Below are positions 1-64,000 of a stretch of 64,000 nucleotides of DNA, piece after piece. The DNA comes from Croceitalea dokdonensis DOKDO 023 (GTDB lineage Bacteria > Bacteroidota > Bacteroidia > Flavobacteriales > Flavobacteriaceae). Made by a program: the position numbers and the translations under genes. The notes beneath the pieces were generated by a model. The model was not told the origin of the DNA. It was given only the letters and a program-made list of their open reading frames with translations, and ran no database searches. Within the stretch, counting starts at the first letter, position 1. Each line of letters opens with the position of its first letter. The stretch covers positions 434,001 to 498,000 of the forward strand of contig NZ_LDJX01000002.1 of the NCBI RefSeq assembly GCF_001306415.1, in the 5' to 3' direction.

Positions 1-1
1 T

Positions 2-1186
2 TACGCGTATCCTAATATTGCAGCCTACGAAATTTTGGCGCAAAATTCAGTGGAGTACCAATCTATTTCTAATAGTCTTACAGGTTTGTCACCAATCCCA
101 AGGATTCCAGAAAACGAACCGGTGAATTATGAATTGGCCGCGCTGATCGCCCACATGGATTTAAGCAAACAGCTGATATTTTCGGAAGACCGCATAGAAG
201 CTTACCGGGACAGTCTGTACACCATTTGGAAAAAGCAAAACCAAAAAGAGTTTGATGCCTCCAAGACCTATGGCCTTTCTGTTGCCCAACATATTTCTTC
301 CTGGATGAACAAGGACAATTACAAACAGACCAGGACCATGCCCAAGTTTTCCATAGATTCCGATGATCCTTCTCGCTGGCAACCCACCCCGCCGGCGTAC
401 ATGAGCGGTATTGAGCCCCACTGGAGCAAGATCAGACCCTTTGTGATAGATTCTTCCAATCAATTTAAACCAACTCCACCCCCAGAATTTTCCATGGAGC
501 CAGAATCGGAGTTTTATAAAGAATTGAAAGAGGTCTATGATATCAGTAACGAAATCACGGCCAAAGGAGACGATTCGGAAGAGGTGGCCATCGCCAAGTT
601 TTGGGACTGTAATCCTTATGTATCCGTAACCCGCGGCCATTTGATGTTCGCCACAAAAAAAATCACTCCCGGTGCCCATTGGATAGGCATCACAAAGATT
701 GCCGCACAAAAAACCAATGCCAACGTTATGGAAACGGTACACGCCTATACCAAAACCTCCATTGCCATAGCAGATGCATTTATTAGTTGTTGGGACGAAA
801 AATATCGTAGCAACCTCATTAGGCCAGAGACCCTCATCAACCAACATATAGATGATAGCTGGCAACCGGTTCTACAAACACCTCCTTTTCCAGAATATAC
901 CAGCGGGCATAGTGTTGTATCCGGCGCTGCGGCAACGGCGCTTACCAGTATTTTTGGTGATAATTTTGCCTTTGACGACGATACCGAGGTACCTTACGGC
1001 CTTCCTGTTCGGTCTTTTGAATCCTTTAACAAGGCAGCGGACGAGGCAGCAATCAGCAGAATGTATGGAGGTATCCATTACAGGGCCGCCGTAGAGGTGG
1101 GCGTAAAGCAAGGGCGAGACCTTGGTGCCTTTGTGGTGGCCAACCTAAAAACCAAAGCAAACAAGGATCTTGTAAAAAACGACTAG
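2..1186 (+). CDS. Vanadium-dependent haloperoxidase / PAP2-type phosphatase family protein (5' partial)
   Basis: The reading frame is open from base 2 and in-frame residues before the first usable start read YPNIAAYE, a typical mid-protein segment of vanadium haloperoxidase-like proteins, so the gene begins outside the window. The C-terminal half carries the vanadate/phosphate pocket: KYRSNLIRP (Lys and Arg ligands), PEYTSGHS (Ser-Gly-His motif) and GGIHYRAAVEVG (Arg/His motif). Family members are either halide peroxidases or acid phosphatases sharing this fold; the sequence alone does not decide which. Three bases separate it from the next gene, so it heads a small operon with the GyrI-like protein and the propeller lipoprotein. 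The signal peptide, if any, lies upstream of the window. Confidence 0.85.
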   Translation, partial: YAYPNIAAYEILAQNSVEYQSISNSLTGLSPIPRIPENEPVNYELAALIAHMDLSKQLIFSEDRIEAYRDSLYTIWKKQNQKEFDASKTYGLSVAQHISSWMNKDNYKQTRTMPKFSIDSDDPSRWQPTPPAYMSGIEPHWSKIRPFVIDSSNQFKPTPPPEFSMEPESEFYKELKEVYDISNEITAKGDDSEEVAIAKFWDCNPYVSVTRGHLMFATKKITPGAHWIGITKIAAQKTNANVMETVHAYTKTSIAIADAFISCWDEKYRSNLIRPETLINQHIDDSWQPVLQTPPFPEYTSGHSVVSGAAATALTSIFGDNFAFDDDTEVPYGLPVRSFESFNKAADEAAISRMYGGIHYRAAVEVGVKQGRDLGAFVVANLKTKANKDLVKND

Positions 1187-1189
1187 CCG

Positions 1190-2098
1190 ATGTTAAAAAA
1201 AATTGGGAGTGGATTCATAGGACTTCTTGCCATAGGCTTGATATGGTACTTTTTCATTAAATCATATGACTACACCATTAGATTTGAGGCCAACACCTTT
1301 CCCGGCACCATCAATCAAAGTTTAAAGCTTTGGGACCAAACCTTGGACACCGTACACAGCATAAGACAAAACGGTTCATTGTACAGGCTATCCCAGCAAG
1401 TTACGTTTGGAGATTCCGTACACGGGTATCAATGGAAGATAAAGCCGTTAACCGATTCTACCTCTAGGGTAGTTGTTAATATAAAGGATGTTGACCACAG
1501 CTTTATGAACAAACTTACAGTACCATTTTCGGATACTGATTTTGAGAAACGTTCCAGAAGAACCGTGCTTGACTTTATGGAAAACCTCAAGGAGCATATT
1601 GATAAGTTTAAGGTAACCATCGTAGGGGAAGAAAACATTCCCACAAAATATGTGGCCTATATTCCCATAAAGGCCACCCAATTTCAAAAAGCGGGCGGTA
1701 TGATGAAAAATTCCTCCTACATTAGCCAGACCCTGTTGCAAAACCAAGCCGATTTTGATGGCCCACCAATGATTGAGGTCACACAATGGAACCAAGAAAA
1801 GGATAGCCTGGAGTACAACTTCTGCTACCCCATTATCCGCTCTGATCGCTTACCCATGAACACGGATATTCAATACAAGCGCATCTTTGGCAAAAAGGCC
1901 TTAAAAGCCATATACAACGGCAATTACATTACCTCTGACAGGGCTTGGTACGCGCTTATGGACTATGCCAAACGCCAAGGAATAGCAGTTGAACCCAAAC
2001 CAGTGGAAATTTTCTATAACAACCCAAATACCGGCGGGAATGAAATTAGCTGGAAAGCAGAAATCTACCTTCCATTGAAAGAAGAATTGCATGACTAG
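1190..2098 (+). CDS. Membrane-anchored SRPBCC/GyrI-like effector-binding protein
   Basis: 302 residues. One N-terminal membrane segment (about residues 7-24, GFIGLLAIGLIWYFFI) is followed by a soluble region of SRPBCC/polyketide-cyclase character (residues about 30-150). The C-terminal half (about 150-300) looks like a GyrI-like small-molecule-binding domain: it has the segment VAYIPIKATQFQ and ends with PVEIFYNNP followed by WKAEIYLPL, the usual terminal strand pair of that fold. Such proteins bind ligands or act as bacterial cyclase/START-like domains; no catalytic residues can be named. It overlaps the next gene by 8 bases, so translation is probably coupled. Function is not known. Confidence 0.7.
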   Translation: MLKKIGSGFIGLLAIGLIWYFFIKSYDYTIRFEANTFPGTINQSLKLWDQTLDTVHSIRQNGSLYRLSQQVTFGDSVHGYQWKIKPLTDSTSRVVVNIKDVDHSFMNKLTVPFSDTDFEKRSRRTVLDFMENLKEHIDKFKVTIVGEENIPTKYVAYIPIKATQFQKAGGMMKNSSYISQTLLQNQADFDGPPMIEVTQWNQEKDSLEYNFCYPIIRSDRLPMNTDIQYKRIFGKKALKAIYNGNYITSDRAWYALMDYAKRQGIAVEPKPVEIFYNNPNTGGNEISWKAEIYLPLKEELHD

Positions 2099-2957
2099 GT
2101 GGTGGCCATTTGCATTCCTTATCCTATTGCAGGCCTGTGCACAGCAACCATATTATGGGATTTTAGAACACATAAACACCTTTCCAAACCAGCTGAGTGA
2201 AGTTTCTGGGATGGTCCAACTACAACCCAATAGTGTTTGGGTCATTGAAGATAATGGCAACAAAGACTACCTCTATAAAGTAGGGACCAACGGCAGGCCC
2301 ATTAAAAAACTAAAGGTAAAAAATGCCAAGAACAATGATTGGGAAGATTTGACCAAGGACCAAAGAGGTAATGTGTACATAGGCGATTTTGGCAACAACG
2401 ATAATGACAGGAAAGATTTGGTCATTTACAAAGTACCCAACCCAGAAGTGGAACCTGGAGCTAAAATAGAGGCAGAAAAGATTTACTTTCGCTATCCCCA
2501 ACAAACCAAATTCCCACCCAAAAAAGAAGAACAATTCTTTGATGCGGAAGGATTTGTGCATTGGAACAACCATCTTTACATTTTCACCAAAGACCGTTCA
2601 AGGCCATATCAAGGCCGCACTAAAGTCTATCGTGTCCCTGATGAAAAAGGAAACTATGAGGCAACATTCATAAGTGATATCTACCTTTGCAACAAACAAA
2701 ACCATTGTTCCGTAACCGGAGCCGCCATATCCCCAGACGGAAACACCCTTGCCCTCATCGGATATGGTTATCTCTATACCACCACAAATTTTAACTTAGA
2801 TTCCATTTCCAAGTCCACCTTTAAAACAACATACCTAAAACACGAAACCCAAATTGAGTCCATTTGTTTTAAGGATGACCGTACGGTACTTATCGCGGAC
2901 GAGCAGTCCAAAACCAAGGGGCGGAACCTCTATAAGTATCACCTCAACAACCCCTAG
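2091..2957 (+). CDS. SdiA-regulated/NHL-like beta-propeller lipoprotein
   Basis: 288 residues with a lipoprotein signal (LILLQACAQ, Cys at about residue 16) and no acidic export signal after the Cys, so it probably faces the periplasm. The mature part has propeller-like strands: SEVSGMVQLQPNSVWVIEDNG, GNVYIGDFGNN, VTGAAISPDGNTLALIGYG and IESICFKDDRTVLIADEQ. This pattern fits the SdiA-regulated/esterase-like propeller families often seen in Bacteroidota. No catalytic site is evident. The gene overlaps the 3' end of the preceding gene and converges on the pirin gene with 11 bases between stops. Confidence 0.65.
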   Translation: MTRWWPFAFLILLQACAQQPYYGILEHINTFPNQLSEVSGMVQLQPNSVWVIEDNGNKDYLYKVGTNGRPIKKLKVKNAKNNDWEDLTKDQRGNVYIGDFGNNDNDRKDLVIYKVPNPEVEPGAKIEAEKIYFRYPQQTKFPPKKEEQFFDAEGFVHWNNHLYIFTKDRSRPYQGRTKVYRVPDEKGNYEATFISDIYLCNKQNHCSVTGAAISPDGNTLALIGYGYLYTTTNFNLDSISKSTFKTTYLKHETQIESICFKDDRTVLIADEQSKTKGRNLYKYHLNNP

Positions 2958-2968
2958 GTTGGCTTGCA

Positions 2969-3691
2969 TTACGCGGACAATGTCATGGGTACCTCCATTA
3001 ATAGTAGTTCCGTATCGCTATCTCCCTTGATATCCAGAGTATCAACATTCCATATTCCTAGCCCGTCCCGCTGTTTGAGGGCTTCACCATTGATTGTCGC
3101 AGCTCCTTTTATCACAAAGGCGTATACCCCATTGTTTACCGGGTCTTTTACCTTATATACCACCTCTTTCCCTTCATCTAAATTGGTCATATGAAACCAA
3201 GCGTTCTGATGCACCCATACACCAGCATCATCTGCATTTGGGGATACTACCTGTTGCAACTTATTATGCCGATCGGCAACGTCCAAAGTAATCTGGTCAT
3301 ACCTGGGTGCTACATCCCTTTTATTGGGTATTACCCAAATCTGTAGAAATTTCACAGGCCTGTCCGGATTATGGTTGTATTCTGAGTGCATGATGCCCGT
3401 ACCGGCACTCATTACCTGAATATCACCCGATTTAATGATGGTGGAATTACCCATGTTATCCATATGTTTTAAATCTCCTTCCAAGGGAATGGAAATAATT
3501 TCCATATCCTTATGGGGATGCGTTCCAAAACCCCTATTTGCAGATACGGTATCGTCATTTAAAACCCTAAGGACCCCAAAGTTCATTCGTTCTGGGTCAT
3601 GGTAATTTGCAAAACTAAAAGTGTGCTTGGAATGTAACCAACCATGATTGGCATCTCCTCTTGTGTTAGCTTTATGTAATACGGTATTCAT
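2969..3691 (-). CDS. Pirin family protein (bicupin)
   Basis: 241 residues from ATG at 3691; the frame stays open for 30 more codons upstream, but the pirin N-terminus begins at MNTVLHKANTRG. The N-terminal cupin has the metal-site motifs FGTHPHKDMEII and GTGIMHSEYN typical of pirins, and the C-terminal cupin follows at about residues 140-240. Pirins are cytoplasmic iron-binding proteins; several show quercetinase activity, others modulate redox responses. The gene lies downstream of an AraC-type regulator on the same strand, 154 bases away, which may control it. The substrate cannot be told from sequence. Confidence 0.88.
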   Translation of the reverse strand: MNTVLHKANTRGDANHGWLHSKHTFSFANYHDPERMNFGVLRVLNDDTVSANRGFGTHPHKDMEIISIPLEGDLKHMDNMGNSTIIKSGDIQVMSAGTGIMHSEYNHNPDRPVKFLQIWVIPNKRDVAPRYDQITLDVADRHNKLQQVVSPNADDAGVWVHQNAWFHMTNLDEGKEVVYKVKDPVNNGVYAFVIKGAATINGEALKQRDGLGIWNVDTLDIKGDSDTELLLMEVPMTLSA

Positions 3692-3845
3692 AATTCTTAT
3701 TTTAATTATTAACAGGTTTACCTTACCTCTAAAAGGATAATGGCAAGTTTTAGCTGCCCTTACCAAGTAATTAGGACACAAAGGTGCGGCAGCTTAATCG
3801 TTTTTGGAATGTAAAAAAATGGGGAAAGCTTATAAAAATCCGATG

Positions 3846-4727
3846 TCACCTTAATTTAATTGCCTTTGCTTCACTTTTTTTAAATGCAGTAGGCGGTAGT
3901 TGGGTGTGTTTTTTAAAGAAGGCACTAAAGTTGGCGGGCTCCTTAAAACCCAGTTCATAGGCAATTTCCTTGGTGGATTGCGCTGTAAAAAAAAGTAGCC
4001 TTTTTGCCTCTGTGACAATACGCGCCTGAATGTACTCCTTTGCGGTTTTACCCATTTTAGACTTTACCGTTCTATTTAAGTGATCTGGCGTAATATGGAG
4101 TGCATCTGCATAAAACTTGGTGGAATGTTCCGCTCTAAAATTATCGTCAACAGATGTTTTAAAGGCCCTAATCAAATGATATCCTGACACATCACCACCT
4201 GGTTCAACAGGATTCATATCACAAATATTATTGCACTCTATAAGCAGTAATTTTAGATAGGCCCCAACGGACAAGAACTTCATAGCGGCCCCACTAGAAG
4301 ATAGTTCAAACATCTTGTAAGCAAAATTGGAAATGGCAAGAAACTCCGCAGCAGTTGGGATTAATGGCGGACTTTGCCCATAATTCTGAAAGAGATTTAG
4401 GCTGTCTATAAATGATAGTGGAATTGCACTTTGAACCAAAAACTGATGGGAAAACGTCATCACATATCCCACAGAAGGTTGGGTTTCCATAAGTTGGTGC
4501 ACCTGTCCTGGAGCCACAAAATACACTTGGCGTCCAGACAGTTCGTAGGTATTAAAATCTATTTTATGGAGCCCTGCTGCCTTTTGTATCACCAGAACAG
4601 TAAAATAATCATGTCTGTGCGGCTCATCTGGTTTACCCTGCCGTTCTCCATAAATAGCCTCCATTTTGGCTATGACAAAGTGGTGGTTTTCCCTTTCTGA
4701 ATTTACAGTGTGATACGTTTTAACCAT
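3846..4727 (-). CDS. AraC family transcriptional regulator
   Basis: 293 residues. The N-terminal half is a cupin-type ligand sensor (PHRHDYFTVLVIQKA, followed by APGQVHQL). The C-terminal 100 residues form the double helix-turn-helix: the second helix region reads TKEIAYELGFKEPANFSAFFKKH and ends with the usual PTAFKK. The family binds promoter DNA and responds to small molecules. Its neighbour downstream on the same strand is the pirin gene, a likely target. Upstream, 4728-4875 is a short spacer to the convergent-side phosphatase gene end. Confidence 0.9.
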   Translation of the reverse strand: MVKTYHTVNSERENHHFVIAKMEAIYGERQGKPDEPHRHDYFTVLVIQKAAGLHKIDFNTYELSGRQVYFVAPGQVHQLMETQPSVGYVMTFSHQFLVQSAIPLSFIDSLNLFQNYGQSPPLIPTAAEFLAISNFAYKMFELSSSGAAMKFLSVGAYLKLLLIECNNICDMNPVEPGGDVSGYHLIRAFKTSVDDNFRAEHSTKFYADALHITPDHLNRTVKSKMGKTAKEYIQARIVTEAKRLLFFTAQSTKEIAYELGFKEPANFSAFFKKHTQLPPTAFKKSEAKAIKLR

Positions 4728-4875
4728 AAGTATGTTTTGCTAGACGAATGTATCGTGGTTCATAGTAGTACAAACTGTCATTTAACTCATTATCCGGGTT
4801 TCAGCAATAAGGCCACAAATGTTAAGGCCCGATGCGTTTAAAAATGCTAGAACAGCTCCTACCAGAGTATGGGCA

Positions 4876-7800
4876 TCAAAACCCAAATCCTACCCCAAAA
4901 TTAAACCGAAGTCCATCTGCACTTTGGAACAAGCCAATATTTGCAGAAATGAGGTCCGCTCCACTGACAAAGAAGCCACCACCATAGGAATTGTGCCAAG
5001 TGTTGGAATCTTCGTTGGGCAACCACACCCGGCCGTAGTCAAAACCAGTAAAAACACCGGGTGTCACTGGTAAAATCCCTGTTTTTTGCTTACGAAAACT
5101 CCAGCGTAAATCGGTATTTTGAAAGAAGGCCGATTTACCGGTAAACCTTTGAAATCTAAAACCTCTTAGCCCATTGTTTGCGCCTAAACTGGCCGCCTGA
5201 TAAAATTCAAAACCATCACCAAAATTCATGTGTCCCTTTAACTTGGTGGCCAGTACCAATCTACCATTGGCTGTTAAACGATGGTCAATGGAAAGGCTGG
5301 GAACCAAAAATGCGAAAGAACGGTCCGTCTCCCTTAAATTGGTGCGGTAGCCCGCTTCCAGACGAAAGGCCATCCCCATGGTAGGGTAAGCGGCATTATC
5401 CGTGTTACTGTACTGATAAGAAGCATGTACTCCAAAAAAATCTTGCTGGGTATCCCTGGCCTGACGGGTAAAGAAGCCCTCAATAAAACGATCGGCGGTT
5501 TCTTCTACGTCATAATTTTCATAACTCGCCCCCAAGCGGACCTCTGAGCCTAAATGTCCGCGCCAAACCAAGGAAGGCGCAAATGCAATGGTCTCTATCC
5601 TTACCCGGTTAAAATCTAGCGCCAAGGGGTTTTGGTCGTCCGTATTTGCTGTATCATTGCCAAAGCCAAAAAAGTTAATGGCAAAGTTGGGACTGGTCAG
5701 TTTTGCAGAAAGTTCTAGGTTTACCCCTTCAAAAACATGCGCAAACTCCCCCTTATAACCCAAATCAAATCCGTTGGTGGCAAAATAGTAGGCCGCGTTG
5801 ACCGTGTGCTGCTGGGTAAATGGATTTTGTCTAAAACCGTTAAAGGTATAGGTATTACTGAAACCTATTCGCAAGCCGTCGTCCGGGTTAACCCCAATGG
5901 ATGGCAATAGCTGATTGGTACTGGCTTTTACTTTTAGAAATTGATACGTGTTGGTATCATAATCATTGGTTTTGTGAATTCGGCCACCGAAGGCTTCATC
6001 ATAGGTATTTTTCTTGGTCTTAAAATCATAGACATGGACGGATGCGGCCTTCTTATCAATTTTGTATACATCATTATTTTGCCCCCCGATTAAACGAACC
6101 TTAATCCCACCTTTTAAGGGAGTGGCCTCAAAGACATCATCATCGTCCAACCCATAGACCCAAATCTCCTTGGTTACCCCGGCATCAAAGGTTTTATCAA
6201 AAAAGAGGTCTTTCTTTTTACCCTCTTTTATTCTATATGCTTTTACCTGTACATTACCCTTATCGTCCCCAGAAATCACAAAATGGTCATCCTTGTCCGT
6301 TCCCGTAATGATGCCATAGGTATTGATGATATCGTAATAGGTTTTCGCCGTTTGGACCAAATTGGCTTTTCTGGCCAATAGCTTACGTTTAATATCGGTT
6401 ACCGTTTGATCACGTACCTCTTTTGGAAATTCCAATAAGGCTTTGTCAATGGCAGTTTCGGTTAAATTATCTTGGATATATTGGGCCTGGGCAATCCACT
6501 GCGCCTTTTTGGTTTGGGACAGGAGGGCCAAGTCTAGCGCATAGGTCATGGGAGAGGAATTAAAACCCCTAACATTTCTGATTTCATCGTTAAACCCCTC
6601 AAAAAGTTTTAGGCCTGCAATGGTTCTGGTGGTGAGGCCCATCAATGCCCCATCGCCCATGATGGAAAACGTCTGGTCCCGATCTCTGGGGATAGGCCTA
6701 AATACCTTCTTTCCATTTTCTTTAAACTGTGCCCAACGCCATTGATCAACATGACGGTCCCAATCTCCAATGAGCATATCAAAAAGTCGTGCTTTTACGT
6801 AAGCCTCCGCATCAACCTGGTATTCCTCATCCTTCCGCAGCTTCTTCATAAGATCATCCGTACTCTCAATTTTTTTGGTGTACCCAAAACCGGCCATATC
6901 ATGACCGTCAGAAACATGCTCCTCAATCATATAAAGCTCATCCCCAAACACATCATTAAAAGTGCCAAGGGCAGATTGCTTTGGAATGTAGTATAACTTA
7001 GGGTTGGTATGGAAAACCCCTACGGCATCAGAAAGCGTTCCGGTGACAAAAGGGGCATAGGGGTGCGCACCCGTATAAAAATCCTTTAAAATAGTTTCTG
7101 GCAAGGTACCCTCCAACTCTCCAATAATGTACTCGTTTTTAAATACCAATGCCTGTAAGTAAAGTTCCGCACTCTTCTTCAGGGCCCGCATCACAAACTG
7201 ACGCCCATCTTGGTGGACCAACCTTAGGGATTTTGACTGGTGCCCCCCTCCCTTTCTCAACGGTTGCAGACCGCCAAAGAGGGTGTCTAAATCCACTGTG
7301 GGGGCTTTTACCTTTGTTGCATAGTATTTTCTATAGCGCTGGCCCCAAACTTTTTTAAAGAATCCCGTTTTTGCCACCTCATCATCCGTATAAATAGATG
7401 CCGAAACAAAGGAGGGAAAATCCTGCTTGTCCGGAAACTCTACAGCATCCTTATCCGGAAGAAAAACCGCTGTGCTATAGGTTAACCGCTCTTTATCCTC
7501 TACACTGAAAAAATCCACTTTTGACCCACCATCTTTATAAACCGTGAGTACGGCATAACCCATTTGACCAGATGAAAACTGACTGCCGTTCAATAATCTC
7601 GTTACCCCTTTTTTTGCCCCTGCCCCACTGACAATCTGCGGTATGTTCTCTTCAACAATGTACTGCAGGGTATGCTCATGGCCAGACGCAAAGATGACCT
7701 TATCAGCATATTGTGCCAAGGTAACCAGGCGCTGCTTAAGCTCATTGTACATTTTATTGGACTGGTCTTCAAAGGTTGCTCCAGAAGTTTTTCTTAACAG

Positions 7801-8580
7801 ATTGGCTAATGATGCCAATCCGGGCAATGGGATTTTAGCGCTAGACGGATACAGATGCTGTTTTGCCGAAAACTGACCACCATGGGGGCCGTAGGTGAAC
7901 ATGGGGTGGTGCAAGGCCAAAAGGATGGTCTTGGATGCATTTTTTTTGATGATGCCCTCCAACTCCTCAAAGAACTTGTGCCTGTCTTTTATTTCACAAT
8001 CATCATTTATGGTAGGGTGCCTGTCCCAATTAACCATATACCATTCCGTGTCCAAAGCGACCACGATAATATCATCACTAATCTCAATGGTCTCAATAGG
8101 ACAGCCATCTTCCGGGAAAAAAACCTCTTTGCTGTCCAAGGCGTCTTCAATATATTTTTCCTGTCTTTTTAAGCCAACAAGCCCATTATTGTACCAATCG
8201 TGGTTACCGGGAATAAAAACTGGTTTCCCCTTAAAATCGCCCAAGGTTTTTAATTGGGCATCCAAATGGTTTTTAGCGGCCAGATAGGCCTTGGTGGAGT
8301 CTTTTTTATCGGGCAGTCCTGCGGGATAAATATTGTCCCCTAAAAAGATTGCCGTACTGTTTTCATCCGCTTTTGTTAAACGGGCCTTAAAAGCTTTTAA
8401 AGCAGGATTCAAATCGCCCATGGGTGATTTACCTGCATCACCTATCAAATAAAAAGTATGGGAAACTTTGGCGTCAATTTCAATGGTTTTGGCATTAAAA
8501 GGCTCTGCATATTTAGGTTGATAGGTGGCACAGCCCACCAGGAATGTCATCAACAGAACAGGGATGTAAAATCGTATCAT
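4876..8580 (-). CDS. Lipoprotein fusing metallophosphatase, CotH/FAM20-like kinase fold and Omp85-like barrel
   Basis: 1234 residues from ATG at 8580, chosen because it opens a lipoprotein signal (MIRFYIPVLLMTFLVGC, Cys 17); the frame stays open further upstream. Residues 45-310 are a calcineurin-like metallophosphatase: GDAG (47), GDNIYP (81), GNHDW (125), LHHPMF (223) and GHEH (300). Residues about 440-760 resemble the atypical-kinase fold of CotH/FAM20/HipA: a strand with Lys (FVMRALKK, 462), a hinge-like YMIEEHV (550), GDWDRHVDQ (605) and PIPRDRDQTF (629), the equivalents of the catalytic loop and metal-binding Asp. After an acidic linker (GLDDDDVFEA, GGQNNDVY), residues about 880-1234 form a barrel with an Omp85 L6-like motif GLRGFRFQRF and a terminal Phe. 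The domain calls for residues 45-310 and the barrel are firm; the kinase fold is my inference. Nothing after Cys17 resembles the surface-export signal, so the enzymatic part probably faces the periplasm. Confidence 0.85.
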   Translation of the reverse strand: MIRFYIPVLLMTFLVGCATYQPKYAEPFNAKTIEIDAKVSHTFYLIGDAGKSPMGDLNPALKAFKARLTKADENSTAIFLGDNIYPAGLPDKKDSTKAYLAAKNHLDAQLKTLGDFKGKPVFIPGNHDWYNNGLVGLKRQEKYIEDALDSKEVFFPEDGCPIETIEISDDIIVVALDTEWYMVNWDRHPTINDDCEIKDRHKFFEELEGIIKKNASKTILLALHHPMFTYGPHGGQFSAKQHLYPSSAKIPLPGLASLANLLRKTSGATFEDQSNKMYNELKQRLVTLAQYADKVIFASGHEHTLQYIVEENIPQIVSGAGAKKGVTRLLNGSQFSSGQMGYAVLTVYKDGGSKVDFFSVEDKERLTYSTAVFLPDKDAVEFPDKQDFPSFVSASIYTDDEVAKTGFFKKVWGQRYRKYYATKVKAPTVDLDTLFGGLQPLRKGGGHQSKSLRLVHQDGRQFVMRALKKSAELYLQALVFKNEYIIGELEGTLPETILKDFYTGAHPYAPFVTGTLSDAVGVFHTNPKLYYIPKQSALGTFNDVFGDELYMIEEHVSDGHDMAGFGYTKKIESTDDLMKKLRKDEEYQVDAEAYVKARLFDMLIGDWDRHVDQWRWAQFKENGKKVFRPIPRDRDQTFSIMGDGALMGLTTRTIAGLKLFEGFNDEIRNVRGFNSSPMTYALDLALLSQTKKAQWIAQAQYIQDNLTETAIDKALLEFPKEVRDQTVTDIKRKLLARKANLVQTAKTYYDIINTYGIITGTDKDDHFVISGDDKGNVQVKAYRIKEGKKKDLFFDKTFDAGVTKEIWVYGLDDDDVFEATPLKGGIKVRLIGGQNNDVYKIDKKAASVHVYDFKTKKNTYDEAFGGRIHKTNDYDTNTYQFLKVKASTNQLLPSIGVNPDDGLRIGFSNTYTFNGFRQNPFTQQHTVNAAYYFATNGFDLGYKGEFAHVFEGVNLELSAKLTSPNFAINFFGFGNDTANTDDQNPLALDFNRVRIETIAFAPSLVWRGHLGSEVRLGASYENYDVEETADRFIEGFFTRQARDTQQDFFGVHASYQYSNTDNAAYPTMGMAFRLEAGYRTNLRETDRSFAFLVPSLSIDHRLTANGRLVLATKLKGHMNFGDGFEFYQAASLGANNGLRGFRFQRFTGKSAFFQNTDLRWSFRKQKTGILPVTPGVFTGFDYGRVWLPNEDSNTWHNSYGGGFFVSGADLISANIGLFQSADGLRFNFGVGFGF

Positions 8581-8634
8581 TGCGGTTAGGCTTCCGTTCA
8601 AAATTTGTATTTTGGGATGCATCAATATACAACT

Positions 8635-9840
8635 ATGCCAGACATTGTTCAAAAAGCTAAAGATTTTGTTTCCGGATTATTGAAAAAAGAACTGGATCCC
8701 AATTTTTTATACCATAATCTAAGGCATACCCAACGTGTTGTAAAAAGTACCCAAGAACTGCTTTCGCATTCCACAGTGGGGGACACCGAAAAAGAAAGAA
8801 TACTACTGGCAGCATGGCTCCACGATACAGGGTACACCAAAGGCGTTAATGACCATGAAGCGCAGAGTTGCGCCATAGCGAGGGAATTTCTTGCGAACGA
8901 AGGCTATAATGAGGATGGGGTCAAGGCCGTAAATGACCTCATCATGGCGACCAAAAGGTACCATGAGCCCAAAACGCTGCCCGAAAAAATTATCCGTGAT
9001 GCCGATGCCTCCCACTTTGCCCAAAACAGCTATTGGGAAACCAGTGAATATCTTAGGGAGGAACTGGCCCTTCTGGGCATTGCCAATTATACGCCAAAAG
9101 AATGGCGGGACACCAATATCAAAATGTTCAGGAATGAGCATCAATATTATACCGATCATGCCTTGGCCAATTGGACCGATGCCAAAGAAAAAAACCTTAA
9201 AAAACTGCTAAAAGAGAAGAAGGTTGAAAAAGATATTGCCAAGAAGGAGGCTTTAAAGGCAAAATATAAAAGTGAAAGTCCAGATCGGGGTATACAGACC
9301 TTGTTTAGGGTAACCCTAAAAAACCACATTACGCTGAGCGATATTGCAGACACCAAGGCTAACATTCTTTTATCTGTCAATGCCATTATCATCTCCGTGG
9401 CATTGTCCAATCTATTGCCAAAATTAGATAACCCCTCTAATTCATACCTCATTTACCCTACGGCTATTTTTGTGATCTTTAGTGTGATATCCATGATTTT
9501 GGCCGTGCTTGCCACCAGGCCAAACGTGACCAGCGGAAAGTTTACCAAGGCAGATGTTGCCCAACAAAAAGTGAACCTGTTATTTTTTGGCAACTTTCAT
9601 CAAATGAGTTTAAAAGAGTATGAATGGGCCATTCAAGAATTGGTAAAAGACAAGGATTATATCTATTCCTCATTGACCAAGGACCTTTATTTTTTGGGAT
9701 TGGTCTTAAACAGGAAATACAACATCTTACGATGGACGTACACCATTTTTATCATCGGCATCATCATTTCTGTTCTTGCCTTTGGAATATCTTTTCACCT
9801 AGAAGAAGTGGCCAAGGCCAAGCTTAACCAAGTGGGCTAA
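8635..9840 (+). CDS. HD-domain phosphohydrolase fused to Pycsar-effector (PycTM/DUF5706) membrane domain
   Basis: 401 residues from ATG at 8635; a TTG at 8605 would add ten residues and is less likely. Residues 1-190 are an HD hydrolase: NLRHTQRVV (first His, 31), AAWLHDTGY (HD, 63-64), a later His in MATKRYH (110) and IIRDADASHF (Asp 122). A charged helical linker (190-220) leads to the PycTM module: LSDIADTKANILLSVNAIIISVAL (about 235-260), a second membrane helix (YLIYPTAIFVIFSVISMIL), an amphipathic stretch and a third helix near the C-terminus (TIFIIGIIISVLAFGISF). PycTM domains are the membrane-impairing effectors of the pyrimidine-cyclase (Pycsar) anti-phage system. No pyrimidine cyclase gene is next to it. 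It is transcribed divergently from the phosphatase-barrel gene (54-base gap) and its stop overlaps that of the GAF gene. Confidence 0.88.
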   Translation: MPDIVQKAKDFVSGLLKKELDPNFLYHNLRHTQRVVKSTQELLSHSTVGDTEKERILLAAWLHDTGYTKGVNDHEAQSCAIAREFLANEGYNEDGVKAVNDLIMATKRYHEPKTLPEKIIRDADASHFAQNSYWETSEYLREELALLGIANYTPKEWRDTNIKMFRNEHQYYTDHALANWTDAKEKNLKKLLKEKKVEKDIAKKEALKAKYKSESPDRGIQTLFRVTLKNHITLSDIADTKANILLSVNAIIISVALSNLLPKLDNPSNSYLIYPTAIFVIFSVISMILAVLATRPNVTSGKFTKADVAQQKVNLLFFGNFHQMSLKEYEWAIQELVKDKDYIYSSLTKDLYFLGLVLNRKYNILRWTYTIFIIGIIISVLAFGISFHLEEVAKAKLNQVG

Positions 9841-12209
9841 GCCTTTAACTCTTCCATTAAATCATCATAAGTGTAGGTCTTTTTTGACTCTTCATCGGTC
9901 TTGTAGAGTATCTCTGCCCGGATGGCCTTAAGACCGGTTACCCCTTGGAGCCCCTCTAACTCTACTATTTCAATTTTATTGGTAAAGTAGCCTTTGGATT
10001 TTAAAAACTTGACAAAACGCAAGTATTCTTTTTCATCCTTTTTTTGGGAGTAGACAATGGATAGTTTCCCCTTTTGCGTCAACCGTTCATTGGTTCCCTT
10101 GATAAAGGATTTATCGATCCGTTTTTTGATCACTTCATAGCGGGCATTATAGGTACCGTCAACATCAAACTTTTTTTCGTCCATTCTAAACCGGATGGCC
10201 AAGGGCGTGCTATAGACCAATAGCAAGGAGGCCACATCCAAGGGTACGGATAAATTGGGCTTTAAATGGTAATGGGCATTTTCCATCTCTACCATCACCT
10301 GTAATTGCCATAACCGCAGGTTGTTGAGATATAGTTGATTAAACTCCCGGTCATGGGCAATGGCGCTCCCTATGTACATATTATGCTCAATACCATCAGT
10401 TTTGTAACGCTCAAAGTAATGTGGGAACATTTCTTGCGCATGGGCCTGCTTTTTATCCAAAAGCGCGGCCAATGTCATATTGATGTTCATGACACTTTCA
10501 TCATAATTTTTGCGATGATCGTAATAGGACTCCGTGCTTTTATCCACTTTGGCCTGATACTTTTCAATCAATTCCTTTAGTCCTTTGTCCTCCCTTTTTA
10601 AATGGTGGAACACTGGATTGATTTCTTCTTGAACAAAGTCGAAAATGGTTTGTTCACTATTGGTGTACAAGGTATCCTTAATCTCTTCTAAATGGTTATT
10701 GACCCTAAAGATCAACTCTTCGTAAACGGGAAGTTTAAGTCCTTGGTTGGCCGCGTTCAAAACTTGGCTGATTTCGGAAAGCTGAATCATTAAATCTCGC
10801 TGTATGGCAATATTCCGCTGTTTGGAAGAGTCTTTAATGTCTACTTGGCCATATAACGGATAAACGTCCTTAAACACAATTTCATTAAAAGAAGGCTTTT
10901 TGCCTGCTAATTCCAGCGTCATAAAATGCTTGGCCTCTTCTTGAAACTTCCAATAGACAGATGAATGTACCGTGGTACATTCATTCTGGATAATGGCATC
11001 TATTAAATTCTGTTCTTCCTCAATGGACCTGAGTACCGCAGAAACAATATAGGGCATTACATCTACCAGTTTATTGGCGTTGATGCTATTAAGTTCATTG
11101 ATTTCACTGGATACCAGTTCTAAAACGCCCAGCAGATTCCCCTCATCGGCAATTGGGGCTAAGATGGCGCTTTTTATCCCCTGTTCATGCAAATTTTTAT
11201 AAGGTTGGCCTCCTTCTGATTTTTCAAAATATTTTGGCACGTTGGAGATGGCGATATAGTGGCTTTCTTCCAATAACTTATGGTAAGAATGATCGCAGAG
11301 CATAGCATCACAAGATGCGTTCTCCGTATCATTAAGAATAAAGCTTTTGATGCCCTTGCCATGTATTTTTAAAAAACGATTGGTGTTTGGGTCATAGCCG
11401 GCGAAGCCAACAGAAATATTTTTTAAATTGAACAGTGAGCGGAACGTATCCTGAAAGTTATCCATAAAGTCCTTGCTGCCGCGCTTATTGCTACCAATCA
11501 ACGTAGACTTGATTTCCGATATGGAATGTTCGGCGGTGACATCGAACATATTTGATATCACAAAGCCTTTGGATACAAAACTTTGTGGTGGAATCTTCTC
11601 CTTCCAGAGGTCAAGATTGTCAAAATTTTCCAAAAGTTCGTCCACATCGGCCTGAGTGATTTCTTTTGCTTTTTCCGTTGGAATCAGTTCTATAAAATCT
11701 GCGTTGTACAAAATACGGTAGTGGCGCATTACTCCTTTGGCATCCGGGATATCGTAAAATAACGGGCGCTTAAAATCCAACATAAACCCGTAATAAAACC
11801 CTAGAATTACGGTACTCTGCATAATGTAAAACAAATCCTCCGGCATGTTGCGCATTTCTAGCTCAAAACCATCACCAGCAGCTTCTAAAATGCGCTGAAA
11901 CCTAGTGGATGAGTTAAAAATTACGTTGGCGTACGGTATGGATGCAGCTTTAATTTCGTTTTGGGTCAGCACTGGTGCAAAAACATCCGCCAAAATAATA
12001 TTGATGACCTCTTTTAGTTTGTCCAGGATCGTAAGATCATCAAAACCGTCACGCAACTCTGGGTATGGGGCCGCAGTATCTAAAATAAAACGGGCGCGCT
12101 CAGCCAAAAAGGCATCACCACTTTGCAGCTGCCGGTCGTAATGGCTTAAAAGCTTGTTAAAGCTTACTTTCTGAATTAACGGGGAATCACCCGGCTCTAT
12201 GTTTAGCAT
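9837..12209 (-). CDS. GAF-domain protein, Bacteroidota-type
   Basis: 790 residues, no signal peptide or membrane segment, so cytoplasmic. A helical N-terminal region (1-240) precedes a GAF domain (roughly 240-390) with the segments YHKLLEESHYIAISNV and GIKSAILAPIADEGNLLGVLEL. The rest is long and helical with coiled-coil character (EKYQAKVDKSTESYYDHRKNY) and a C-terminal mixed region (KLSIVYSQKKDEKEYLRFVKF). GAF domains bind cyclic nucleotides or other small ligands; no output domain (kinase, cyclase, HTH) is recognisable. The stop codon overlaps the HD-PycTM stop by 4 bases, tail to tail. Confidence 0.8.
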   Translation of the reverse strand: MLNIEPGDSPLIQKVSFNKLLSHYDRQLQSGDAFLAERARFILDTAAPYPELRDGFDDLTILDKLKEVINIILADVFAPVLTQNEIKAASIPYANVIFNSSTRFQRILEAAGDGFELEMRNMPEDLFYIMQSTVILGFYYGFMLDFKRPLFYDIPDAKGVMRHYRILYNADFIELIPTEKAKEITQADVDELLENFDNLDLWKEKIPPQSFVSKGFVISNMFDVTAEHSISEIKSTLIGSNKRGSKDFMDNFQDTFRSLFNLKNISVGFAGYDPNTNRFLKIHGKGIKSFILNDTENASCDAMLCDHSYHKLLEESHYIAISNVPKYFEKSEGGQPYKNLHEQGIKSAILAPIADEGNLLGVLELVSSEINELNSINANKLVDVMPYIVSAVLRSIEEEQNLIDAIIQNECTTVHSSVYWKFQEEAKHFMTLELAGKKPSFNEIVFKDVYPLYGQVDIKDSSKQRNIAIQRDLMIQLSEISQVLNAANQGLKLPVYEELIFRVNNHLEEIKDTLYTNSEQTIFDFVQEEINPVFHHLKREDKGLKELIEKYQAKVDKSTESYYDHRKNYDESVMNINMTLAALLDKKQAHAQEMFPHYFERYKTDGIEHNMYIGSAIAHDREFNQLYLNNLRLWQLQVMVEMENAHYHLKPNLSVPLDVASLLLVYSTPLAIRFRMDEKKFDVDGTYNARYEVIKKRIDKSFIKGTNERLTQKGKLSIVYSQKKDEKEYLRFVKFLKSKGYFTNKIEIVELEGLQGVTGLKAIRAEILYKTDEESKKTYTYDDLMEELKA

Positions 12210-12256
12210 ACCTTTTTAGTCGATAACATCCAAACAAAGTTACAAAATTGGGACCA

Positions 12257-12299
12257 AGGCTTTTATTAAGCCAATCTTATGGCTAATACTGGCTTTTTT
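12257..12299 (+). promoter_or_regulatory. Possible leader with competing GGCTT/AAGCC hairpins
   Basis: Three short complementary elements follow each other: GGCTT-TTATT-AAGCC (12258-12272), AGCCA-ATCTTA-TGGCT (12269-12284), and AAGCCA pairing with TGGCTT (12290-12295), which runs into six T's ending at 12299, 24 bases before the next ATG. The pairings exclude each other, as in transcription attenuators, but stems are only 5-6 bp and this is also the divergent promoter region. Confidence 0.25.
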
Positions 12300-12323
12300 A
12301 GCATCTTTATTTAAATTTAACAC

Positions 12324-13220
12324 ATGTCATCGTTTTCCCGTCTGGACCGCGCGTACCAAAATGCTAAAATCATTCCGTTTGATGATAGCTCAAAATTCAT
12401 TTTGTTCAGTGATTGCCACCGGGGAGACAACAGCTTTGCGGATGATTTTGCCAATAACCGTAATATTTATTTTCATGCCCTGAACCATTATTTTAGGATG
12501 GGTTTTGAGTATTGCGAACTGGGCGATGGCGATGAGCTATGGGAAAACCTGAAGTTTGAGTACATCTTTGAGGCCCATAAAAATGTGTTTCAGCTGTTGC
12601 GAAAGTTTCATTTGACCAACCGTTTGCATATGGTCTGGGGCAACCATGACATGGTCTACCGAGATAAAGCCTATGTGGACAAGCATCTCTCTAGCTATTT
12701 TGAACCCATAGACGGAGAGGACAAAGCACTTTTTGAAGGCTTGGCATATCATGAAGCCCTAGTGCTCAAACACAAAGAGACCGATCAAGAACTCTTTCTA
12801 ACCCATGGGCACCAAGCCGATTGGTGGAACTATAAGTTCTGGCGCGTTGGTCGTTTTCTGGTGCGCATCCTATGGAAGCCTCTGCAGGTTGTTGGCATTG
12901 CAGACCCTACAAGCCCGGCCAAGAATTATAAGGAACTCATACGGATTGAAAGACGGATTAAACGCTGGATCGTTAGGAACAAGCTGCGCATCACCATAGC
13001 CGGGCATACGCACAGACCCAGATTTCCAGAGCCCGGACAGATACCTTTTTTTAATGATGGGAGCTGTGTACACCCCAGAAGTATTACGGGCATAGAAATT
13101 GAAAATGGTCATATTTCACTCATCAAATGGCATATTGACACCAAGATTGATGGCACCTTACAGATCGTTAGGGTGTTGCTGGAAGGGCCTGAAAACTTAA
13201 GGGATTATATTTCTGGCTAG
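12324..13220 (+). CDS. Calcineurin-like metallophosphoesterase, cytoplasmic
   Basis: 298 residues, no signal peptide. All metal-binding motifs of the metallophosphoesterase fold are present in order: FSDCHRGD (29-35, Asp/His), GDGDELW (67-73), GNHDM (106-110), THGHQAD (160-166) and GHTHRP (227-232). The DCHRGD variant resembles UDP-2,3-diacylglucosamine-hydrolase and related families, but the protein lacks other LpxH hallmarks and the substrate cannot be assigned. It is divergent from the GAF gene and sits in a cluster with another phosphatase and an HD hydrolase. Confidence 0.88.
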   Translation: MSSFSRLDRAYQNAKIIPFDDSSKFILFSDCHRGDNSFADDFANNRNIYFHALNHYFRMGFEYCELGDGDELWENLKFEYIFEAHKNVFQLLRKFHLTNRLHMVWGNHDMVYRDKAYVDKHLSSYFEPIDGEDKALFEGLAYHEALVLKHKETDQELFLTHGHQADWWNYKFWRVGRFLVRILWKPLQVVGIADPTSPAKNYKELIRIERRIKRWIVRNKLRITIAGHTHRPRFPEPGQIPFFNDGSCVHPRSITGIEIENGHISLIKWHIDTKIDGTLQIVRVLLEGPENLRDYISG

Positions 13221-13254
13221 TTATCTGGTTTTTGATATCATCCTCATCCAAAAG

Positions 13255-13938
13255 TTAGAAATAGTAAGCCAAGCTCAACGAAATATTGGAAGGGCTAAAA
13301 TCAAAATTGAACGTATTGGAAGTATCGTTATCCTCACTTATAGCACCATCGCGATCAAACTTGCCCCAACGGTAACTAAGGGCCGCTATATTAGCTTCAA
13401 GTGCAAAATTTTTGGATACAAAAAAGGTTAACCCAGGTACCAACCCTAAACTAAAACTAGTGCTGTTAGCTTCATCCATGGAGGCAGGGTCACCTTCTAT
13501 TTGTGAGGCTGTGGTAGATGTGGAGAAGGTTCCCTGTCCCTGAAGATAAAGGGCAAAATGGTCTCCAATACCGTAATACTTTCGCACAAATGGATTCAGT
13601 ATAAAAACATTAGTTTTAAACTCCCTTCTAGGCACCGGTTGGGATTCAATTTGAGTATCCCTTTTACTTTGTTGGTGAACAAAACCCAAACCCAATCCTC
13701 CCATAAAATCATTTTTAAAAAAGTATCCAAAGGAGGGCTGAAAATTAAAAGATGTACTGCTGTTCGTGGCAAGAAAATCCAGTTCAGTTGCCTCACTATT
13801 ATTCCTGACAAAACCTATGCTGCCTGTGAGGTTCCAAGTTCCTTTTTCAATGACGAGTTTGTTGTTGGTACTGTCTTGGGCAAACATGGTATTAACCAGG
13901 AATCCCATGGCTAAAAAAAGTAGACTATTAATTTTCAT
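13255..13938 (-). CDS. Outer-membrane beta-barrel protein
   Basis: 227 residues from ATG at 13938, which opens a clean signal peptide (MKINSLLFLAMGFLVNTMFAQ, cleaved after AQ). The mature part alternates short amphipathic strands (WNLTGSIGFVRNN, FNFQPSFGYFFKNDFMGGLGLGFVHQ, FALEANIAALSYRWG) and ends in SLSLAYYF, a terminal aromatic residue expected of a barrel protein. It resembles OmpW/OmpA-barrel-like single-domain porins; no periplasmic domain follows. Function unknown. Confidence 0.75.
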   Translation of the reverse strand: MKINSLLFLAMGFLVNTMFAQDSTNNKLVIEKGTWNLTGSIGFVRNNSEATELDFLATNSSTSFNFQPSFGYFFKNDFMGGLGLGFVHQQSKRDTQIESQPVPRREFKTNVFILNPFVRKYYGIGDHFALYLQGQGTFSTSTTASQIEGDPASMDEANSTSFSLGLVPGLTFFVSKNFALEANIAALSYRWGKFDRDGAISEDNDTSNTFNFDFSPSNISLSLAYYF

Positions 13939-14211
13939 GTAATTTGTTTTAGGCAATATTTGACATAACACTCGTTTTAAGCCGCCATATTGTTGACCAA
14001 CAAGACTATCTCGGGGCAAGCATCATGGCATTAAACCCTTTAGCCTTACTAATAAACGTCAATTTTTGTTCGTGACCTCAACCTAAAACTGTTAATTTAC
14101 CGTAGCTTAACTTTGATAGCACCCCCATCTCAAGTCCAACAACGCTGTAAGGCCCGTCTGACAAGTACTGTGGTAAAGCTTAACGGATTTGAAACCATTG
14201 AATCGATATTC

Positions 14212-15474
14212 CTACGTTCTTTTTGCCAATTGGCTGATGGCGTCCACCAATACATCCAACTCATCGGTAGTGGTATAAATATTTGGCGTAATGCGGCATC
14301 CCTTTACATTTTCATAATCAATGGCCACCGTCCATATCTTGAATTCTTCCAAAAGCATCTTAGCCATTTTGGCTGGGGCCATATGGGTGAGGCCCACATT
14401 GGCAATGGCGCAACTACGGTGTTCCTCTTTTGGGGTATGGACCACTACTTTATCCATATGGCGAACTTGCTCACTCCAGTACCGCTGTAAATACCTTAAC
14501 CGCTTTTCTTTTCGTTCCAAGCCCACCATGTGTAAATAATCGATGGCGTCGTTAATGGCCAAATCTGTATGCACGGGATGGGTGCCTGTATGGTTTAACC
14601 TACGGATGTTTTGGGCATCCATTTCATCTTCGGCAAAAAGCGGCCATATTTTTGGAATATGCTTTTTGGCAACGTACAGCATGCCTGCACCAAGCGGCAC
14701 ACTAAGCCATTTATGAAGGCTTGAGGCATAATAATCGCATTGTAATGCTTCTATATCCACCTGGACATGTCCTACGCAATGGGCGCCATCTACCAAAACC
14801 TCTACCCCATGGCTGTGCGCCATTTTACAAATTTTCTTTATAGGAAGGATTTGCCCCGTGATATTGACCATATCGCAGACCATGATCATCTTAGTCTTTT
14901 TATTGATTTGCTCCTCGTACAATGCCACAATCTCCTCATCGGACTTTGGGTGATTGGGTATGGATACCTCTTTGCAAACCACCCCATACCGCTTGCGCAT
15001 TTGATAAAAATGCAGGCGCATAGCACCGTAATCCTGTTTTGCAAAAATGGCTTCGTCCCCTTTTTTCCAAGGATAGCCCCCAATAATCATATTCAGGGAT
15101 TCTGTGGCATTGCGGGTAATAATCAATTGGTCTGCCTGGCAGTTCACTACATCCGCCAGTCTGGAAGCTACTTTGGCCTTGTTTTTAAACTGAACAGTAC
15201 GCATATAATAAGAAGCTTCATAGTTCACATTTTTGATGTGTTCCAAATAAGCGTTCATGATGGGACTGGGAATCATGTTATAATACCCATTTTCCAAATT
15301 GATATACGCTGGCTTCAAAACATAATCCTCCCGTATCCGCTTCCAGAAACCCTCGTCCTCCATCTGTGGATATGGTCTAGCGGATGTGGTTAAGGTTGCC
15401 CCAAGTTCAAAGGGCAAGAGCGTGGAGGCCAATGTGGCGTTGCCCAAATTTTTTAAAAACCGTCTTTTATCCAT
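14212..15474 (-). CDS. Class V aminotransferase (PLP), exported, isopenicillin-N-epimerase-like
   Basis: 420 residues. The N-terminus MDKRRFLKNLG followed by a hydrophobic stretch resembles a twin-arginine signal, as in many exported Bacteroidota members of this family. The PLP fold is complete: ITRNATESLNMII (cofactor phosphate site), VLVDGAHCVGH (Asp pairing with the pyridine N, His stacking nearby) and SSLHKWLSVPLGAG (Schiff-base Lys). Family members include isopenicillin N epimerase and cysteine desulfurase-like enzymes; the substrate is not evident. If truly exported folded by Tat, it would be a periplasmic PLP enzyme. Confidence 0.85.
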   Translation of the reverse strand: MDKRRFLKNLGNATLASTLLPFELGATLTTSARPYPQMEDEGFWKRIREDYVLKPAYINLENGYYNMIPSPIMNAYLEHIKNVNYEASYYMRTVQFKNKAKVASRLADVVNCQADQLIITRNATESLNMIIGGYPWKKGDEAIFAKQDYGAMRLHFYQMRKRYGVVCKEVSIPNHPKSDEEIVALYEEQINKKTKMIMVCDMVNITGQILPIKKICKMAHSHGVEVLVDGAHCVGHVQVDIEALQCDYYASSLHKWLSVPLGAGMLYVAKKHIPKIWPLFAEDEMDAQNIRRLNHTGTHPVHTDLAINDAIDYLHMVGLERKEKRLRYLQRYWSEQVRHMDKVVVHTPKEEHRSCAIANVGLTHMAPAKMAKMLLEEFKIWTVAIDYENVKGCRITPNIYTTTDELDVLVDAISQLAKRT

Positions 15475-15575
15475 CCCATCAAATTTTTATCAATTTAACG
15501 AATTTAACAGCCCTTTACCAGCTCCATGGCAGGGTATTTGCTACCTTTCTTAAAGAATTGAAGTATGTTTACCCT

Positions 15576-16241
15576 ATGAACCGGTGTTTTCTCTTATTTA
15601 GCTTGCTGCTATTGCCTTATCTGGTCATGGGTCAAGGAGATTTGCCAACGACCAAACCATTGGAGATCAAAGCAGAAAACAATACTTTGGACGTAAAAAC
15701 CAGTGACAAGGGCACTAGACTTAAGATGCCTTCCGTGCTGGACGACAAACTCATAGATAAAGAACGAAAAATAAAAATGTTGGACGATCGTAAATTGGTC
15801 CAAGCAGGCACGGGAATGAAGATTGACCCAAAAGTGGGGCAAAGAGAGAAACGGGGAGCCAACCAATATTATGGAGACCAATATCTAGGCGACTTTAAAA
15901 CTTCTTCCACCTTCATCGGCGTAGTGGCGCGCGACCATGAATATGTAGATGGCGACCGGGTCAAGATTTACGTTAATGGGAATGTGGTTGAACATAACCT
16001 TCTGCTCTCTGCCAACTTTAAAGGGGTTAATGTGGATTTGAACGAGGGCTTCAACAAAATTGAATTTGAAGCCTTGAACCAAGGTTCCTCTGGTCCTAAT
16101 ACCGCCCAAGTAATGGTTACGGATGATTCCGGAAAGGTAATTCATAATTACCGTTGGAACCTCTCTACGGGCTCCATGGCCAGCATTGTTGTAGTGAAAC
16201 AGCCAGATATGACCAAGGGCGAAGAGGAGGAGCAGAACTAG
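15576..16241 (+). CDS. Secreted protein of unknown function
   Basis: 221 residues from ATG at 15576, which starts a signal peptide (MNRCFLLFSLLLLPYLVMGQ). The frame is open upstream but that part overlaps the divergent aminotransferase. The mature N-terminus is charged (KLIDKERKIKMLDDRKLVQ), and the C-terminal 110 residues look like one beta-sandwich domain (VVARDHEYVDGDRVKIYVNG, NKIEFEALNQGSSGPNTAQV), similar in pattern to secreted Bacteroidota immunoglobulin-like proteins. The tail is acidic (KGEEEEQN). I do not recognise a family. Confidence 0.7.
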   Translation: MNRCFLLFSLLLLPYLVMGQGDLPTTKPLEIKAENNTLDVKTSDKGTRLKMPSVLDDKLIDKERKIKMLDDRKLVQAGTGMKIDPKVGQREKRGANQYYGDQYLGDFKTSSTFIGVVARDHEYVDGDRVKIYVNGNVVEHNLLLSANFKGVNVDLNEGFNKIEFEALNQGSSGPNTAQVMVTDDSGKVIHNYRWNLSTGSMASIVVVKQPDMTKGEEEEQN

Positions 16242-16287
16242 GGGGTAAACGATTTAGGTTCAAGCGCAAGATTCAGTTTCAAGTTCA

Positions 16288-16518
16288 ATGTGGCTTTAAG
16301 CCGTTCGCTATATGCCTTACGCTTTACGCTTATCACATTTCCAATTTCAACATACCCAACCAATCTTGATTCTTGATTCTTAGTTCTTGATTCTTGGTTG
16401 ATATGGCTACACGCCTTTCGCAATACGCTGAAAACCTATCGCACTTCACATTTCCAATTTCAACATACCCAACCAGTTTTTTTTCTTGACTCTTGATTCC
16501 TAACTCTTGGCTCTCAAT
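16288..16518. repeat. Two tandem copies of a 113-bp intergenic repeat with heptamer tails
   Basis: The spacer between two convergent genes holds two copies of one unit, starting at 16288 and 16401. Each contains an identical 30-base core (16333-16362 and 16446-16475) beginning TCACATTTCCAATTTCAAC, followed by five tandem heptamers of the form TCTTGAT (16364-16398; decayed at 16484-16518). The parts before the cores are also alignable (ATGTGGCTTTAAGCC versus ATATGGCTACACGCC). There are no spacers of CRISPR type. It is probably a dispersed intergenic repeat family. Confidence 0.75.
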
Positions 16519-16534
16519 ACTCGTTCCTTCTTAC

Positions 16535-18709
16535 TCACCGCGCTCCTGGACGATACGTTGCCTTGGCCCTTTTCAGCACATCTTCACGGTAGTAGGCGGC
16601 GTCTTTCCATTCCACGTTGGCATATCGCTGTATTTGGTCATCAAAATGAGGTGAGTTTGGGTCTCCGCTTTGTCCGCCGGCCAAAATAGTCTTTGCTTTT
16701 ACCCTATCACCAAATTCCACAGCGGCCACAAAACTATTTCCACGGGTACCATATAATTTTTTAGCACCTTCAGAAGTATATCTTGCTCCGTAAGCGGCCA
16801 AAGCGCCCCAACGGCCAGAAGCGAACCCAATGGGAATACTGGGTTGGGCATCGTCAAAATTTTGGCGGATATCACCGTTTAAACGTTGGTACCGGTTCAC
16901 CTCACCCCAAGGCATTTCCCAAGTGCCAAAGTCAGCTTCCAAAACATCAATGACTTCTGAGAACAATTGTAACTTTCCTACGTAATCACCATTTTTTACC
17001 CAATAGTTGAGCAATTCCATTGACGATAATCCTTTGGGCCTATTCATTCTCTGATAAACCAATGTGCCGTAATAATGAGCTAATGTCATAGGAATTGATT
17101 CTTTTGATGTCCTAAAATCCCAATTTCTCATTATTTCTATAGGCCGTCTAAGTTTCTCTTCACTCTTGACATTTTCATCATACGTTTTTACTAAGTCCGG
17201 TATCAATACCTCAAATGCCGGTAAATAAGGATCATGCGCCAACTGAATTAGGCTGTCCAAGGTATAGCCATCTTTATCAGTCAGCAGTTCAATGGCATGC
17301 ACGCCCCTAAAATTCTCTTCATCACGAGACATGTATCTTGGATAATCCCCTCGTTTGGGACTGTATTCCAAAGCGGCCGTATATGGGGTGGAGTTACAAT
17401 TCTGAATCCATCCATTCTGTGGGTTTTTAACCAAGATATTTTCATCCACCGTATGCAGGCCCTGCCAATCAGTTTTTGGATTACTACCTTCCACAGGCCG
17501 GGTATAATCAAAAATAGTATCCCGTTTCGGAACAAAATTCCCATGGAAATAGGCAATGTTGCCATCGGCATCCGCATAGACCGTATTGTTGGAGGAATTG
17601 GTTCTGATATCCATCATTTTTCGGAACCCATCGTACCCATCTTGTTTGGTTCTTATATAGGATTGTTCCAGGGCTTTCACTGGTTCCCACATCATGGCAG
17701 ATGCCGTCCATTGGCCATCTACCGCATGGGTAATGGGACCATGGTGGGTGCGGTACATGGGAAAGCGTTTTTCTTTTATTTCAGAACCATCCTTATATCG
17801 TAAACTGACCGAGGTAGAATCCACCGGTCGTAATTCCTCGCCATATTGGTAAAACAATTTTCCGTTGTTCTTGACCATGGTTTCCTTAAACTCGTCCATC
17901 ACATCGGTATAGGTAGAAGTATGCATCCAACCTGTTTTTTCATTAAAGCCTTGGTATACAAAAAACTGCCCCCAAGTCACCGCGCCATAAGCGTTTAACC
18001 CTTCTTCTGAAACCACATGAACCTCTCCCCTAAAGTAAAAAGAGGTATGCGGATTGATCAACAGCATGGCATTCCCAGACTGTGTTAAATCCCCAGCGAT
18101 GGCAATCCCGTTGGACCCCTGTGGTTCTGCCATTTCCTTTTCTTTCTCCATTTGCAACAGCTCCATTTTAGGCAGCTCCATTCCGCCTTCATAAAAGGCC
18201 TTGATTTTTCGGGTAGAAATTCGCTCTATGTCACCTCCAATACTTCCCTCACTAAAGTACATGGGCATCCAAGGTTCAAATCGAGTAAGCAACTTGGGCT
18301 GCACCTCGGGATGGGTATGTAGATAATAGTTGATTCCGTCCGCAAAGGCGTCACATAATTTTTTCAACCATTCCGGACTTTTCTCGTAGTTGGCCTTGGC
18401 CTCTTCTTTGGTCATAAAAAGTTTTGCCCTAAGGTCACTGTACAACGCATCCTCTCCTTCCACCTCTGCCAAGCGGCCGGTGGCCCAAATATAATTTTGT
18501 TCCACTCGGTTAAAATCATCTTCGCATTGGGCGTACAGCAGCCCAAAAACGGCATCAGCATCCGTTTTTCCGTAAATGTGCGGCACCCCGAAATCATCCC
18601 TGATAATTTCAACATTAGCAGCACGGGCCTCCCAATTTTCTATCTCCGTTTGTGGTTGTTCTTTGCAAGAAAGAAGTAAAATGGCCAAAGCAAATAGGAC
18701 TGTTCTCAT
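16535..18709 (-). CDS. Penicillin acylase family lipoprotein (Ntn hydrolase)
   Basis: 724 residues with a lipoprotein signal (LAILLLSCKEQ, Cys 15). The N-terminal chain contains the family opening DFGVPHIYGKTDADAVFGLLYAQCEDDF. The autocleavage site and nucleophile are at EPQGSNGIAIAG: Ser 199 becomes the N-terminal catalytic residue of the beta chain after cleavage behind Gly 198. Downstream motifs include LINPHTSFYFRGEVHVV and the long C-terminal region expected of penicillin G acylase and acyl-homoserine-lactone acylases. It hydrolyses an amide in the periplasm; whether the substrate is a beta-lactam, an acyl-homoserine lactone or a peptide cannot be told. Length is normal for the family. 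Confidence 0.9.
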   Translation of the reverse strand: MRTVLFALAILLLSCKEQPQTEIENWEARAANVEIIRDDFGVPHIYGKTDADAVFGLLYAQCEDDFNRVEQNYIWATGRLAEVEGEDALYSDLRAKLFMTKEEAKANYEKSPEWLKKLCDAFADGINYYLHTHPEVQPKLLTRFEPWMPMYFSEGSIGGDIERISTRKIKAFYEGGMELPKMELLQMEKEKEMAEPQGSNGIAIAGDLTQSGNAMLLINPHTSFYFRGEVHVVSEEGLNAYGAVTWGQFFVYQGFNEKTGWMHTSTYTDVMDEFKETMVKNNGKLFYQYGEELRPVDSTSVSLRYKDGSEIKEKRFPMYRTHHGPITHAVDGQWTASAMMWEPVKALEQSYIRTKQDGYDGFRKMMDIRTNSSNNTVYADADGNIAYFHGNFVPKRDTIFDYTRPVEGSNPKTDWQGLHTVDENILVKNPQNGWIQNCNSTPYTAALEYSPKRGDYPRYMSRDEENFRGVHAIELLTDKDGYTLDSLIQLAHDPYLPAFEVLIPDLVKTYDENVKSEEKLRRPIEIMRNWDFRTSKESIPMTLAHYYGTLVYQRMNRPKGLSSMELLNYWVKNGDYVGKLQLFSEVIDVLEADFGTWEMPWGEVNRYQRLNGDIRQNFDDAQPSIPIGFASGRWGALAAYGARYTSEGAKKLYGTRGNSFVAAVEFGDRVKAKTILAGGQSGDPNSPHFDDQIQRYANVEWKDAAYYREDVLKRAKATYRPGAR

Positions 18710-18817
18710 TTAGGTGGTTTAAAAATTCATCAGCTTAAAGATAAATACTTAAAACCAGAATGGGCACAACCCATCCTCTTCCATTTTGCAGTAACTTGCA
18801 AACTGTTTTTGATTCCT

Positions 18818-20554
18818 ATGGCAGAAAAAAAAGTAAGCATCCTAAAAGCATTTAAGACCATTATCTGGCCCAGAAGAAATCTGGTCTTTATAGGCCTTAT
18901 ATTGATTGTGATAAGCAAGGCCGCCAGTTTTGTTACGCCCATAGCCACCAAGTATGTAATTGATGATGCTTTTGCCAACAAGGATGTAGATTTACTAAAA
19001 ACATTGGTGGGTGCCATTATGATCGCCATCACCATACAAGCGGCCACCTCTTTTTTATTGACGTATATTTTAAGCGTACAGGCGCAATTTCTTATCTCTG
19101 AACTAAGGGCGCAGGTACAAAAACAAGTGCTTTCACTACCGATACGGTTTTTTGACAATACCAAATCCGGAGCGTTGGTTTCCCGTATTATGAGCGATGT
19201 GGAAGGCGTTAGGAATTTAATAGGTACGGGCTTGGTACAGTTGGTAGGTGGCAGCGTAACGGCCATTGTAGCACTGGTACTATTACTTAGGATAAGCGTT
19301 AGCATGACGCTATTTACCTTGTTGCCTCTGGCAATCTTTGGGTTCATCGCATTAAAAGCCTTTAAAATTATACGCCCCATTTTTAGAAACCGTGGAAAGA
19401 TAAATGCGGAGGTTACGGGCAGGCTAACGGAAACTTTGGGCGGTGTCCGTGTCATAAAAGGCTTTAATGCAGAGGCACAAGAAAACAAAATCTTTGAAGT
19501 TGGGGTGACCAAGCTATTTGAAAACGTAAAAAAGAGCCTTATTGCCACGGCGGCAATGACCAGTTCTGCCACCTTTTTAATTGGAATTGCCACCACTGGT
19601 GTCATGGGACTTGGAGGCTATAAAATCATACAAGACGAACTTACCATTGGGCAGTTTATTGAATTTACGGTAATCTTGGGGCTTATGATTGCCCCAATTG
19701 TTCAAATGAGCAATATTGGCAGCCAACTCACCGAGGCATTGGCTGGCTTGGACCGAACGGAAGAACTCATGAACCAGGTCACGGAAGCCGATGAAAAAGA
19801 CCGCACCATTCAACTATCCAATCTAAAAGGAGATGTGGTCTTTAAAGAGGTGTCTTTTGCTTACGAAGAGGACAAGGAAGTGTTGCACAATATTAGCTTT
19901 GAGGCCAAATCTGGGGAAGTCATCGCCCTTGTTGGAAGCTCTGGCTCGGGAAAATCTACCATTGCCGGCCTGGCCGCAAGTTTCTTGAATCCAGAATCTG
20001 GCAGCATAACCATTGATGGGCACGACCTATCCAAAGTGGATCTCACCAGTTTTAGGCAATATTTAGGGGTGGTTTTACAGGACGATTTTTTATTTGAAGG
20101 AACCATTAGGGAAAACATTCTCTTTCCCAGACCCAATGCCACGCCAGAAGAATTACAAGCGGCAGTTAAAGCGGCTTACGTTGACGAATTTACCGATCGG
20201 TTTGAAGCTGGACTGGATACCGTAATCGGGGAACGGGGCGTAAAGCTTTCTGGCGGACAACGGCAGCGACTGGCCATTGCACGGGCCGTTTTGGCCAATC
20301 CAAAAATTTTGATTTTAGATGAGGCCACCTCCAATCTAGACACAGAAAGTGAGGCACTCATCCAAAAAAGCTTGGCAGAATTGACCAAAGGAAGGACCAC
20401 TTTTGTCATAGCGCACCGCTTAAGCACCATAAGAAAAGCCAATCAGATTTTAGTGATTGAAAATGGAAGAATAGCAGAACAAGGCACCCATGACGAGTTG
20501 ATTTCCAAAGAGGGAAGGTATTACAATTTATTTACGTATCAGGCGAGGATTTGA
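18818..20554 (+). CDS. ABC exporter, fused permease/ATPase (half-transporter)
   Basis: 578 residues from ATG at 18818 (a TTG at 18809 is the alternative). The N-terminal 310 residues hold about six membrane helices (LVFIGLILIVISKAASFVT, LVGAIMIAITIQAATSFLLTY and others) with the coupling-helix region ELRAQVQKQVLSLPIRFFD. The ATPase domain has Walker A GSSGSGKST, Q-loop VLQDDFLFEG, signature LSGGQRQR, Walker B ILILDEATS and switch His IAHRLST. It acts as a homodimer in the inner membrane, of the MsbA/multidrug/lipid exporter type. The substrate is not evident from context. Confidence 0.93.
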   Translation: MAEKKVSILKAFKTIIWPRRNLVFIGLILIVISKAASFVTPIATKYVIDDAFANKDVDLLKTLVGAIMIAITIQAATSFLLTYILSVQAQFLISELRAQVQKQVLSLPIRFFDNTKSGALVSRIMSDVEGVRNLIGTGLVQLVGGSVTAIVALVLLLRISVSMTLFTLLPLAIFGFIALKAFKIIRPIFRNRGKINAEVTGRLTETLGGVRVIKGFNAEAQENKIFEVGVTKLFENVKKSLIATAAMTSSATFLIGIATTGVMGLGGYKIIQDELTIGQFIEFTVILGLMIAPIVQMSNIGSQLTEALAGLDRTEELMNQVTEADEKDRTIQLSNLKGDVVFKEVSFAYEEDKEVLHNISFEAKSGEVIALVGSSGSGKSTIAGLAASFLNPESGSITIDGHDLSKVDLTSFRQYLGVVLQDDFLFEGTIRENILFPRPNATPEELQAAVKAAYVDEFTDRFEAGLDTVIGERGVKLSGGQRQRLAIARAVLANPKILILDEATSNLDTESEALIQKSLAELTKGRTTFVIAHRLSTIRKANQILVIENGRIAEQGTHDELISKEGRYYNLFTYQARI

Positions 20555-20696
20555 TGGCAGGTACCTTAAAGAAAGAGCGTTCAGCCAACGTACCACTAAA
20601 TTATAATAGTGAATAGAGTCTGTATTGAACTATTATCGCTTTTAATTTTTAGGTAGAGTTTGTTGTGAATTTTGATTTCAATAACCAAAAACAACT

Positions 20697-20728
20697 AAAA
20701 GGCCCATCCATAAGGAAAGGCCATTTGA
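20697..20728 (-). terminator. Probable rho-independent terminator of the carbonic anhydrase gene
   Basis: GGCCCATCC-ATAA-GGAAAGGCC forms a nine-position stem with a two-by-two internal loop; on the minus strand it is followed by a T-rich run (TTTTAGTTGTTTTT). It lies 14-45 bases past the carbonic anhydrase stop. Confidence 0.4.
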
Positions 20729-20741
20729 TACCCTAAGGTAG

Positions 20742-21473
20742 TTATAAAAAGTTTACAACTCCAGTGTCCATATCGTATACAGCTCCTTTAATATCGATTT
20801 TCCCTTCATCCAACATTTCTTTTATGATAGGGCTGTCCTTTGTGATTTTTTTAAGCGCAACGCGCACGTTGTTTTCACTAACCTCGTGAACAAAAAGCCT
20901 ATTGCTAGAATTCCTTGGGCCTTCTGTTAGGGTAGACATAGCTACAGCAGGCCTAATATTTTTAAGCATACGGGTTATAGAACCCATTTTTAGATCATCA
21001 ATAGCGGCATGTATGGCACCACAGTTTTCGTGACCCATTACCAATATTAATTTGGCACCTGCCACCTTGGTTGCAAATTCCATACTGCCTAAAATGTCAT
21101 TATTGACAAAGTTCCCAGCTACCCTAGCCACAAAAATATCACCAATACCTTTATCAAAGACATCTTCCACCGGAACTCGGCTATCAACACAAGAAAGCAC
21201 TATTGCTTTTGGATATTGCGCTCTTACACTTTCCCGAATCTGTACGGAATGATCCCTCGCAGTAAGTTCACTGCGCACAAAACGCTCATTTCCTGCACGT
21301 AGCATTTCAAACACCTCATTAGGGGTGAGTGCTTCTTGCTCCTCTTTTGTCAAGACGGATTCCACAAGAATTTGGTTCCTGTTAATTTCTAAGATATCAC
21401 TTTTAGATTGTTGTCCTATGACCGGTATGGTTAGAATAAACAATCCAAAAATGGAGGTGAAATACTTTGTCAT
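20742..21473 (-). CDS. Beta-class carbonic anhydrase, exported
   Basis: 243 residues. A signal peptide (MTKYFTSIFGLFILTIPVIG) precedes a 30-residue linker and a complete beta-carbonic anhydrase domain. Zinc ligands and the catalytic dyad are visible: SCVDSRV (Cys 95, Asp 97, Arg 99) and VMGHENCGA (His 148, Cys 151). It interconverts CO2 and bicarbonate, here in the periplasm. The gene stands alone and convergent with the ABC exporter; no bicarbonate transporter is adjacent. Confidence 0.92.
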   Translation of the reverse strand: MTKYFTSIFGLFILTIPVIGQQSKSDILEINRNQILVESVLTKEEQEALTPNEVFEMLRAGNERFVRSELTARDHSVQIRESVRAQYPKAIVLSCVDSRVPVEDVFDKGIGDIFVARVAGNFVNNDILGSMEFATKVAGAKLILVMGHENCGAIHAAIDDLKMGSITRMLKNIRPAVAMSTLTEGPRNSSNRLFVHEVSENNVRVALKKITKDSPIIKEMLDEGKIDIKGAVYDMDTGVVNFL

Positions 21474-22025
21474 ATCATGAATTTAAGATTAAGTCCAAAT
21501 ATAGCCGTGATGGTCTAAATTGGTGCGATACTTCATCACAATTAATAGTTAAACTTTTATTATTTAATAGTTTTACTTTTGAAAACATTTGCTTATCCTC
21601 ATCAAGTATTCTTCTATGTATTCCCATCACCAAAAATATGGATGCTAAATTGAGCCTTAATATATCCGTTTACCTTTTATCAAGCATCTAAAAAGGGATT
21701 AAAGTCATTAACCGCTTTCATTTAGACAAAAGATTACTATCAGTACAATCCAACAAATAAGTAATATTTGTAGAAAAAGGAGATTTTTCAATATCTAAAA
21801 AAAGTCTTAGTAGGTGTCTAGGGCATCACTGTATTTTTCTGCGTTTTATTTAACCCTAAAACCCTGTTGCACTGGGAGTTCTTTTTTAATTGCAACAACG
21901 GAACACCTTAATACTTGTATTTAATGGAATATTCTTTATCTATTTCCCGTGCCAACAGGGACAAGGAGCAAGCAGGAAAATTGTGTACTGGGTACCAAGA
22001 AAAAAGAATGGAAAGAAGGTTCCGT
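21474..22025. other. A+T-rich spacer without a supportable gene
   Basis: 552 bases between the carbonic anhydrase start and the ferredoxin stop, both on the minus strand. Short open frames exist on both strands, but none has a recognisable start context, family motif or signal peptide. It should contain the carbonic anhydrase promoter near 21474-21600; I see no clear terminator for it or RNA gene. Confidence 0.5.
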
Positions 22026-22358
22026 TTACACCTCCTCAGGTGCCAATTCCACTTCGAGACCATCCAATTCGGGTGTCATATGGATTTGGCAGCCTAAACG
22101 GCTATTGGCTTCCACATTAAAGGCCTCGGCCAACATAGCTTCTTCGTCATCAGACATTTCCGGTAGTTCGTGTTCGGATTTTACATAGCATTGGCAAGAT
22201 GCGCACATGGCCATACCCCCACAAATACCAATAGTACCCTCAGGGGCCAGTTCATAGGAACGCACCACTTCCATCAGGTTCATGTTCATGTCTGTTGGGG
22301 CATCTACTTCGTGAAGAACCCCATCACGGTTTGTAATTTTTATTTTAATATCCGTCAT
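22026..22358 (-). CDS. 2Fe-2S ferredoxin, adrenodoxin type
   Basis: 110 residues. The cluster ligands are Cys 46, 52, 55 and 90 in the spacing C-x5-C-x2-C-x34-C of adrenodoxin/Fdx ferredoxins (GICGGMAMCASCQCYV, then SRLGCQIHM). It carries single electrons in the cytoplasm, classically for Fe-S cluster assembly or for monooxygenases. It is the last gene of a four-gene minus-strand run starting with Mrp, 30 bases after the ferredoxin reductase gene that is its obvious partner. Confidence 0.93.
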   Translation of the reverse strand: MTDIKIKITNRDGVLHEVDAPTDMNMNLMEVVRSYELAPEGTIGICGGMAMCASCQCYVKSEHELPEMSDDEEAMLAEAFNVEANSRLGCQIHMTPELDGLEVELAPEEV

Positions 22359-22388
22359 AAACCCTTAAAGACTAAACTTGGCACTTTA

Positions 22389-23447
22389 TCATTCAATCGC
22401 TTTTACAACTGCCTTTGGTGCTTCTTTTTTGGTTCCATCAAAACCGGTAACACCTCCAACGGTAGTATATTTCATTACATATTTTTTATCCGGATAAATA
22501 CGTTGATAGGCACTTTGGCACATAAGGGTAGCCTCATGAAAACCACAGAGAATCAACTTTAACTTCCCGGGATAGGTATTTACATCGCCAATGGCATATA
22601 TGCCGGGAACGTTGGTTTGGTAATCCAAGGTATTATCCACCTTAATGGCATTCTTCTCTATTTCCAGACCCCAATCCGCAATGGGCCCCAATTTTGGAGA
22701 TAAGCCAAAAAGTGGAATAAAATTATCCACAACTACTTCAATATGTGCTTTAGAGTCGGTTTTTTGAACCGTGACCGAATGTAAATTATCATCACCTTTA
22801 AGCGCTACTACCTCTGCAGGGGTAATCAAATTAATCTTACCCAGATTCTTTAATTCTTGTACCTTTTCAACAGAGTCCAAAGCACCCCTAAATTCGTTCC
22901 TACGATGCACCAAAGTGACTTCCGAGGCAACATCTGCCAAAAAAATGGACCAATCCAAGGCTGAGTCCCCACCACCTGCAATCAACACCTTTTTATTCCG
23001 GTATACCTCGGGATCGCGAATCATATAGGCGATACCATTATCCTCAAACTTGGCAAGGTTTTCCAGTTGCGGTTTTCTGGGCTCAAAACTGCCCAAACCT
23101 CCGGCAATGGCAACAATGGGGGCATGGTGTTTGGTTCCTTTGTTAGTGGTGACGATAAAGCTGCCATCTTCCAATTTTTCTATACTATCTGCCCGTTCCC
23201 CCAAGGTAAAACCCGGTTGGAAGGGTTTGATCTGTTCCATGAGATTGTCTACCAAATCCCCGGCCAATACCTCTGGAAATCCAGGGATATCGTAAATGGG
23301 CTTTTTGGGGTATATCTCTGAACATTGCCCACCGGCCTGCGGCAAGGCATCTATTAAGTGGCATTTTAACTTTAGTAGACCAGCTTCAAAAACGGCAAAA
23401 AGTCCCGTAGGACCAGCACCAATAATTAAAATATCTGTCTTTATCAT
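22389..23447 (-). CDS. Ferredoxin-NADP reductase, thioredoxin-reductase-like flavoprotein
   Basis: 352 residues from ATG at 23447; the open frame extends 11 codons further but IIGAGPTGL should lie near the N-terminus. The FAD site is DILIIGAGPTGL, the NADPH site is VLIAGGGDSALDW, and the second FAD motif is YAIGDVNTYPGK. The CxxC redox pair of thioredoxin reductase is absent, as expected of the TrxR-like ferredoxin-NADP reductases of Firmicutes, Chlorobi and Bacteroidota. It probably reduces the ferredoxin encoded immediately downstream. The gene belongs to the mrp-nfu-fnr-fdx run. Confidence 0.92.
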   Translation of the reverse strand: MIKTDILIIGAGPTGLFAVFEAGLLKLKCHLIDALPQAGGQCSEIYPKKPIYDIPGFPEVLAGDLVDNLMEQIKPFQPGFTLGERADSIEKLEDGSFIVTTNKGTKHHAPIVAIAGGLGSFEPRKPQLENLAKFEDNGIAYMIRDPEVYRNKKVLIAGGGDSALDWSIFLADVASEVTLVHRRNEFRGALDSVEKVQELKNLGKINLITPAEVVALKGDDNLHSVTVQKTDSKAHIEVVVDNFIPLFGLSPKLGPIADWGLEIEKNAIKVDNTLDYQTNVPGIYAIGDVNTYPGKLKLILCGFHEATLMCQSAYQRIYPDKKYVMKYTTVGGVTGFDGTKKEAPKAVVKAIE

Positions 23448-23502
23448 GTAATTTTTTTGGACTTTGTACCAGTACACCAAGACCTTGGCGAACAGTCTTG
23501 GG

Positions 23503-23742
23503 TTAGCTTAGATTTATAACCTCTTGAATTTGTGGAACGTACTTCTTTATGGTCATTTCCACTCCGCTCTTTAACGTCATTTGGTTGACACTGCAACCAA
23601 TGCAGTTGCCTTCTAACCTAACCTTTACCGAGGTATCGTTGTCTATTGAGATAAGGGAAATATCACCACCATCGCTTTGCAAAAATGGTCTAATTTCCTC
23701 CAAAGCCTTTTCTACGTTTTGTCTAACTTCTTCTGTTGTCAT
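23503..23742 (-). CDS. NifU C-terminal-domain Fe-S scaffold protein
   Basis: 79 residues, the entire protein being one Nfu domain. The cluster-binding pair is GNCIGCSV (Cys 47 and Cys 50), and the conserved start VEKALEEIRPFLQSDGGDISL is intact. Nfu proteins carry and deliver 4Fe-4S clusters in the cytoplasm. Only 2 bases separate it from the upstream mrp gene, so the two are co-transcribed and may work together in cluster transfer. Confidence 0.94.
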   Translation of the reverse strand: MTTEEVRQNVEKALEEIRPFLQSDGGDISLISIDNDTSVKVRLEGNCIGCSVNQMTLKSGVEMTIKKYVPQIQEVINLS

Positions 23743-23744
23743 GA

Positions 23745-24884
23745 CTACTTCTTTTTAACGGCAGAACAGCCTGCCATCGTCGTAATTTTAATGGCCTCCG
23801 TTGGGGGCAAGGCCTTGTTTCTTAACACCACCTGCTGGACGGTATTTTTGGTAATTTCCTCAAAAGCCATCTCAATTGGTGTTCCCGTCTGTAACGCTGC
23901 CGGCCTTCCTACATCACCAGCCTCCCTTACGCTCTGCACCAATGGCACTTCTCCCAGGAAAGGGACTTGCAAGTCCTTTGCAAGATGTTTTGCACCATCC
24001 TTCCCAAAGATATGATATTTGTTTTGGGGTAACTCTTCTGGAGTGAAATAGGCCATATTCTCCACTATTCCCAATACCGGAACATTGATGGCCTCTTGTT
24101 GGAACATGGCTACACCCTTGCGGGCATCCGCCAAGGCTATTTCCTGTGGTGTGGATACCACAACTGCCCCGGTTACCGGTAGGGACTGCATGATGCTCAG
24201 GTGAATATCTCCCGTTCCAGGGGGCAGATCTAACAGCAGAAAGTCCAACTCTCCCCAATGGGCATCAAAAATCATTTGGTTCAATGCTTTTGACGCCATG
24301 GGCCCTCTCCAAATTACCGCTTGGTTAGGCTGCGTAAAAAAGCCTATAGAAAGCATTTTTACCCCATAGTTTTCCACAGGGCGCATTTTGTTTTTACCAT
24401 CAATAGTGACGGATAGTGGCCTTTCCAAAGCCACATCAAACATAATGGGCATGGATGGCCCGTAAATATCCGTATCCAACAAGCCTACGTTAAAACCCAT
24501 TTTAGCAAGTGTTACGGCCAAATTGGCGGTCACGGTAGATTTCCCTACACCGCCCTTGCCAGAAGCAACGGCAATAATGTTCTTTATGCCGGGGATTGGC
24601 TTGCCCTTTATTTCGTTTACCTTGGGCTTTGCCGGAGCATCCACTTTAAGGTTTACTTTAATCTTTGCCTTGGCGTATACTTCTTGGTGGATGATTTTTA
24701 AGATTTCCACCTCGGTTTTCTTGCGCGCCTGAAGACTTGGGTTTTTAATGGTCACATCTACCTCCACCTCATCACCAAAAACCTGCACATTGGTAACGGC
24801 TCCGCTTTCTACCATGTTCTGCCCCTCACCAGGAACGGTGATATGCTCCAAGGCAGTCAATATGTCTTTCTTTGCTATCTTCAT
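23745..24884 (-). CDS. Mrp/NBP35-type P-loop ATPase, Fe-S cluster carrier
   Basis: 379 residues. An N-terminal MIP18 (DUF59) domain (1-85) precedes the ParA/Mrp ATPase with deviant Walker A SGKGGVGKST (108-117) and DTDIYGPSMP. The region where many Mrp proteins carry a CxxC cluster motif reads NMAYFTPEELPQNKYHIFG with no Cys. The only late Cys is in MAGCSAVKKK near the C-terminus. It probably transfers Fe-S clusters, in line with the Nfu, ferredoxin and reductase genes after it. Confidence 0.92.
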   Translation of the reverse strand: MKIAKKDILTALEHITVPGEGQNMVESGAVTNVQVFGDEVEVDVTIKNPSLQARKKTEVEILKIIHQEVYAKAKIKVNLKVDAPAKPKVNEIKGKPIPGIKNIIAVASGKGGVGKSTVTANLAVTLAKMGFNVGLLDTDIYGPSMPIMFDVALERPLSVTIDGKNKMRPVENYGVKMLSIGFFTQPNQAVIWRGPMASKALNQMIFDAHWGELDFLLLDLPPGTGDIHLSIMQSLPVTGAVVVSTPQEIALADARKGVAMFQQEAINVPVLGIVENMAYFTPEELPQNKYHIFGKDGAKHLAKDLQVPFLGEVPLVQSVREAGDVGRPAALQTGTPIEMAFEEITKNTVQQVVLRNKALPPTEAIKITTMAGCSAVKKK

Positions 24885-25154
24885 TATATTCTATTACGCT
24901 CTAAAAAGTAGGCGACAAACCCAAAATTTGTACTACTTAATTTAATGTACAAAGATACGCTCTAGCATCCAGATTTACCATCCTTTGGATTGAATTTCAA
25001 TATGGTAGGATAAATGGGTTTGATACGGTGTTTTGTGCAATTTACCTAAGGACAAAGGCAAAGCCCGGTGGTTCCCAAGCCGCCTAGACCGCTACCTTTA
25101 TAATAGTTTGATGCTGCTCTTTTTAGGTGAGGTAAGGCGGATTAAGGAAACTCC

Positions 25155-25484
25155 TTAGCCATCCAATTCTTTACTGGGGTCCCAAAAATGTTTGCTAAAA
25201 TTCAGGATTTGATTGTCCACGACCTTTACACCCTCGTTCTCTAAAAGCTGCTGCATAAGGTTAGTTCCAGCAAAATGGTGCTTCCCGGTAAGGACACCAA
25301 TCCTATTTACTACCCTATGGGCAGGTACATCCTTGTTATGTGAATTGTTCATGGCCCAACCTACCATTCTTGCACTCCTTGCGGCCCCAAGATACTTAGC
25401 GATAGCGCCGTAAGATGTTACCCTGCCATAGGGAATCTGTTTGGCCACTTCATACACTTTGTCAAAAAAACTGGGTTCTTCCAT
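25155..25484 (-). CDS. Alkyltransferase-like (ATL) / MGMT-family DNA-binding protein without the active Cys
   Basis: 109 residues from ATG at 25484 (an ATG at 25493 would overlap the LysE stop). The protein is one MGMT C-terminal domain: IPYGRVTSYGAIAKYLG (helix-turn-helix) and the active-site segment, which reads PAHRVVNR instead of PCHRV. Loss of the acceptor Cys marks alkyltransferase-like proteins, which bind O6-alkylguanine and flag it for nucleotide excision repair rather than repairing it. It follows lysE and trmB in a tight minus-strand run. Confidence 0.9.
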   Translation of the reverse strand: MEEPSFFDKVYEVAKQIPYGRVTSYGAIAKYLGAARSARMVGWAMNNSHNKDVPAHRVVNRIGVLTGKHHFAGTNLMQQLLENEGVKVVDNQILNFSKHFWDPSKELDG

Positions 25485-25485
25485 G

Positions 25486-26115
25486 TTAGGCATAAAAAAT
25501 TCTAGCTAGTGTAATTACCGTCAACAATACCATTAGGGCACTCAGGATATAATTTGAATTTTTGGCAAACCTGCCTTTCTTAAAACTTTTACGGTTAAAA
25601 TAGATGGCATACAGATACATTACCAAAAAAGTACCGGAACCAGCGGAGAAAATAAAAACAATTTCATCAATGACCTCATAATTCATAATGCCCTGAGCAC
25701 TAAAAAGACCATTTAATCCACTATAGTAAGGAACGGTCAATAGGTTAATTGCCGCCAACACCATTCCCTTGGTAAAGCTGCCGCGTTTTTTGGCAGCTTT
25801 AAAAGCATGTTTCCCGGCAGTTGTTTTTCTTGCCTTAAAAAAGAAAAAAACGGCCAAAATCCCAAAAACCAATACGGCAATCTGCATGAGCCACGCTACC
25901 ACATCAGGATTTTTGGACAAGTATTTGGCAATCCTAACGGCCAAGTAGGTTTGTGCCATGACCATGACCGCCACGCCCAGGCCAAACATAATACCGTTGG
26001 AACTCCCTTTCTCCACACTGGTCTTGGCCGCATTTACGTTAAGCAGTCCGGGGGGTGCCGATGCCAAAAATGCCGCACCAAAGGTGGCGAGAAAAAGAAT
26101 GGATAAGTGTGTCAT
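25486..26115 (-). CDS. LysE family translocator
   Basis: 209 residues with five to six membrane helices: LSILFLATFGAAFLASAPPG (the N-terminal PPG signature of LysE/RhtB), GIMFGLGVAVMVMAQTYLAV, VVAWLMQIAVLVFGILAVFFF, FVFSAGSGTF-type helices and a C-terminal NYILSALMVLLTVITLARIF. The family exports amino acids or similar small solutes across the inner membrane. It overlaps trmB by 4 bases and leads directly into the ATL gene. Confidence 0.82.
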   Translation of the reverse strand: MTHLSILFLATFGAAFLASAPPGLLNVNAAKTSVEKGSSNGIMFGLGVAVMVMAQTYLAVRIAKYLSKNPDVVAWLMQIAVLVFGILAVFFFFKARKTTAGKHAFKAAKKRGSFTKGMVLAAINLLTVPYYSGLNGLFSAQGIMNYEVIDEIVFIFSAGSGTFLVMYLYAIYFNRKSFKKGRFAKNSNYILSALMVLLTVITLARIFYA

Positions 26116-26786
26116 TTATTGGTAATCCTAAATTGGATATAGGTAATTGCTTTTCCCTTTTCAAGATACTGTTTTTCATAGAACGTTTGGATCTGCAGTA
26201 CTTCTTCCGGGCTGCCTTCGTTTGTATACACGTCATGGTTGGCATACAATACTTGATGCCCCTTGCCATGAAGCAGTCCCAAGGTATATCCGTGCATAAA
26301 CTCACTATCGGTTTTTAAATGCACCATCCCGTCCATTTTTAGGATGCGCCGGTACTTCTCCAGGAATGCCTCATTGGTCATCCGGTGTTTTGTGCGTTTG
26401 TACTTAATCTGGGGGTCTGGAAACGTAATCCAAATTTCCGAAACCTCTTGTTGCGCAAAAATGTTATCCACCAATTCTATTTGGGTCCTAACAAAGGCCA
26501 CATTTTCCAATTTTTCTTCCAATGCAGTTTTTGCTCCCCTCCAGAAACGGGCACCCTTAATGTCTATACCAATAAAGTTTTTATGGGGATAACGCCGCGC
26601 CAGCCCAACGGTATATTCCCCTTTACCACAACCCAGTTCCAAAACAATAGGGTTACCATTCCCAAAGAATTGGTGCCATTTTCCCTGATGCCCAAAACCT
26701 TTTATCACCTCCTCCCGCGTAGGCTGTATCACGTTTGCAAAGGTTTCGTTTTCTTTAAACCGCTTGAGTTTGTTCTTACTTCCCAA
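26112..26786 (-). CDS. trmB: tRNA (guanine-N7)-methyltransferase
   Basis: 224 residues. The SAM site is VLELGCGKGEYTVGLARRYP followed by NFIGIDIKGARFWRG, and the family-specific motif is ITFPDPQIKYKRTKHRM, the Bacteroidota form of the FxDPWPKxRH motif. It methylates G46 in the variable loop of tRNAs in the cytoplasm. Length matches the family. Its stop overlaps the lysE start by 4 bases. Confidence 0.94.
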   Translation of the reverse strand: MGSKNKLKRFKENETFANVIQPTREEVIKGFGHQGKWHQFFGNGNPIVLELGCGKGEYTVGLARRYPHKNFIGIDIKGARFWRGAKTALEEKLENVAFVRTQIELVDNIFAQQEVSEIWITFPDPQIKYKRTKHRMTNEAFLEKYRRILKMDGMVHLKTDSEFMHGYTLGLLHGKGHQVLYANHDVYTNEGSPEEVLQIQTFYEKQYLEKGKAITYIQFRITNK

Positions 26787-26885
26787 AAGAAAAATTTAAG
26801 GTTCTGGCAAAACTACATAAATCTGGTATGCGAATTGTTGTCACGGCCATCCATACTGGTATCCAGAAAATGACTTGGCGCTGTC

Positions 26886-27962
26886 CTACATTTTCACCTT
26901 TTTGGGGGCATCTGCTTTTTGCGCCACCTTTTCCAAGGTAAAGGAAAACTCGGAACCCACCTCCACTTCACTTTCCACATAAATCTTTTCACCGTGCGCT
27001 TCAATGATATGTTTTACAATGGACAATCCAAGACCGGAGCCACCTTCTTTTCTGCTACCGCTTTGGTCCACCCTATAAAAACGCTCAAAAAGCCTAGGAA
27101 TGTGCTGTTTGGGTATGCCTCCCCCATTATCGGTGACCCTAACGATGACCTTGTTTTTAATTAAGTTCTCAACGCTTACCTCCGTAGTTCCGTTGGTATG
27201 GCCGTATTTAATGGAATTGACCAATAGGTTGGTCAACACCTGCTGTATTTTCTCGGCATCGCCCATGACATAGATGGGGTTGGCATACTCCATATCAAAA
27301 GTAAGGGTGATCTCTTTTTTGGCCGCTTTCATCTCCAACAGTTCAAAAACGCTTTTGATCAATTCTATAATATCAAAAGCCTCTTTGTCCAGATTAAGAT
27401 CGCCCGCCTCCAGTTTTGTAATGAGGTCCAGGTCCTTTACAATATAAATTAACCGTTCCACCCCTTTGTTAGCGCGCTTTAAATATTTTTCATTGACGTT
27501 TTTATCATTCATTGCACCATCCAATAAGGTTAGGATATACCCTTGAACGGTAAATAGGGGAGTCTTTAGTTCATGTGAAACATTGCCTAAAAAATCTTTC
27601 CGATACTCTTCCCTGATTTTAAGGGTATCTATTTCCACTTTTTTATCCTTGGCAAATTTTTCAATTTCCTCCGTCAAGGTTTTCATATCCGTGGTCACTG
27701 GCTTGGAGGAAAATGAACTGGATTCCAACAGGGAAACCTCATCATATATTTTTTTGACACGCTTGTAGATAAACCGTTCCACACGGGATTGAATGATCAA
27801 AAAAGAGAGCAAAAAACTACCTGCAACAAAAGCAATCAAGATTATCCACTGAAACCGGTCAAAAAAATAGAGCAGCACCCCTAGTAGCAAGCCTTGAAAT
27901 ACACAGATATAAACGGAAGATCGGATGGCAAACCGATAGGATTTTTTTAATTTATTGGGCAT
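26886..27962 (-). CDS. phoR: PhoR-like sensor histidine kinase
   Basis: 358 residues. Two closely spaced membrane helices near the N-terminus (VYICVFQGLLLGVLLYFF, then WIILIAFVAGSFLLSFLII) are separated by only about four residues, so there is no periplasmic sensor, as in PhoR. The dimerisation/phosphoacceptor motif is FLGNVSHELKTPLFTVQGY, followed by N-box LTNLLVNSIKYG, G1 VTDNGGGIP and GSGLGLSIVKHIIEAHG. Its ATG shares one base with the response regulator stop (TAATG). No PAS domain or PstSCAB/PhoU genes are in the window; the Pho assignment rests on architecture, the partner and the divergent transport genes. Confidence 0.82.
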   Translation of the reverse strand: MPNKLKKSYRFAIRSSVYICVFQGLLLGVLLYFFDRFQWIILIAFVAGSFLLSFLIIQSRVERFIYKRVKKIYDEVSLLESSSFSSKPVTTDMKTLTEEIEKFAKDKKVEIDTLKIREEYRKDFLGNVSHELKTPLFTVQGYILTLLDGAMNDKNVNEKYLKRANKGVERLIYIVKDLDLITKLEAGDLNLDKEAFDIIELIKSVFELLEMKAAKKEITLTFDMEYANPIYVMGDAEKIQQVLTNLLVNSIKYGHTNGTTEVSVENLIKNKVIVRVTDNGGGIPKQHIPRLFERFYRVDQSGSRKEGGSGLGLSIVKHIIEAHGEKIYVESEVEVGSEFSFTLEKVAQKADAPKKVKM

Positions 27963-28648
27963 TACAATACAAACTTATAACCAACGCCCTTCACGGTCTT
28001 AAAATGGTGGTCCCCAATTTTTTCCCTTAATTTACGGATATGCACATCAATGGTCCTACCCCCAACAACCACCTCATTGCCCCACACCTTATCCAAGATA
28101 ACCTCCCGCTTAAACACCTTGCTGGGTTTGGAGGTAAGCAACGCCAAGAGTTCAAACTCCTTTCGTGGCAAAATAATTTCCTTGCCATTGTTCACAATTT
28201 TGTACTCCTCGCGGTTAATGACAATATTTCCCACGGTGACAATATCCTCAGATTCTTGCTTGTCCTCTTTAAGCCTCCGCAACAGGGCCTTTACCTTACT
28301 CACCAATACTTTGGGTTTTATTGGCTTTGTAATGTAGTCGTCCGCACCGGCATCAAAACCAGCAACCTGGGAGTAGTCCTCGCCCCTTGCGGTTAAAAAA
28401 GTGATGATGCTGTTTTCCAGACCAGGAGTCCTGCGCATAATTTCACAGGCTTCAATACCATCCATTTCTGGCATCATCACATCCAAGATGATCAAATGCG
28501 GTAATTTTTTCTTTGCCTTTGCAACACCCTCCACACCATTTTTTGCGGTATGTACCTCATAACCCTCTGCGGTAAGGTTATAACTTACAATTTCAAGAAT
28601 ATCCGGCTCATCATCAACCAATAGTATCTTAATATCCTTTGTTTTCAT
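27962..28648 (-). CDS. phoB: PhoB-like OmpR-family response regulator
   Basis: 228 residues from ATG at 28648, chosen because IKILLVDDEPD should lie near the start; an ATG at 28681 adds 11 residues. The receiver carries the acidic pocket VDDEPD and phospho-acceptor LIILDVMMPEMDG, with the conserved Thr in FLTARGEDYS and Lys in ADDYITKPIKP. The C-terminal winged helix ends with RTIDVHIRKLREKIG and VKGVGYKF. It binds direct repeats as tandem dimers; the 11-bp phased array at 28777-28855 in the adjacent intergenic region is a plausible target. Confidence 0.88.
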   Translation of the reverse strand: MKTKDIKILLVDDEPDILEIVSYNLTAEGYEVHTAKNGVEGVAKAKKKLPHLIILDVMMPEMDGIEACEIMRRTPGLENSIITFLTARGEDYSQVAGFDAGADDYITKPIKPKVLVSKVKALLRRLKEDKQESEDIVTVGNIVINREEYKIVNNGKEIILPRKEFELLALLTSKPSKVFKREVILDKVWGNEVVVGGRTIDVHIRKLREKIGDHHFKTVKGVGYKFVL

Positions 28649-28776
28649 GGGAGTTGTGGTTTTATTTTTAAGGTTGGCCATATCAGTGGCACTGGCAATT
28701 GGTTATCATGGATAACAGTGCTATGTTATTTGGCATAATTCCAAAAATAAAGATAATACCATAAGAACCTAAGTCC

Positions 28777-28855
28777 TTAACATTGATTTAATCTGGTAAC
28801 CTTTTTGTAACACTGCTGAAATAAACTCTTAACAAGTAGCTAACACGATCTTTAC
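28777..28855. promoter_or_regulatory. Pho-box-like array of TAAC pentamers in 11-bp phase
   Basis: GTAAC at 28796 and 28807, TTAAC at 28829, CTAAC at 28840 and TTTAC at 28851 are all spaced by 11 or 22 bases. A second pair, TTAAC at 28777 and TTAAT at 28788, is also 11 apart but in another register. Eleven-bp direct repeats are how PhoB-family dimers bind, and cyanobacterial Pho boxes also have a TTAAC-like core. A -7-like TAGCTTTA follows at 28862-28869, one more 11-bp step on. It lies between phoB and the lipoprotein gene. Confidence 0.65.
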
Positions 28856-28922
28856 AGTGTCTAGCTTTATTTGCACTGATTTATTTAACGGCTTCGGCCA
28901 AAGCATAACGTAAATTAATAAG

Positions 28923-30290
28923 ATGATGAAAAAAATGTTCTCTTTACTAGCGGTTTTTGCTGCTTTAACTTTTGTTGCCTGTGATGGTGACGATGATGAC
29001 GGACCAACACCGCCAATGATTGCAGATGCAGACGGGGATGGTATTGAAGATAGTGTTGACAACTGTCCCAACCAATCTAACGCAGATCAAGCTGATGCTG
29101 ATGCTGATGGTGTCGGAGATGTATGTGACCCTACGCCTAATGGTACAGGACCTCAGCCAGGGGATATCATAGTGGTAAGTTCCAACATCACTTCGGACAC
29201 TACATGGGATTCTGACTTTATTTACCAATTAAATGGCCGTATAGCTGTTGAGGCGGGTGCTACCCTAACCATAGAAGCAGGAACGATAATCAAAGGTAAT
29301 GCGGGTCAGGGCGAGAATGCCACTGCATTATTAATTGCTAGGGGAGCGACATTAAACGCCAATGGTACGGCTACGGCTCCAATTATAATGACGTCTACGG
29401 CAGATAATATTCAACCTGGACAAATTGAAAGCCCTAATCTTGACATCAACTTTAGGGGATTATGGGGAGGTTTGATTGTTCTTGGAAACGCTCCAATTTC
29501 TGTTGATGCCACGGATGAATTGACCATAGATGACGGAGTTGCTCAAATCGAGGGTATACCAGCAAACGATCCTAATGGAGCTTATGGAGGTTCTGACCCA
29601 ATGGATAATTCAGGAACTATAACTTATGTTTCTGTTCGCTACGGAGGAACCAATATTGGGTCCGGAAATGAAATTAACGGAATCACGTTTGGAGGTGTCG
29701 GTGCTGGTACTACGGTAAGCCACATTGAAGTAGTGGCAAATGTGGATGATGGCGTTGAATTTTTTGGAGGAACAGTGAATGCAGATAACGTTATAGTATG
29801 GGCACAAGGTGATGACGCTATTGACATTGACCAAGCCTACTCGGGCACCATTAATAACGCTGTGGTGAAACAAGGGCCAACAAGCGATCATGCTCTTGAA
29901 ATAGATGGCCCTGAAGGTGCCGCCTCTGGAAGTTATACTCTTGTAAACGCTACTTTATTGGGTGATCCCGATGGCGGAGCAATTGGAGATTTTAGGTCGG
30001 GTGCTACTGGGGCAAACAACAATATTTTGGTTCAGGATTTTCCCGCCGGTGCGGATGTAGAATTGGACAACCAAGGTGTTGCCGATAATTTCACCAATGG
30101 TACATTAACCTTTATGAACTGGGAGGTAGAATTAGCAGACGGAGTTACCTTAGGTGATATTTTCGATGATACCACGGGAACTACTACCGGTTTTGGTGAT
30201 TTTGCCACAGCAGTTACCACGCCAACAGTAGGGGCGAATACGGCTGAATTTGCTGGATGGTCTATTGCAGGCATAGCACTCGGATTCTAA
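28923..30290 (+). CDS. Lipoprotein with thrombospondin type 3 repeats and beta-helix-like domain
   Basis: 455 residues. Lipoprotein signal LTFVACDGDDDDG: the acidic run directly after the Cys resembles Bacteroidota surface-export signals. Residues about 35-70 are calcium-binding thrombospondin type 3 repeats (DADGDGIEDSVDNCPNQ, DADADGVGDVCD). The rest is Gly/Asn/Thr-rich with regularly spaced strands (GRIAVEAGATLTIEAGTIIKG, ARGATLNANGTATAPIIM), as in right-handed beta-helix proteins. It is followed by a terminator and then a TonB receptor gene, and preceded by the Pho-box-like array. I infer a surface partner of the receptor, possibly in phosphorus-compound capture. Confidence 0.8.
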   Translation: MMKKMFSLLAVFAALTFVACDGDDDDGPTPPMIADADGDGIEDSVDNCPNQSNADQADADADGVGDVCDPTPNGTGPQPGDIIVVSSNITSDTTWDSDFIYQLNGRIAVEAGATLTIEAGTIIKGNAGQGENATALLIARGATLNANGTATAPIIMTSTADNIQPGQIESPNLDINFRGLWGGLIVLGNAPISVDATDELTIDDGVAQIEGIPANDPNGAYGGSDPMDNSGTITYVSVRYGGTNIGSGNEINGITFGGVGAGTTVSHIEVVANVDDGVEFFGGTVNADNVIVWAQGDDAIDIDQAYSGTINNAVVKQGPTSDHALEIDGPEGAASGSYTLVNATLLGDPDGGAIGDFRSGATGANNNILVQDFPAGADVELDNQGVADNFTNGTLTFMNWEVELADGVTLGDIFDDTTGTTTGFGDFATAVTTPTVGANTAEFAGWSIAGIALGF

Positions 30291-30322
30291 TTGTGGATCA
30301 ATACAAAGCTTAACAATATGTT

Positions 30323-30356
30323 AAAGCCCGTTGTTTATCATAACAACGGGCTTTTT
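30323..30356 (+). terminator. Intrinsic terminator between lipoprotein and TonB receptor
   Basis: A perfect 13-bp stem (AAAGCCCGTTGTT / AACAACGGGCTTT) with a six-base loop TATCAT, followed by T's. It lies 33 bases past the lipoprotein stop and 36 bases before the receptor ATG, so read-through or partial attenuation would lower receptor expression relative to the lipoprotein. Confidence 0.88.
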
Positions 30357-30391
30357 ATAATTTTCCGACTTTTTCAATTAGCGAACACCTT

Positions 30392-33235
30392 ATGAAAAAT
30401 CTATTCTTTAACTTTTTATTGCTATTTGTTTTGGGAACCGTTACAATGTGTGCCCAAACTGGGTTTGTTATCGGCACTATAAGCGATGGCGAATTCAATG
30501 ATATATTGCCTTTCGCAAACGTCTTGGCCAAAGGAACAACCAATGGAACAACATCTGATTTTGATGGAAAGTATTCCCTTCAGCTAGAGGAGGGTACATA
30601 TACTTTAGTATTCTCTTATTTGGGATACCAAACAAAGGAAATTACAGAGGTTGTTGTAGAGCCAGGAAAAGAGGTTGTGGTAGACATTACCTTAAATCCT
30701 TTGGCAAACCAATTAGAAGAGGTTGTGGTCACCACTACCGTAAGCAAAAACACGGAAGCATCCGTTCTAAACTTACAGAAAAAATCTGTAGCACTTATAG
30801 ATGGTTTATCATTACAAAGTATTAAAAAAGTAGGTGCCAGCGATATCGCCAGTGCGGTAAAGAATGTTCCCGGAGTTTCCGTCCAAGGCGGGAAATTTGT
30901 CTTTGTCAGGGGACTGGGGGATCGTTATACCAAAACACTTTTAAATGGTCTTGAAGTACCCGGGCTTGATCCAGACAGGAATACGCTGCAATTGGATATT
31001 TTTCCAACCAACCTGTTAGATAATTTAATCGTTGTCAAGTCTTTTACGGCTGATCAATCCGCAGATTTTACGGGAGGTATCGTAGACATTGTCACAAAAG
31101 ACTTTCCAACTACTGAACAGTTCAATATTTCCATTGGAAGTGCTTATAACCCAGATTTTCATTTTAATGATAATTATGAAACGTTTGACAGTGGAGGTCG
31201 CGCATTTGGTTTCAGGCGAAGTCTAAATAACGACCCAATTACAGAAAATATTCTCACACTCAATGTAGCTCAAAATGCCCCAGAGCTACGGGAACTAACC
31301 CAACGGTTTGACCCTCAGATGGCGGCTCAGGCCTCTACGAGCTCAATCGATAGCAATTTCAGTATTGATTACGGCAACCAATTTAGTTTAAATGAGGACA
31401 GCTCTTGGCGTCTAGGGTTTTTAACAGCACTTTCCTATAGAAACGAATCTGCATTTTATGAAAATTATATTGACGGCCAAGTATTTAGACGGGACTTTAG
31501 GGACAATACTGTACTTGAGCTACAAGCAGATCGTACTAACCAAGGCAGGCTATCTACCAATAACACACTATTAACTGGATTGGCCGGTGTAACCTTAAAA
31601 GGAGAACGCAGTAAATACAAACTTAATGTAATGCACATACAGAATGGTGAAACTAGTACCACCTTTCAAACCCAACAAAACTTCATTATCAATTCAAATC
31701 TTATTGAAAGGACTGCCTTACTTTTTACAGAACGCTCTATTACCAACCTAAGCCTCAACGGAGTGCATACGCTGGACACAGAAGCCAAATGGAACCTGGA
31801 TTGGAAGGGTAATATTACATGGGCACGGGTTTACGACCAGGACTTTAGGGTATCTCCTTTCAGGGTAAATGAAGACACAGGGGAAAGAAGAATTGAACCA
31901 AGTGAGGCAGGTGACCCTATACGACTGTGGAGGGACCTGGAAGAAATCAATTATGTAGGAAAAGTAGACCTATCCAATAAACATACATTGTTCGATAACG
32001 ATGCAAAACTAAAAGTTGGAGGTACCTATGTTTTTAAAAATAGGGTTTTTGACATTGCGCAATATGCATTGCCAAACCAAGATTTTGGTGCTGAATTTAG
32101 CCTACGATTTGAGGGGGATCCAGACCAGATATTAGCACCAGATAATATTTTGACCACAAACCCCTTGCAAGGAACATTTGTCCGGGAAGATTCTGGTGCG
32201 TCCACCTTTTTTGATTCAGATATCAACATTGCAGGGCTTTATGTTTCAGAAGAATTTAAACTTACGCCCAGATTTACATCAATAATCGGCGTGCGTGCAG
32301 AACAATTTCAATTAAGTTATACCGGTACTTCGCAAACACAGGGAACCTTAGAAAATGAACTGATTTTAGATGAATTTGATTTTTTCCCATCTGCAAACCT
32401 CATTTTAGAATTGGATGAAGAAGGAAATAGGAAAATAAGGGGCTCTTACGGAAGAACCACCGCAAGGCCTTCTTTTAAAGAAGCTTCCATTGCTCAAATT
32501 TTTGACCCAGTATCTGGTTTCTTTTTCTTGGGCAACTTAGATATAAAACCTACCTATATAGACAACTTTGACCTCAGGTTTGAGACTTATGGGAAAGGAA
32601 CCAATTTCTTTGCAATTAGCGGCTTTTATAAAAGCTTTGAAAATCCAATAGAATTGGCATTCATCGCCGGTGCTACAGACCAGTTTACCCCAAGAAACCT
32701 AGGGGATGCCACCGTACTTGGAGCGGAAATTGAATTTAGGAGTGATTTAAGCATTATTGGATTGAACAACTTCTTTTTCAACGGAAACTATTCCTTAATT
32801 AATTCTACGCAAGATCTTAACGAAGATGAACGAATTTTGCGTGCAACAGAAACCAACTTAAGAGTAGGGGAAACACCAATTACGGAGCGCCAACTTCAAG
32901 GTCAGTCACCTTGGATATTAAATCTAGGTTTAAACTATAACAGTAATGATAATGGCTGGGAAGGAGGTCTTTTTTATAATGTGCAAGGACCCACGCTAGA
33001 AATTGTGAGTGACGGTAATATAGGAGATGTATTTACCCGTCCTTTTAACGATTTAAAGTTTAGTATAGGAAAGAGTTTTGGGCAAAATGATCAAAATAAG
33101 ATCACCTTAAGAATTTCCAACCTTTTAAATGATGAAAGATTAAGTGAATTTGAATCCTTTGGGTCTACTAGAAAAACCTATTCCCTTTTGCAGCCAGGAC
33201 AATCATTCTCAGTTTCTTATAGCACAAGGTTCTAA
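30392..33235 (+). CDS. TonB-dependent outer-membrane receptor with CarboxypepD_reg-like domain
   Basis: 947 residues. Signal peptide (MKNLFFNFLLLFVLGTVTMCAQ), then a CarboxypepD_reg-like domain (about 24-105: FANVLAKGTTNGTTSDFDGKY, LVFSYLGYQTKEI), a plug (VGASDIASAVKNVPGVSVQGG, VRGLGDRYTKTLLNG, IVDIVTKDFP) and a 22-strand-type barrel ending in SFSVSYSTRF. It imports a ligand across the outer membrane using TonB energy. No SusD partner is present; the preceding lipoprotein takes its place in the context. The placement next to phoBR suggests phosphate-starvation induction and a phosphorus-containing ligand; this is inference. Confidence 0.92.
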   Translation: MKNLFFNFLLLFVLGTVTMCAQTGFVIGTISDGEFNDILPFANVLAKGTTNGTTSDFDGKYSLQLEEGTYTLVFSYLGYQTKEITEVVVEPGKEVVVDITLNPLANQLEEVVVTTTVSKNTEASVLNLQKKSVALIDGLSLQSIKKVGASDIASAVKNVPGVSVQGGKFVFVRGLGDRYTKTLLNGLEVPGLDPDRNTLQLDIFPTNLLDNLIVVKSFTADQSADFTGGIVDIVTKDFPTTEQFNISIGSAYNPDFHFNDNYETFDSGGRAFGFRRSLNNDPITENILTLNVAQNAPELRELTQRFDPQMAAQASTSSIDSNFSIDYGNQFSLNEDSSWRLGFLTALSYRNESAFYENYIDGQVFRRDFRDNTVLELQADRTNQGRLSTNNTLLTGLAGVTLKGERSKYKLNVMHIQNGETSTTFQTQQNFIINSNLIERTALLFTERSITNLSLNGVHTLDTEAKWNLDWKGNITWARVYDQDFRVSPFRVNEDTGERRIEPSEAGDPIRLWRDLEEINYVGKVDLSNKHTLFDNDAKLKVGGTYVFKNRVFDIAQYALPNQDFGAEFSLRFEGDPDQILAPDNILTTNPLQGTFVREDSGASTFFDSDINIAGLYVSEEFKLTPRFTSIIGVRAEQFQLSYTGTSQTQGTLENELILDEFDFFPSANLILELDEEGNRKIRGSYGRTTARPSFKEASIAQIFDPVSGFFFLGNLDIKPTYIDNFDLRFETYGKGTNFFAISGFYKSFENPIELAFIAGATDQFTPRNLGDATVLGAEIEFRSDLSIIGLNNFFFNGNYSLINSTQDLNEDERILRATETNLRVGETPITERQLQGQSPWILNLGLNYNSNDNGWEGGLFYNVQGPTLEIVSDGNIGDVFTRPFNDLKFSIGKSFGQNDQNKITLRISNLLNDERLSEFESFGSTRKTYSLLQPGQSFSVSYSTRF

Positions 33236-33255
33236 AAACCATAAAATGGTAATCA

Positions 33256-33284
33256 CCCCCCCCCGGAAAATTCGGGGGGTTTTA
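33256..33284 (+). terminator. Intrinsic terminator after TonB receptor
   Basis: CCCCCCG-GAAAATT-CGGGGGG hairpin followed by TTTTATT, 20 bases past the receptor stop. The C-run is nine long, which may be a slippery site for sequencing or replication. Confidence 0.85.
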
Positions 33285-33383
33285 TTGTATTTTATCGAAA
33301 AGTGTGGCTTTTTTCCTAACGTAATCCCACATGGCCCTTCAATTTTTTTATATTTGTGGCATGGCTCTTGTAACCAATACTTT

Positions 33384-33692
33384 ATGAAGCAATTTTACGT
33401 TGTCACCTTCTTTTTACTATCCACCCTTGCCTTCTCACAGGAAGCCCAAGGAAAAGGGGATATTGAGGGGTTTCAATTGTATCCCAACCCCACCACCAAC
33501 GGTAAAATCTTTATAACCACTGCAAAACAGCAACCAAAGACGGTGTATATTTTTGATGTTTTGGGGACCAAGGTACTGGAGGCTACCATTCTAGGCAAAG
33601 AATTAAATGTTTCCGATTTGAATAAAGGCGTTTATATCTTACGCGTCATAGAAAAAGATAAGGTGGCCACACGCAAGCTGATCATAAAATAG
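33384..33692 (+). CDS. Mini T9SS-sorting-domain protein (copy 1)
   Basis: 102 residues from ATG at 33384, which opens a signal peptide (MKQFYVVTFFLLSTLAFSQ); the longer frame upstream overlaps the receptor gene. After about 12 residues of linker the whole protein is one type A T9SS C-terminal sorting domain: GFQLYPNPTTNGKIFI, VYIFDVLGTKVLEA, LNKGVYILRV and TRKLIIK at the end. There is no cargo domain. A paralogue follows 139 bases downstream. T9SS would cleave the domain off during secretion, leaving almost nothing, so the product may have a role other than carrying cargo. Confidence 0.85.
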   Translation: MKQFYVVTFFLLSTLAFSQEAQGKGDIEGFQLYPNPTTNGKIFITTAKQQPKTVYIFDVLGTKVLEATILGKELNVSDLNKGVYILRVIEKDKVATRKLIIK

Positions 33693-33831
33693 GGAATAAT
33701 TACTACCCGCTCCTTCCAAAGGGCAGCAGTTCATCGAACTTACCTACAAAGTTTTACGTTTCACAACAATTTATGGGATGTAATGGATAAGACCACTAGT
33801 TTTATAATGCTTTTGTCCCAAATTGGCATTT

Positions 33832-34155
33832 ATGAAACACATCTACTTAATCTTTCTTATGGCATTACCTATCACTACCTCCGGTCAAGAACTGGTGAGC
33901 ATCAACACCGTTGCACCAGAAGAAGTCAAAGGGTTTAAAATGTACCCCAATCCCGCTTATGGAGATGAAGTATACATTACCACGGCCAAAAATGGAAACA
34001 AGAAGATAACGGTATACGATGTCTTTGGAGAGGTGGTCCTTGTAGACAGGCTCACCACCAATACGTTGAATATTTCTGGTCTGGTACCTGGCGTGTATGT
34101 GCTGCAGGTCACTGAAAATAAAAAGACCATGACCCGTAAATTGGTCATTAAATAA
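33832..34155 (+). CDS. Mini T9SS-sorting-domain protein (copy 2)
   Basis: 107 residues from ATG at 33832 (a TTG lies 9 bases upstream). The signal peptide is MKHIYLIFLMALPITTSGQ, then about 16 residues, then a sorting domain: GFKMYPNPAYGDEVYI, ITVYDVFGEVVLVD, LVPGVYVLQV and TRKLVIK. It is clearly paralogous to the preceding gene, with the same layout and the same missing cargo. The two probably arose by local duplication. Confidence 0.85.
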   Translation: MKHIYLIFLMALPITTSGQELVSINTVAPEEVKGFKMYPNPAYGDEVYITTAKNGNKKITVYDVFGEVVLVDRLTTNTLNISGLVPGVYVLQVTENKKTMTRKLVIK

Positions 34156-34176
34156 CTATCCAAACTAATCTTGATT

Positions 34177-34204
34177 AAGCCCCTTTTTAAAAAGAAGGGG
34201 CTTT
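34177..34204 (+). terminator. Intrinsic terminator after the mini sorting-domain genes
   Basis: AAGCCCCTT / AAGGGGCTT stem with an A/T-rich loop, followed by TCTATTTT, 22 bases past the stop of the second copy. Confidence 0.75.
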
Positions 34205-34228
34205 CTATTTTCGGTATTTTTGTATCCA

Positions 34229-35218
34229 ATGGATGTAGATACCTCACATATTTTTGCAATTGATGGTCCAGAAACATTTGAAACCTGCTGTTTAGCGGTA
34301 TTCAACTATCAATACCAGCAAAATCCGGTATACCATACCTACTGTAAACTGCTTAAAAAACACCCGGACAACATCACAACATCGGCAGGGATTCCATACC
34401 TGCCCATTGAGTTCTTTAAATCCAAGAGTGTTGTTACCGCCAAGCTAAAAGCCAAAGACCCCATAATCTTTACGAGCAGCGGTACCACTGGCAGCACAAT
34501 TAGCCGCCATATTGTGGCGGACATCACTATTTACGAACGTAGTTATCTTAAGGCATTTGAGCACTTTTACGGCCCCATTGCCCAGTATTGTGTGCTAGCA
34601 CTTCTCCCTTCTTATCTTGATCGGCAAGGTTCTTCACTCATCTATATGGCCAATGATTTTATCCACCGCTCCCACCATAAAGAAAGTGGATTCTACCTAA
34701 ACAATATAGAAGCGTTAAAACAGCAATTGGTGCGCCTGGACAATGAAGGCACAAAAATCCTACTGCTGGGGGTTTCCTTTGCACTCTTGGATTTTGCGGA
34801 AACCTACGGCCTTTCCTTAAAAAATACCATAGTCATGGAGACTGGGGGCATGAAAGGCAGAAGAAAAGAAATGATACGCTCCGCATTGCACCAGCGACTC
34901 TGCGAGGGCTTTGGTGTGGAACACATCCACTCAGAATACGGGATGACAGAGCTGTTATCACAGGCCTACTCCAAGGGAAACGGTATTTTTAAGTGCCCGC
35001 CTTGGATGCAGGTGAGTACACGGGATACGGAAGACCCCCTGACACCGCAAGCCGTGGGCAAGACGGGAGGGCTTAATATTATAGATTTGGCCAATGTGCA
35101 CTCTTGCGCCTTTATTGCAACCCAGGATTTGGGCAAAACCTATGCAGATGGCAGCTTTGAGGTTTTAGGCCGCTTTGACCATAGCGACGTTAGGGGATGT
35201 AATTTGATGGTCATTTAA
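34229..35218 (+). CDS. LuxE/PaaK-like acyl-protein synthetase family protein
   Basis: 329 residues from ATG at 34229. The adenylate-forming core motif is FTSSGTTGSTISRH (like the SGTTG of LuxE and phenylacetate-CoA ligase), with LGVSFALLDFAE, METGGMKGRRKEM and SEYGMTELLSQAY further on. LuxE forms an acyl-adenylate and transfers the fatty acyl group to a Cys of the protein or a partner. In flavobacteria such stand-alone genes are common and no lux partners are here. The substrate is unknown. It follows a terminator, so it has its own promoter. Confidence 0.82.
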   Translation: MDVDTSHIFAIDGPETFETCCLAVFNYQYQQNPVYHTYCKLLKKHPDNITTSAGIPYLPIEFFKSKSVVTAKLKAKDPIIFTSSGTTGSTISRHIVADITIYERSYLKAFEHFYGPIAQYCVLALLPSYLDRQGSSLIYMANDFIHRSHHKESGFYLNNIEALKQQLVRLDNEGTKILLLGVSFALLDFAETYGLSLKNTIVMETGGMKGRRKEMIRSALHQRLCEGFGVEHIHSEYGMTELLSQAYSKGNGIFKCPPWMQVSTRDTEDPLTPQAVGKTGGLNIIDLANVHSCAFIATQDLGKTYADGSFEVLGRFDHSDVRGCNLMVI

Positions 35219-35463
35219 TTAGGCCTAATGATCTCATAACTGCGAAAAGTACCAACTCTGCTCTTAGATATTGAAAGCATTGATGTTTGTCTAAAAAATT
35301 ATCAATTACAAAGAGGATTGGGGAAATCCATGAGTAAAAACAATTTGTACACGAGTACATGAAAATATGTTTTTAGCTTAGTTCCGAAAAAGGTTGGTTT
35401 TTTGAAACATTCCTCGAAGCTGATAATAAACGATTACTTGAATTTTATAATCACTAAAAGTGA

Positions 35464-36102
35464 TTAATCCAATAAGCCACAATCTATGGCTTTTTTAATA
35501 ATCCCTACGCTATTTTTTGCCCCCAATTTACTCATTAGGTTCATTCGATGTGTTTCCACGGTTTTAATACTGACAAACAACTTTTTAGAAATTTCTTGTG
35601 TGGTCAACTCTTCACTGATGGCCTCTAAAACTTCCTTTTCCCTTCTGGTGAGTTTAGGTATAAAAGTTTCTGAATTTTGACGACCCAAAGCATAGTTCAT
35701 TAATTTTTTCTCAATTTTATCTTGAAGGTATTGTCTGCCTTCCAATACAGTTTTCAAGGCTTCGATCAATTCGGTCTTTTGGGTGTTTTTGAGCAAATAA
35801 CCACTGGCCCCATTACTCAACATTCTTTTTACAAAAGAAATTTCCTCAAAATTGGTCAATGCCAATATTTTAAGTTCAGGATATTGCTTAAGCAATGTTT
35901 TGCACAATTCTATACCATTTATATCTGGCAAATTAATGTCTAAAAGAAGAATATCGGGTTTGTCTAAATTTATTTTCTTCAATGTTTGTTGTCCGTTATC
36001 ATAAGTTCCGACAACGTCTATCTCTGGGGTATTTGCAAGCATGGCTTTGATACCATTTAGTACCAAAACATGGTCATCGGTTATGGCTATTTTAGTTGTC
36101 AT
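35464..36102 (-). CDS. NarL/LuxR-family response regulator
   Basis: 212 residues. The receiver has ITDDHVLVLNGI and phospho-acceptor LLLDINLPDINGIEL (Asp 55), with ALTNFEE and LLKNTQKTEL completing the pocket. The C-terminal GerE helix-turn-helix reads LTRREKEVLEAISEELTTQEISKKLFVSIKTVETHRMNLMSKLG. It is the last gene of the six-gene unit and overlaps the kinase gene by 11 bases, so the two are a cognate pair. NarL-type dimers bind inverted repeats; two such sites precede the first gene of the unit. Confidence 0.93.
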   Translation of the reverse strand: MTTKIAITDDHVLVLNGIKAMLANTPEIDVVGTYDNGQQTLKKINLDKPDILLLDINLPDINGIELCKTLLKQYPELKILALTNFEEISFVKRMLSNGASGYLLKNTQKTELIEALKTVLEGRQYLQDKIEKKLMNYALGRQNSETFIPKLTRREKEVLEAISEELTTQEISKKLFVSIKTVETHRMNLMSKLGAKNSVGIIKKAIDCGLLD

Positions 36103-38104
36103 TTAAGTTGGTTGTATCTATTTCGATGCTATAGGAAGTTCCTTTTGAGTTAGAGATTACGTCTTTTGTGGCATTCAAATAATCTATTCTTGAATCTATG
36201 TTATTAAGGCCAATGCCTTTACTATCCACGTTATTTAAATCGTACCCTTTACCATCATCTTCTACGGTTACTTGGATGATATTCTCCCGACTGCTTATCT
36301 GTACTGTGATTTCTTTGGCTTCTGCATGCTTAATACTATTACTGACCAATTCCTGAATAATCCTATAGATATTTGCCTCGTTTTTTTTCGAAATTCGTGG
36401 ATGCTCTCCTATATGATGGAAATTGATTTTTTGTTTCTGTAAATCATCCATAGTACTACAGTAATCGAACAAGGCCTCTACCAAATTGAATTTTTCAAGC
36501 GATGGCGGTACCAAATTATGGGAAATGGCCCTAACCTGTTCGCTGGACTTATCAATCATAGCCACTACTTCATTAATTACCACCGTATTCTGTGCTAACA
36601 TTGAAGTTAGTTTGTATTTAATGGCGGAGAGGTCACCGTTAACCCCATCATGCAGTTCTTTAGCAATACGAAACCGTTCTTTCTCTTCACCTTCCATTAA
36701 AGACTCTAAAGTTTTTACCTGTTGTTCTCTTTTTAGAGCCAAAATCTCTTGATTTTTTCGCTTTTGTCGCTGTTGGTAGAGAAACCAGCCTAAAAGGGAA
36801 GAAACCAATAGAAAAATAGCGATTCCAGTCATGATACCATACTGTGTTTTCTTTTTTTGTAATTCTAACTCGTTTTTTTCTAGGGCCAATTTTTGTTCTG
36901 CTATTTCTTTGTCTTTTTTTTCTGTTTCATACTTAGTTTCAATTTCATTTATAATTTCTTCATTTGTCTCATTTAGCATACTGTCTTTATATCTAATATG
37001 AAGTTTATAACTTCCTAATGCCTTTACAGGTTGATTCTTTAAGGAATCAATATTACTTATGGCTAGATATATTTCTGAAATTGAAGGATAACTTTTTATT
37101 TTTTTTGCTAACACCAAAGCCTCATTGAAATGATTTTCAGATTTAACTTTGTTTGAAGTTTTACCATAAGTCGTCCCTAATGACATATGAGTTTGAATAA
37201 GATCATTTTCATCCCCTTGTTGTATTGAAATTTTTAGTGATTTATTCAAAAAATTTAATGCCTTTTCATAATCTCCTTTTCTGTCATATATAACGCCTAA
37301 ATTGTTGTAATTTCTGGCGACCTCTTTTTTATTTTCGTTCTTTAGATTTACTTTGAGTGATTGCTCAAAATAATCAATTGCAGTATCTATTTTGTCCGTT
37401 TTACTATAAATTGTGCCAATGTTATTTAGTAAAGTTCCCAATGCAAAATTGATATTATCGTTGTTCGCTTTTTCCGATAACAATAAAGCTCTCTTGTTAT
37501 ACTTGATAGCATTATCATAATCCTTTTTAATATTATATAGATTGCCTATGTTTACTAGCTTAATGAACTCTCCGTAGGTGTTTCCGGTTTTTTCATCATA
37601 TTTAACTCCCTGAAAATATGCTTGTAAGGCTTTTTCGTAATTATTTTGACGTTTATACATAACCCCAATAGAAGTATACAGAGCTGATTTTTCCAAGGAG
37701 TTTATTTCTGCAATTCTTAACGCCTTACTGAGATATACAAAGGCGGAATCATATTTGCCAGAAAATATAAATGCATTACCTATATTTTTATTAGCCAGCA
37801 CTTTAAATTTTGCCAAATTCAGTTTTTCAGCATAACGCTCTAGTTTTTTTCCATAAGTAATAGCGGAATCAATATTTTCATACAAATAGTAATAGGCCAA
37901 GTCTCCTAGTATTTCGCCTTTAATAGTGTCTTGTTGTTTCTTTTTTAACTGTAGTTTTAAACTATCGATTACCGTAGTTTGTGAAAATCCACAAAAAGTA
38001 ATTATCAGGAAGAATAGTAAGGTTGGTTTTCTCTTCAAAACACTTGAATTACAGAGTTTAAGATACATTTTTAATTTTGTCCATTCCATACTGCTAAGCT
38101 TCAT
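36092..38104 (-). CDS. TPR-containing sensor histidine kinase (HisKA_3 type)
   Basis: 670 residues. A signal-like hydrophobic stretch (PTLLFFLIITFCGFSQ) is preceded by an unusually long N-terminus; ATG at 38068 would give a standard 30-residue signal. Residues about 60-375 form seven to eight TPR repeats (YEKALQAYFQGVKYDEKTG, YDNAIKYNKRALLLSEK, YEKALNFLNKSLKISIQQG), expected in the periplasm. A coiled coil and one membrane helix (424-443) follow, then the phosphoacceptor RIAKELHDGVNGDLS (His 485) and the ATPase (ELVSNSIKHAEA, DDGKGYD, GIGLNNIDSRI). The TPR sensor implies recognition of a peptide or of the neighbouring secreted proteins. The TPR part is very A+T-rich. Confidence 0.92.
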   Translation of the reverse strand: MKLSSMEWTKLKMYLKLCNSSVLKRKPTLLFFLIITFCGFSQTTVIDSLKLQLKKKQQDTIKGEILGDLAYYYLYENIDSAITYGKKLERYAEKLNLAKFKVLANKNIGNAFIFSGKYDSAFVYLSKALRIAEINSLEKSALYTSIGVMYKRQNNYEKALQAYFQGVKYDEKTGNTYGEFIKLVNIGNLYNIKKDYDNAIKYNKRALLLSEKANNDNINFALGTLLNNIGTIYSKTDKIDTAIDYFEQSLKVNLKNENKKEVARNYNNLGVIYDRKGDYEKALNFLNKSLKISIQQGDENDLIQTHMSLGTTYGKTSNKVKSENHFNEALVLAKKIKSYPSISEIYLAISNIDSLKNQPVKALGSYKLHIRYKDSMLNETNEEIINEIETKYETEKKDKEIAEQKLALEKNELELQKKKTQYGIMTGIAIFLLVSSLLGWFLYQQRQKRKNQEILALKREQQVKTLESLMEGEEKERFRIAKELHDGVNGDLSAIKYKLTSMLAQNTVVINEVVAMIDKSSEQVRAISHNLVPPSLEKFNLVEALFDYCSTMDDLQKQKINFHHIGEHPRISKKNEANIYRIIQELVSNSIKHAEAKEITVQISSRENIIQVTVEDDGKGYDLNNVDSKGIGLNNIDSRIDYLNATKDVISNSKGTSYSIEIDTTNLNDN

Positions 38105-38112
38105 TACTTAAA

Positions 38113-38970
38113 TTAATGACAGTAATCGGAGTTTTGAACGTAATATCTTGAGTTATCCAAAAAAGTATTACCTTCTTCATTTGTTGATAGGTCGTACTCT
38201 ACAATGGTTCCATCGGTGAAAGCGAGCTCTAAAACAGATATATCCCCAACGCTGTAAATATTATAGGTGCCCGAGTCGTTCTCATTGCTCCCAGCAGAAC
38301 CGAATCCGTAACTTTCATCAAAGGCAATGTGTGAGTTGCCGTAATAGGCAAAGCTACCGTCAGGGCATAAATCAATGGTGCGTTTTTCAGAGCCATCGCC
38401 TCGAGTAAGTCCAAAATAGAGTTGTTTGCCCATGAGTTTTTGCTTCCAAAAAGTGGTTACATTACTATCTTCGGCTTTATAAAACTTTACTGAATTTGAC
38501 AACTTATCAGCTTCTTTTTTATGTGTCGCAGTAAAGGCCGTGGTTTTGGTCACTATTAAAATGTTCATCCCTTTTCCTCTACCGTTGATGAGGCCAATTG
38601 CATAGGCTTTTACTTGCTGTCCGTTAAAAATACCGGTATAATAGCCTTCTACGCGATTATTGTTTTTCTCAACAAAATGGCTATCAGCTGAAAGCTGTAC
38701 ATTTCCTTCAGTGATGCCTTGTTCAGCAAAGGCCTTTAGTTCAGTTATACTTTTGGTGGTATTTGATGAAAGAATTAGTAAACCAGGTATGGTCTGATGC
38801 CCCAGTACGATATAATCACCATCTAACTGCCCTTGCCAGCCTTCTGGAATGTCAAAGCTTAGACCTAATTCTTGTAGATTTACTTGTTTTGAAAGTGTTT
38901 GTGCTTTCATCTGTATATTGCTCATTAAAATAATAAAAAGTATAAATGATTTTATAATTTGACCTATCAT
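38113..38970 (-). CDS. Secreted two-domain protein, PsbP/DcrB-like plus lipocalin-like
   Basis: 285 residues from ATG at 38970, which opens a signal peptide (MIGQIIKSFILFIILMSNIQMKAQ); the frame is open upstream but overlaps the previous gene. The first part (about 25-165) resembles PsbP/DcrB-type folds: LSFDIPEGWQGQLDGDYIVLG, LIVTKTTAFT. The second (about 175-285) has a lipocalin-like strand pattern with a glycine-rich turn (GKQLYFGLTRGDGSEKR, DGSFAYYGNSH, ISVLELAFTDG). Function unknown. It lies 8 bases before the histidine kinase gene and 40 bases after the propeller lipoprotein, so it is a good candidate for a periplasmic link between them. Confidence 0.72.
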   Translation of the reverse strand: MIGQIIKSFILFIILMSNIQMKAQTLSKQVNLQELGLSFDIPEGWQGQLDGDYIVLGHQTIPGLLILSSNTTKSITELKAFAEQGITEGNVQLSADSHFVEKNNNRVEGYYTGIFNGQQVKAYAIGLINGRGKGMNILIVTKTTAFTATHKKEADKLSNSVKFYKAEDSNVTTFWKQKLMGKQLYFGLTRGDGSEKRTIDLCPDGSFAYYGNSHIAFDESYGFGSAGSNENDSGTYNIYSVGDISVLELAFTDGTIVEYDLSTNEEGNTFLDNSRYYVQNSDYCH

Positions 38971-39010
38971 TTTCTTTTTGGTTTTTACAGTTTTAGATTG
39001 ATTTTTGTGG

Positions 39011-41248
39011 TCAGTTGTTTTGTGGTTCTTTAATAAAAATGGAATTAGCATCACTCCGACCACTAGACAAAGGAATAGACACTCCATCTTTCCAGAATGT
39101 TGCAACATAATTTTCGTTACCTACTACGTAGACTACATTGTTATAGACATAAATTGATTTTGCAAAAGCGTTAGTACTTCCACCTGTTATAGAAGAAGCG
39201 ATTCCATTTTTCCATGTGGTTGCCACCCATATGTTGTTGCCATTACGGACTTCTCCGGCAATATGAACATCATTATCGATGACGTAAACTGAGTTGGCGT
39301 TGGCCATGGTATTTCCATCTGTTAATGAAGTCGCTTCTCCATTTTTCCAGATTTTTGCTGTGGTAGGGCCATCGGATGTTTTTTGTTCCATACCAGCTAC
39401 ATACACATCATTTCCAGAGACATATACTGAATTTGCAAAACTGTTGCCAACTGTTAAGGAAATAGTTGCACTATTTTTCCAAACTGTAGCGTCAAATTGT
39501 TCATTACCTAAAATGGAACCCGTTACATACACATCGGCACCTGATACAAAGACATCCCTTCCCAAAACCTGAGCATTGACAAAACCAATACTTTCGGATA
39601 GCGTAGTGGTGACACCATTTTTCCAAAGTACTGGCATGAATCCGGTCGTATCGTCATACACATAACCAGTAGCATAGACATCAGCACCTTCAACATAGAT
39701 TGAATGAGCCATGCTAATATCACTCGTTAGAGTTGTGGCGATGCCGTTTTTCCAAATAGTGGCTACCCCGTTTTGCTGACCGGCCACGTAAACATCATCA
39801 TTCGTTACGTAGATCTTATTAGCGAGGCCACTACCACTTGCAAGATTAGTGACTGAACCATTTTTCCAAACCATAGCGACTGGTAAATCATTTTCATTCA
39901 GAGACCATCCAGCAATGTAAACATCCCCTTTATCGCATTCGGATACTTGTGTCTCTTCTACACTATAACACAAATCCATTTCACCCTCATCGACAACCAA
40001 TTGTGCGATACCCACTAAAATATTACCACCGTTCCCTATTTTGCCTACCAAGTCAATAAACTTTAACAGGCTGGCAAATTGTTTTAGGTAATCTTCTACT
40101 TGTTCGGCACTGGTAAAACAGGCTGCAAGTGTAGTTGATTCATTAAAGAATGTATATAACACATCATGCAACAGGCCTAGTTTTTCTTGTTGTGTTGTAG
40201 CATCTTCAAAGCCGCCAAAAGTTTGCACATGCTGTTTGAAATTGGCAATCATTGGTTGTATACAATCGCCTAATGGAAGTACTTCAAGAATAATATCGCT
40301 CCCCCAGTTAATATAGTTGCTTAAAAGGGCCACTTGGTTTTCAATACTGGTGTCGGTTGATTTTCCGGTTCTTATCCTAATGTCATACTGCCCATCATTT
40401 TCAAAAGTATAGGTGTATTCAGCGGGTTGTAAGTCTCCTGGTAGCGGTGTTCCTCCATAAGCACTCGCAAAGGCGCCCATGGCTTGGCCGATAGTTGTTG
40501 GTAAAAAGGTAATGCGTTCTGAAGTAATACTTTTAATTTTCACTTCATCTTTATAGATGCCGATCTCAGTATCATATGTTTTACCAAGGTTGACAAAAGT
40601 AATTTCATTATTGGTCAACCTAATATCGACAGGGTCATAAGAATAATCCAGTTTACTGGACTTGCTAGCTTGAGGAAATAGCAGTTGATTGTAAAAAACA
40701 GAAACAGTTGTAGCTAGTTCAGGACTTGAAATATCTAAGGGACTTGTGTTGTTTTTTAGTTGTTTTTCAATGGAGTCCTCTATATTTTTAAGACCCGGAT
40801 CTCCTAAAAATTTTGCTATCAATTCCTGTTTGGCCTCATCTGACATCAACAAGGAAAATGGCAAATTCATTAGCATCGCCAAAGCCGTTGATTTCGTATT
40901 AATTTCAAAATCGGTTTGTCCGGGATAGGTAAATCCCATCAACAGTACCTCGCCATTGTTATCACTCACCAATTGCGTTAAGAATTTATCTTCTTGGGTA
41001 ACCATTTCATAGGTTCCATCTGATACAGTTGCTACGTCTATTGGCGATGAGATGGTGAGATTGTTAACATCTATACCGCTTTCAATCGGTACAACTATTT
41101 TCCCGGAAATGGTGCTCTGCGTAGTTGTGGGTGACGGGATTTCCGCTATGGGATCGTCATCTTTCACTATTGGTTCGTCTTTTTGGCAGCCAAAAACGGC
41201 GGCTAGAAAGAATACTACTATTGCTATTTTATTAAGTGCTGTTTTCAT
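39011..41248 (-). CDS. Surface lipoprotein with seven WKNG-type propeller repeats
   Basis: 745 residues. Lipoprotein signal AAVFGCQKDEP: the residues after Cys (Q-K-D-E) match the Bacteroidota lipoprotein export signal C-x-K-(D/E)2, so it is probably on the cell surface. Residues about 45-130 contain a small beta domain (ISGKIVVPIESGIDV) followed by a helical middle part (SDEAKQELIAKFLGDPG and others) with few recognisable features. The C-terminal 300 residues hold seven repeats of the type DVYVAG...ATIWKNG...LT.G..ANSVYV, enough for a closed seven-bladed propeller. No catalytic residues. I infer a binding or adhesion protein. Confidence 0.85.
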   Translation of the reverse strand: MKTALNKIAIVVFFLAAVFGCQKDEPIVKDDDPIAEIPSPTTTQSTISGKIVVPIESGIDVNNLTISSPIDVATVSDGTYEMVTQEDKFLTQLVSDNNGEVLLMGFTYPGQTDFEINTKSTALAMLMNLPFSLLMSDEAKQELIAKFLGDPGLKNIEDSIEKQLKNNTSPLDISSPELATTVSVFYNQLLFPQASKSSKLDYSYDPVDIRLTNNEITFVNLGKTYDTEIGIYKDEVKIKSITSERITFLPTTIGQAMGAFASAYGGTPLPGDLQPAEYTYTFENDGQYDIRIRTGKSTDTSIENQVALLSNYINWGSDIILEVLPLGDCIQPMIANFKQHVQTFGGFEDATTQQEKLGLLHDVLYTFFNESTTLAACFTSAEQVEDYLKQFASLLKFIDLVGKIGNGGNILVGIAQLVVDEGEMDLCYSVEETQVSECDKGDVYIAGWSLNENDLPVAMVWKNGSVTNLASGSGLANKIYVTNDDVYVAGQQNGVATIWKNGIATTLTSDISMAHSIYVEGADVYATGYVYDDTTGFMPVLWKNGVTTTLSESIGFVNAQVLGRDVFVSGADVYVTGSILGNEQFDATVWKNSATISLTVGNSFANSVYVSGNDVYVAGMEQKTSDGPTTAKIWKNGEATSLTDGNTMANANSVYVIDNDVHIAGEVRNGNNIWVATTWKNGIASSITGGSTNAFAKSIYVYNNVVYVVGNENYVATFWKDGVSIPLSSGRSDANSIFIKEPQNN

Positions 41249-41254
41249 TTTATT

Positions 41255-42790
41255 TTAATATTCAAAAGTCCATACATCGTTCCATACCTCGAAACTTTGA
41301 AAACCTCCACTGCCGGCAATTTTCCAAATTTTATTAGCGTAGGTAACCGATGTGTGGAACGCTGATGCCGTATATCCAGCATTTTTTGCTGCTAGTTGCC
41401 AGTTTACCCCATCTTCGCTAAACCAAACATCGTCTAGTTCTACAAGCTCATTGGTCGCATTGTCAGAGCCACTCAACAACCAAATTTTGTCGTCCCATAC
41501 GGTTATCGAGTGATTATGGCGTTGTCCATAGGGAGCATTATCTGTTTGTAAAGTCCAAACTTCTCCATCTATCGTGCTGTAAATTCTGGTATCGTTAAAA
41601 CTACCTACACGCCAAATTTTATTTTGAAATACGGTAAATTCCGAGCCATTCATATTAAAGCCGGCATCATCTGTAACTTTTTGCCAATTTGTACCATCTG
41701 TACTGTTCCAAACTTGGTTGCGTGAATAGGAGTCGGCAATATCCCTGCCTCCAATGATCCACATTTTATTGTCAAAGACCAGCATTTTGTGATTAAATCT
41801 ATTGTTGATATCTATGTGGTCGGTTACTTGTGTCCAGTTACTACCGTCACTACTGTTCCAGATATCATTAAACTCTTGGCTACCATTGCCGCCAATAACC
41901 CACATTTTGCCATCAAAGACTACCGAAGCATGACCGGTTCTAGCTGCGAAATTAGCATTGGCCGTTACTTGGGTCCATGTAACACCATCGGTGCTTGACC
42001 ATACATCATTAAACTGTCCGCCGCAGCAAGAATTACCACCGATGACCCACATTTTGTTATCAAAAACCAAGGAATTATGGCCCCCTCTGGCTGTGAAACC
42101 GGCATCGTCCGTTACTTGAATGGCAGCTACTAAATCACGAGTTGTAAATGATTGCACGCTGCTTTCACTACTAGCATTAAAAACATCCCTTGCAACTACC
42201 TTCCAATAGTAGGTAGTATTATTTTTTAATGGACTATTGATGGTGTACGAATTAATTGTTAATTCATTGTCAATTATTGTAGTTGGGCTTGAAGATTCGT
42301 CTAGGAAAATTTCATAAACTATAGCATCGTTTTCTGCATCCGTAGCAACAGTCCAATTTAATTCAGGTGTTAACGACACTGATTCTTCATTTGCACTCGG
42401 CGCAGCTAAAACTACTGCAGATGGGGCTGTATTAGGTCGCATTTCGGTTTCAAAACTATATGGAGACTCCGAACTTAGCCCTTCCTCATCATAAGCTACA
42501 ATCTTACCGGTAAATGAAGTGGAATAGGCTAAATCTGTAAAAGTGTAGGTGGTAGCCTCAATGTTTGATGCTACAGTTTGACCTTCCATTAAAACGGAAT
42601 AAGAAACTTTGCCTCCTTCCGGATCATTTGCAGACGTCCAGGTGATGGTTGCAGTATTGTCCGTTATGGTTGTTGAAACAGTAAAGGCCTCAGGAGCTTC
42701 ATTTTTTGTAGTATCTGCTTCGTCTTTTGAACAATTAATGAGAAGAAACATACTTAATGCTACACTCGAAATTTTTAAGCTTGTTTTCAT
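41255..42790 (-). CDS. Surface lipoprotein with two FN3 domains and a six-repeat kelch-like propeller
   Basis: 511 residues. Lipoprotein signal LLINCSKDEAD, with the surface-export pattern S-K-D-E after the Cys. Two fibronectin type III domains follow (about 30-120: ATITWTSANDPEGGKVSYSV; about 122-218: PELNWTVATDAENDAIVYEIF and NTTYYWKVVARD). Residues about 225-511 carry six kelch-like repeats of the pattern GHNSLVFDNKMWVIGG...NDVWSSTDGVTWTQVT, the last ending in DVWTFEY. Six blades can close a propeller. It starts 36 bases after the LRR gene and ends 6 bases before the next gene. Probable ligand- or surface-binding role. Confidence 0.87.
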   Translation of the reverse strand: MKTSLKISSVALSMFLLINCSKDEADTTKNEAPEAFTVSTTITDNTATITWTSANDPEGGKVSYSVLMEGQTVASNIEATTYTFTDLAYSTSFTGKIVAYDEEGLSSESPYSFETEMRPNTAPSAVVLAAPSANEESVSLTPELNWTVATDAENDAIVYEIFLDESSSPTTIIDNELTINSYTINSPLKNNTTYYWKVVARDVFNASSESSVQSFTTRDLVAAIQVTDDAGFTARGGHNSLVFDNKMWVIGGNSCCGGQFNDVWSSTDGVTWTQVTANANFAARTGHASVVFDGKMWVIGGNGSQEFNDIWNSSDGSNWTQVTDHIDINNRFNHKMLVFDNKMWIIGGRDIADSYSRNQVWNSTDGTNWQKVTDDAGFNMNGSEFTVFQNKIWRVGSFNDTRIYSTIDGEVWTLQTDNAPYGQRHNHSITVWDDKIWLLSGSDNATNELVELDDVWFSEDGVNWQLAAKNAGYTASAFHTSVTYANKIWKIAGSGGFQSFEVWNDVWTFEY

Positions 42791-42826
42791 ATTTCATGTT
42801 TTTAATGGATAATTTTTTATTAGTTA

Positions 42827-44971
42827 TTATTTACACGTAACTCCGTCATCAATTATAATTTCAGTACCATAATTAGTTAAGAGGTCACATACTGATTGTG
42901 GAATGGAAGTGAGGTAGTTTTCTTGTAACGACAATAGCGTTAAATTGGTCAAGTTTCCGATTTCGGAAGGTATTTCGGTTAGTTGGTTATTTTGTAAAGT
43001 CAAGTTTCCCAGATTAACTAAATCACCAAGTTTCCTAGGTATAGCCGTTAAATTATTTTTTTCTAATCTTAAGCTCACTAGATTTGTCAATTGACCAAGT
43101 TCTTCAGGTATTTCCGTTAAAGCATTATCGTATAACCATAAGGATCTTAAATTGGTCAATTGTCCAATTTGTAAAGGGAATGACGATAAGGAATTAGAGC
43201 TTAGAATTAAGCTCTCTAGATTTGTCATTTGACCAAGTTCTTCAGGTATTTCCGTTAAAGAATTACTGTATAACAATAAGGATCTTAAATTGGTCAATTG
43301 TCCAATTTGTGAAGGTATTGATGTTAAGGAATTTCGAGATAACACTAAGTCCTCTAAATTCGATAATCGCCCAATTTGTGAAGGAATTGATGTTATGGAA
43401 TTATTATTTAGCCCTAAGGTTTTTAATTTTATTAGTTGTCCTATTTGGATAGGTATTTCTGATAAAGAATTATACTGTAACCATAAGCTTTCTAAATTAG
43501 TTAGTTGTCCTATTCGGGTTGGCACTTCGGTTAAGGAATTATGGTTTAACCAAAGGGTTTCTAAATTGATCAGTTGACCTATCTGTTCAGGTATTGATGT
43601 TAAGGCGTTGCTATTTAATCTTAAGGTATTTAATTTGGTTAGCTGTCCTATTTGAATAGGCACTTCTGATAAGGAGTTCTCCCTTAAATCAAATGTTTCT
43701 AAATTAATAAGCTCGCCTATTTGTGAAGGAATAGATGTTATGGAATTATAATCTAACCGTAGGTCTTTCAATTTTATTAGTTGTCCTATTTGGATAGGTA
43801 CTTCCGATAATGAATTATTATGTAAAGTCAAACTTTCCAATTGGGAGAGTAAACCAATTTCTGGCGGTAACACATCTAAGCCTTTTTGCCCAAGTGATAA
43901 ACGAGTTATAACACCGGCTTCATTTGTAGTGACCCCGGTCCAAGTACCAATATTTGGGTCGTTCAGTATCCAATCTAGTGTATTATTAGGGTTGGCATTA
44001 AAAATGGCTATTAATACGTCTCTTTCAGAATAAGAAATAGTCACCTCATAGATTGAGGAGGTATTGTCAGCCGCAGTAACCGTATAGTTCACTGGGTTTT
44101 TAAAGTTTTGTGTTCCAGAAGGGGTAATGTCAGCATTTTCAGACACTTGTATACTTGGCGTCAATGAATTGATATCTGCGGTCAATGGTACCGTTGCTGT
44201 TATGGTTTTAGCACTTTCATCTATTGTAGCAGTAATGTCCTCAGTTAGACCACTATTGTCATTGGCAGCAAAAACAAAACTTAGTATTTGTTTCCCATTA
44301 CTCGGACCCAATGTGACGGTTACTTTATATATAACTGTGCTACCATCTTGAGCGGTAACAATGAACTCCTGCACTGTTGAAAAGTCTTTGGCCGTATTCA
44401 AATCCATACTCGCTTCCGGTGATAGTTCAATTGTAGGTAAAAGCGAGCTAATATCAGTTCCAAAAGGTACGGAGGCGCTAATAGTATTGGTTGTTTGGTC
44501 TATGGAAGCCGCAATATCTTCATCCAGAGCCTCATTATCCTCCGCTTTAAAGACAAAGCTCAACACTTCTTTTTCTGTGTTTGGCGCTATGTTCAATTCT
44601 GTTTCGTAAGTAGCTTTTGTGCCGTCTTCTGCCGTTATGGTATAGGTAATGGGGGTGCTGAAATCTTGTGCCCCTGTTGGAGTAACAGTAGCCTTGTCAG
44701 AAGCTGTTACGCTTGGGGTTAAAGCAGTAATAGTTGTACCGAAGGGTACAGTAGCTTCAATGGTTTTATTGGTCTCATCAATATTGGCAATTATCGCTTC
44801 AGACAATTCATTATTGTGGGTGGTATTAAACACAAAACCGGTTATTTGTTTTTCACCACTCTTTACAATTGTTTCCGTAACGGGTGACGTTACATTGCCA
44901 TCATCATCTTTGCTGCAGCTTGCCAAAATCAATACCCCTATTAGGCAAATTAACTTTACGGTCGTTTTCAT
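42827..44971 (-). CDS. Surface lipoprotein with three DUF5018-like domains and 15 leucine-rich repeats
   Basis: 714 residues. Lipoprotein signal VLILASCSKDDDG carries the surface-export pattern S-K-D-D-D. Three related beta-sandwich domains (about 40-130, 133-222, 226-310) share the pattern SFVF...N..L.EDI.A.ID...TI.ATVP..T.I..L.P and end in YTVTAEDGT; these are DUF5018-like. A linker (NTLDWILNDPNIGTWTGVT) leads to 15 leucine-rich repeats of exactly 23 residues, consensus LESLWLNNNSLTEIPxQIGQLTN, and a C-terminal cap with a Cys pair (SVCDLL, GVTCK). It is the first gene of the six-gene unit. LRR arrays of this type bind proteins. Confidence 0.9.
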   Translation of the reverse strand: MKTTVKLICLIGVLILASCSKDDDGNVTSPVTETIVKSGEKQITGFVFNTTHNNELSEAIIANIDETNKTIEATVPFGTTITALTPSVTASDKATVTPTGAQDFSTPITYTITAEDGTKATYETELNIAPNTEKEVLSFVFKAEDNEALDEDIAASIDQTTNTISASVPFGTDISSLLPTIELSPEASMDLNTAKDFSTVQEFIVTAQDGSTVIYKVTVTLGPSNGKQILSFVFAANDNSGLTEDITATIDESAKTITATVPLTADINSLTPSIQVSENADITPSGTQNFKNPVNYTVTAADNTSSIYEVTISYSERDVLIAIFNANPNNTLDWILNDPNIGTWTGVTTNEAGVITRLSLGQKGLDVLPPEIGLLSQLESLTLHNNSLSEVPIQIGQLIKLKDLRLDYNSITSIPSQIGELINLETFDLRENSLSEVPIQIGQLTKLNTLRLNSNALTSIPEQIGQLINLETLWLNHNSLTEVPTRIGQLTNLESLWLQYNSLSEIPIQIGQLIKLKTLGLNNNSITSIPSQIGRLSNLEDLVLSRNSLTSIPSQIGQLTNLRSLLLYSNSLTEIPEELGQMTNLESLILSSNSLSSFPLQIGQLTNLRSLWLYDNALTEIPEELGQLTNLVSLRLEKNNLTAIPRKLGDLVNLGNLTLQNNQLTEIPSEIGNLTNLTLLSLQENYLTSIPQSVCDLLTNYGTEIIIDDGVTCK

Positions 44972-45431
44972 AACAAGACTAGTATAGAATTACAACCGCA
45001 AGCTAGGGTGAAGGGGTGAAAATAAGTTCAGGGCATATACTGAACTTTAAAAATTCAGGGTATACCCTGAGGAGAGAAGATTAGCACTAACTGGATAGTG
45101 GTAGCCATCGAGTGAAGTAAAAAAGGATATCAAGTAGTTATTGGTTTGGTTTAATTGTCATTACCCTTTAGGGAAGTTTGTAACTATACCAAAGCATAGA
45201 CTGTAGTAATTCGTAAGAGTTCTTTTAAATGGCCGTTTTACGGCACAGTTCCTAAACCTTGGAAATATATCCCATCCCAGTTCCATTTTCCGTGTTTTTT
45301 AATAGTTTTAGAAATAGACCTTTTATGGGACCAAAAAATACATTGTTTTTTACCAGCAAAACAATTATTCATGGTGTTTGCCCTACTCCAAGTAGAAGAT
45401 GTCTCTTGCAGTAATAGGGTCACTAGGACAA
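44972..45431. other. Promoter-bearing spacer between the LRR operon and tyrS
   Basis: 460 bases. The part nearest the LRR gene contains the two TTCAGGG palindromes; the rest (about 45075-45431) has no convincing gene. A 61-codon minus-strand frame (45238-45423) shows no motif or signal and is not called. No clear terminator for tyrS is visible. Confidence 0.5.
45026..45071. promoter_or_regulatory. Two TTCAGGG inverted-repeat operators upstream of the LRR operon
   Basis: Site 1 (45026-45045) reads GTTCAGGGCATATACTGAAC, with perfect outer half-sites GTTCAG/CTGAAC. Site 2 (45055-45070) reads TCAGGGTATACCCTGA, a perfect 16-bp palindrome. Both share TTCAGGG and their centres are 27 bases apart. 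They lie 55-100 bases before the LRR gene ATG, a position suited to a NarL-type regulator, and the operon's last gene encodes one. Binding by that regulator is inferred. Confidence 0.65.
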
Positions 45432-46727
45432 TTACTTGACCACCAACACAAAATAATTCTTTTTCCCCCGCTGTAACAGTACAAACTTATGGTTCACAAG
45501 GTCTTTCTTGGTTATGGTATACGCCTCCGTGACCTTTTCCTTATTCACGGAAATGGAGTTCTGTTTCAATTCCCTGCGCGCTTCCCCATTGGAACCCAAA
45601 AACTTTGTTTTTGCAGCCAAGGCACCAATCATATCCAATCCTTGCTCTATTTCTGACATGGCGATTTCTGCTTTCGGCACCCCTTCAAAAATATCCAGAA
45701 AGGTGCTTTCATCCAACTGCTTTAAATCTGTGGAGGTAGACTTCCCAAATAAAATGCCGCTGGCCTTGATGGCATTGTCCAAATCTTCCTTGGAGTGCAC
45801 CATAGTTGTGATTTCTGAGGCCAATTTCTTTTGGAGACTACGTAAATGAGGGGCCGCTTTATGTTCTTGAATAAGGGTTGCTATGGTTTCTTTGGATAAA
45901 AAAGTAAAGATTTTGATATACTTCTCGGCATCATCATCAGAGGTGTTTAACCAATATTGATAGAAACGGTAGGGCGATGTCCTTTTGGCATCCAACCAAA
46001 CATTGCCGCTTTCGGTTTTGCCAAATTTGGTTCCGTCTGCCTTTGTGATCAAGGGACAGGTCAATGCAAACCCCTTTCCCCCGCCAATGCGCCGTATCAA
46101 TTCCGTTCCGGTAGTGATATTCCCCCATTGATCACTGCCGCCCATTTGCAAAGTACAGTTATGGCTCCGGTACAGGTGCAAAAAGTCATACCCTTGAACC
46201 AATTGATAGGTAAATTCCGTAAACGACATCCCCTCTTTGGCTTCAGAGGACAGTCGTTTCTTTACGGAATCTTTGGCCATCATGTAATTCACGGTGATAT
46301 GTTTTCCCACATCACGGATAAAATCAAGGAATGAAAAATCCTTCATCCAATCATAATTGTTCACCAAGACGGCTGCGTTATCCGCATCACTTTCAAAATC
46401 CAAAAAACGGGACAACTGTTCTTTTAATGCGGCTTGGTTATGGCGCAGGGTTTGCTCGTCCAGCAAATTGCGCTCAGCAGATTTCCCGGAGGGATCTCCA
46501 ATCATTCCGGTGGCACCGCCGATAAGGGCAAAAGGCTTGTGGCCGGCCAACTGAAAGTGGCGCAACATCATTACACTCACTAAATGACCTATATGTAGGG
46601 AATCTGCCGTGGGATCAATACCAACATAAGCCGCCTGCATCCCAGATAACAGATGTGCTTCTGTGCCGGGCATGGCATCATGCAACATCCCCCTCCACTT
46701 TAATTCCTCCACAAAATTTTTGGTCAT
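45432..46727 (-). CDS. tyrS: Tyrosyl-tRNA synthetase
   Basis: 431 residues from ATG at 46727; nine further codons upstream are open but [17 protein letters not shown] is the usual start. The class I signature is [14 protein letters not shown], the KMSKS-equivalent is GTKFGKTES, and the tyrosine site includes [12 protein letters not shown] and [10 protein letters not shown]. The C-terminal S4-type RNA-binding part ends with [16 protein letters not shown]. It charges tRNA-Tyr in the cytoplasm. Length is normal for the bacterial TyrS family. Confidence 0.97.
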
Positions 46728-46814
46728 GGTTTTTTCCTTTTGAATAAGGTGCAAATATAACTTCTAGAATTTATTTGATGCCTCAAATTCAACCTACAAA
46801 TAGTACATTTGAAT

Positions 46815-47828
46815 ATGGTATTGGTAACAGGGGGAACAGGTTTGGTAGGATCACATTTATTGCTGCAATTGGCAAAAGCAGGCCACCAGGTTCGTGCCCT
46901 GTACCGAACAAAGGAAAAAATTGCCCTGGTTGAAAAAATTTTTGGTTACTATGAGACCAATGCCAAACCATTGTTGGATAGGATAGAATGGCTAAAATCA
47001 GATATTCTGGATATCCCAAATCTTACGGTGGCCTTTACGGGCATTGACACGGTATACCATTGCGCCGCTTACATTTCTTTTGACCCTAAGGACCGCAAAA
47101 AATTACTTAAAACCAACATTGAAGGAACGGCAAATGTGGTAAACCAGTGCATAGACTCCAAAATTAAAAAACTATGCTATGTAAGTTCCATTGCCGCTAT
47201 TGGCGGCACCCCAGATGATAGCTATGTTACTGAAAGTACGGAATGGAACAATACGGCTGGGTATGGCTATGCACTTTCCAAACATGGGGCAGAATTGGAG
47301 GTTTGGCGGGCTTCACAAGAAGGGGTTCCAAGCGTTATCGTAAATCCTGGAGTTATTTTGGGCCCGGGGTTCTGGACCTCTGGAAGTGGGCTTTTTTTTA
47401 AAGCAGCCTTTAAAGAACCAAAATATGCCCTGCCCAGTGGAACGGGATTTGTTACCGTAAGGGATGTAGTGAACGCTATGGTACTACTTATGGAACAACG
47501 CATTGAAAACCAACGTTTTATTCTGGTAAGCGTCAACAGGACGTACCTAGACGTAATGGCTGCTATGGCAAAAGCCATGCACAAAAAACCACCAAAAAAG
47601 GTGCTGAGCCAACTGGCCCTGCAAGTTGGATGGCGATTGGATTGGCTCAAAGGGACGATTCTCGGCAAAAGACGCAAACTGTCCAAGGCAACTGCGGCCT
47701 TGTTCTCCACACAGGAATATTATGACAGTAGCAAAATACTAAGTGTGCTTAAAGACTTTACCTTTGAGGATATAGATGCCGAAATAAAGAGAACAGCCGT
47801 TATTTTTTTAGCGGAGCAACGCTCTTAG
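46815..47828 (+). CDS. NAD-dependent epimerase/dehydratase, SDR extended
   Basis: 337 residues from ATG at 46815 (a TTG lies 6 bases upstream). The Rossmann motif is VLVTGGTGLVGSHLLLQLAKAG at residues 2-23, the HCAAYISF strand follows and the catalytic YxxxK is YGYALSKHG. It belongs with dihydroflavonol-reductase-like SDR proteins; the substrate is not known. Its last 29 bases overlap, tail to tail, the 3' end of the DUF4296 gene. Confidence 0.87.
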   Translation: MVLVTGGTGLVGSHLLLQLAKAGHQVRALYRTKEKIALVEKIFGYYETNAKPLLDRIEWLKSDILDIPNLTVAFTGIDTVYHCAAYISFDPKDRKKLLKTNIEGTANVVNQCIDSKIKKLCYVSSIAAIGGTPDDSYVTESTEWNNTAGYGYALSKHGAELEVWRASQEGVPSVIVNPGVILGPGFWTSGSGLFFKAAFKEPKYALPSGTGFVTVRDVVNAMVLLMEQRIENQRFILVSVNRTYLDVMAAMAKAMHKKPPKKVLSQLALQVGWRLDWLKGTILGKRRKLSKATAALFSTQEYYDSSKILSVLKDFTFEDIDAEIKRTAVIFLAEQRS

Positions 47829-48243
47829 GGGCTTTATTGGAGTCTACTTTTAGAAGGCTGTCCTTTACCGCTTTCCTAGCTTGATCAGTGCTGTCCTTTT
47901 TACGTTCCCGTTCTGCGTTAATTTCTTGGATACGGGACTCCAAACGTGCTTCCACGTTTTTATAAATGGTTTCATAGGTTAGTGGAACGGAAGCATAATA
48001 CAGATCGCTTTCCGTAAACTGAATGCTGTCAATATCATATTTTTCGAACAAATAGGGCATTAATTCTATTTGGTGCTTTTCCAAGATTTGGATGTTCGTG
48101 GATTTAATGGAATTTAAAAGGGCCAGATCATAGAGAATATCGGTCATCTTTTCCTCACCAATTAAATCTTTTGGGGGTTCTATGACCTTTTCCGCGCAAG
48201 CAAGCACCCCAATAAAAAGTAATATGGAAAGTACTTTTCTCAT
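47800..48243 (-). CDS. DUF4296 lipoprotein
   Basis: 147 residues from ATG at 48243, which opens a lipoprotein signal (LLFIGVLACAEKV). The DUF4296 core is PPKDLIGEEKMTDILYDLALLNSIK with the later LMPYLFEKYDIDSIQFTESDLYYAS. The C-terminal part is charged and helical (NAERERKKDSTDQ). Function is unknown; in Flavobacteria the family is typically found after dihydroorotase, as it is here (4-base gap). Confidence 0.88.
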   Translation of the reverse strand: MRKVLSILLFIGVLACAEKVIEPPKDLIGEEKMTDILYDLALLNSIKSTNIQILEKHQIELMPYLFEKYDIDSIQFTESDLYYASVPLTYETIYKNVEARLESRIQEINAERERKKDSTDQARKAVKDSLLKVDSNKAPKSVAPLKK

Positions 48244-48247
48244 CCTA

Positions 48248-49582
48248 TCATCTATCAAAAGTTAGCCGTTGCCCATGTCTTGCTGGCAAAACCTTCCCGT
48301 TTTCAAAGGCAAGGTTCCCGTTCACAAAGGTTCTTTTCACTTGGTTGTTAAATGTGGTTCCCTCAAAGGGAGACCAACCACAGTGATAAAGAATATTATC
48401 CTTACTTATGTTAAGCGGACTGTCCATGGCCACCTCTACCAAATCTGCCTGGTATCCTTCCCTTAAAAATCCACGTTTGGCCACATCAAACAGCAAGGCA
48501 GGGTTATGGCACATTTTCTGCACCATTTTTTCCAATGAAATAACCCCTTCTTGGTATTTCTGCAACATAGCCAACAGAGCGTGTTGTACCAATGGGCCTC
48601 CAGAGGGGGCGTTACAATAGTTGTTTTCTTTTTCGGCAATGGTATGTGGGGCGTGGTCTGTGGCTATAACGTCTATGCGGTCATCCAGAAGGGCTTGCCA
48701 CAAGGCGGTTCTATCTTCCTTGGTCTTTACGGCGGGGTTCCACTTGATCAAGGTTCCTTTTTCTTGGTAGTCTTCATCTGAAAACCATAAATGATGGATG
48801 CAGACCTCTGCAGTGATCTTCTTGTCCTTAAGGGGCACGGCATTGGTGAACAACTCCATTTCCTTTCCGGTGGATAGGTGAAAAACGTGTAATCTGGCAC
48901 CGGTACGTTTTGCCAGGGCAATGGCCTTGGAGGAAGATAAATAACAAGCCTCCTCACTGCGTATCATTGGATGGTATTTTATAGGAATGTCTTCTCCATA
49001 CTGTTCTTTATAACGGGCAAGGTTGGCCCTAATGGTACCTTCATCTTCGCAATGGGTAGAAATGACCATCTCTGTATTGGAAAAAATCTGTTCCAGTACT
49101 TTTTCATCATCCACCAACATATTACCGGTAGATGAACCCAAAAAGAGCTTTACCCCGGAACAACTGTTTTTATCCAATCGTTTTAACTCCTCAAGATTAT
49201 CATTGGTTCCTCCAAATAGAAAGGAATAATTGGCGTAGGAATTTCCTTTGGCCAACCCATGTTTCTGTTCCAATTTTTCAATGGTAGTGGTTTGTGGATT
49301 GGTATTTGGCTGCTCCATAAAAGAAGTGATGCCCCCAGCTACGGCAGCCCTGCTTTCCGATGCAATATTGCCTTTATGGGTGAGGCCGGGCTCCCTAAAA
49401 TGCACTTGATCGTCTATAATACCTGGAATCAACAGGTTTCCCCCAAAATCTATGGTTTTTGCGGAAGGGTGCGAAATAGACGTATCCATTTTAACTATGA
49501 TTTGATCCTTTATGAGCAAATCTGTTTCAAATATTTTGCCTTCGTTGACCGCTTTGGCATTTTTCAGTAAAATACTATTCAT
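48248..49582 (-). CDS. pyrC: Dihydroorotase, class I type
   Basis: 444 residues. The amidohydrolase core has IDDQVHFREPGLTHKG, where the usual first metal-binding His of the HxH motif is Gln, then the carbamylated Lys in CSGVKLFLGSS, His in MVISTHCEDE, His in RLHVFHLSTG and the catalytic Asp in VIATDHAPHT. It cyclises carbamoyl-aspartate to dihydroorotate in pyrimidine synthesis. It is the middle gene of a minus-strand run with a mannosyltransferase (28-base gap) and DUF4296 (4-base gap). Confidence 0.93.
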   Translation of the reverse strand: MNSILLKNAKAVNEGKIFETDLLIKDQIIVKMDTSISHPSAKTIDFGGNLLIPGIIDDQVHFREPGLTHKGNIASESRAAVAGGITSFMEQPNTNPQTTTIEKLEQKHGLAKGNSYANYSFLFGGTNDNLEELKRLDKNSCSGVKLFLGSSTGNMLVDDEKVLEQIFSNTEMVISTHCEDEGTIRANLARYKEQYGEDIPIKYHPMIRSEEACYLSSSKAIALAKRTGARLHVFHLSTGKEMELFTNAVPLKDKKITAEVCIHHLWFSDEDYQEKGTLIKWNPAVKTKEDRTALWQALLDDRIDVIATDHAPHTIAEKENNYCNAPSGGPLVQHALLAMLQKYQEGVISLEKMVQKMCHNPALLFDVAKRGFLREGYQADLVEVAMDSPLNISKDNILYHCGWSPFEGTTFNNQVKRTFVNGNLAFENGKVLPARHGQRLTFDR

Positions 49583-49610
49583 AATCCTATGTACTTAACC
49601 TTATTAAAAC

Positions 49611-50339
49611 CTAAAAAGAATTTCTTCTAAAAATACTTCTGACCCGCATACTGACCACCCCAAAAATAGCCTCCCAAACAATATTGGAACTCATTTTAGA
49701 TTGCCCATTGATCCTGTCCGTAAAAATAATGGACACTTCCTTGATCTTAAATTTTTTTAAATAGGCCCTATATTTCATTTCTATTTGAAAGGCATACCCC
49801 ACAAACCTGACTGAATCCAGATTTAGGTTTTCCAATACTTTTCTCTTGTAACACACAAATCCCGCGGTAGGGTCATGCACCCACATCCCAGTGATCAATT
49901 TCACGTAAAACGATGCGCCGTAGGAGAGTAAAACCCGGGAAAGCGGCCAATTAACCACATTTACCCCTTTTTTATATCGGGAGCCAACGGCAACATCTGC
50001 CCCGTCCAAACATGCCCTGTGCAAGCGTAAAAGATCACTGGGTTTGTGTGAAAAATCGGCATCCATCTCAAAAATATATGGGTAGTGTCTTGCCAATGCC
50101 CATTTAAATCCATGGATGTAGGCCGTACCCAAGCCAGATTTTTCCTTTCTGACCTCCAAAAAGAGGCGGTCCGGAAATTCTTCCTGTAACTGCCTAACAT
50201 TGGCAGCGGTGCCATCCGGTGAATTATCATCAACAACCAGTAGGTCAAAGTCCTTTTTTAGGTCAAATACCGTCCTGACCATGGCTTCGATATTTTCTAT
50301 CTCATTAAATGTGGGTATGATTACCAAACCTTCTGACAC
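49611..50339 (-). CDS. Polyprenol monophosphomannose synthase (DPM1-like GT2)
   Basis: 242 residues from GTG at 50339, giving MSEGLVIIPTFNEIENI; a TTG at 50348 is the alternative and no ATG fits. GT2 motifs are present: LLVVDDNSPDGT (nucleotide-sugar site), EMDADFSHKP (metal-binding DxD) and VHDPTAGFVCYKRKVL. It transfers mannose from GDP-mannose to polyprenyl phosphate at the cytoplasmic face of the inner membrane, feeding lipid-linked sugar to mannosyltransferases. It is divergent from a GT39-type glycosyltransferase gene that could use this donor. Confidence 0.9.
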   Translation of the reverse strand: MSEGLVIIPTFNEIENIEAMVRTVFDLKKDFDLLVVDDNSPDGTAANVRQLQEEFPDRLFLEVRKEKSGLGTAYIHGFKWALARHYPYIFEMDADFSHKPSDLLRLHRACLDGADVAVGSRYKKGVNVVNWPLSRVLLSYGASFYVKLITGMWVHDPTAGFVCYKRKVLENLNLDSVRFVGYAFQIEMKYRAYLKKFKIKEVSIIFTDRINGQSKMSSNIVWEAIFGVVSMRVRSIFRRNSF

Positions 50340-50439
50340 AAAAACCAATTTTAAGCTTCAAAAATAAGGTTTTAAAACGTAAAGAAATTTACAGGTGTTT
50401 CGTGCTTATAGCCAATGATTTGTACATTCGCATTACCGA

Positions 50440-52116
50440 ATGACCAGCTTCATGTCCAATAAGTTTTCAAGGCTTTTTTTTATTTTTCTGGGAATCCTTT
50501 TTGTCCTTAACCTCATCCAAGGCTCCGTTACGGAACTGTTGTATGACGAGGCTTATTATTGGTACTATGCCCAAGATTTAAGTTGGGGGTATTTTGACCA
50601 TCCGCCCATGGTGGCCTTCCTCATTTGGTTGAGCAGCCTAGTGTTTGACGGTGAAATGGGCGTTCGGTTTATGAGCTGTGTTTTAGGAATTGGTACCGTA
50701 AGCATCCTATGGCTATTGATTGAAGACCCAAAAAAGAAACAATATATCCCACATTTTTTTTTACTTCTGTTTTCAATGACACTGTTTAATGCCTACGGCT
50801 TTTTAACATTGCCAGACACGCCCTTGTTATTTTTCACGGCCCTTTTTTTACTGGTTTATAAGCGGTTCATCTCCAATCCCACTTGGCCTAAGGCCTTGGT
50901 CCTAGGGTTGGTCATGGCGTGTTTAATGTACAGTAAATACCACGCAGTTTTAGTTATTCTTTTTACCCTGCTATCCAATATAAGCCTGCTAAAAAACAAA
51001 TATGCCTGGGTGGCCGTGCTATGTTCCTTGGCCTGTTACAGCCCACATTTTTTATGGCTATACCAAAATGACTTTGTGAGTTTGGAATACCATATCTCCG
51101 AGCGTCCCAACCAACCGTATTCTTTTTCTGGTTTTACCCTTGGGTATCTCCTAAATTTACTAGTGAATTTTGGTTTGCTTTTTCCTTGGTTTTACTACGC
51201 ACTTTTCACTGCAAAACCTAAAGATAAATTCACTAAAGCCCTTGTATACGTAACTTTTGGGGTCATTCTGTTTTTCTTTTTATCCACCTTCCATAGACGA
51301 AGCCAGGCACAATGGGTCATTGTCATCTGTATTCCCATGGCCATTTTGGCCTACCAACTTTTACTGGACAATGCCAAGGCAAGAAAATGGATGTTTGGCT
51401 TATCTATCGCAAGCCTGGTGCTGCTTTGCTACGCAAGGGCATGGTTGGTTTACCAACCTTTATTACCCAAAATATTTGAGACCCATGGCACCGAAAATTG
51501 GGTCCATACGCTAAACCGCAAAGTTGAGAATGTGCCCGTGGTTTTTGAAAATAGCTATAGGACCTCATCCATGTACCATTTTTATTCCGGTGAACCCTCC
51601 TTCTCCCTTAATAATATTTTTTACAGAAGAAACCAGTACTCCATTGATGCATCTGAGGCTAAAATACAGGGGAAACGCATTGCTTACGTGACCAAATATG
51701 CGGACTCTGGGGATTTTTATTTTTATTATCCGGATGGCACCAAAATGTTTGTGAAATACAAAGATAATTTTAAGAGTTACCGCAGACTCAAAGGCTTTTT
51801 TGACCAAAACCAAGTAAAACGCAACAAAGCGCCACAGCTCCTTAAGGTGTATAATCCTTATGCAGAAAAAATACCTTTGGATCAACTGGTTTTTAGGTTG
51901 GCTTTTTTAAACGCCTACAAACAAATACAAGAGACCCAAACCATTACAATACAACCTGTGGAGGAAAACACCCTTGTTTTAAAACCTAGGGACACTACTG
52001 AATTTAGCTTTCGACTGCCCGCCCATAAAACCAAAAAGCCACAGTTTGTAAAGTTTTCAATTTCTGAGTTTGGACTTCCTACAGGAATCAACAGCCCTAG
52101 CATCCCCTTGGACTAA
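50440..52116 (+). CDS. GT39-type membrane glycosyltransferase (ArnT/PMT-like)
   Basis: 558 residues. An ATG at 50452 is a plausible alternative start. The N-terminal motif LLYDEAYYWYYAQDLSWGYFDHPP contains the catalytic Asp-Glu of the ArnT/PMT fold. About eleven membrane helices follow up to residue 330, then a soluble C-terminal part. Such enzymes transfer a sugar from polyprenyl phosphate to lipid or protein on the periplasmic side. Divergent from the DPM1-like gene, which probably supplies its donor. Its stop overlaps the start of the DUF4271 gene by one base (TAATG). Confidence 0.88.
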   Translation: MTSFMSNKFSRLFFIFLGILFVLNLIQGSVTELLYDEAYYWYYAQDLSWGYFDHPPMVAFLIWLSSLVFDGEMGVRFMSCVLGIGTVSILWLLIEDPKKKQYIPHFFLLLFSMTLFNAYGFLTLPDTPLLFFTALFLLVYKRFISNPTWPKALVLGLVMACLMYSKYHAVLVILFTLLSNISLLKNKYAWVAVLCSLACYSPHFLWLYQNDFVSLEYHISERPNQPYSFSGFTLGYLLNLLVNFGLLFPWFYYALFTAKPKDKFTKALVYVTFGVILFFFLSTFHRRSQAQWVIVICIPMAILAYQLLLDNAKARKWMFGLSIASLVLLCYARAWLVYQPLLPKIFETHGTENWVHTLNRKVENVPVVFENSYRTSSMYHFYSGEPSFSLNNIFYRRNQYSIDASEAKIQGKRIAYVTKYADSGDFYFYYPDGTKMFVKYKDNFKSYRRLKGFFDQNQVKRNKAPQLLKVYNPYAEKIPLDQLVFRLAFLNAYKQIQETQTITIQPVEENTLVLKPRDTTEFSFRLPAHKTKKPQFVKFSISEFGLPTGINSPSIPLD

Positions 52117-52772
52117 TGGAAAGTATCTACCGAAACATAGTGCACCTAGACGGATTCACAATTGCCATGACCGTTTCATTGGCACTTTTGGCATTGGCAA
52201 AAAGTATGTTCCCAAGTTCTTTTTCCTCTTTCATTATCCTGCCTTTTAATGACAAATATGTGAAACTCACAAAAGACAAAGGGAAAATACGGAGCGGTTT
52301 TCATGTATTGCTCACCCTCTTTCAACTGCTTAATTTTTCCTTGTTCTGTTTTCTTTCCAATAATATCCTTAATGGACACCAAATTGATTTTTATCCCTTG
52401 GTGTTCTGGATCATGTTTGCAGGATTGCTATTTTTTGTGCTTGTCAAAATTGTGCTCCAATTTGGTAACGGTTATTTTTTTCAAAACCAATCCTTGATGA
52501 CCAACCTTATTTTTGAAAAACTGAGCTATTTTAATTACAGTGGGCTCATTGCTTTTTTTGGCAACATCATCCTTACCTATATTTTTATTCAATCAGTTCC
52601 TACGATTTATATAATTTTCTTACTTATTGCCATGGTAAATCTCATTGGTATTGTAAATACCTTGAGAAACCGGCAAAAGTTAATTCTTAGCAACTTAATC
52701 TATTTTATTTTGTACCTTTGCGCACTCGAAATTTCACCCTTGGTGATACTTATTAGTTTTCTAAAAGACTGA
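52116..52772 (+). CDS. DUF4271 integral membrane protein
   Basis: 218 residues with about six membrane helices (AMTVSLALLALAKSMFPSSF, LLTLFQLLNFSLFCFLS, LVFWIMFAGLLFFVLVKIVL, YSGLIAFFGNIILTYIFI, TIYIIFLLIAMVNLIGIV, LIYFILYLCALEISPLVIL). It belongs to DUF4271, a Bacteroidota-restricted membrane family typically placed, as here, directly before hemD. Function unknown. It overlaps the GT39 gene by one base and lies 5 bases before hemD. Confidence 0.88.
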   Translation: MESIYRNIVHLDGFTIAMTVSLALLALAKSMFPSSFSSFIILPFNDKYVKLTKDKGKIRSGFHVLLTLFQLLNFSLFCFLSNNILNGHQIDFYPLVFWIMFAGLLFFVLVKIVLQFGNGYFFQNQSLMTNLIFEKLSYFNYSGLIAFFGNIILTYIFIQSVPTIYIIFLLIAMVNLIGIVNTLRNRQKLILSNLIYFILYLCALEISPLVILISFLKD

Positions 52773-52777
52773 TTCTT

Positions 52778-53524
52778 ATGAAAGTAAAAACGATTTTAGT
52801 CTCACAGCCCGAGCCAAAAATGGAAAACTCCCCATATGCCAGACTCATAGAGAAATCCAAGGTAAAAGTGGACTTTAGACCCTTTATCCATGTAGAAGGT
52901 GTTGATGCTAAAAACGTTCGCCAACAAAAGATAGATTTAAAGGATTTTACCGCCATAATCTTAACCAGCAGAAACGCTGTGGACCACTTTTTTAGAATTG
53001 CTGATGAAATGCGGTTTAAAGTGCCAGACTCCATGAAATATTTTTGCCAATCAGAGGCGGTAGCCTACTATCTGCAGAAATATGTGGTGTACAGAAAGCG
53101 CAAAATATACGTGGGCAAGCGTTTGTTCAGTGAGTTGACCCCAATGTTTAAAAAATATAAAGACGAAAAGTTTTTGCTTCCCTCTTCGGACAGTTTAAAA
53201 CCAGATGTCCCTAAACTTCTTGATGAACTTAAACTAAGCTGGACTCGGGGGATTTTCTATAATACCGTGGTCAGCGATCTTTCTGATTTAAAAGAAGTAT
53301 ATTACGATGTCCTCGTTTTCTTTAGCCCGTCTGGAATAGAGTCATTACTCAAGAATTTTCCAGATTTTGAACAGAAGGATACCCGTATTGCCGTTTTTGG
53401 CAACAGTACCATTAATGCTGCCACAGAGGCTGGTCTGCGCATAGATATCAAAGCGCCTACACCGGAAACTCCGTCTATGACCATGGCGTTACAGAAATAC
53501 ATCACTGACGCCAATAAGGCATAA
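52778..53524 (+). CDS. hemD: Uroporphyrinogen-III synthase
   Basis: 248 residues in the HemD fold: TILVSQPEPKMENSPYARL, TAIILTSRNAVDHFFRIA, DVLVFFSPSGIESLLKNFPDF and RIAVFGNSTINAATEAGL are the expected conserved blocks. It closes hydroxymethylbilane into uroporphyrinogen III, the precursor of haem and sirohaem. The family varies strongly in sequence, but these blocks and the position behind DUF4271 are diagnostic in Bacteroidota. It ends in a strong terminator shared with the convergent gene. Confidence 0.92.
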   Translation: MKVKTILVSQPEPKMENSPYARLIEKSKVKVDFRPFIHVEGVDAKNVRQQKIDLKDFTAIILTSRNAVDHFFRIADEMRFKVPDSMKYFCQSEAVAYYLQKYVVYRKRKIYVGKRLFSELTPMFKKYKDEKFLLPSSDSLKPDVPKLLDELKLSWTRGIFYNTVVSDLSDLKEVYYDVLVFFSPSGIESLLKNFPDFEQKDTRIAVFGNSTINAATEAGLRIDIKAPTPETPSMTMALQKYITDANKA

Positions 53525-53543
53525 AACCAATTAGTTTTAGATA

Positions 53544-53580
53544 AAAAAAGCCCATGACAGCGAGTATCATGGGCTTTTTT
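53544..53580. terminator. Bidirectional intrinsic terminator
   Basis: AAAAAAGCCCATGA / TCATGGGCTTTTTT forms a 14-bp perfect stem around a nine-base loop, with A-run and T-run on the two sides, so it can stop transcription from both hemD (plus) and the glycogen-binding/HhH gene (minus). Confidence 0.9.
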
Positions 53581-53596
53581 TATTTGGTACGGCAAC

Positions 53597-54229
53597 TTAC
53601 TTTCCGCCGTCCAGCTTATCCTGTAACGTTTTTAGTTGCTCCCATTTCCCGGCAGCTGCCAATTTAGCTTGCTTGGGCCATGTGCCAGGTTTGTGCATGG
53701 TGTAGCGCGGGCCGGCTTCCCTCAATATTTTTTTGAGTTGGGCCACCTTGGCCTTCCCTAGATCGTTAAAGGTATGGATGCCGTTATCCCCCAATATGCC
53801 AGCTATTTTTGGACCAATCCCTTCAATTTTCCTTAAATCGTCCTTGACTATCTTCTTGGCCGTTTTAGCCTTGGCCACACTTGCCTTTTTTGGTGCCACC
53901 TTGGTTTTTTTGACCGTGGTCAAATCTACCACACAATTATCTATGCCATAAAAGGGAGAAGGCACATAGGCATCGGCAGACTCATCATTAAACCACATAA
54001 AATCGCGGTTTACATACCTAAACTCATACTTTTGACCGATTTCCAACTCAACCGTTTTGGTATAGTTACCACGCTTTTTCTCCAGTTGAAAATCAGGGTC
54101 GGCCATCTGCCAATTATTAAAATCGCCCAAAACAAAGACGTCAGCCTCGGATGGATTATGCTTTTCATTGATTTTAAAGGTGACCTCAGCCTTCTTTCCA
54201 GAGGTTTTTGTTTTCTTTGTAATTGCCAT
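53597..54229 (-). CDS. AMPK-type glycogen-binding (CBM48) domain fused to helix-hairpin-helix domain
   Basis: 210 residues, cytoplasmic. Residues about 14-105 are an early-set/CBM48-like sandwich: AEVTFKINEKHNPSEADVFVLGDFNNW, YEFRYVNRDFMWFND and YVPSPFYGIDNCVVDL. A Lys/Ala-rich linker (TKVAPKKASVAKAKTAKK) resembles histone-H1-like tails. The C-terminal 75 residues are a helix-hairpin-helix module (LRKIEGIGPKIAGILGDNGIHTFNDLGKA), as in DUF4332 and ribosomal or nucleic-acid-binding proteins. A carbohydrate-binding fold joined to a DNA/RNA-binding module is an odd pairing; function is unknown. Confidence 0.85.
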   Translation of the reverse strand: MAITKKTKTSGKKAEVTFKINEKHNPSEADVFVLGDFNNWQMADPDFQLEKKRGNYTKTVELEIGQKYEFRYVNRDFMWFNDESADAYVPSPFYGIDNCVVDLTTVKKTKVAPKKASVAKAKTAKKIVKDDLRKIEGIGPKIAGILGDNGIHTFNDLGKAKVAQLKKILREAGPRYTMHKPGTWPKQAKLAAAGKWEQLKTLQDKLDGGK

Positions 54230-54349
54230 ACTTCTTAAGTTAGTGACCTACAAAAATACAGGTACAACTAATTTAAAATCAACTATTAAGGTTAATTAAT
54301 TGTTGTCATTTGTTTACGGTAATATCACCGCCGTGCCCAAAAGTTCGGC

Positions 54350-55966
54350 TTAAAAGGCGTACCGTTGCGGTCCACCACGACGAATTTCCTCATTGGCATC
54401 AGCCTCAAACTTTTTAAAGTTTTCCCGGAAGGCGTTAGATAACTTAAAGGCCGTCTTGTAATAGGCCTCATCATCATTCCAAGTGGCCCTTGGACTCAAT
54501 ACTTTGGTAGGGACTCCAGGACACGACCTTGGTTGCGCCACTCCAAAAACCGAATGGATATGGTAGGCATCATAACTGTACAGCCCCAAATCACCGTTAA
54601 GGACGGCACTTATCATGGCCCGGGTATATTTTAATTTCATCCTGGTTCCCACGCCATACGGTCCTCCGGTCCAACCCGTATTCACCAACCATACGTCTAC
54701 CCCGGACTCAATCATTTTTTTACTGAGCATTTCCGCATACTTTGCAGGGTGCAGGGGCATAAAAGGTGCTCCAAAACAGGCCGAGAATGAAGGCTGTGGT
54801 TCTACCACACCAGCTTCCGTTCCCGCAACTTTGGCCGTATATCCAGATATAAAATGGTAGGCTGCTTGCGATGGTGTCAATTTGGAAATGGGAGGTAGTA
54901 CCCCAAATGCATCCGCCGTTAAAAAGAACACATTTTTAACATTTTCCCCTATGGAAGGTTCCTGTATATTTTTAATATGATAAATAGGATAGCTTACCCT
55001 TGTATTCTGCGTAATACTGGTATCCGTAAAGTCCACCTCGCCAGAATCATCAAGGATTACATTTTCTAAAATGGCCCCTTTTTTAATGGCACCATAAATT
55101 TCTGGTTCGTTTTCTTTTGAAAGGTTGATGACCTTGGCGTAACAACCCCCTTCAAAATTAAAAACAGTGTTTTTTGAAGTCCAGCCATGTTCATCATCAC
55201 CAATTAATTTTCTGTTTGGGTCAGTGGACAAGGTAGTTTTTCCTGTGCCAGATAATCCAAAGAAAATAGCAGTATCCCCGCCTTTACCAACATTTGCGGA
55301 ACAATGCATGGGCAAGGTGTTCTTAAACACGGGTAAAATGAAATTTAGGGCAGAGAAAATTCCCTTTTTTATTTCACCGGTATAGCCCGTGCCACCAATT
55401 AACGCAATTTTCCTTGAAAAGTTAAGAATGGCAAAATTGTGCTGTCTGGTCTTATCCACTTTGGGGTCTGCCATAAATCCGGGCGCATTTATAACTGTCC
55501 ACTCTGGGGCAAAACCTTCAAGCTCTTCCTCAGTGGGCCGCAAGAACATATTGTAAGCAAACATATTGGACCAAGGATATTCATTGATTACCCTAATGTT
55601 TAAACGATACTCCTTTTCTGCGCAGGCATAGGCATCCCTTACAAAGAGTTCCTTTTTATTTAAATAAGCAATGACTTTTTTATGTAAGGCATCAAAATCA
55701 TCGGCGGCAAAGGGAATATTGATATTGCCCCACCAAACTTTATCTGCCGTGATGTCATCTTTAACAATAAAACGATCTAGGGGTGAACGCCCCGTGAACT
55801 CCCCCGTATTTACCGCCAATGCTCCCAAAGAGGACTCCACGCCCATATCCTTTGCAATGGTCATATCATGAAGTTGGTCTGAGCTAAGCTGATAGTGAAT
55901 ATTGTGGTGTGCAATTCCCAGATCCTGAAGCGAAATCGATTTCGTAGTTTGGGCATTTAAAGCCAT
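54350..55966 (-). CDS. pckA: Phosphoenolpyruvate carboxykinase (ATP)
   Basis: 538 residues from ATG at 55966. The P-loop is GLSGTGKTTLS, with the metal site LIGDDEHGW, the oxaloacetate-binding RSPLDRFIV segment near the N-terminus and the ATP-specific region around FSACFGAPFMPLHP. It converts oxaloacetate to phosphoenolpyruvate and CO2 using ATP and starts gluconeogenesis in the cytoplasm. The gene stands alone between the CBM48-HhH and DUF423 genes on the same strand. Confidence 0.97.
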   Translation of the reverse strand: MALNAQTTKSISLQDLGIAHHNIHYQLSSDQLHDMTIAKDMGVESSLGALAVNTGEFTGRSPLDRFIVKDDITADKVWWGNINIPFAADDFDALHKKVIAYLNKKELFVRDAYACAEKEYRLNIRVINEYPWSNMFAYNMFLRPTEEELEGFAPEWTVINAPGFMADPKVDKTRQHNFAILNFSRKIALIGGTGYTGEIKKGIFSALNFILPVFKNTLPMHCSANVGKGGDTAIFFGLSGTGKTTLSTDPNRKLIGDDEHGWTSKNTVFNFEGGCYAKVINLSKENEPEIYGAIKKGAILENVILDDSGEVDFTDTSITQNTRVSYPIYHIKNIQEPSIGENVKNVFFLTADAFGVLPPISKLTPSQAAYHFISGYTAKVAGTEAGVVEPQPSFSACFGAPFMPLHPAKYAEMLSKKMIESGVDVWLVNTGWTGGPYGVGTRMKLKYTRAMISAVLNGDLGLYSYDAYHIHSVFGVAQPRSCPGVPTKVLSPRATWNDDEAYYKTAFKLSNAFRENFKKFEADANEEIRRGGPQRYAF

Positions 55967-56038
55967 ATAGTTTAGTTTTTTGTAGTGCAAAGCTAAAAAA
56001 ATATAACCCTTTACACTTTAGATTATTGTTTTAAAACC

Positions 56039-56422
56039 TTATTTCCTAGATAAAACGTTGTAAAGCAAAACCCCCCAAGCGGCAATGAGCAGCGTACCGC
56101 CTATGGGCGTTATAAAACCTATTTTTTTAAAATCGAATGAGGTCAATACATTGGTGGCCAGTAAGTAAATAGAGCCCGAAAAGAATATTAAACCAAATAC
56201 CACCAAGTAAAAAACCGTTGTTTTTACCGTAGTGGCCACGTTGGGCAGGGCACTCAACAGCATTAAAAACAAAGCGTGGTACATTTGATATTTTACGCCA
56301 GTCTCAAACGTATTGATTTCTTCCGGACCAATCACTTTTTTTAAACCATGTGCCCCAAATGCCCCCAAAATCACTGCCAAAACCCCAAATACTAAACCCG
56401 TAGCCAAAATTGTTTTGTTCAT
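56039..56422 (-). CDS. DUF423 membrane protein
   Basis: 127 residues with four membrane helices (ILATGLVFGVLAVILGAFGAHGLKK, YHALFLMLLSALPNVA, VFYLVVFGLIFFSGSIYLLA, ITPIGGTLLIAAWGVLLY). The GAFGAHGLK and GSIYLL motifs are those of DUF423, a widespread inner-membrane family of unknown function. It is divergent from the saccharopine dehydrogenase gene. Confidence 0.9.
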   Translation of the reverse strand: MNKTILATGLVFGVLAVILGAFGAHGLKKVIGPEEINTFETGVKYQMYHALFLMLLSALPNVATTVKTTVFYLVVFGLIFFSGSIYLLATNVLTSFDFKKIGFITPIGGTLLIAAWGVLLYNVLSRK

Positions 56423-56501
56423 AACTCAATCCTTTCAATCTTTTAAAAATATAACAATTTGATATCTTTAAGCCTATAAAATACAAAGGTAACCTAATCT
56501 T

Positions 56502-57875
56502 ATGATGCGAAAAATTTTGCTGATCGGCGCAGGAAAGTCCACCTCTTACCTCATTGATTATTTTTTGGCCAAAGCTCCTATGGAAAATCTAAAATTGACC
56601 ATTGGGGACCTAGACCCACAGACCATAAGCGAAAAAGTTCGTTCCCACGAACATTGTGAAGTCATTACCTTGGATGTCTTTAACCAAACAGATAGAAAAA
56701 AAGCTATTGAGGGCTCTGATATTGTGGTGTCCATGTTGCCAGCTCGTTTTCATATACAAGTAGCCAAGGACTGTATAACCTATTCCAAACATTTGGTGAC
56801 GGCCTCTTATGTAAGTAATGAGATTAGGGAATTAGATGCCGAGGTAAAAAAGAAAGGGTTGGTATTTATGAACGAGATTGGGCTAGATCCAGGAATAGAC
56901 CATATGAGTGCCATGGAAGTGTTGGACCGTGTCCGCGAGCAAGGTGCCAAAATGCTGTTGTTCGAGTCTTTTACCGGTGGTCTGGTAGCACCAGAAAGCG
57001 ATGATAACCTTTGGAACTACAAATTTACTTGGAATCCCAGAAACGTGGTAGTCGCAGGCCAAGGGGGTGCCGCGAAATTTATCCAAGAAGGAACCTATAA
57101 GTACATTCCCTACCACAAGCTGTTTAGACGAACAGAGTTTTTAGAAGTAGAAGGCTTTGGTAAATTTGAGGCTTATGCCAATAGGGATTCGCTGTGGTAC
57201 CGCGAGGCTTACGGATTACATGATGTTCTGACCTTGTATAGGGGAACCATGCGCCGGGTAGGCTTCTCCAAAGCTTGGAACATGTTTGTACAGTTAGGGA
57301 TGACGGATGATACCTATATCATTGAAAATTCTAAAGGCATGTCGTATCGGGAGTTCGTTAATTTATTCCTCCCCTACTCCCCTACGGATTCTGTGGAACT
57401 AAAGTTAAGGCATTACCTAAAAATAGACCAAGACGATATCATGTGGGAAAAATTGTTGGACCTTGACTTGTTTGATGGCACAAAGAAAATTCAGAAAGCA
57501 CAGGCCACCCCAGCTCAGGCGCTGCAGGAAATCCTTGAAACCAAATGGAGCCTAAAACCTGAGGAAAAGGATATGATCGTCATGTACCACAAGTTTGGTT
57601 TTGAACTCAATGGGGTAAAACAACAGATTGATGCCAACATGGTAGTGCTCGGTGAAACAAGCACCCATACCGCCATGGCAAAAACAGTTGGCCTACCGGT
57701 AGCCATGGCTACCCTTCAAATCCTAAATAAGAAAATCACCACAGCTGGGGTGCAAATCCCCATTTCAAGGGAGGTTTATCAACCGATATTAAAGGAGTTG
57801 GCTACATACGGTGTCACTTTTAATGAATTTGAGGTACCGTACTTGGGATATAATCCAGATTCCATCGCAGGCTAA
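56502..57875 (+). CDS. Saccharopine dehydrogenase family protein
   Basis: 457 residues (second ATG 3 bases in). The N-terminal Rossmann domain starts KILLIGAGKSTSYLIDYF and includes GSDIVVSMLPARFHIQVAK. The middle motif FMNEIGLDPGIDHMSAMEV and the C-terminal part HTAMAKTVGLPVAMA are those of the Lys9/LYS1-type saccharopine dehydrogenases. These enzymes oxidise saccharopine in lysine degradation (or synthesis). An Lrp regulator and alanine dehydrogenase lie close downstream, suggesting an amino-acid-use neighbourhood. Confidence 0.9.
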   Translation: MMRKILLIGAGKSTSYLIDYFLAKAPMENLKLTIGDLDPQTISEKVRSHEHCEVITLDVFNQTDRKKAIEGSDIVVSMLPARFHIQVAKDCITYSKHLVTASYVSNEIRELDAEVKKKGLVFMNEIGLDPGIDHMSAMEVLDRVREQGAKMLLFESFTGGLVAPESDDNLWNYKFTWNPRNVVVAGQGGAAKFIQEGTYKYIPYHKLFRRTEFLEVEGFGKFEAYANRDSLWYREAYGLHDVLTLYRGTMRRVGFSKAWNMFVQLGMTDDTYIIENSKGMSYREFVNLFLPYSPTDSVELKLRHYLKIDQDDIMWEKLLDLDLFDGTKKIQKAQATPAQALQEILETKWSLKPEEKDMIVMYHKFGFELNGVKQQIDANMVVLGETSTHTAMAKTVGLPVAMATLQILNKKITTAGVQIPISREVYQPILKELATYGVTFNEFEVPYLGYNPDSIAG

Positions 57876-58020
57876 TACCGCCCACTGATGCCATAAGACG
57901 GCTGCATCATCATGCGATCACAAATGTTTGTGGATATACTAGTTCCAAAGCATATTTGGGTAATGATATTTCCAAAACCCCTCATTAGCCTTATTTTAGC
58001 CATACATTAAAGGTTAAATA

Positions 58021-58491
58021 ATGAATAAGCCTAACAGTCTTGTGAAGTTAGATGGTATCGACAAAAAAATATTAAGGTTTCTGATGAAGGATGCCAGAAG
58101 GCCTATTTTAGAAATTGCCAGAAATATCGGTATTTCTGGTGCTGCCATCCACCAACGGCTAAAAAAACTGGAGGCCTCTGGTTTATTATCGGGCTCTAAG
58201 TTTGTGATCAACCCAAAAGTATTGGGCTATACCACAATGGCCTATATTGGCATCTTTTTAGACAAGGCCATGTCCAATCCCAGAGCGGTAAAGGCATTGG
58301 AGAAAATCCCCGAAGTCTTGGAATGCCATTACACCACGGGCAACTGGTCCATCCTTATTAAAGTATTGTGCAAGGACAATGAGCATCTCATGCATTTACT
58401 GAACAAGGAAATTCAGCAGATTGAAGGGGTTTCCCGTACGGAAACCTTTATTTCCTTAAACCAGCAAATAAACAGACAGATCAGTATATAA
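58021..58491 (+). CDS. Lrp/AsnC family transcriptional regulator
   Basis: 156 residues. The N-terminal helix-turn-helix reads LDGIDKKILRFLMKDARRPILEIARNIGISGAAIHQRLKKLEASG and the C-terminal effector (RAM) domain includes VLECHYTTGNWSILIKV. Lrp proteins sense amino acids and control their metabolism. It sits 145 bases after saccharopine dehydrogenase and ends in an intrinsic terminator; its targets may be the neighbouring saccharopine and alanine dehydrogenase genes (inference). Confidence 0.93.
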   Translation: MNKPNSLVKLDGIDKKILRFLMKDARRPILEIARNIGISGAAIHQRLKKLEASGLLSGSKFVINPKVLGYTTMAYIGIFLDKAMSNPRAVKALEKIPEVLECHYTTGNWSILIKVLCKDNEHLMHLLNKEIQQIEGVSRTETFISLNQQINRQISI

Positions 58492-58492
58492 A

Positions 58493-58521
58493 AAAAGTCC
58501 CATGGAAACCCTGGGACTTTT
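58493..58521 (+). terminator. Intrinsic terminator after the Lrp regulator
   Basis: AAAAGTCCCA / TGGGACTTTT stem of 10 bp with a nine-base loop, beginning within 2 bases of the stop codon; it can also act for the convergent zinc peptidase gene. Confidence 0.85.
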
Positions 58522-58544
58522 CATTACGCAATTTATCTTTTTTA

Positions 58545-59243
58545 TCAATCGCGGCTAGCCACCTTCATCGCAAAGTACAATAGGGTTGCCAGCGCTCCTA
58601 TAGCTGCGACCACATAGGTCCTAGCGGCCCACTTTAGCGCATCTTCCGCTCCTGCATATTCTTCTTGGCTCACCATATTCTTATTTTTTAACCATGCCAA
58701 AGCCCTGTTACTGGCATCATATTCTACTGGCAAGGTTACAAAGCTGAACAAGGTACCAATGCCATACATGGCAACCCCGGCCCAAGCAATAGTACCGCCT
58801 ATCGCAGTTGTTCCCATTAAGGCCAAACCGCCAAAAATGACCCACATGGACATATTAGAGGTTAATTTTAAAATAGGCACCATTTTAGAACGCATTTGCA
58901 ACCAACTATAGGCCTGTGCGTGCTGTACGGCATGCCCTACCTCATGGGCAGCAACCGCTGCAGCAGCTGCATTTCTTTGGGCGTAGACGCCTTCACTGAG
59001 GTTTACGGTCTTATTGGCAGGGTTGTAGTGATCGGACAACATCCCCGGGGTTGATACCACCTTTACATCCCTAATACCATGGTCATCCAACATTTTTTGG
59101 GCAATCTCCGCTCCGCTCATCCCATTTCTTAACTGCACTTTGGAATAGTGCTTAAACTTACTTTTTAAACGGCTACTGACCAACATGCTAAAAAGGCCAA
59201 AAGCCCCAGCGATAATAATGTAACCCATATCAAATCCAAACAT
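58545..59243 (-). CDS. YugP-like neutral zinc metallopeptidase, membrane
   Basis: 232 residues with an N-terminal membrane helix (YIIIAGAFGLFSMLVSSRL) and two more in the C-terminal half. The active site is AAVAAHEVGHAVQHA (HExxH), with the upstream motif LSDHYNPANKTVNLSEGVY of the YugP family. It is an integral inner-membrane protease, presumably involved in protein quality control. Length and layout match the family. Confidence 0.9.
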   Translation of the reverse strand: MFGFDMGYIIIAGAFGLFSMLVSSRLKSKFKHYSKVQLRNGMSGAEIAQKMLDDHGIRDVKVVSTPGMLSDHYNPANKTVNLSEGVYAQRNAAAAAVAAHEVGHAVQHAQAYSWLQMRSKMVPILKLTSNMSMWVIFGGLALMGTTAIGGTIAWAGVAMYGIGTLFSFVTLPVEYDASNRALAWLKNKNMVSQEEYAGAEDALKWAARTYVVAAIGALATLLYFAMKVASRD

Positions 59244-59308
59244 AGTAGTAGTTTTTATGTATTAAAGATAACTTGTTTTCCTAAATTTTATGCTTGGTAT
59301 AAAACAAA

Positions 59309-59344
59309 AACCCCGCCAATTTTAAAAAATATATTGGCGGGGTT
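59309..59344 (-). terminator. Intrinsic terminator after alanine dehydrogenase
   Basis: AACCCCGCCAAT / ATTGGCGGGGTT, a perfect 12-bp stem with a 12-base A/T loop. On the minus strand it is followed by TTTTG and TTTT, 22 bases past the ald stop. Confidence 0.9.
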
Positions 59345-59365
59345 AAAAAGCTGACAAAATGTACG

Positions 59366-60469
59366 TTACACTAGGGCCGGTGTTCCCAAATCAAAGGTTT
59401 CTGCAATTTCTTTATAGACCACCTTGCCTTCTACAATATTCAGTCCTTTTTCCAAGGACGCATCATTTTGGCAAGCGGACTGCCATCCATTATTGGCCAA
59501 TTTTAACACATAGGGCAGGGTTACGTTGGTCAATGCAACCGTAGAAGTGTACGGGACGGCACCCGGCATATTGGCCACACAATAATGGACTACATCATCA
59601 ATAATATAAATGGGGTCTTCATGGGTAGTGGCCTTGGTGGTTTCCACACAGCCGCCCTGATCTACGGCCACATCCACGATAACGGCACCGGGATGCATGT
59701 CCTTAAGCATATCACGAGTAATCAAATTCGGGGCTTTTGCACCTTTTAACAATACCCCACCAATGATAAGATCATGTGTTTTTATATGCTTTCGGATATT
59801 GAACTCGTTGGAAAATTCAGTGACCACATGGGGTGGCATTACATCATTGACGTAGCGCAAACGCTTCATGTTCACGTCCATAATGGTAACATGCGCGCCC
59901 AATCCCGCAGCCATTTTTGCCGCTTGGATGCCCACGGTACCCGCACCTAATACCAGTACCTTACCGGGAGCCACACCAGGTACTCCCCCCAATAATACAC
60001 CACGGCCCTTTTTGGGCTTTTCCAAATATTTTGCGCCTTGCTGAATGGCCATACGTCCAGCAACCTCGGACATGGGCGTCAACAAAGGTAGGCTGCCGTC
60101 CTCATCCTCAACGGTTTCATAAGCAATGCAAACGCCCTTTTGCTTGATCATGGCCCGGGTCAAGGTTTCACTGGAAGCAAAATGGAAATAAGTGAACACA
60201 ATTTGGCCTTCTTGCACCAAATGATACTCCTCCTCAATAGGTTCTTTTACCTTCACTATCATTTCACTAATGGCATACACCTGGCCTATAGTGTCTAAAA
60301 TAGTGGCACCAGCTTTTTGGTAGTCGCTGTTAAAAAATCCACTACCTTCTCCCGCACCAGACTGCACGTAGACCGTGTGGCCGTTTTTGATCAGTTCAAA
60401 AATGCCCGCTGGTGTCATGCCAACACGGCTCTCATTGTTCTTAATTTCTTTAGGTACCCCGATAATCAT
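59366..60469 (-). CDS. ald: Alanine dehydrogenase
   Basis: 367 residues from ATG at 60469, matching the family start MIIGVPKEIKNNESRVGMTP. The substrate site has KVKEPIEEEY and YFHFASS (the catalytic Lys and His regions), and the NAD site is VLVLGAGTVGIQAAKMAAGLGA with DVNMKRL. It interconverts alanine and pyruvate plus ammonium with NAD. The gene is single, with a strong terminator behind it and a repeat-bearing upstream region. Confidence 0.95.
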   Translation of the reverse strand: MIIGVPKEIKNNESRVGMTPAGIFELIKNGHTVYVQSGAGEGSGFFNSDYQKAGATILDTIGQVYAISEMIVKVKEPIEEEYHLVQEGQIVFTYFHFASSETLTRAMIKQKGVCIAYETVEDEDGSLPLLTPMSEVAGRMAIQQGAKYLEKPKKGRGVLLGGVPGVAPGKVLVLGAGTVGIQAAKMAAGLGAHVTIMDVNMKRLRYVNDVMPPHVVTEFSNEFNIRKHIKTHDLIIGGVLLKGAKAPNLITRDMLKDMHPGAVIVDVAVDQGGCVETTKATTHEDPIYIIDDVVHYCVANMPGAVPYTSTVALTNVTLPYVLKLANNGWQSACQNDASLEKGLNIVEGKVVYKEIAETFDLGTPALV

Positions 60470-60783
60470 TTTACTACAAGTTTGGTTTATCATTCAAATG
60501 TGGCGCAAAAGTATATACCATGGAAAAATTTTCGATGAAATGCAGGGGTATATGTTTTAAATAGTATCAATTTACTTAAGTGACCCCAATTTTTTTAGGG
60601 TTATTAAAATTAAATAAGATATATTTTTAATTGTACCCCAAAATTTTATAGGGTTATTTTAAATTAGTTGTTTACGCAATAAGGAAGTGAATTTGTTGTA
60701 AATGTTCCATACCATCAAAAATAGAGACCTACTAAGCGGGTGCGGCTAGGCGCTAAACAAGCATTGCAAAAACCGAGAACACC
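60470..60783. promoter_or_regulatory. ald upstream region with two ACCCC...AGGGTTATT repeats
   Basis: 314 bases without a gene. Two direct repeats, each an imperfect inverted repeat, lie at 60583-60605 (ACCCCAATTTTTTTAGGGT plus TATT) and 60635-60658 (ACCCCAAAATTTTATAGGGT plus TATT), 52 bases apart, 114-190 bases before the ald ATG. They may be regulator sites or remnants of a duplicated element; the rest is A+T-rich. Confidence 0.45.
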
Positions 60784-61038
60784 CTACTTAAACCGGAGTT
60801 TAGCCACAATAATGGCAATGGCCAAAAGTAAGGTCACCACATTTGCTGCAATGATACTGATGCTGTCTATGGCAATACCGTAAAAAAGCCATAACAGTAC
60901 CCCAACAACAAACACCAAATACATCAGCAAAGAAATGTCCTTGGTGGAACGGTGCTTCCAAGCCTTGTACACCTGGGGCACAAAGGCAGACGTGGTTAAT
61001 ACCGCTGCGGCCAAGCCTACTAATTCTACATTTTCCAT
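60784..61038 (-). CDS. SemiSWEET family transporter
   Basis: 84 residues with three membrane helices (VGLAAAVLTTSAFVPQVYKAW, LLMYLVFVVGVLLWLFYGIAI, ISIIAANVVTLLLAIAIIVAK). The PQ motif (FVPQVYKAWKHRSTKDIS) and GVLLWLFYGI are diagnostic of SemiSWEETs, which dimerise into a six-helix facilitator for sugars or other small solutes. It lies 14 bases after leuS on the same strand, so it may be co-transcribed. Confidence 0.93.
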   Translation of the reverse strand: MENVELVGLAAAVLTTSAFVPQVYKAWKHRSTKDISLLMYLVFVVGVLLWLFYGIAIDSISIIAANVVTLLLAIAIIVAKLRFK

Positions 61039-61052
61039 TTTTTATGTGGGCA

Positions 61053-63974
61053 TTACCCAACGATATTAACAATCTTGCCTGGCACTACAATCACCTTTTT
61101 AGGGGTGCGGCCAGCCAATTGTGCTTGGGTTTTTTCATTGGCCATAACAGCATCCTCAATTTGTTCCCTGGACATATCCAAAGGAAGCTCCATGGTAAAA
61201 CGCATTTTACCATTAAAGGAAATGGGGTATTCCTTGCTGCTTTCCACCAAATACTTTTCCTCAAACTTGGGAAAGGGCGCATCGGAAATGGACGTGCCAT
61301 GACCCAACTTTTCCCAGAGTTCTTCGGCAATGTGTGGCGCATAGGGTGATATCAAAATCACCAATGGCTCCAAAATGGATCTGCTGGTACATTTTTGTGA
61401 AGTAAGCTCATTAACGCAGATCATAAATGTGGATACTGAGGTATTAAAGCTAAAATTCTCAATATCATCTTCTACTTTTTTGATGGTTTTGTGCAAGGTT
61501 TTAAGAGACCCTCCCAGCCCTTCTGAAGAAGGGGAATCAGAAACGTAAAATGTTCCGTTCTCTCCAGTATGGTACAATCTCCAAAGCTTCCGTAGAAAGG
61601 AATGTACTCCCGTAATACCGGCTGTATTCCAAGGTTTGGATTGCTCCAATGGCCCAAGGAACATCTCGTACAACCTAAGACTGTCTGCCCCATATTCTTC
61701 ACAAATAGCGTCTGGGTTAACAACATTAAACCATCTTTTCGACATTTTTTCAACTTCCCGACCGACTATGTATTTTCCATCTTCTAAGATGAATTCAGCC
61801 TCTTTATAATCTGGTTGCCATTGTTTTAGTTCTGTAATATCCACTTCGTCAGAGGCATTTACCAGATTGACGTCAATTCTGAGTTCTTCCACCTCATAAT
61901 CATTTTTCAATCCAAATGAAACATACGTGTTTGTCCCTGAAACTCTATAGACTAATGCACTCGTCCCCGTAATCATGCCCTGATTGATGAGTTTTTTGGC
62001 AAACTCATCTTTGGGGGCGATACCCCTGTCAAACAAAAACTTTTGCCAAAAACGGCTGTACAATAAATGGCCAGTGGCATGTTCGCTACCGCCAATATAT
62101 AGGTCCACGTCCTGCCAATAATCAACAGCCTCCTTAGCATAAATGACCTCCTTGTTGTGCGGATCCATATAACGGTTAAAGTACTGGGAACTCCCGGCCC
62201 ATCCTGGCATGGTGTTCAGTTCTAGCGGCCCTCCGAGCCTTCCTTCAGGTGAGGAGTTGGCAAACTCCGCTTCGGACACTATGTTTCCTTCATCGCCGTA
62301 CTGCAACCAATGCCATGCTTTGGCATTTCCCAAAGGGGGTTCGCCCGTTTCCGTGGGCAGATATTTGTCCACCTCCGGCAGCTCTAAGGGCAAATGCTTT
62401 TGGTCTAACATCTTTGGCATTCCATGGACATCGTAATAGACCGGGAAGGGTTCTCCCCAATACCGTTGCCTGCTAAATACCGCATCCCGTAATCTGTAAT
62501 TGACCTTTCCTTTTCCCTGTCCAATCTTTTCCAACTCAAAAATGGCCCTTTTTACAGCCTTCTTATAGGATAATCCGTTTAAAAAGTCAGAATTGGCAAT
62601 AATGGTTTTATCCTTATCTGCAAAAGCCTCGGCCGTAATATCGACCCCTTTAAAAATATTGGGGATGGGAATATTAAAGTGCTTGGCAAAGTCATAATCG
62701 CGTTGATCACCACAGGGCACAGACATCACGGCCCCGGTACCATAACCGGCCAACACGTAATCACCAATCCAAATGGGAATGGGTTCTTTCGTAAAAGGGT
62801 GTTCCGCATAAGCCCCCGTAAAAGCTCCCGAAATGGTTTTAACATCTGCCATACGGTCGCGTTCCGAACGTTTGGCAGTAGCTTGGATATACGCTTCCAC
62901 TTCAGCTTTTTGCTCTGGTGTAGTTATTTTTGCCACCAGTTCATGCTCGGGTGCCAAGGTCATGAAAGATACCCCAAAAATAGTATCCGGGCGGGTAGTA
63001 AATACCTCAATAAAGCTTCCAGATTTCTGGGTGCCATGCGAATGGTCTTTGTGATCCGCTTGGACGTTTGGACTTAGGACTTTAAATTTAACCGAGGCCC
63101 CTTCTGAACGGCCAATCCAATTGGTCTGTGAATCCTTTAACGGCTGTGGCCAATCTATCGTATCCAGGCCATCCAACAAACGCTGCGCGTAGGCGGTAAT
63201 ACGCATCATCCATTGGGTCATTTTCTTGCGAATCACGGGGTGCCCGCCACGCTCAGAAACCCCATTGACAATTTCATCATTGGCCAAAACGGTTCCCAAG
63301 GCCGGACACCAATTAACCTCTGCATCGGCCAAATAGGTCAGACGGTATTTTAACAGCACTTCCTCTTTTTCTTTTTGGGGATACCCTTTCCATTCTTCCG
63401 CTGAGAAAATCACCACGTCATCATCGCAAGCGGCATTAACATTTTTGTTCCCTTCTTTTTCAAAGATGGCGATGAGGGAATCCATGCCTTGGGCCTTATT
63501 TGCATCCTTATTGTACCATGAATTGAACAATTGAATAAAAATCCATTGCGTCCATTTGTAGTAATCAGGGTTAGAGGTACGGACCTCACGGCTCCAATCA
63601 AAAGAAAAGCCCAACCTGTCCAATTGTTCACGATAGCGCTTAATATTGGTCTCTGTCGTAATCGCTGGATGCTGGCCAGTTTGGATAGCATATTGCTCCG
63701 CAGGAAGCCCAAAAGAATCGTACCCCATTGGGTGCAGCACATTAAATCCCTTATGCCGTTTGTACCGGGCGTAGATATCCCCGGCAATATAGCCCAACGG
63801 ATGCCCAACATGTAGTCCGGCGCCGGAAGGATAGGGGAACATGGAAAGCACATAATATTTTTGCTTGGATACCGCTCCGCTCTGTGAAGACTCTAGGGAG
63901 TCGGTTTTAAAGGTTTGGTACTTTGCCCAATGGGCCTGCCATTTTTTTTCGATTTGCTTAAAATCGTAATTCAT
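61053..63974 (-). CDS. leuS: Leucyl-tRNA synthetase
   Basis: 973 residues. Class I signature YPSGAGLHVGHPLGYIAGD (HVGH); an editing domain in the middle (FTTRPDTIFGVSFMTLAPEHEL); KMSKS-equivalent EKMSKRWFNVVNPDAI; and the anticodon-binding and C-terminal domains up to KKVIVVPGKIVNIVG. An insertion before the KMSKS region (residues about 690-740, LVYRVSGTNTYVSFG) is typical of Bacteroidota LeuS. It charges tRNA-Leu in the cytoplasm. The start ATG is at 63974, 26 bases from the window edge. Confidence 0.97.
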   Translation of the reverse strand: MNYDFKQIEKKWQAHWAKYQTFKTDSLESSQSGAVSKQKYYVLSMFPYPSGAGLHVGHPLGYIAGDIYARYKRHKGFNVLHPMGYDSFGLPAEQYAIQTGQHPAITTETNIKRYREQLDRLGFSFDWSREVRTSNPDYYKWTQWIFIQLFNSWYNKDANKAQGMDSLIAIFEKEGNKNVNAACDDDVVIFSAEEWKGYPQKEKEEVLLKYRLTYLADAEVNWCPALGTVLANDEIVNGVSERGGHPVIRKKMTQWMMRITAYAQRLLDGLDTIDWPQPLKDSQTNWIGRSEGASVKFKVLSPNVQADHKDHSHGTQKSGSFIEVFTTRPDTIFGVSFMTLAPEHELVAKITTPEQKAEVEAYIQATAKRSERDRMADVKTISGAFTGAYAEHPFTKEPIPIWIGDYVLAGYGTGAVMSVPCGDQRDYDFAKHFNIPIPNIFKGVDITAEAFADKDKTIIANSDFLNGLSYKKAVKRAIFELEKIGQGKGKVNYRLRDAVFSRQRYWGEPFPVYYDVHGMPKMLDQKHLPLELPEVDKYLPTETGEPPLGNAKAWHWLQYGDEGNIVSEAEFANSSPEGRLGGPLELNTMPGWAGSSQYFNRYMDPHNKEVIYAKEAVDYWQDVDLYIGGSEHATGHLLYSRFWQKFLFDRGIAPKDEFAKKLINQGMITGTSALVYRVSGTNTYVSFGLKNDYEVEELRIDVNLVNASDEVDITELKQWQPDYKEAEFILEDGKYIVGREVEKMSKRWFNVVNPDAICEEYGADSLRLYEMFLGPLEQSKPWNTAGITGVHSFLRKLWRLYHTGENGTFYVSDSPSSEGLGGSLKTLHKTIKKVEDDIENFSFNTSVSTFMICVNELTSQKCTSRSILEPLVILISPYAPHIAEELWEKLGHGTSISDAPFPKFEEKYLVESSKEYPISFNGKMRFTMELPLDMSREQIEDAVMANEKTQAQLAGRTPKKVIVVPGKIVNIVG

Positions 63975-64000
63975 CTCACTGCTTCTTTTGTCATGCGCAA

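Follow-up and report, generated by a model that had tools for sequence, protein, structure and literature searches.

Predicted phosphatase and atypical-kinase-fold domains joined to an Omp85-type barrel in a putative outer-membrane lipoprotein of Croceitalea dokdonensis

The reading preferred here, to which we give an even chance of being right, is that one gene of the window (the whole 64,000-nucleotide stretch of Croceitalea dokdonensis DOKDO 023 DNA analysed) encodes an outer-membrane lipoprotein in which a phosphatase of the purple acid phosphatase (PAP) type and a kinase-fold domain of the CotH/PI4KII/HipA type are carried by a POTRA-less Omp85 barrel and would together serve phosphoryl transfer on the inner side of the outer membrane. 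The three folds and their intact catalytic residues are supported by structure prediction and conservation, and fold and conserved residues suggest that the protein may both add and remove phosphate. What is new is the predicted kinase fold, the existence of relatives made of kinase domain and barrel, one genus in which the modules are three adjacent genes, and the proximity of polyphosphate kinase (PPK1) genes. By sequence and family matches, four parts follow one another along the 1234-residue protein, namely lipobox, metallophosphatase, middle domain and C-terminal barrel, and the features lie in the window as follows:

4876..8580, minus strand: whole gene, 1234 amino acids plus stop, open reading frame from ATG
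8530..8580, minus strand: lipoprotein signal peptide, lipobox LVGC with Cys17, read in the sequence
7429..8475, minus strand: predicted purple-acid-phosphatase-like domain, residues 36-384 (PF00149, model, metal ligands)
6316..7311, minus strand: predicted atypical-kinase-fold domain, residues 424-755 (Lys469, Asp608, Asp633/635)
5926..6315, minus strand: predicted all-beta linker with Asp/Asn/Gly-rich turns, residues 756-885 (secondary structure in models)
4879..5925, minus strand: predicted 16-strand Omp85-type barrel, residues 886-1234 (GLRGFRF at 1137-1143)

Lipid anchor, phosphatase domain and barrel

The first-pass annotation had described a lipoprotein with metallophosphatase motifs at one end and an Omp85-like barrel at the other, and all three elements are found. 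The lipobox cysteine is followed by ATYQPKYAEPF, in which there is no acidic signal for surface export. A rough lipobox pattern, which misses some cases and may count three ordinary signal peptides as lipoboxes, was matched by 111 of the 129 fetched frames that combine phosphatase, kinase domain and barrel, but by no more than 3 of the 32 in which the phosphatase is lacking.

The first domain carries the phosphatase motifs GDAG (47-50), GDNIY (81-85), GNHD (125-128), HHP (224-226) and GHEH (300-303). The calcineurin-like phosphoesterase family PF00149, one of three families matching the protein in Pfam at E up to 10, covers residues 43-240 above its cut-off (31.5 versus 21.5 bits, E 3.1e-7). 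The metal ligands D48, D82, Y85, N126, H224/225, H301 and H303, each conserved in 55-58 of 58 diverse sequences, correspond to the purple acid phosphatase set, Tyr included. The model of the domain resembles mammalian purple acid phosphatase (pig, 5uq6) with a Z of 25.7, but shares only 18% identity with it and, unlike it, is part of a fusion; plant phytases are also among the fold matches, at Z about 20. In the PDB, the profile of the whole protein matched nothing but purple acid phosphatases, weakly and over short stretches (E 0.061 and worse). Membership in the phosphatase family is assigned by the PF00149 score and the metal ligands, and phosphatase activity is predicted.

The C-terminus is modelled as a 16-strand Omp85 barrel whose strands fall within positions 851-1197 of the model; some loops are of low confidence, and the barrel matches BamA at Z 20.4. 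The Omp85 model NF047779 matches with E 1e-15 and 58.1 bits against a curated cut-off of 200; judged by sequence, this match is real although below the cut-off. PF03865 scores 18.4 bits (cut-off 22.7) and PF01103 gives no match in Pfam at E up to 10, whereas the split barrel gene of locus L131, described below, exceeds the PF01103 cut-off (49.1 versus 24). Ahead of the barrel no POTRA family was returned by the Pfam search, the all-beta linker being predicted instead; its residues have no Pfam match in this protein, and in the models we read them as possibly beta-roll-like.

The predicted kinase-fold domain

The middle domain had been proposed to resemble CotH/FAM20/HipA-type kinases. In an AlphaFold2 model of residues 385-905 (pLDDT 84.3, pTM 0.86) it is predicted to adopt a two-lobed, atypical-kinase fold. 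Structural comparison bears the proposal out for residues 424-755: the nearest solved structure is PI4KII-beta (Z 15.2), followed by CotH (5jda, Z 14.4, 253 aligned residues, 4.1 A, 15% identity), CtkA (13.4), HipA (11.2) and the Golgi casein kinase Fam20C (4kqb, 10.7), the identities to solved atypical kinases in this comparison being 8-15%. The fold calls rest on these VIA Z values. A Z of 14, VIA cautions, is also attained by largely helical models that have no true relative; the kinase-fold domain is mixed alpha-beta. In Foldseek the best match is HipA (4pu3, E 4.5e-6), CtkA (3akk) has E 2.0e-5 and COQ8A-type atypical kinases also occur, with low TM-scores of 0.14-0.31 by query length among the 50 matches listed, supposedly because the lobes are placed differently and the linker was included. 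On models and sequence, the middle domain is assigned to the atypical protein-kinase fold superfamily, and kinase activity is predicted.

The motifs noted at first pass are all present: FVMRALKK (Lys469), GDWDRHVDQ (Asp608) and PIPRDRDQTF (Asp633, Asp635). All 80 close homologues examined keep Lys469, Asp608 and Asp635 together, and so do 73 of 82 diverse sequences, a set to which the window's belongs; as far as sequence can tell, this conservation exceeds chance. By architecture, all three are kept in 49 of 49 phosphatase-bearing sequences (again with the window's), 4 of 4 with the kinase domain alone and 20 of 29 with kinase domain and barrel, so that at least one is lost in 9 of these 29 phosphatase-less homologues; the counts leave out kinase domains at E >1e-20 or with fewer than 300 profile positions, namely the kinase-plus-barrel frames L151, L164 and the first copy of L124, which match the domain in its C-terminal part alone, and the truncated L170. 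One Lys and two Asp thus stand where they are expected from PI4KII, HipA, CtkA and Fam20C, from which the domain differs in its low identity, its outer-membrane context and its catalytic loop. HipA and PI kinases have a DRHxxN loop; the window protein reads DRHVDQ and so departs from this pattern, with Gln613 in place of the Asn, and Gln is found in 78 of 82 diverse sequences.

At the sequence level, a profile comparison with 30 CotH proteins scored 41.0 (P 4.6e-4), with GDWDRH opposite GSWDDY and IPRDRD opposite IPYDYD; none of 100 column shuffles scored above 21.5, and reversing the profile gave 17.7. The tool's own probability was only 33%, and an unrelated phosphatase profile reached 24.1 over 10 columns. 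The protein differs from CotH spore-coat kinases, however, in its DWDRHxDQWxW loop, its fusion to phosphatase and barrel and the absence of PF08757, which gives no match at E up to 10; the single PF08757 match in the same genome is on contig C12, separate from this gene. Fam20, of which Pfam presumably contains a sequence model, is not among the three families matching the protein. Across 81 kinase-domain members Pfam returned no convincing family (best E 0.0061, among the best 25 of the 33 families within an E limit of 10). Of the PDB sequence searches with the kinase domain, one gave nothing but chance-level matches (E >1, residues 729-774) and another gave none.

Relatives, gene neighbourhood and published systems

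Some part of the protein is matched in 140 of 296 sampled Bacteroidota genomes, about half, and many relatives lack the phosphatase but retain kinase domain and barrel. In two genomes of one genus (L131 and L152) kinase, phosphatase and barrel are three adjacent genes on one strand, and in L170 the kinase and phosphatase genes adjoin.

A lipoprotein of about 560 residues was observed beside an Omp85-like barrel in three genomes of a single genus (L167, at two places, L168 and L169); by eye its motifs YLIKFD, NDTDRRDAN and QDFG resemble those of HipA or PI kinases, a phosphatase gene adjoins it in 3 of 4 cases, and the family occurs in 8 of the 296 genomes, from 3 genera. As a candidate second kinase-like family it was set aside: Pfam HipA_C matched at E 0.25, its profile resembled neither that of the window kinase domain (P 0.13) nor that of CotH (P 0.6), and a PDB profile search gave designed Armadillo proteins (best E 0.0013).

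A PPK1 gene lies within 15 kb of a family gene in 21 of 60 genera and RecA in 1 of 60, where the 60 were chosen by eye from 76 with any match, one genome each and not blind, omitting phosphatase-only, barrel-only and weak matches, and where the proximity was already known for 11 of the 21 positives when the sample was chosen (G070, G140, G224, G239, G253, G269, G271, G294, G026, G089 and G286). By kinase-bearing gene the count is 20 of 60, G152 entering through a phosphatase-only gene; six of the 21 fall in one family (f23), and PPK1 is present anywhere in 57 of the 60. In the window's own genome it is on a different contig (G000:C16). Near the gene, at 2091-2957 of the window, lies that of a phytase-like propeller lipoprotein (PF13449, E 0.0012, below cut-off), homologues of which occur at 76 of 80 close loci; distant loci repeatedly carry PPK1 and SdiA-type propellers. 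Neighbour families were formed by single-linkage clustering at E 1e-8 and named by eye, the names PPK1, HD-PycTM, propeller and CotH being backed by Pfam.

The layout had been thought new at first pass. The pairing of PF00149 with Omp85 was, in fact, catalogued in 2014 as the 'Metallo' subgroup by Heinz and Lithgow (PMC4104836), and the novelty stands for the kinase domain: in the accessible parts of that paper the label given to PF00149 is metalloprotease, and the word 'kinase' is absent (0 occurrences). Likened by domain description, the window protein and the 'Metallo' subgroup are probably the same kind of protein, except that PF00149 is here a phosphoesterase family and a kinase fold is predicted between phosphatase and barrel. 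A Riemerella metallophosphoesterase was considered as an equivalent; a review, accessible in part, places it among type IX effectors, and it is therefore not equated with the window protein.

Competing readings and significance

In the preferred reading, both enzyme domains would lie in the periplasm beneath the barrel; the kinase domain would place a phosphoryl or similar group on some protein, lipid or glycan of the envelope that passes or sits at the barrel, and the phosphatase would strip the group or clear a phosphorylated by-product. Relatives are often near PPK1, so that a tie of the system to phosphate or polyphosphate status is probable. Against the preferred reading stand the lack of ATP expected for the periplasm, the catalytic residues lost in 9 of 29 phosphatase-less homologues, Gln613, the low tool probability of the CotH profile match and the place of PPK1 on another contig in the window's own genome. 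The PAP domain might instead scavenge phosphate by hydrolysing organic phosphates at the outer membrane, while the kinase-fold domain would do no more than bind a ligand (nucleotide, inositol phosphate or polyphosphate), either to sense it or to feed substrate. The PAP fold with phytases among its matches, the nearby propeller gene and the recurrence of PPK1 and SdiA-type propellers all favour this possible, if doubtful, explanation, as does the phosphate-depletion response of Flavobacterium johnsoniae (PMC8115612), in which the induced genes include one resembling polyphosphate kinase and one for a propeller-type lipoprotein, likened to the window neighbours by description in the accessible parts of that paper. 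In those parts, however, neither 'calcineurin' nor 'metallophosph' occurs (0 times each), and the one pf00149 entry in a table is given as periplasmic; the invariant catalytic kinase residues of the phosphatase-bearing sequences and the many phosphatase-less relatives also argue against scavenging.

PlpD, a type Vd autotransporter, consists of a patatin enzyme, POTRA and an Omp85 barrel. The likeness of the window protein to the type Vd layout, suggested at first pass, is weak: it extends to the joining of enzyme and barrel but not to patatin or POTRA, and the window protein has a lipid anchor. A type Vd-like or SLAM-like device, in which the barrel would carry the N-terminal enzymes of the protein out to the cell surface to act on outside substrates, is quite unlikely: layout and lipid anchor would suit it, and the accessible parts of PMC4104836 name translocation among the possibilities for the PF00149 proteins, but an all-beta region is predicted where POTRA would stand, no export signal follows Cys17 and ATP would be scarce outside too. 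Just as unlikely is AMPylation, glutamylation or a similar transfer in place of phosphorylation. Kinase folds with other chemistries are known (SelO, reportedly, and SidJ), and the DRHxxQ loop and the COQ8A-type Foldseek matches point the same way; against this, the beta-3 Lys and both candidate metal-site Asp are mostly conserved and the nearest solved folds are those of phosphorylating enzymes.

A bolder form of the preferred reading, rather doubtful at present, would be a reversible outer-membrane phosphorylation machine of Bacteroidota, in which a single Omp85 scaffold bears a kinase that writes phosphate marks on envelope molecules and a phosphatase that erases them, with polyphosphate or another non-ATP compound as donor. 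For the published 'Metallo' group, the kinase fold would be the missing domain, and the protease label, our results suggest, should read phosphatase. Beyond the bacterial cytoplasm ATP is presumed absent, and for that reason phosphorylation in this setting is poorly understood; a kinase fold that is conserved and coupled to a phosphatase and an outer-membrane barrel would offer a defined protein for this question, and its common relatives in the phylum hint at phosphate chemistry where ATP is not expected.

Domain architecture and predicted fold of the fusion protein

The fusion gene and the neighbours that recur beside its homologues are the following.

Fusion gene and recurrent neighbours (window coordinates)
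8580-4876, minus strand: fusion gene, a single open frame of 1234 residues counted from the ATG
8620-9840, divergent neighbour: HD-domain protein with a PycTM (Pycsar effector) domain (PF18967, E 3.5e-37)
2091-2957: propeller lipoprotein, phytase-like/SdiA-regulated type (sub-threshold PF13449)
35-1186: PAP2-family protein (weak vanadium chloroperoxidase match)

The protein opens with a lipoprotein signal (LVGC, Cys17), which is followed by a PF00149 match at residues 43-240; the best Omp85 model match lies at residues 1051-1218 (E 1e-15, below the model's curated cut-off), and the middle region gave nothing convincing in Pfam, NCBIfam or PDB sequences. A full-length paralogue with 38% identity is found on another contig of the same genome (G000:C10:240989-244663; locus L002).

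The kinase-like fold and the C-terminal barrel proposed in the first-pass annotation are both supported by predicted structures. The model of residues 385-905, built on an alignment of 81 sequences (pLDDT 84.3, pTM 0.86), retrieved HipA, CtkA, Rv3197 and COQ8A at the head of the Foldseek list, with Fam20C and PI4KII lower and other protein kinases in between. A second aligner, its matches spanning approximately residues 424-755, gave PI4KII-beta (Z 15.2), CotH 5jda (Z 14.4; 253 residues, 4.1 A, 15% identity), CtkA (13.4), HipA (11.2) and Golgi casein kinase (10.7), to be read against a typical best Z of 7 to 8 without a clear match and of 14 for mostly helical models, the middle domain model being mixed, not mostly helical. 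Profile-profile comparison of the kinase domain with 30 CotH proteins scored 41.0 (P 4.6e-4, the tool's own probability being only 33%) and paired GDWDRH with GSWDDY and IPRDRD with IPYDYD; for comparison, the maximum over 100 CotH profiles with shuffled columns was 21.5, the reversed CotH profile gave 17.7, and two unrelated profiles, those of the phosphatase and the barrel, gave 24.1 and 12.8, respectively. The full model, which spans residues 36-1234 and was built on 80 sequences (pLDDT 78.5, pTM 0.75), has 16 C-terminal strands and matches pig purple acid phosphatase (Z 25.7), BamA (Z 20.4) and the F. johnsoniae BamA-BamP entry (Z 18.7). Some barrel loops fall below pLDDT 50, and no POTRA is predicted between kinase domain and barrel, the stretch there being all-beta.

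Module combinations and active-site conservation

In a sample drawn across Bacteroidota, 140 of 296 genomes contained a match. Within the family to which the window's genome belongs, most matches are full-length. Many of the distant ones run only from approximately residue 400 to the C-terminus, the proteins being about 850-960 residues long, and some are limited to the phosphatase part. Among frames in the fetched loci, a non-random set in which 80 loci are the nearest matches, 129 carry all three modules, 32 the kinase domain and barrel, and 5, 9 and 5 the kinase domain, phosphatase or barrel alone. In two genomes of one genus (L131, L152) the three modules are encoded by separate adjoining genes, all on the same strand, with the kinase first, then the phosphatase, then the barrel; at L170 a kinase gene adjoins a phosphatase gene. 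The lipid anchor tends to accompany the phosphatase, since a lipobox (rough pattern) is found in 111/129 three-module and 6/9 phosphatase-only frames versus 3/32 kinase-barrel and 2/5 kinase-only frames.

After removal of four weak or partial domains, residues were counted in a set of 82 diverse kinase domains, among them that of the window. Trp614 is invariant (82), and conservation reaches 79 sequences for Lys469, 78 each for Asp608 and Gln613, 75 for Asp633 and 74 for Asp635. Lys469, Asp608 and Asp635 are jointly kept in 73, namely in 49/49 sequences with the phosphatase, 4/4 with the kinase domain alone and 20/29 with kinase domain and barrel. In the phosphatase, every metal ligand is present in 55 to 58 of 58 sequences. 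At nine loci (L114, L155, L156, L157, L158, L161, L162, L163, L165) the kinase-barrel protein has lost at least one of the three residues and, judged from sequence, is a possible pseudokinase; such losses in some phosphatase-less relatives suggest that the fold can also have a non-catalytic role.

Neighbouring genes and proximity to polyphosphate kinase

Homologues of the window's neighbours were counted in the 80 nearest loci: the HD/PycTM protein recurs in 79, the propeller lipoprotein and the PAP2 protein in 76 each, a GAF protein in 74, a second metallophosphatase in 69 and a GyrI-like protein in 64. Among 60 diverse loci, taken with short flanks and with gene names assigned partly by eye, 22 have the HD/PycTM family and 17 the propeller family; a class III cyclase is seen at 11 loci, polyphosphate kinase PPK1 at 10 and a SixA-like histidine phosphatase at 9. 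Related propellers adjoin distant members of the fusion-protein family. The recurrence of the HD/PycTM family suggests a pathway in common and not solely phage defence.

Two side observations concern individual loci. CotH genes lie a few kb from kinase-barrel homologues at L119, L122 and L123 (PF08757 matches in the genomes of L119 and L123; by similarity for L122). A lipoprotein of about 560 residues, whose motifs on visual inspection resemble those of HipA or PI kinases, stands beside an Omp85-like barrel at L167 (951-2654 and 9939-11633), L168 (3722-5404) and L169 (4019-5692), adjoined by a phosphatase gene in three of these four instances; this is possibly an independent version of the kinase/phosphatase/barrel trio.

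With one genome per genus, chosen non-blind, PPK1 lies within 15 kb of a homologue in 21/60 genera versus 1/60 for RecA, and within 5 kb in 14/60 versus 0/60; chance would give about 1 within 20 kb, by a rough estimate. The 21 genera represent 11 families, six of them in one family, and in one PPK1 is near only a phosphatase-only gene; in the window's genome PPK1 and the fusion gene are on different contigs. Because shared descent inflates the count of 21/60, the link of the fusion-protein family to phosphate or polyphosphate metabolism is read as real but indirect.

Relation to known Omp85 proteins and putative mechanism

The Omp85 group 'Metallo' of Heinz and Lithgow (2014; PMC4104836) carries PF00149, labelled there a metalloprotease. 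PF00149 is common to both; the word 'kinase' has no occurrence in the text consulted. Among the papers listed in searches of open-licence literature, mostly judged by titles and abstract openings, none was seen to describe the union of a kinase fold with an Omp85 barrel. The fusion of phosphatase, kinase fold and barrel is confirmed as real and uncharacterised, and is a variant of the Metallo-Omp85 layout.

Both ends of Omp85 barrels lie on the periplasmic side, so that the phosphatase and kinase-fold domains are most likely periplasmic, anchored by lipid and barrel together. The conserved catalytic residues argue for a scheme in which the middle domain would transfer a phosphoryl group and the first would carry out hydrolysis. 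The two domains would share one substrate, handled by the barrel, and polyphosphate may be the phosphoryl donor.
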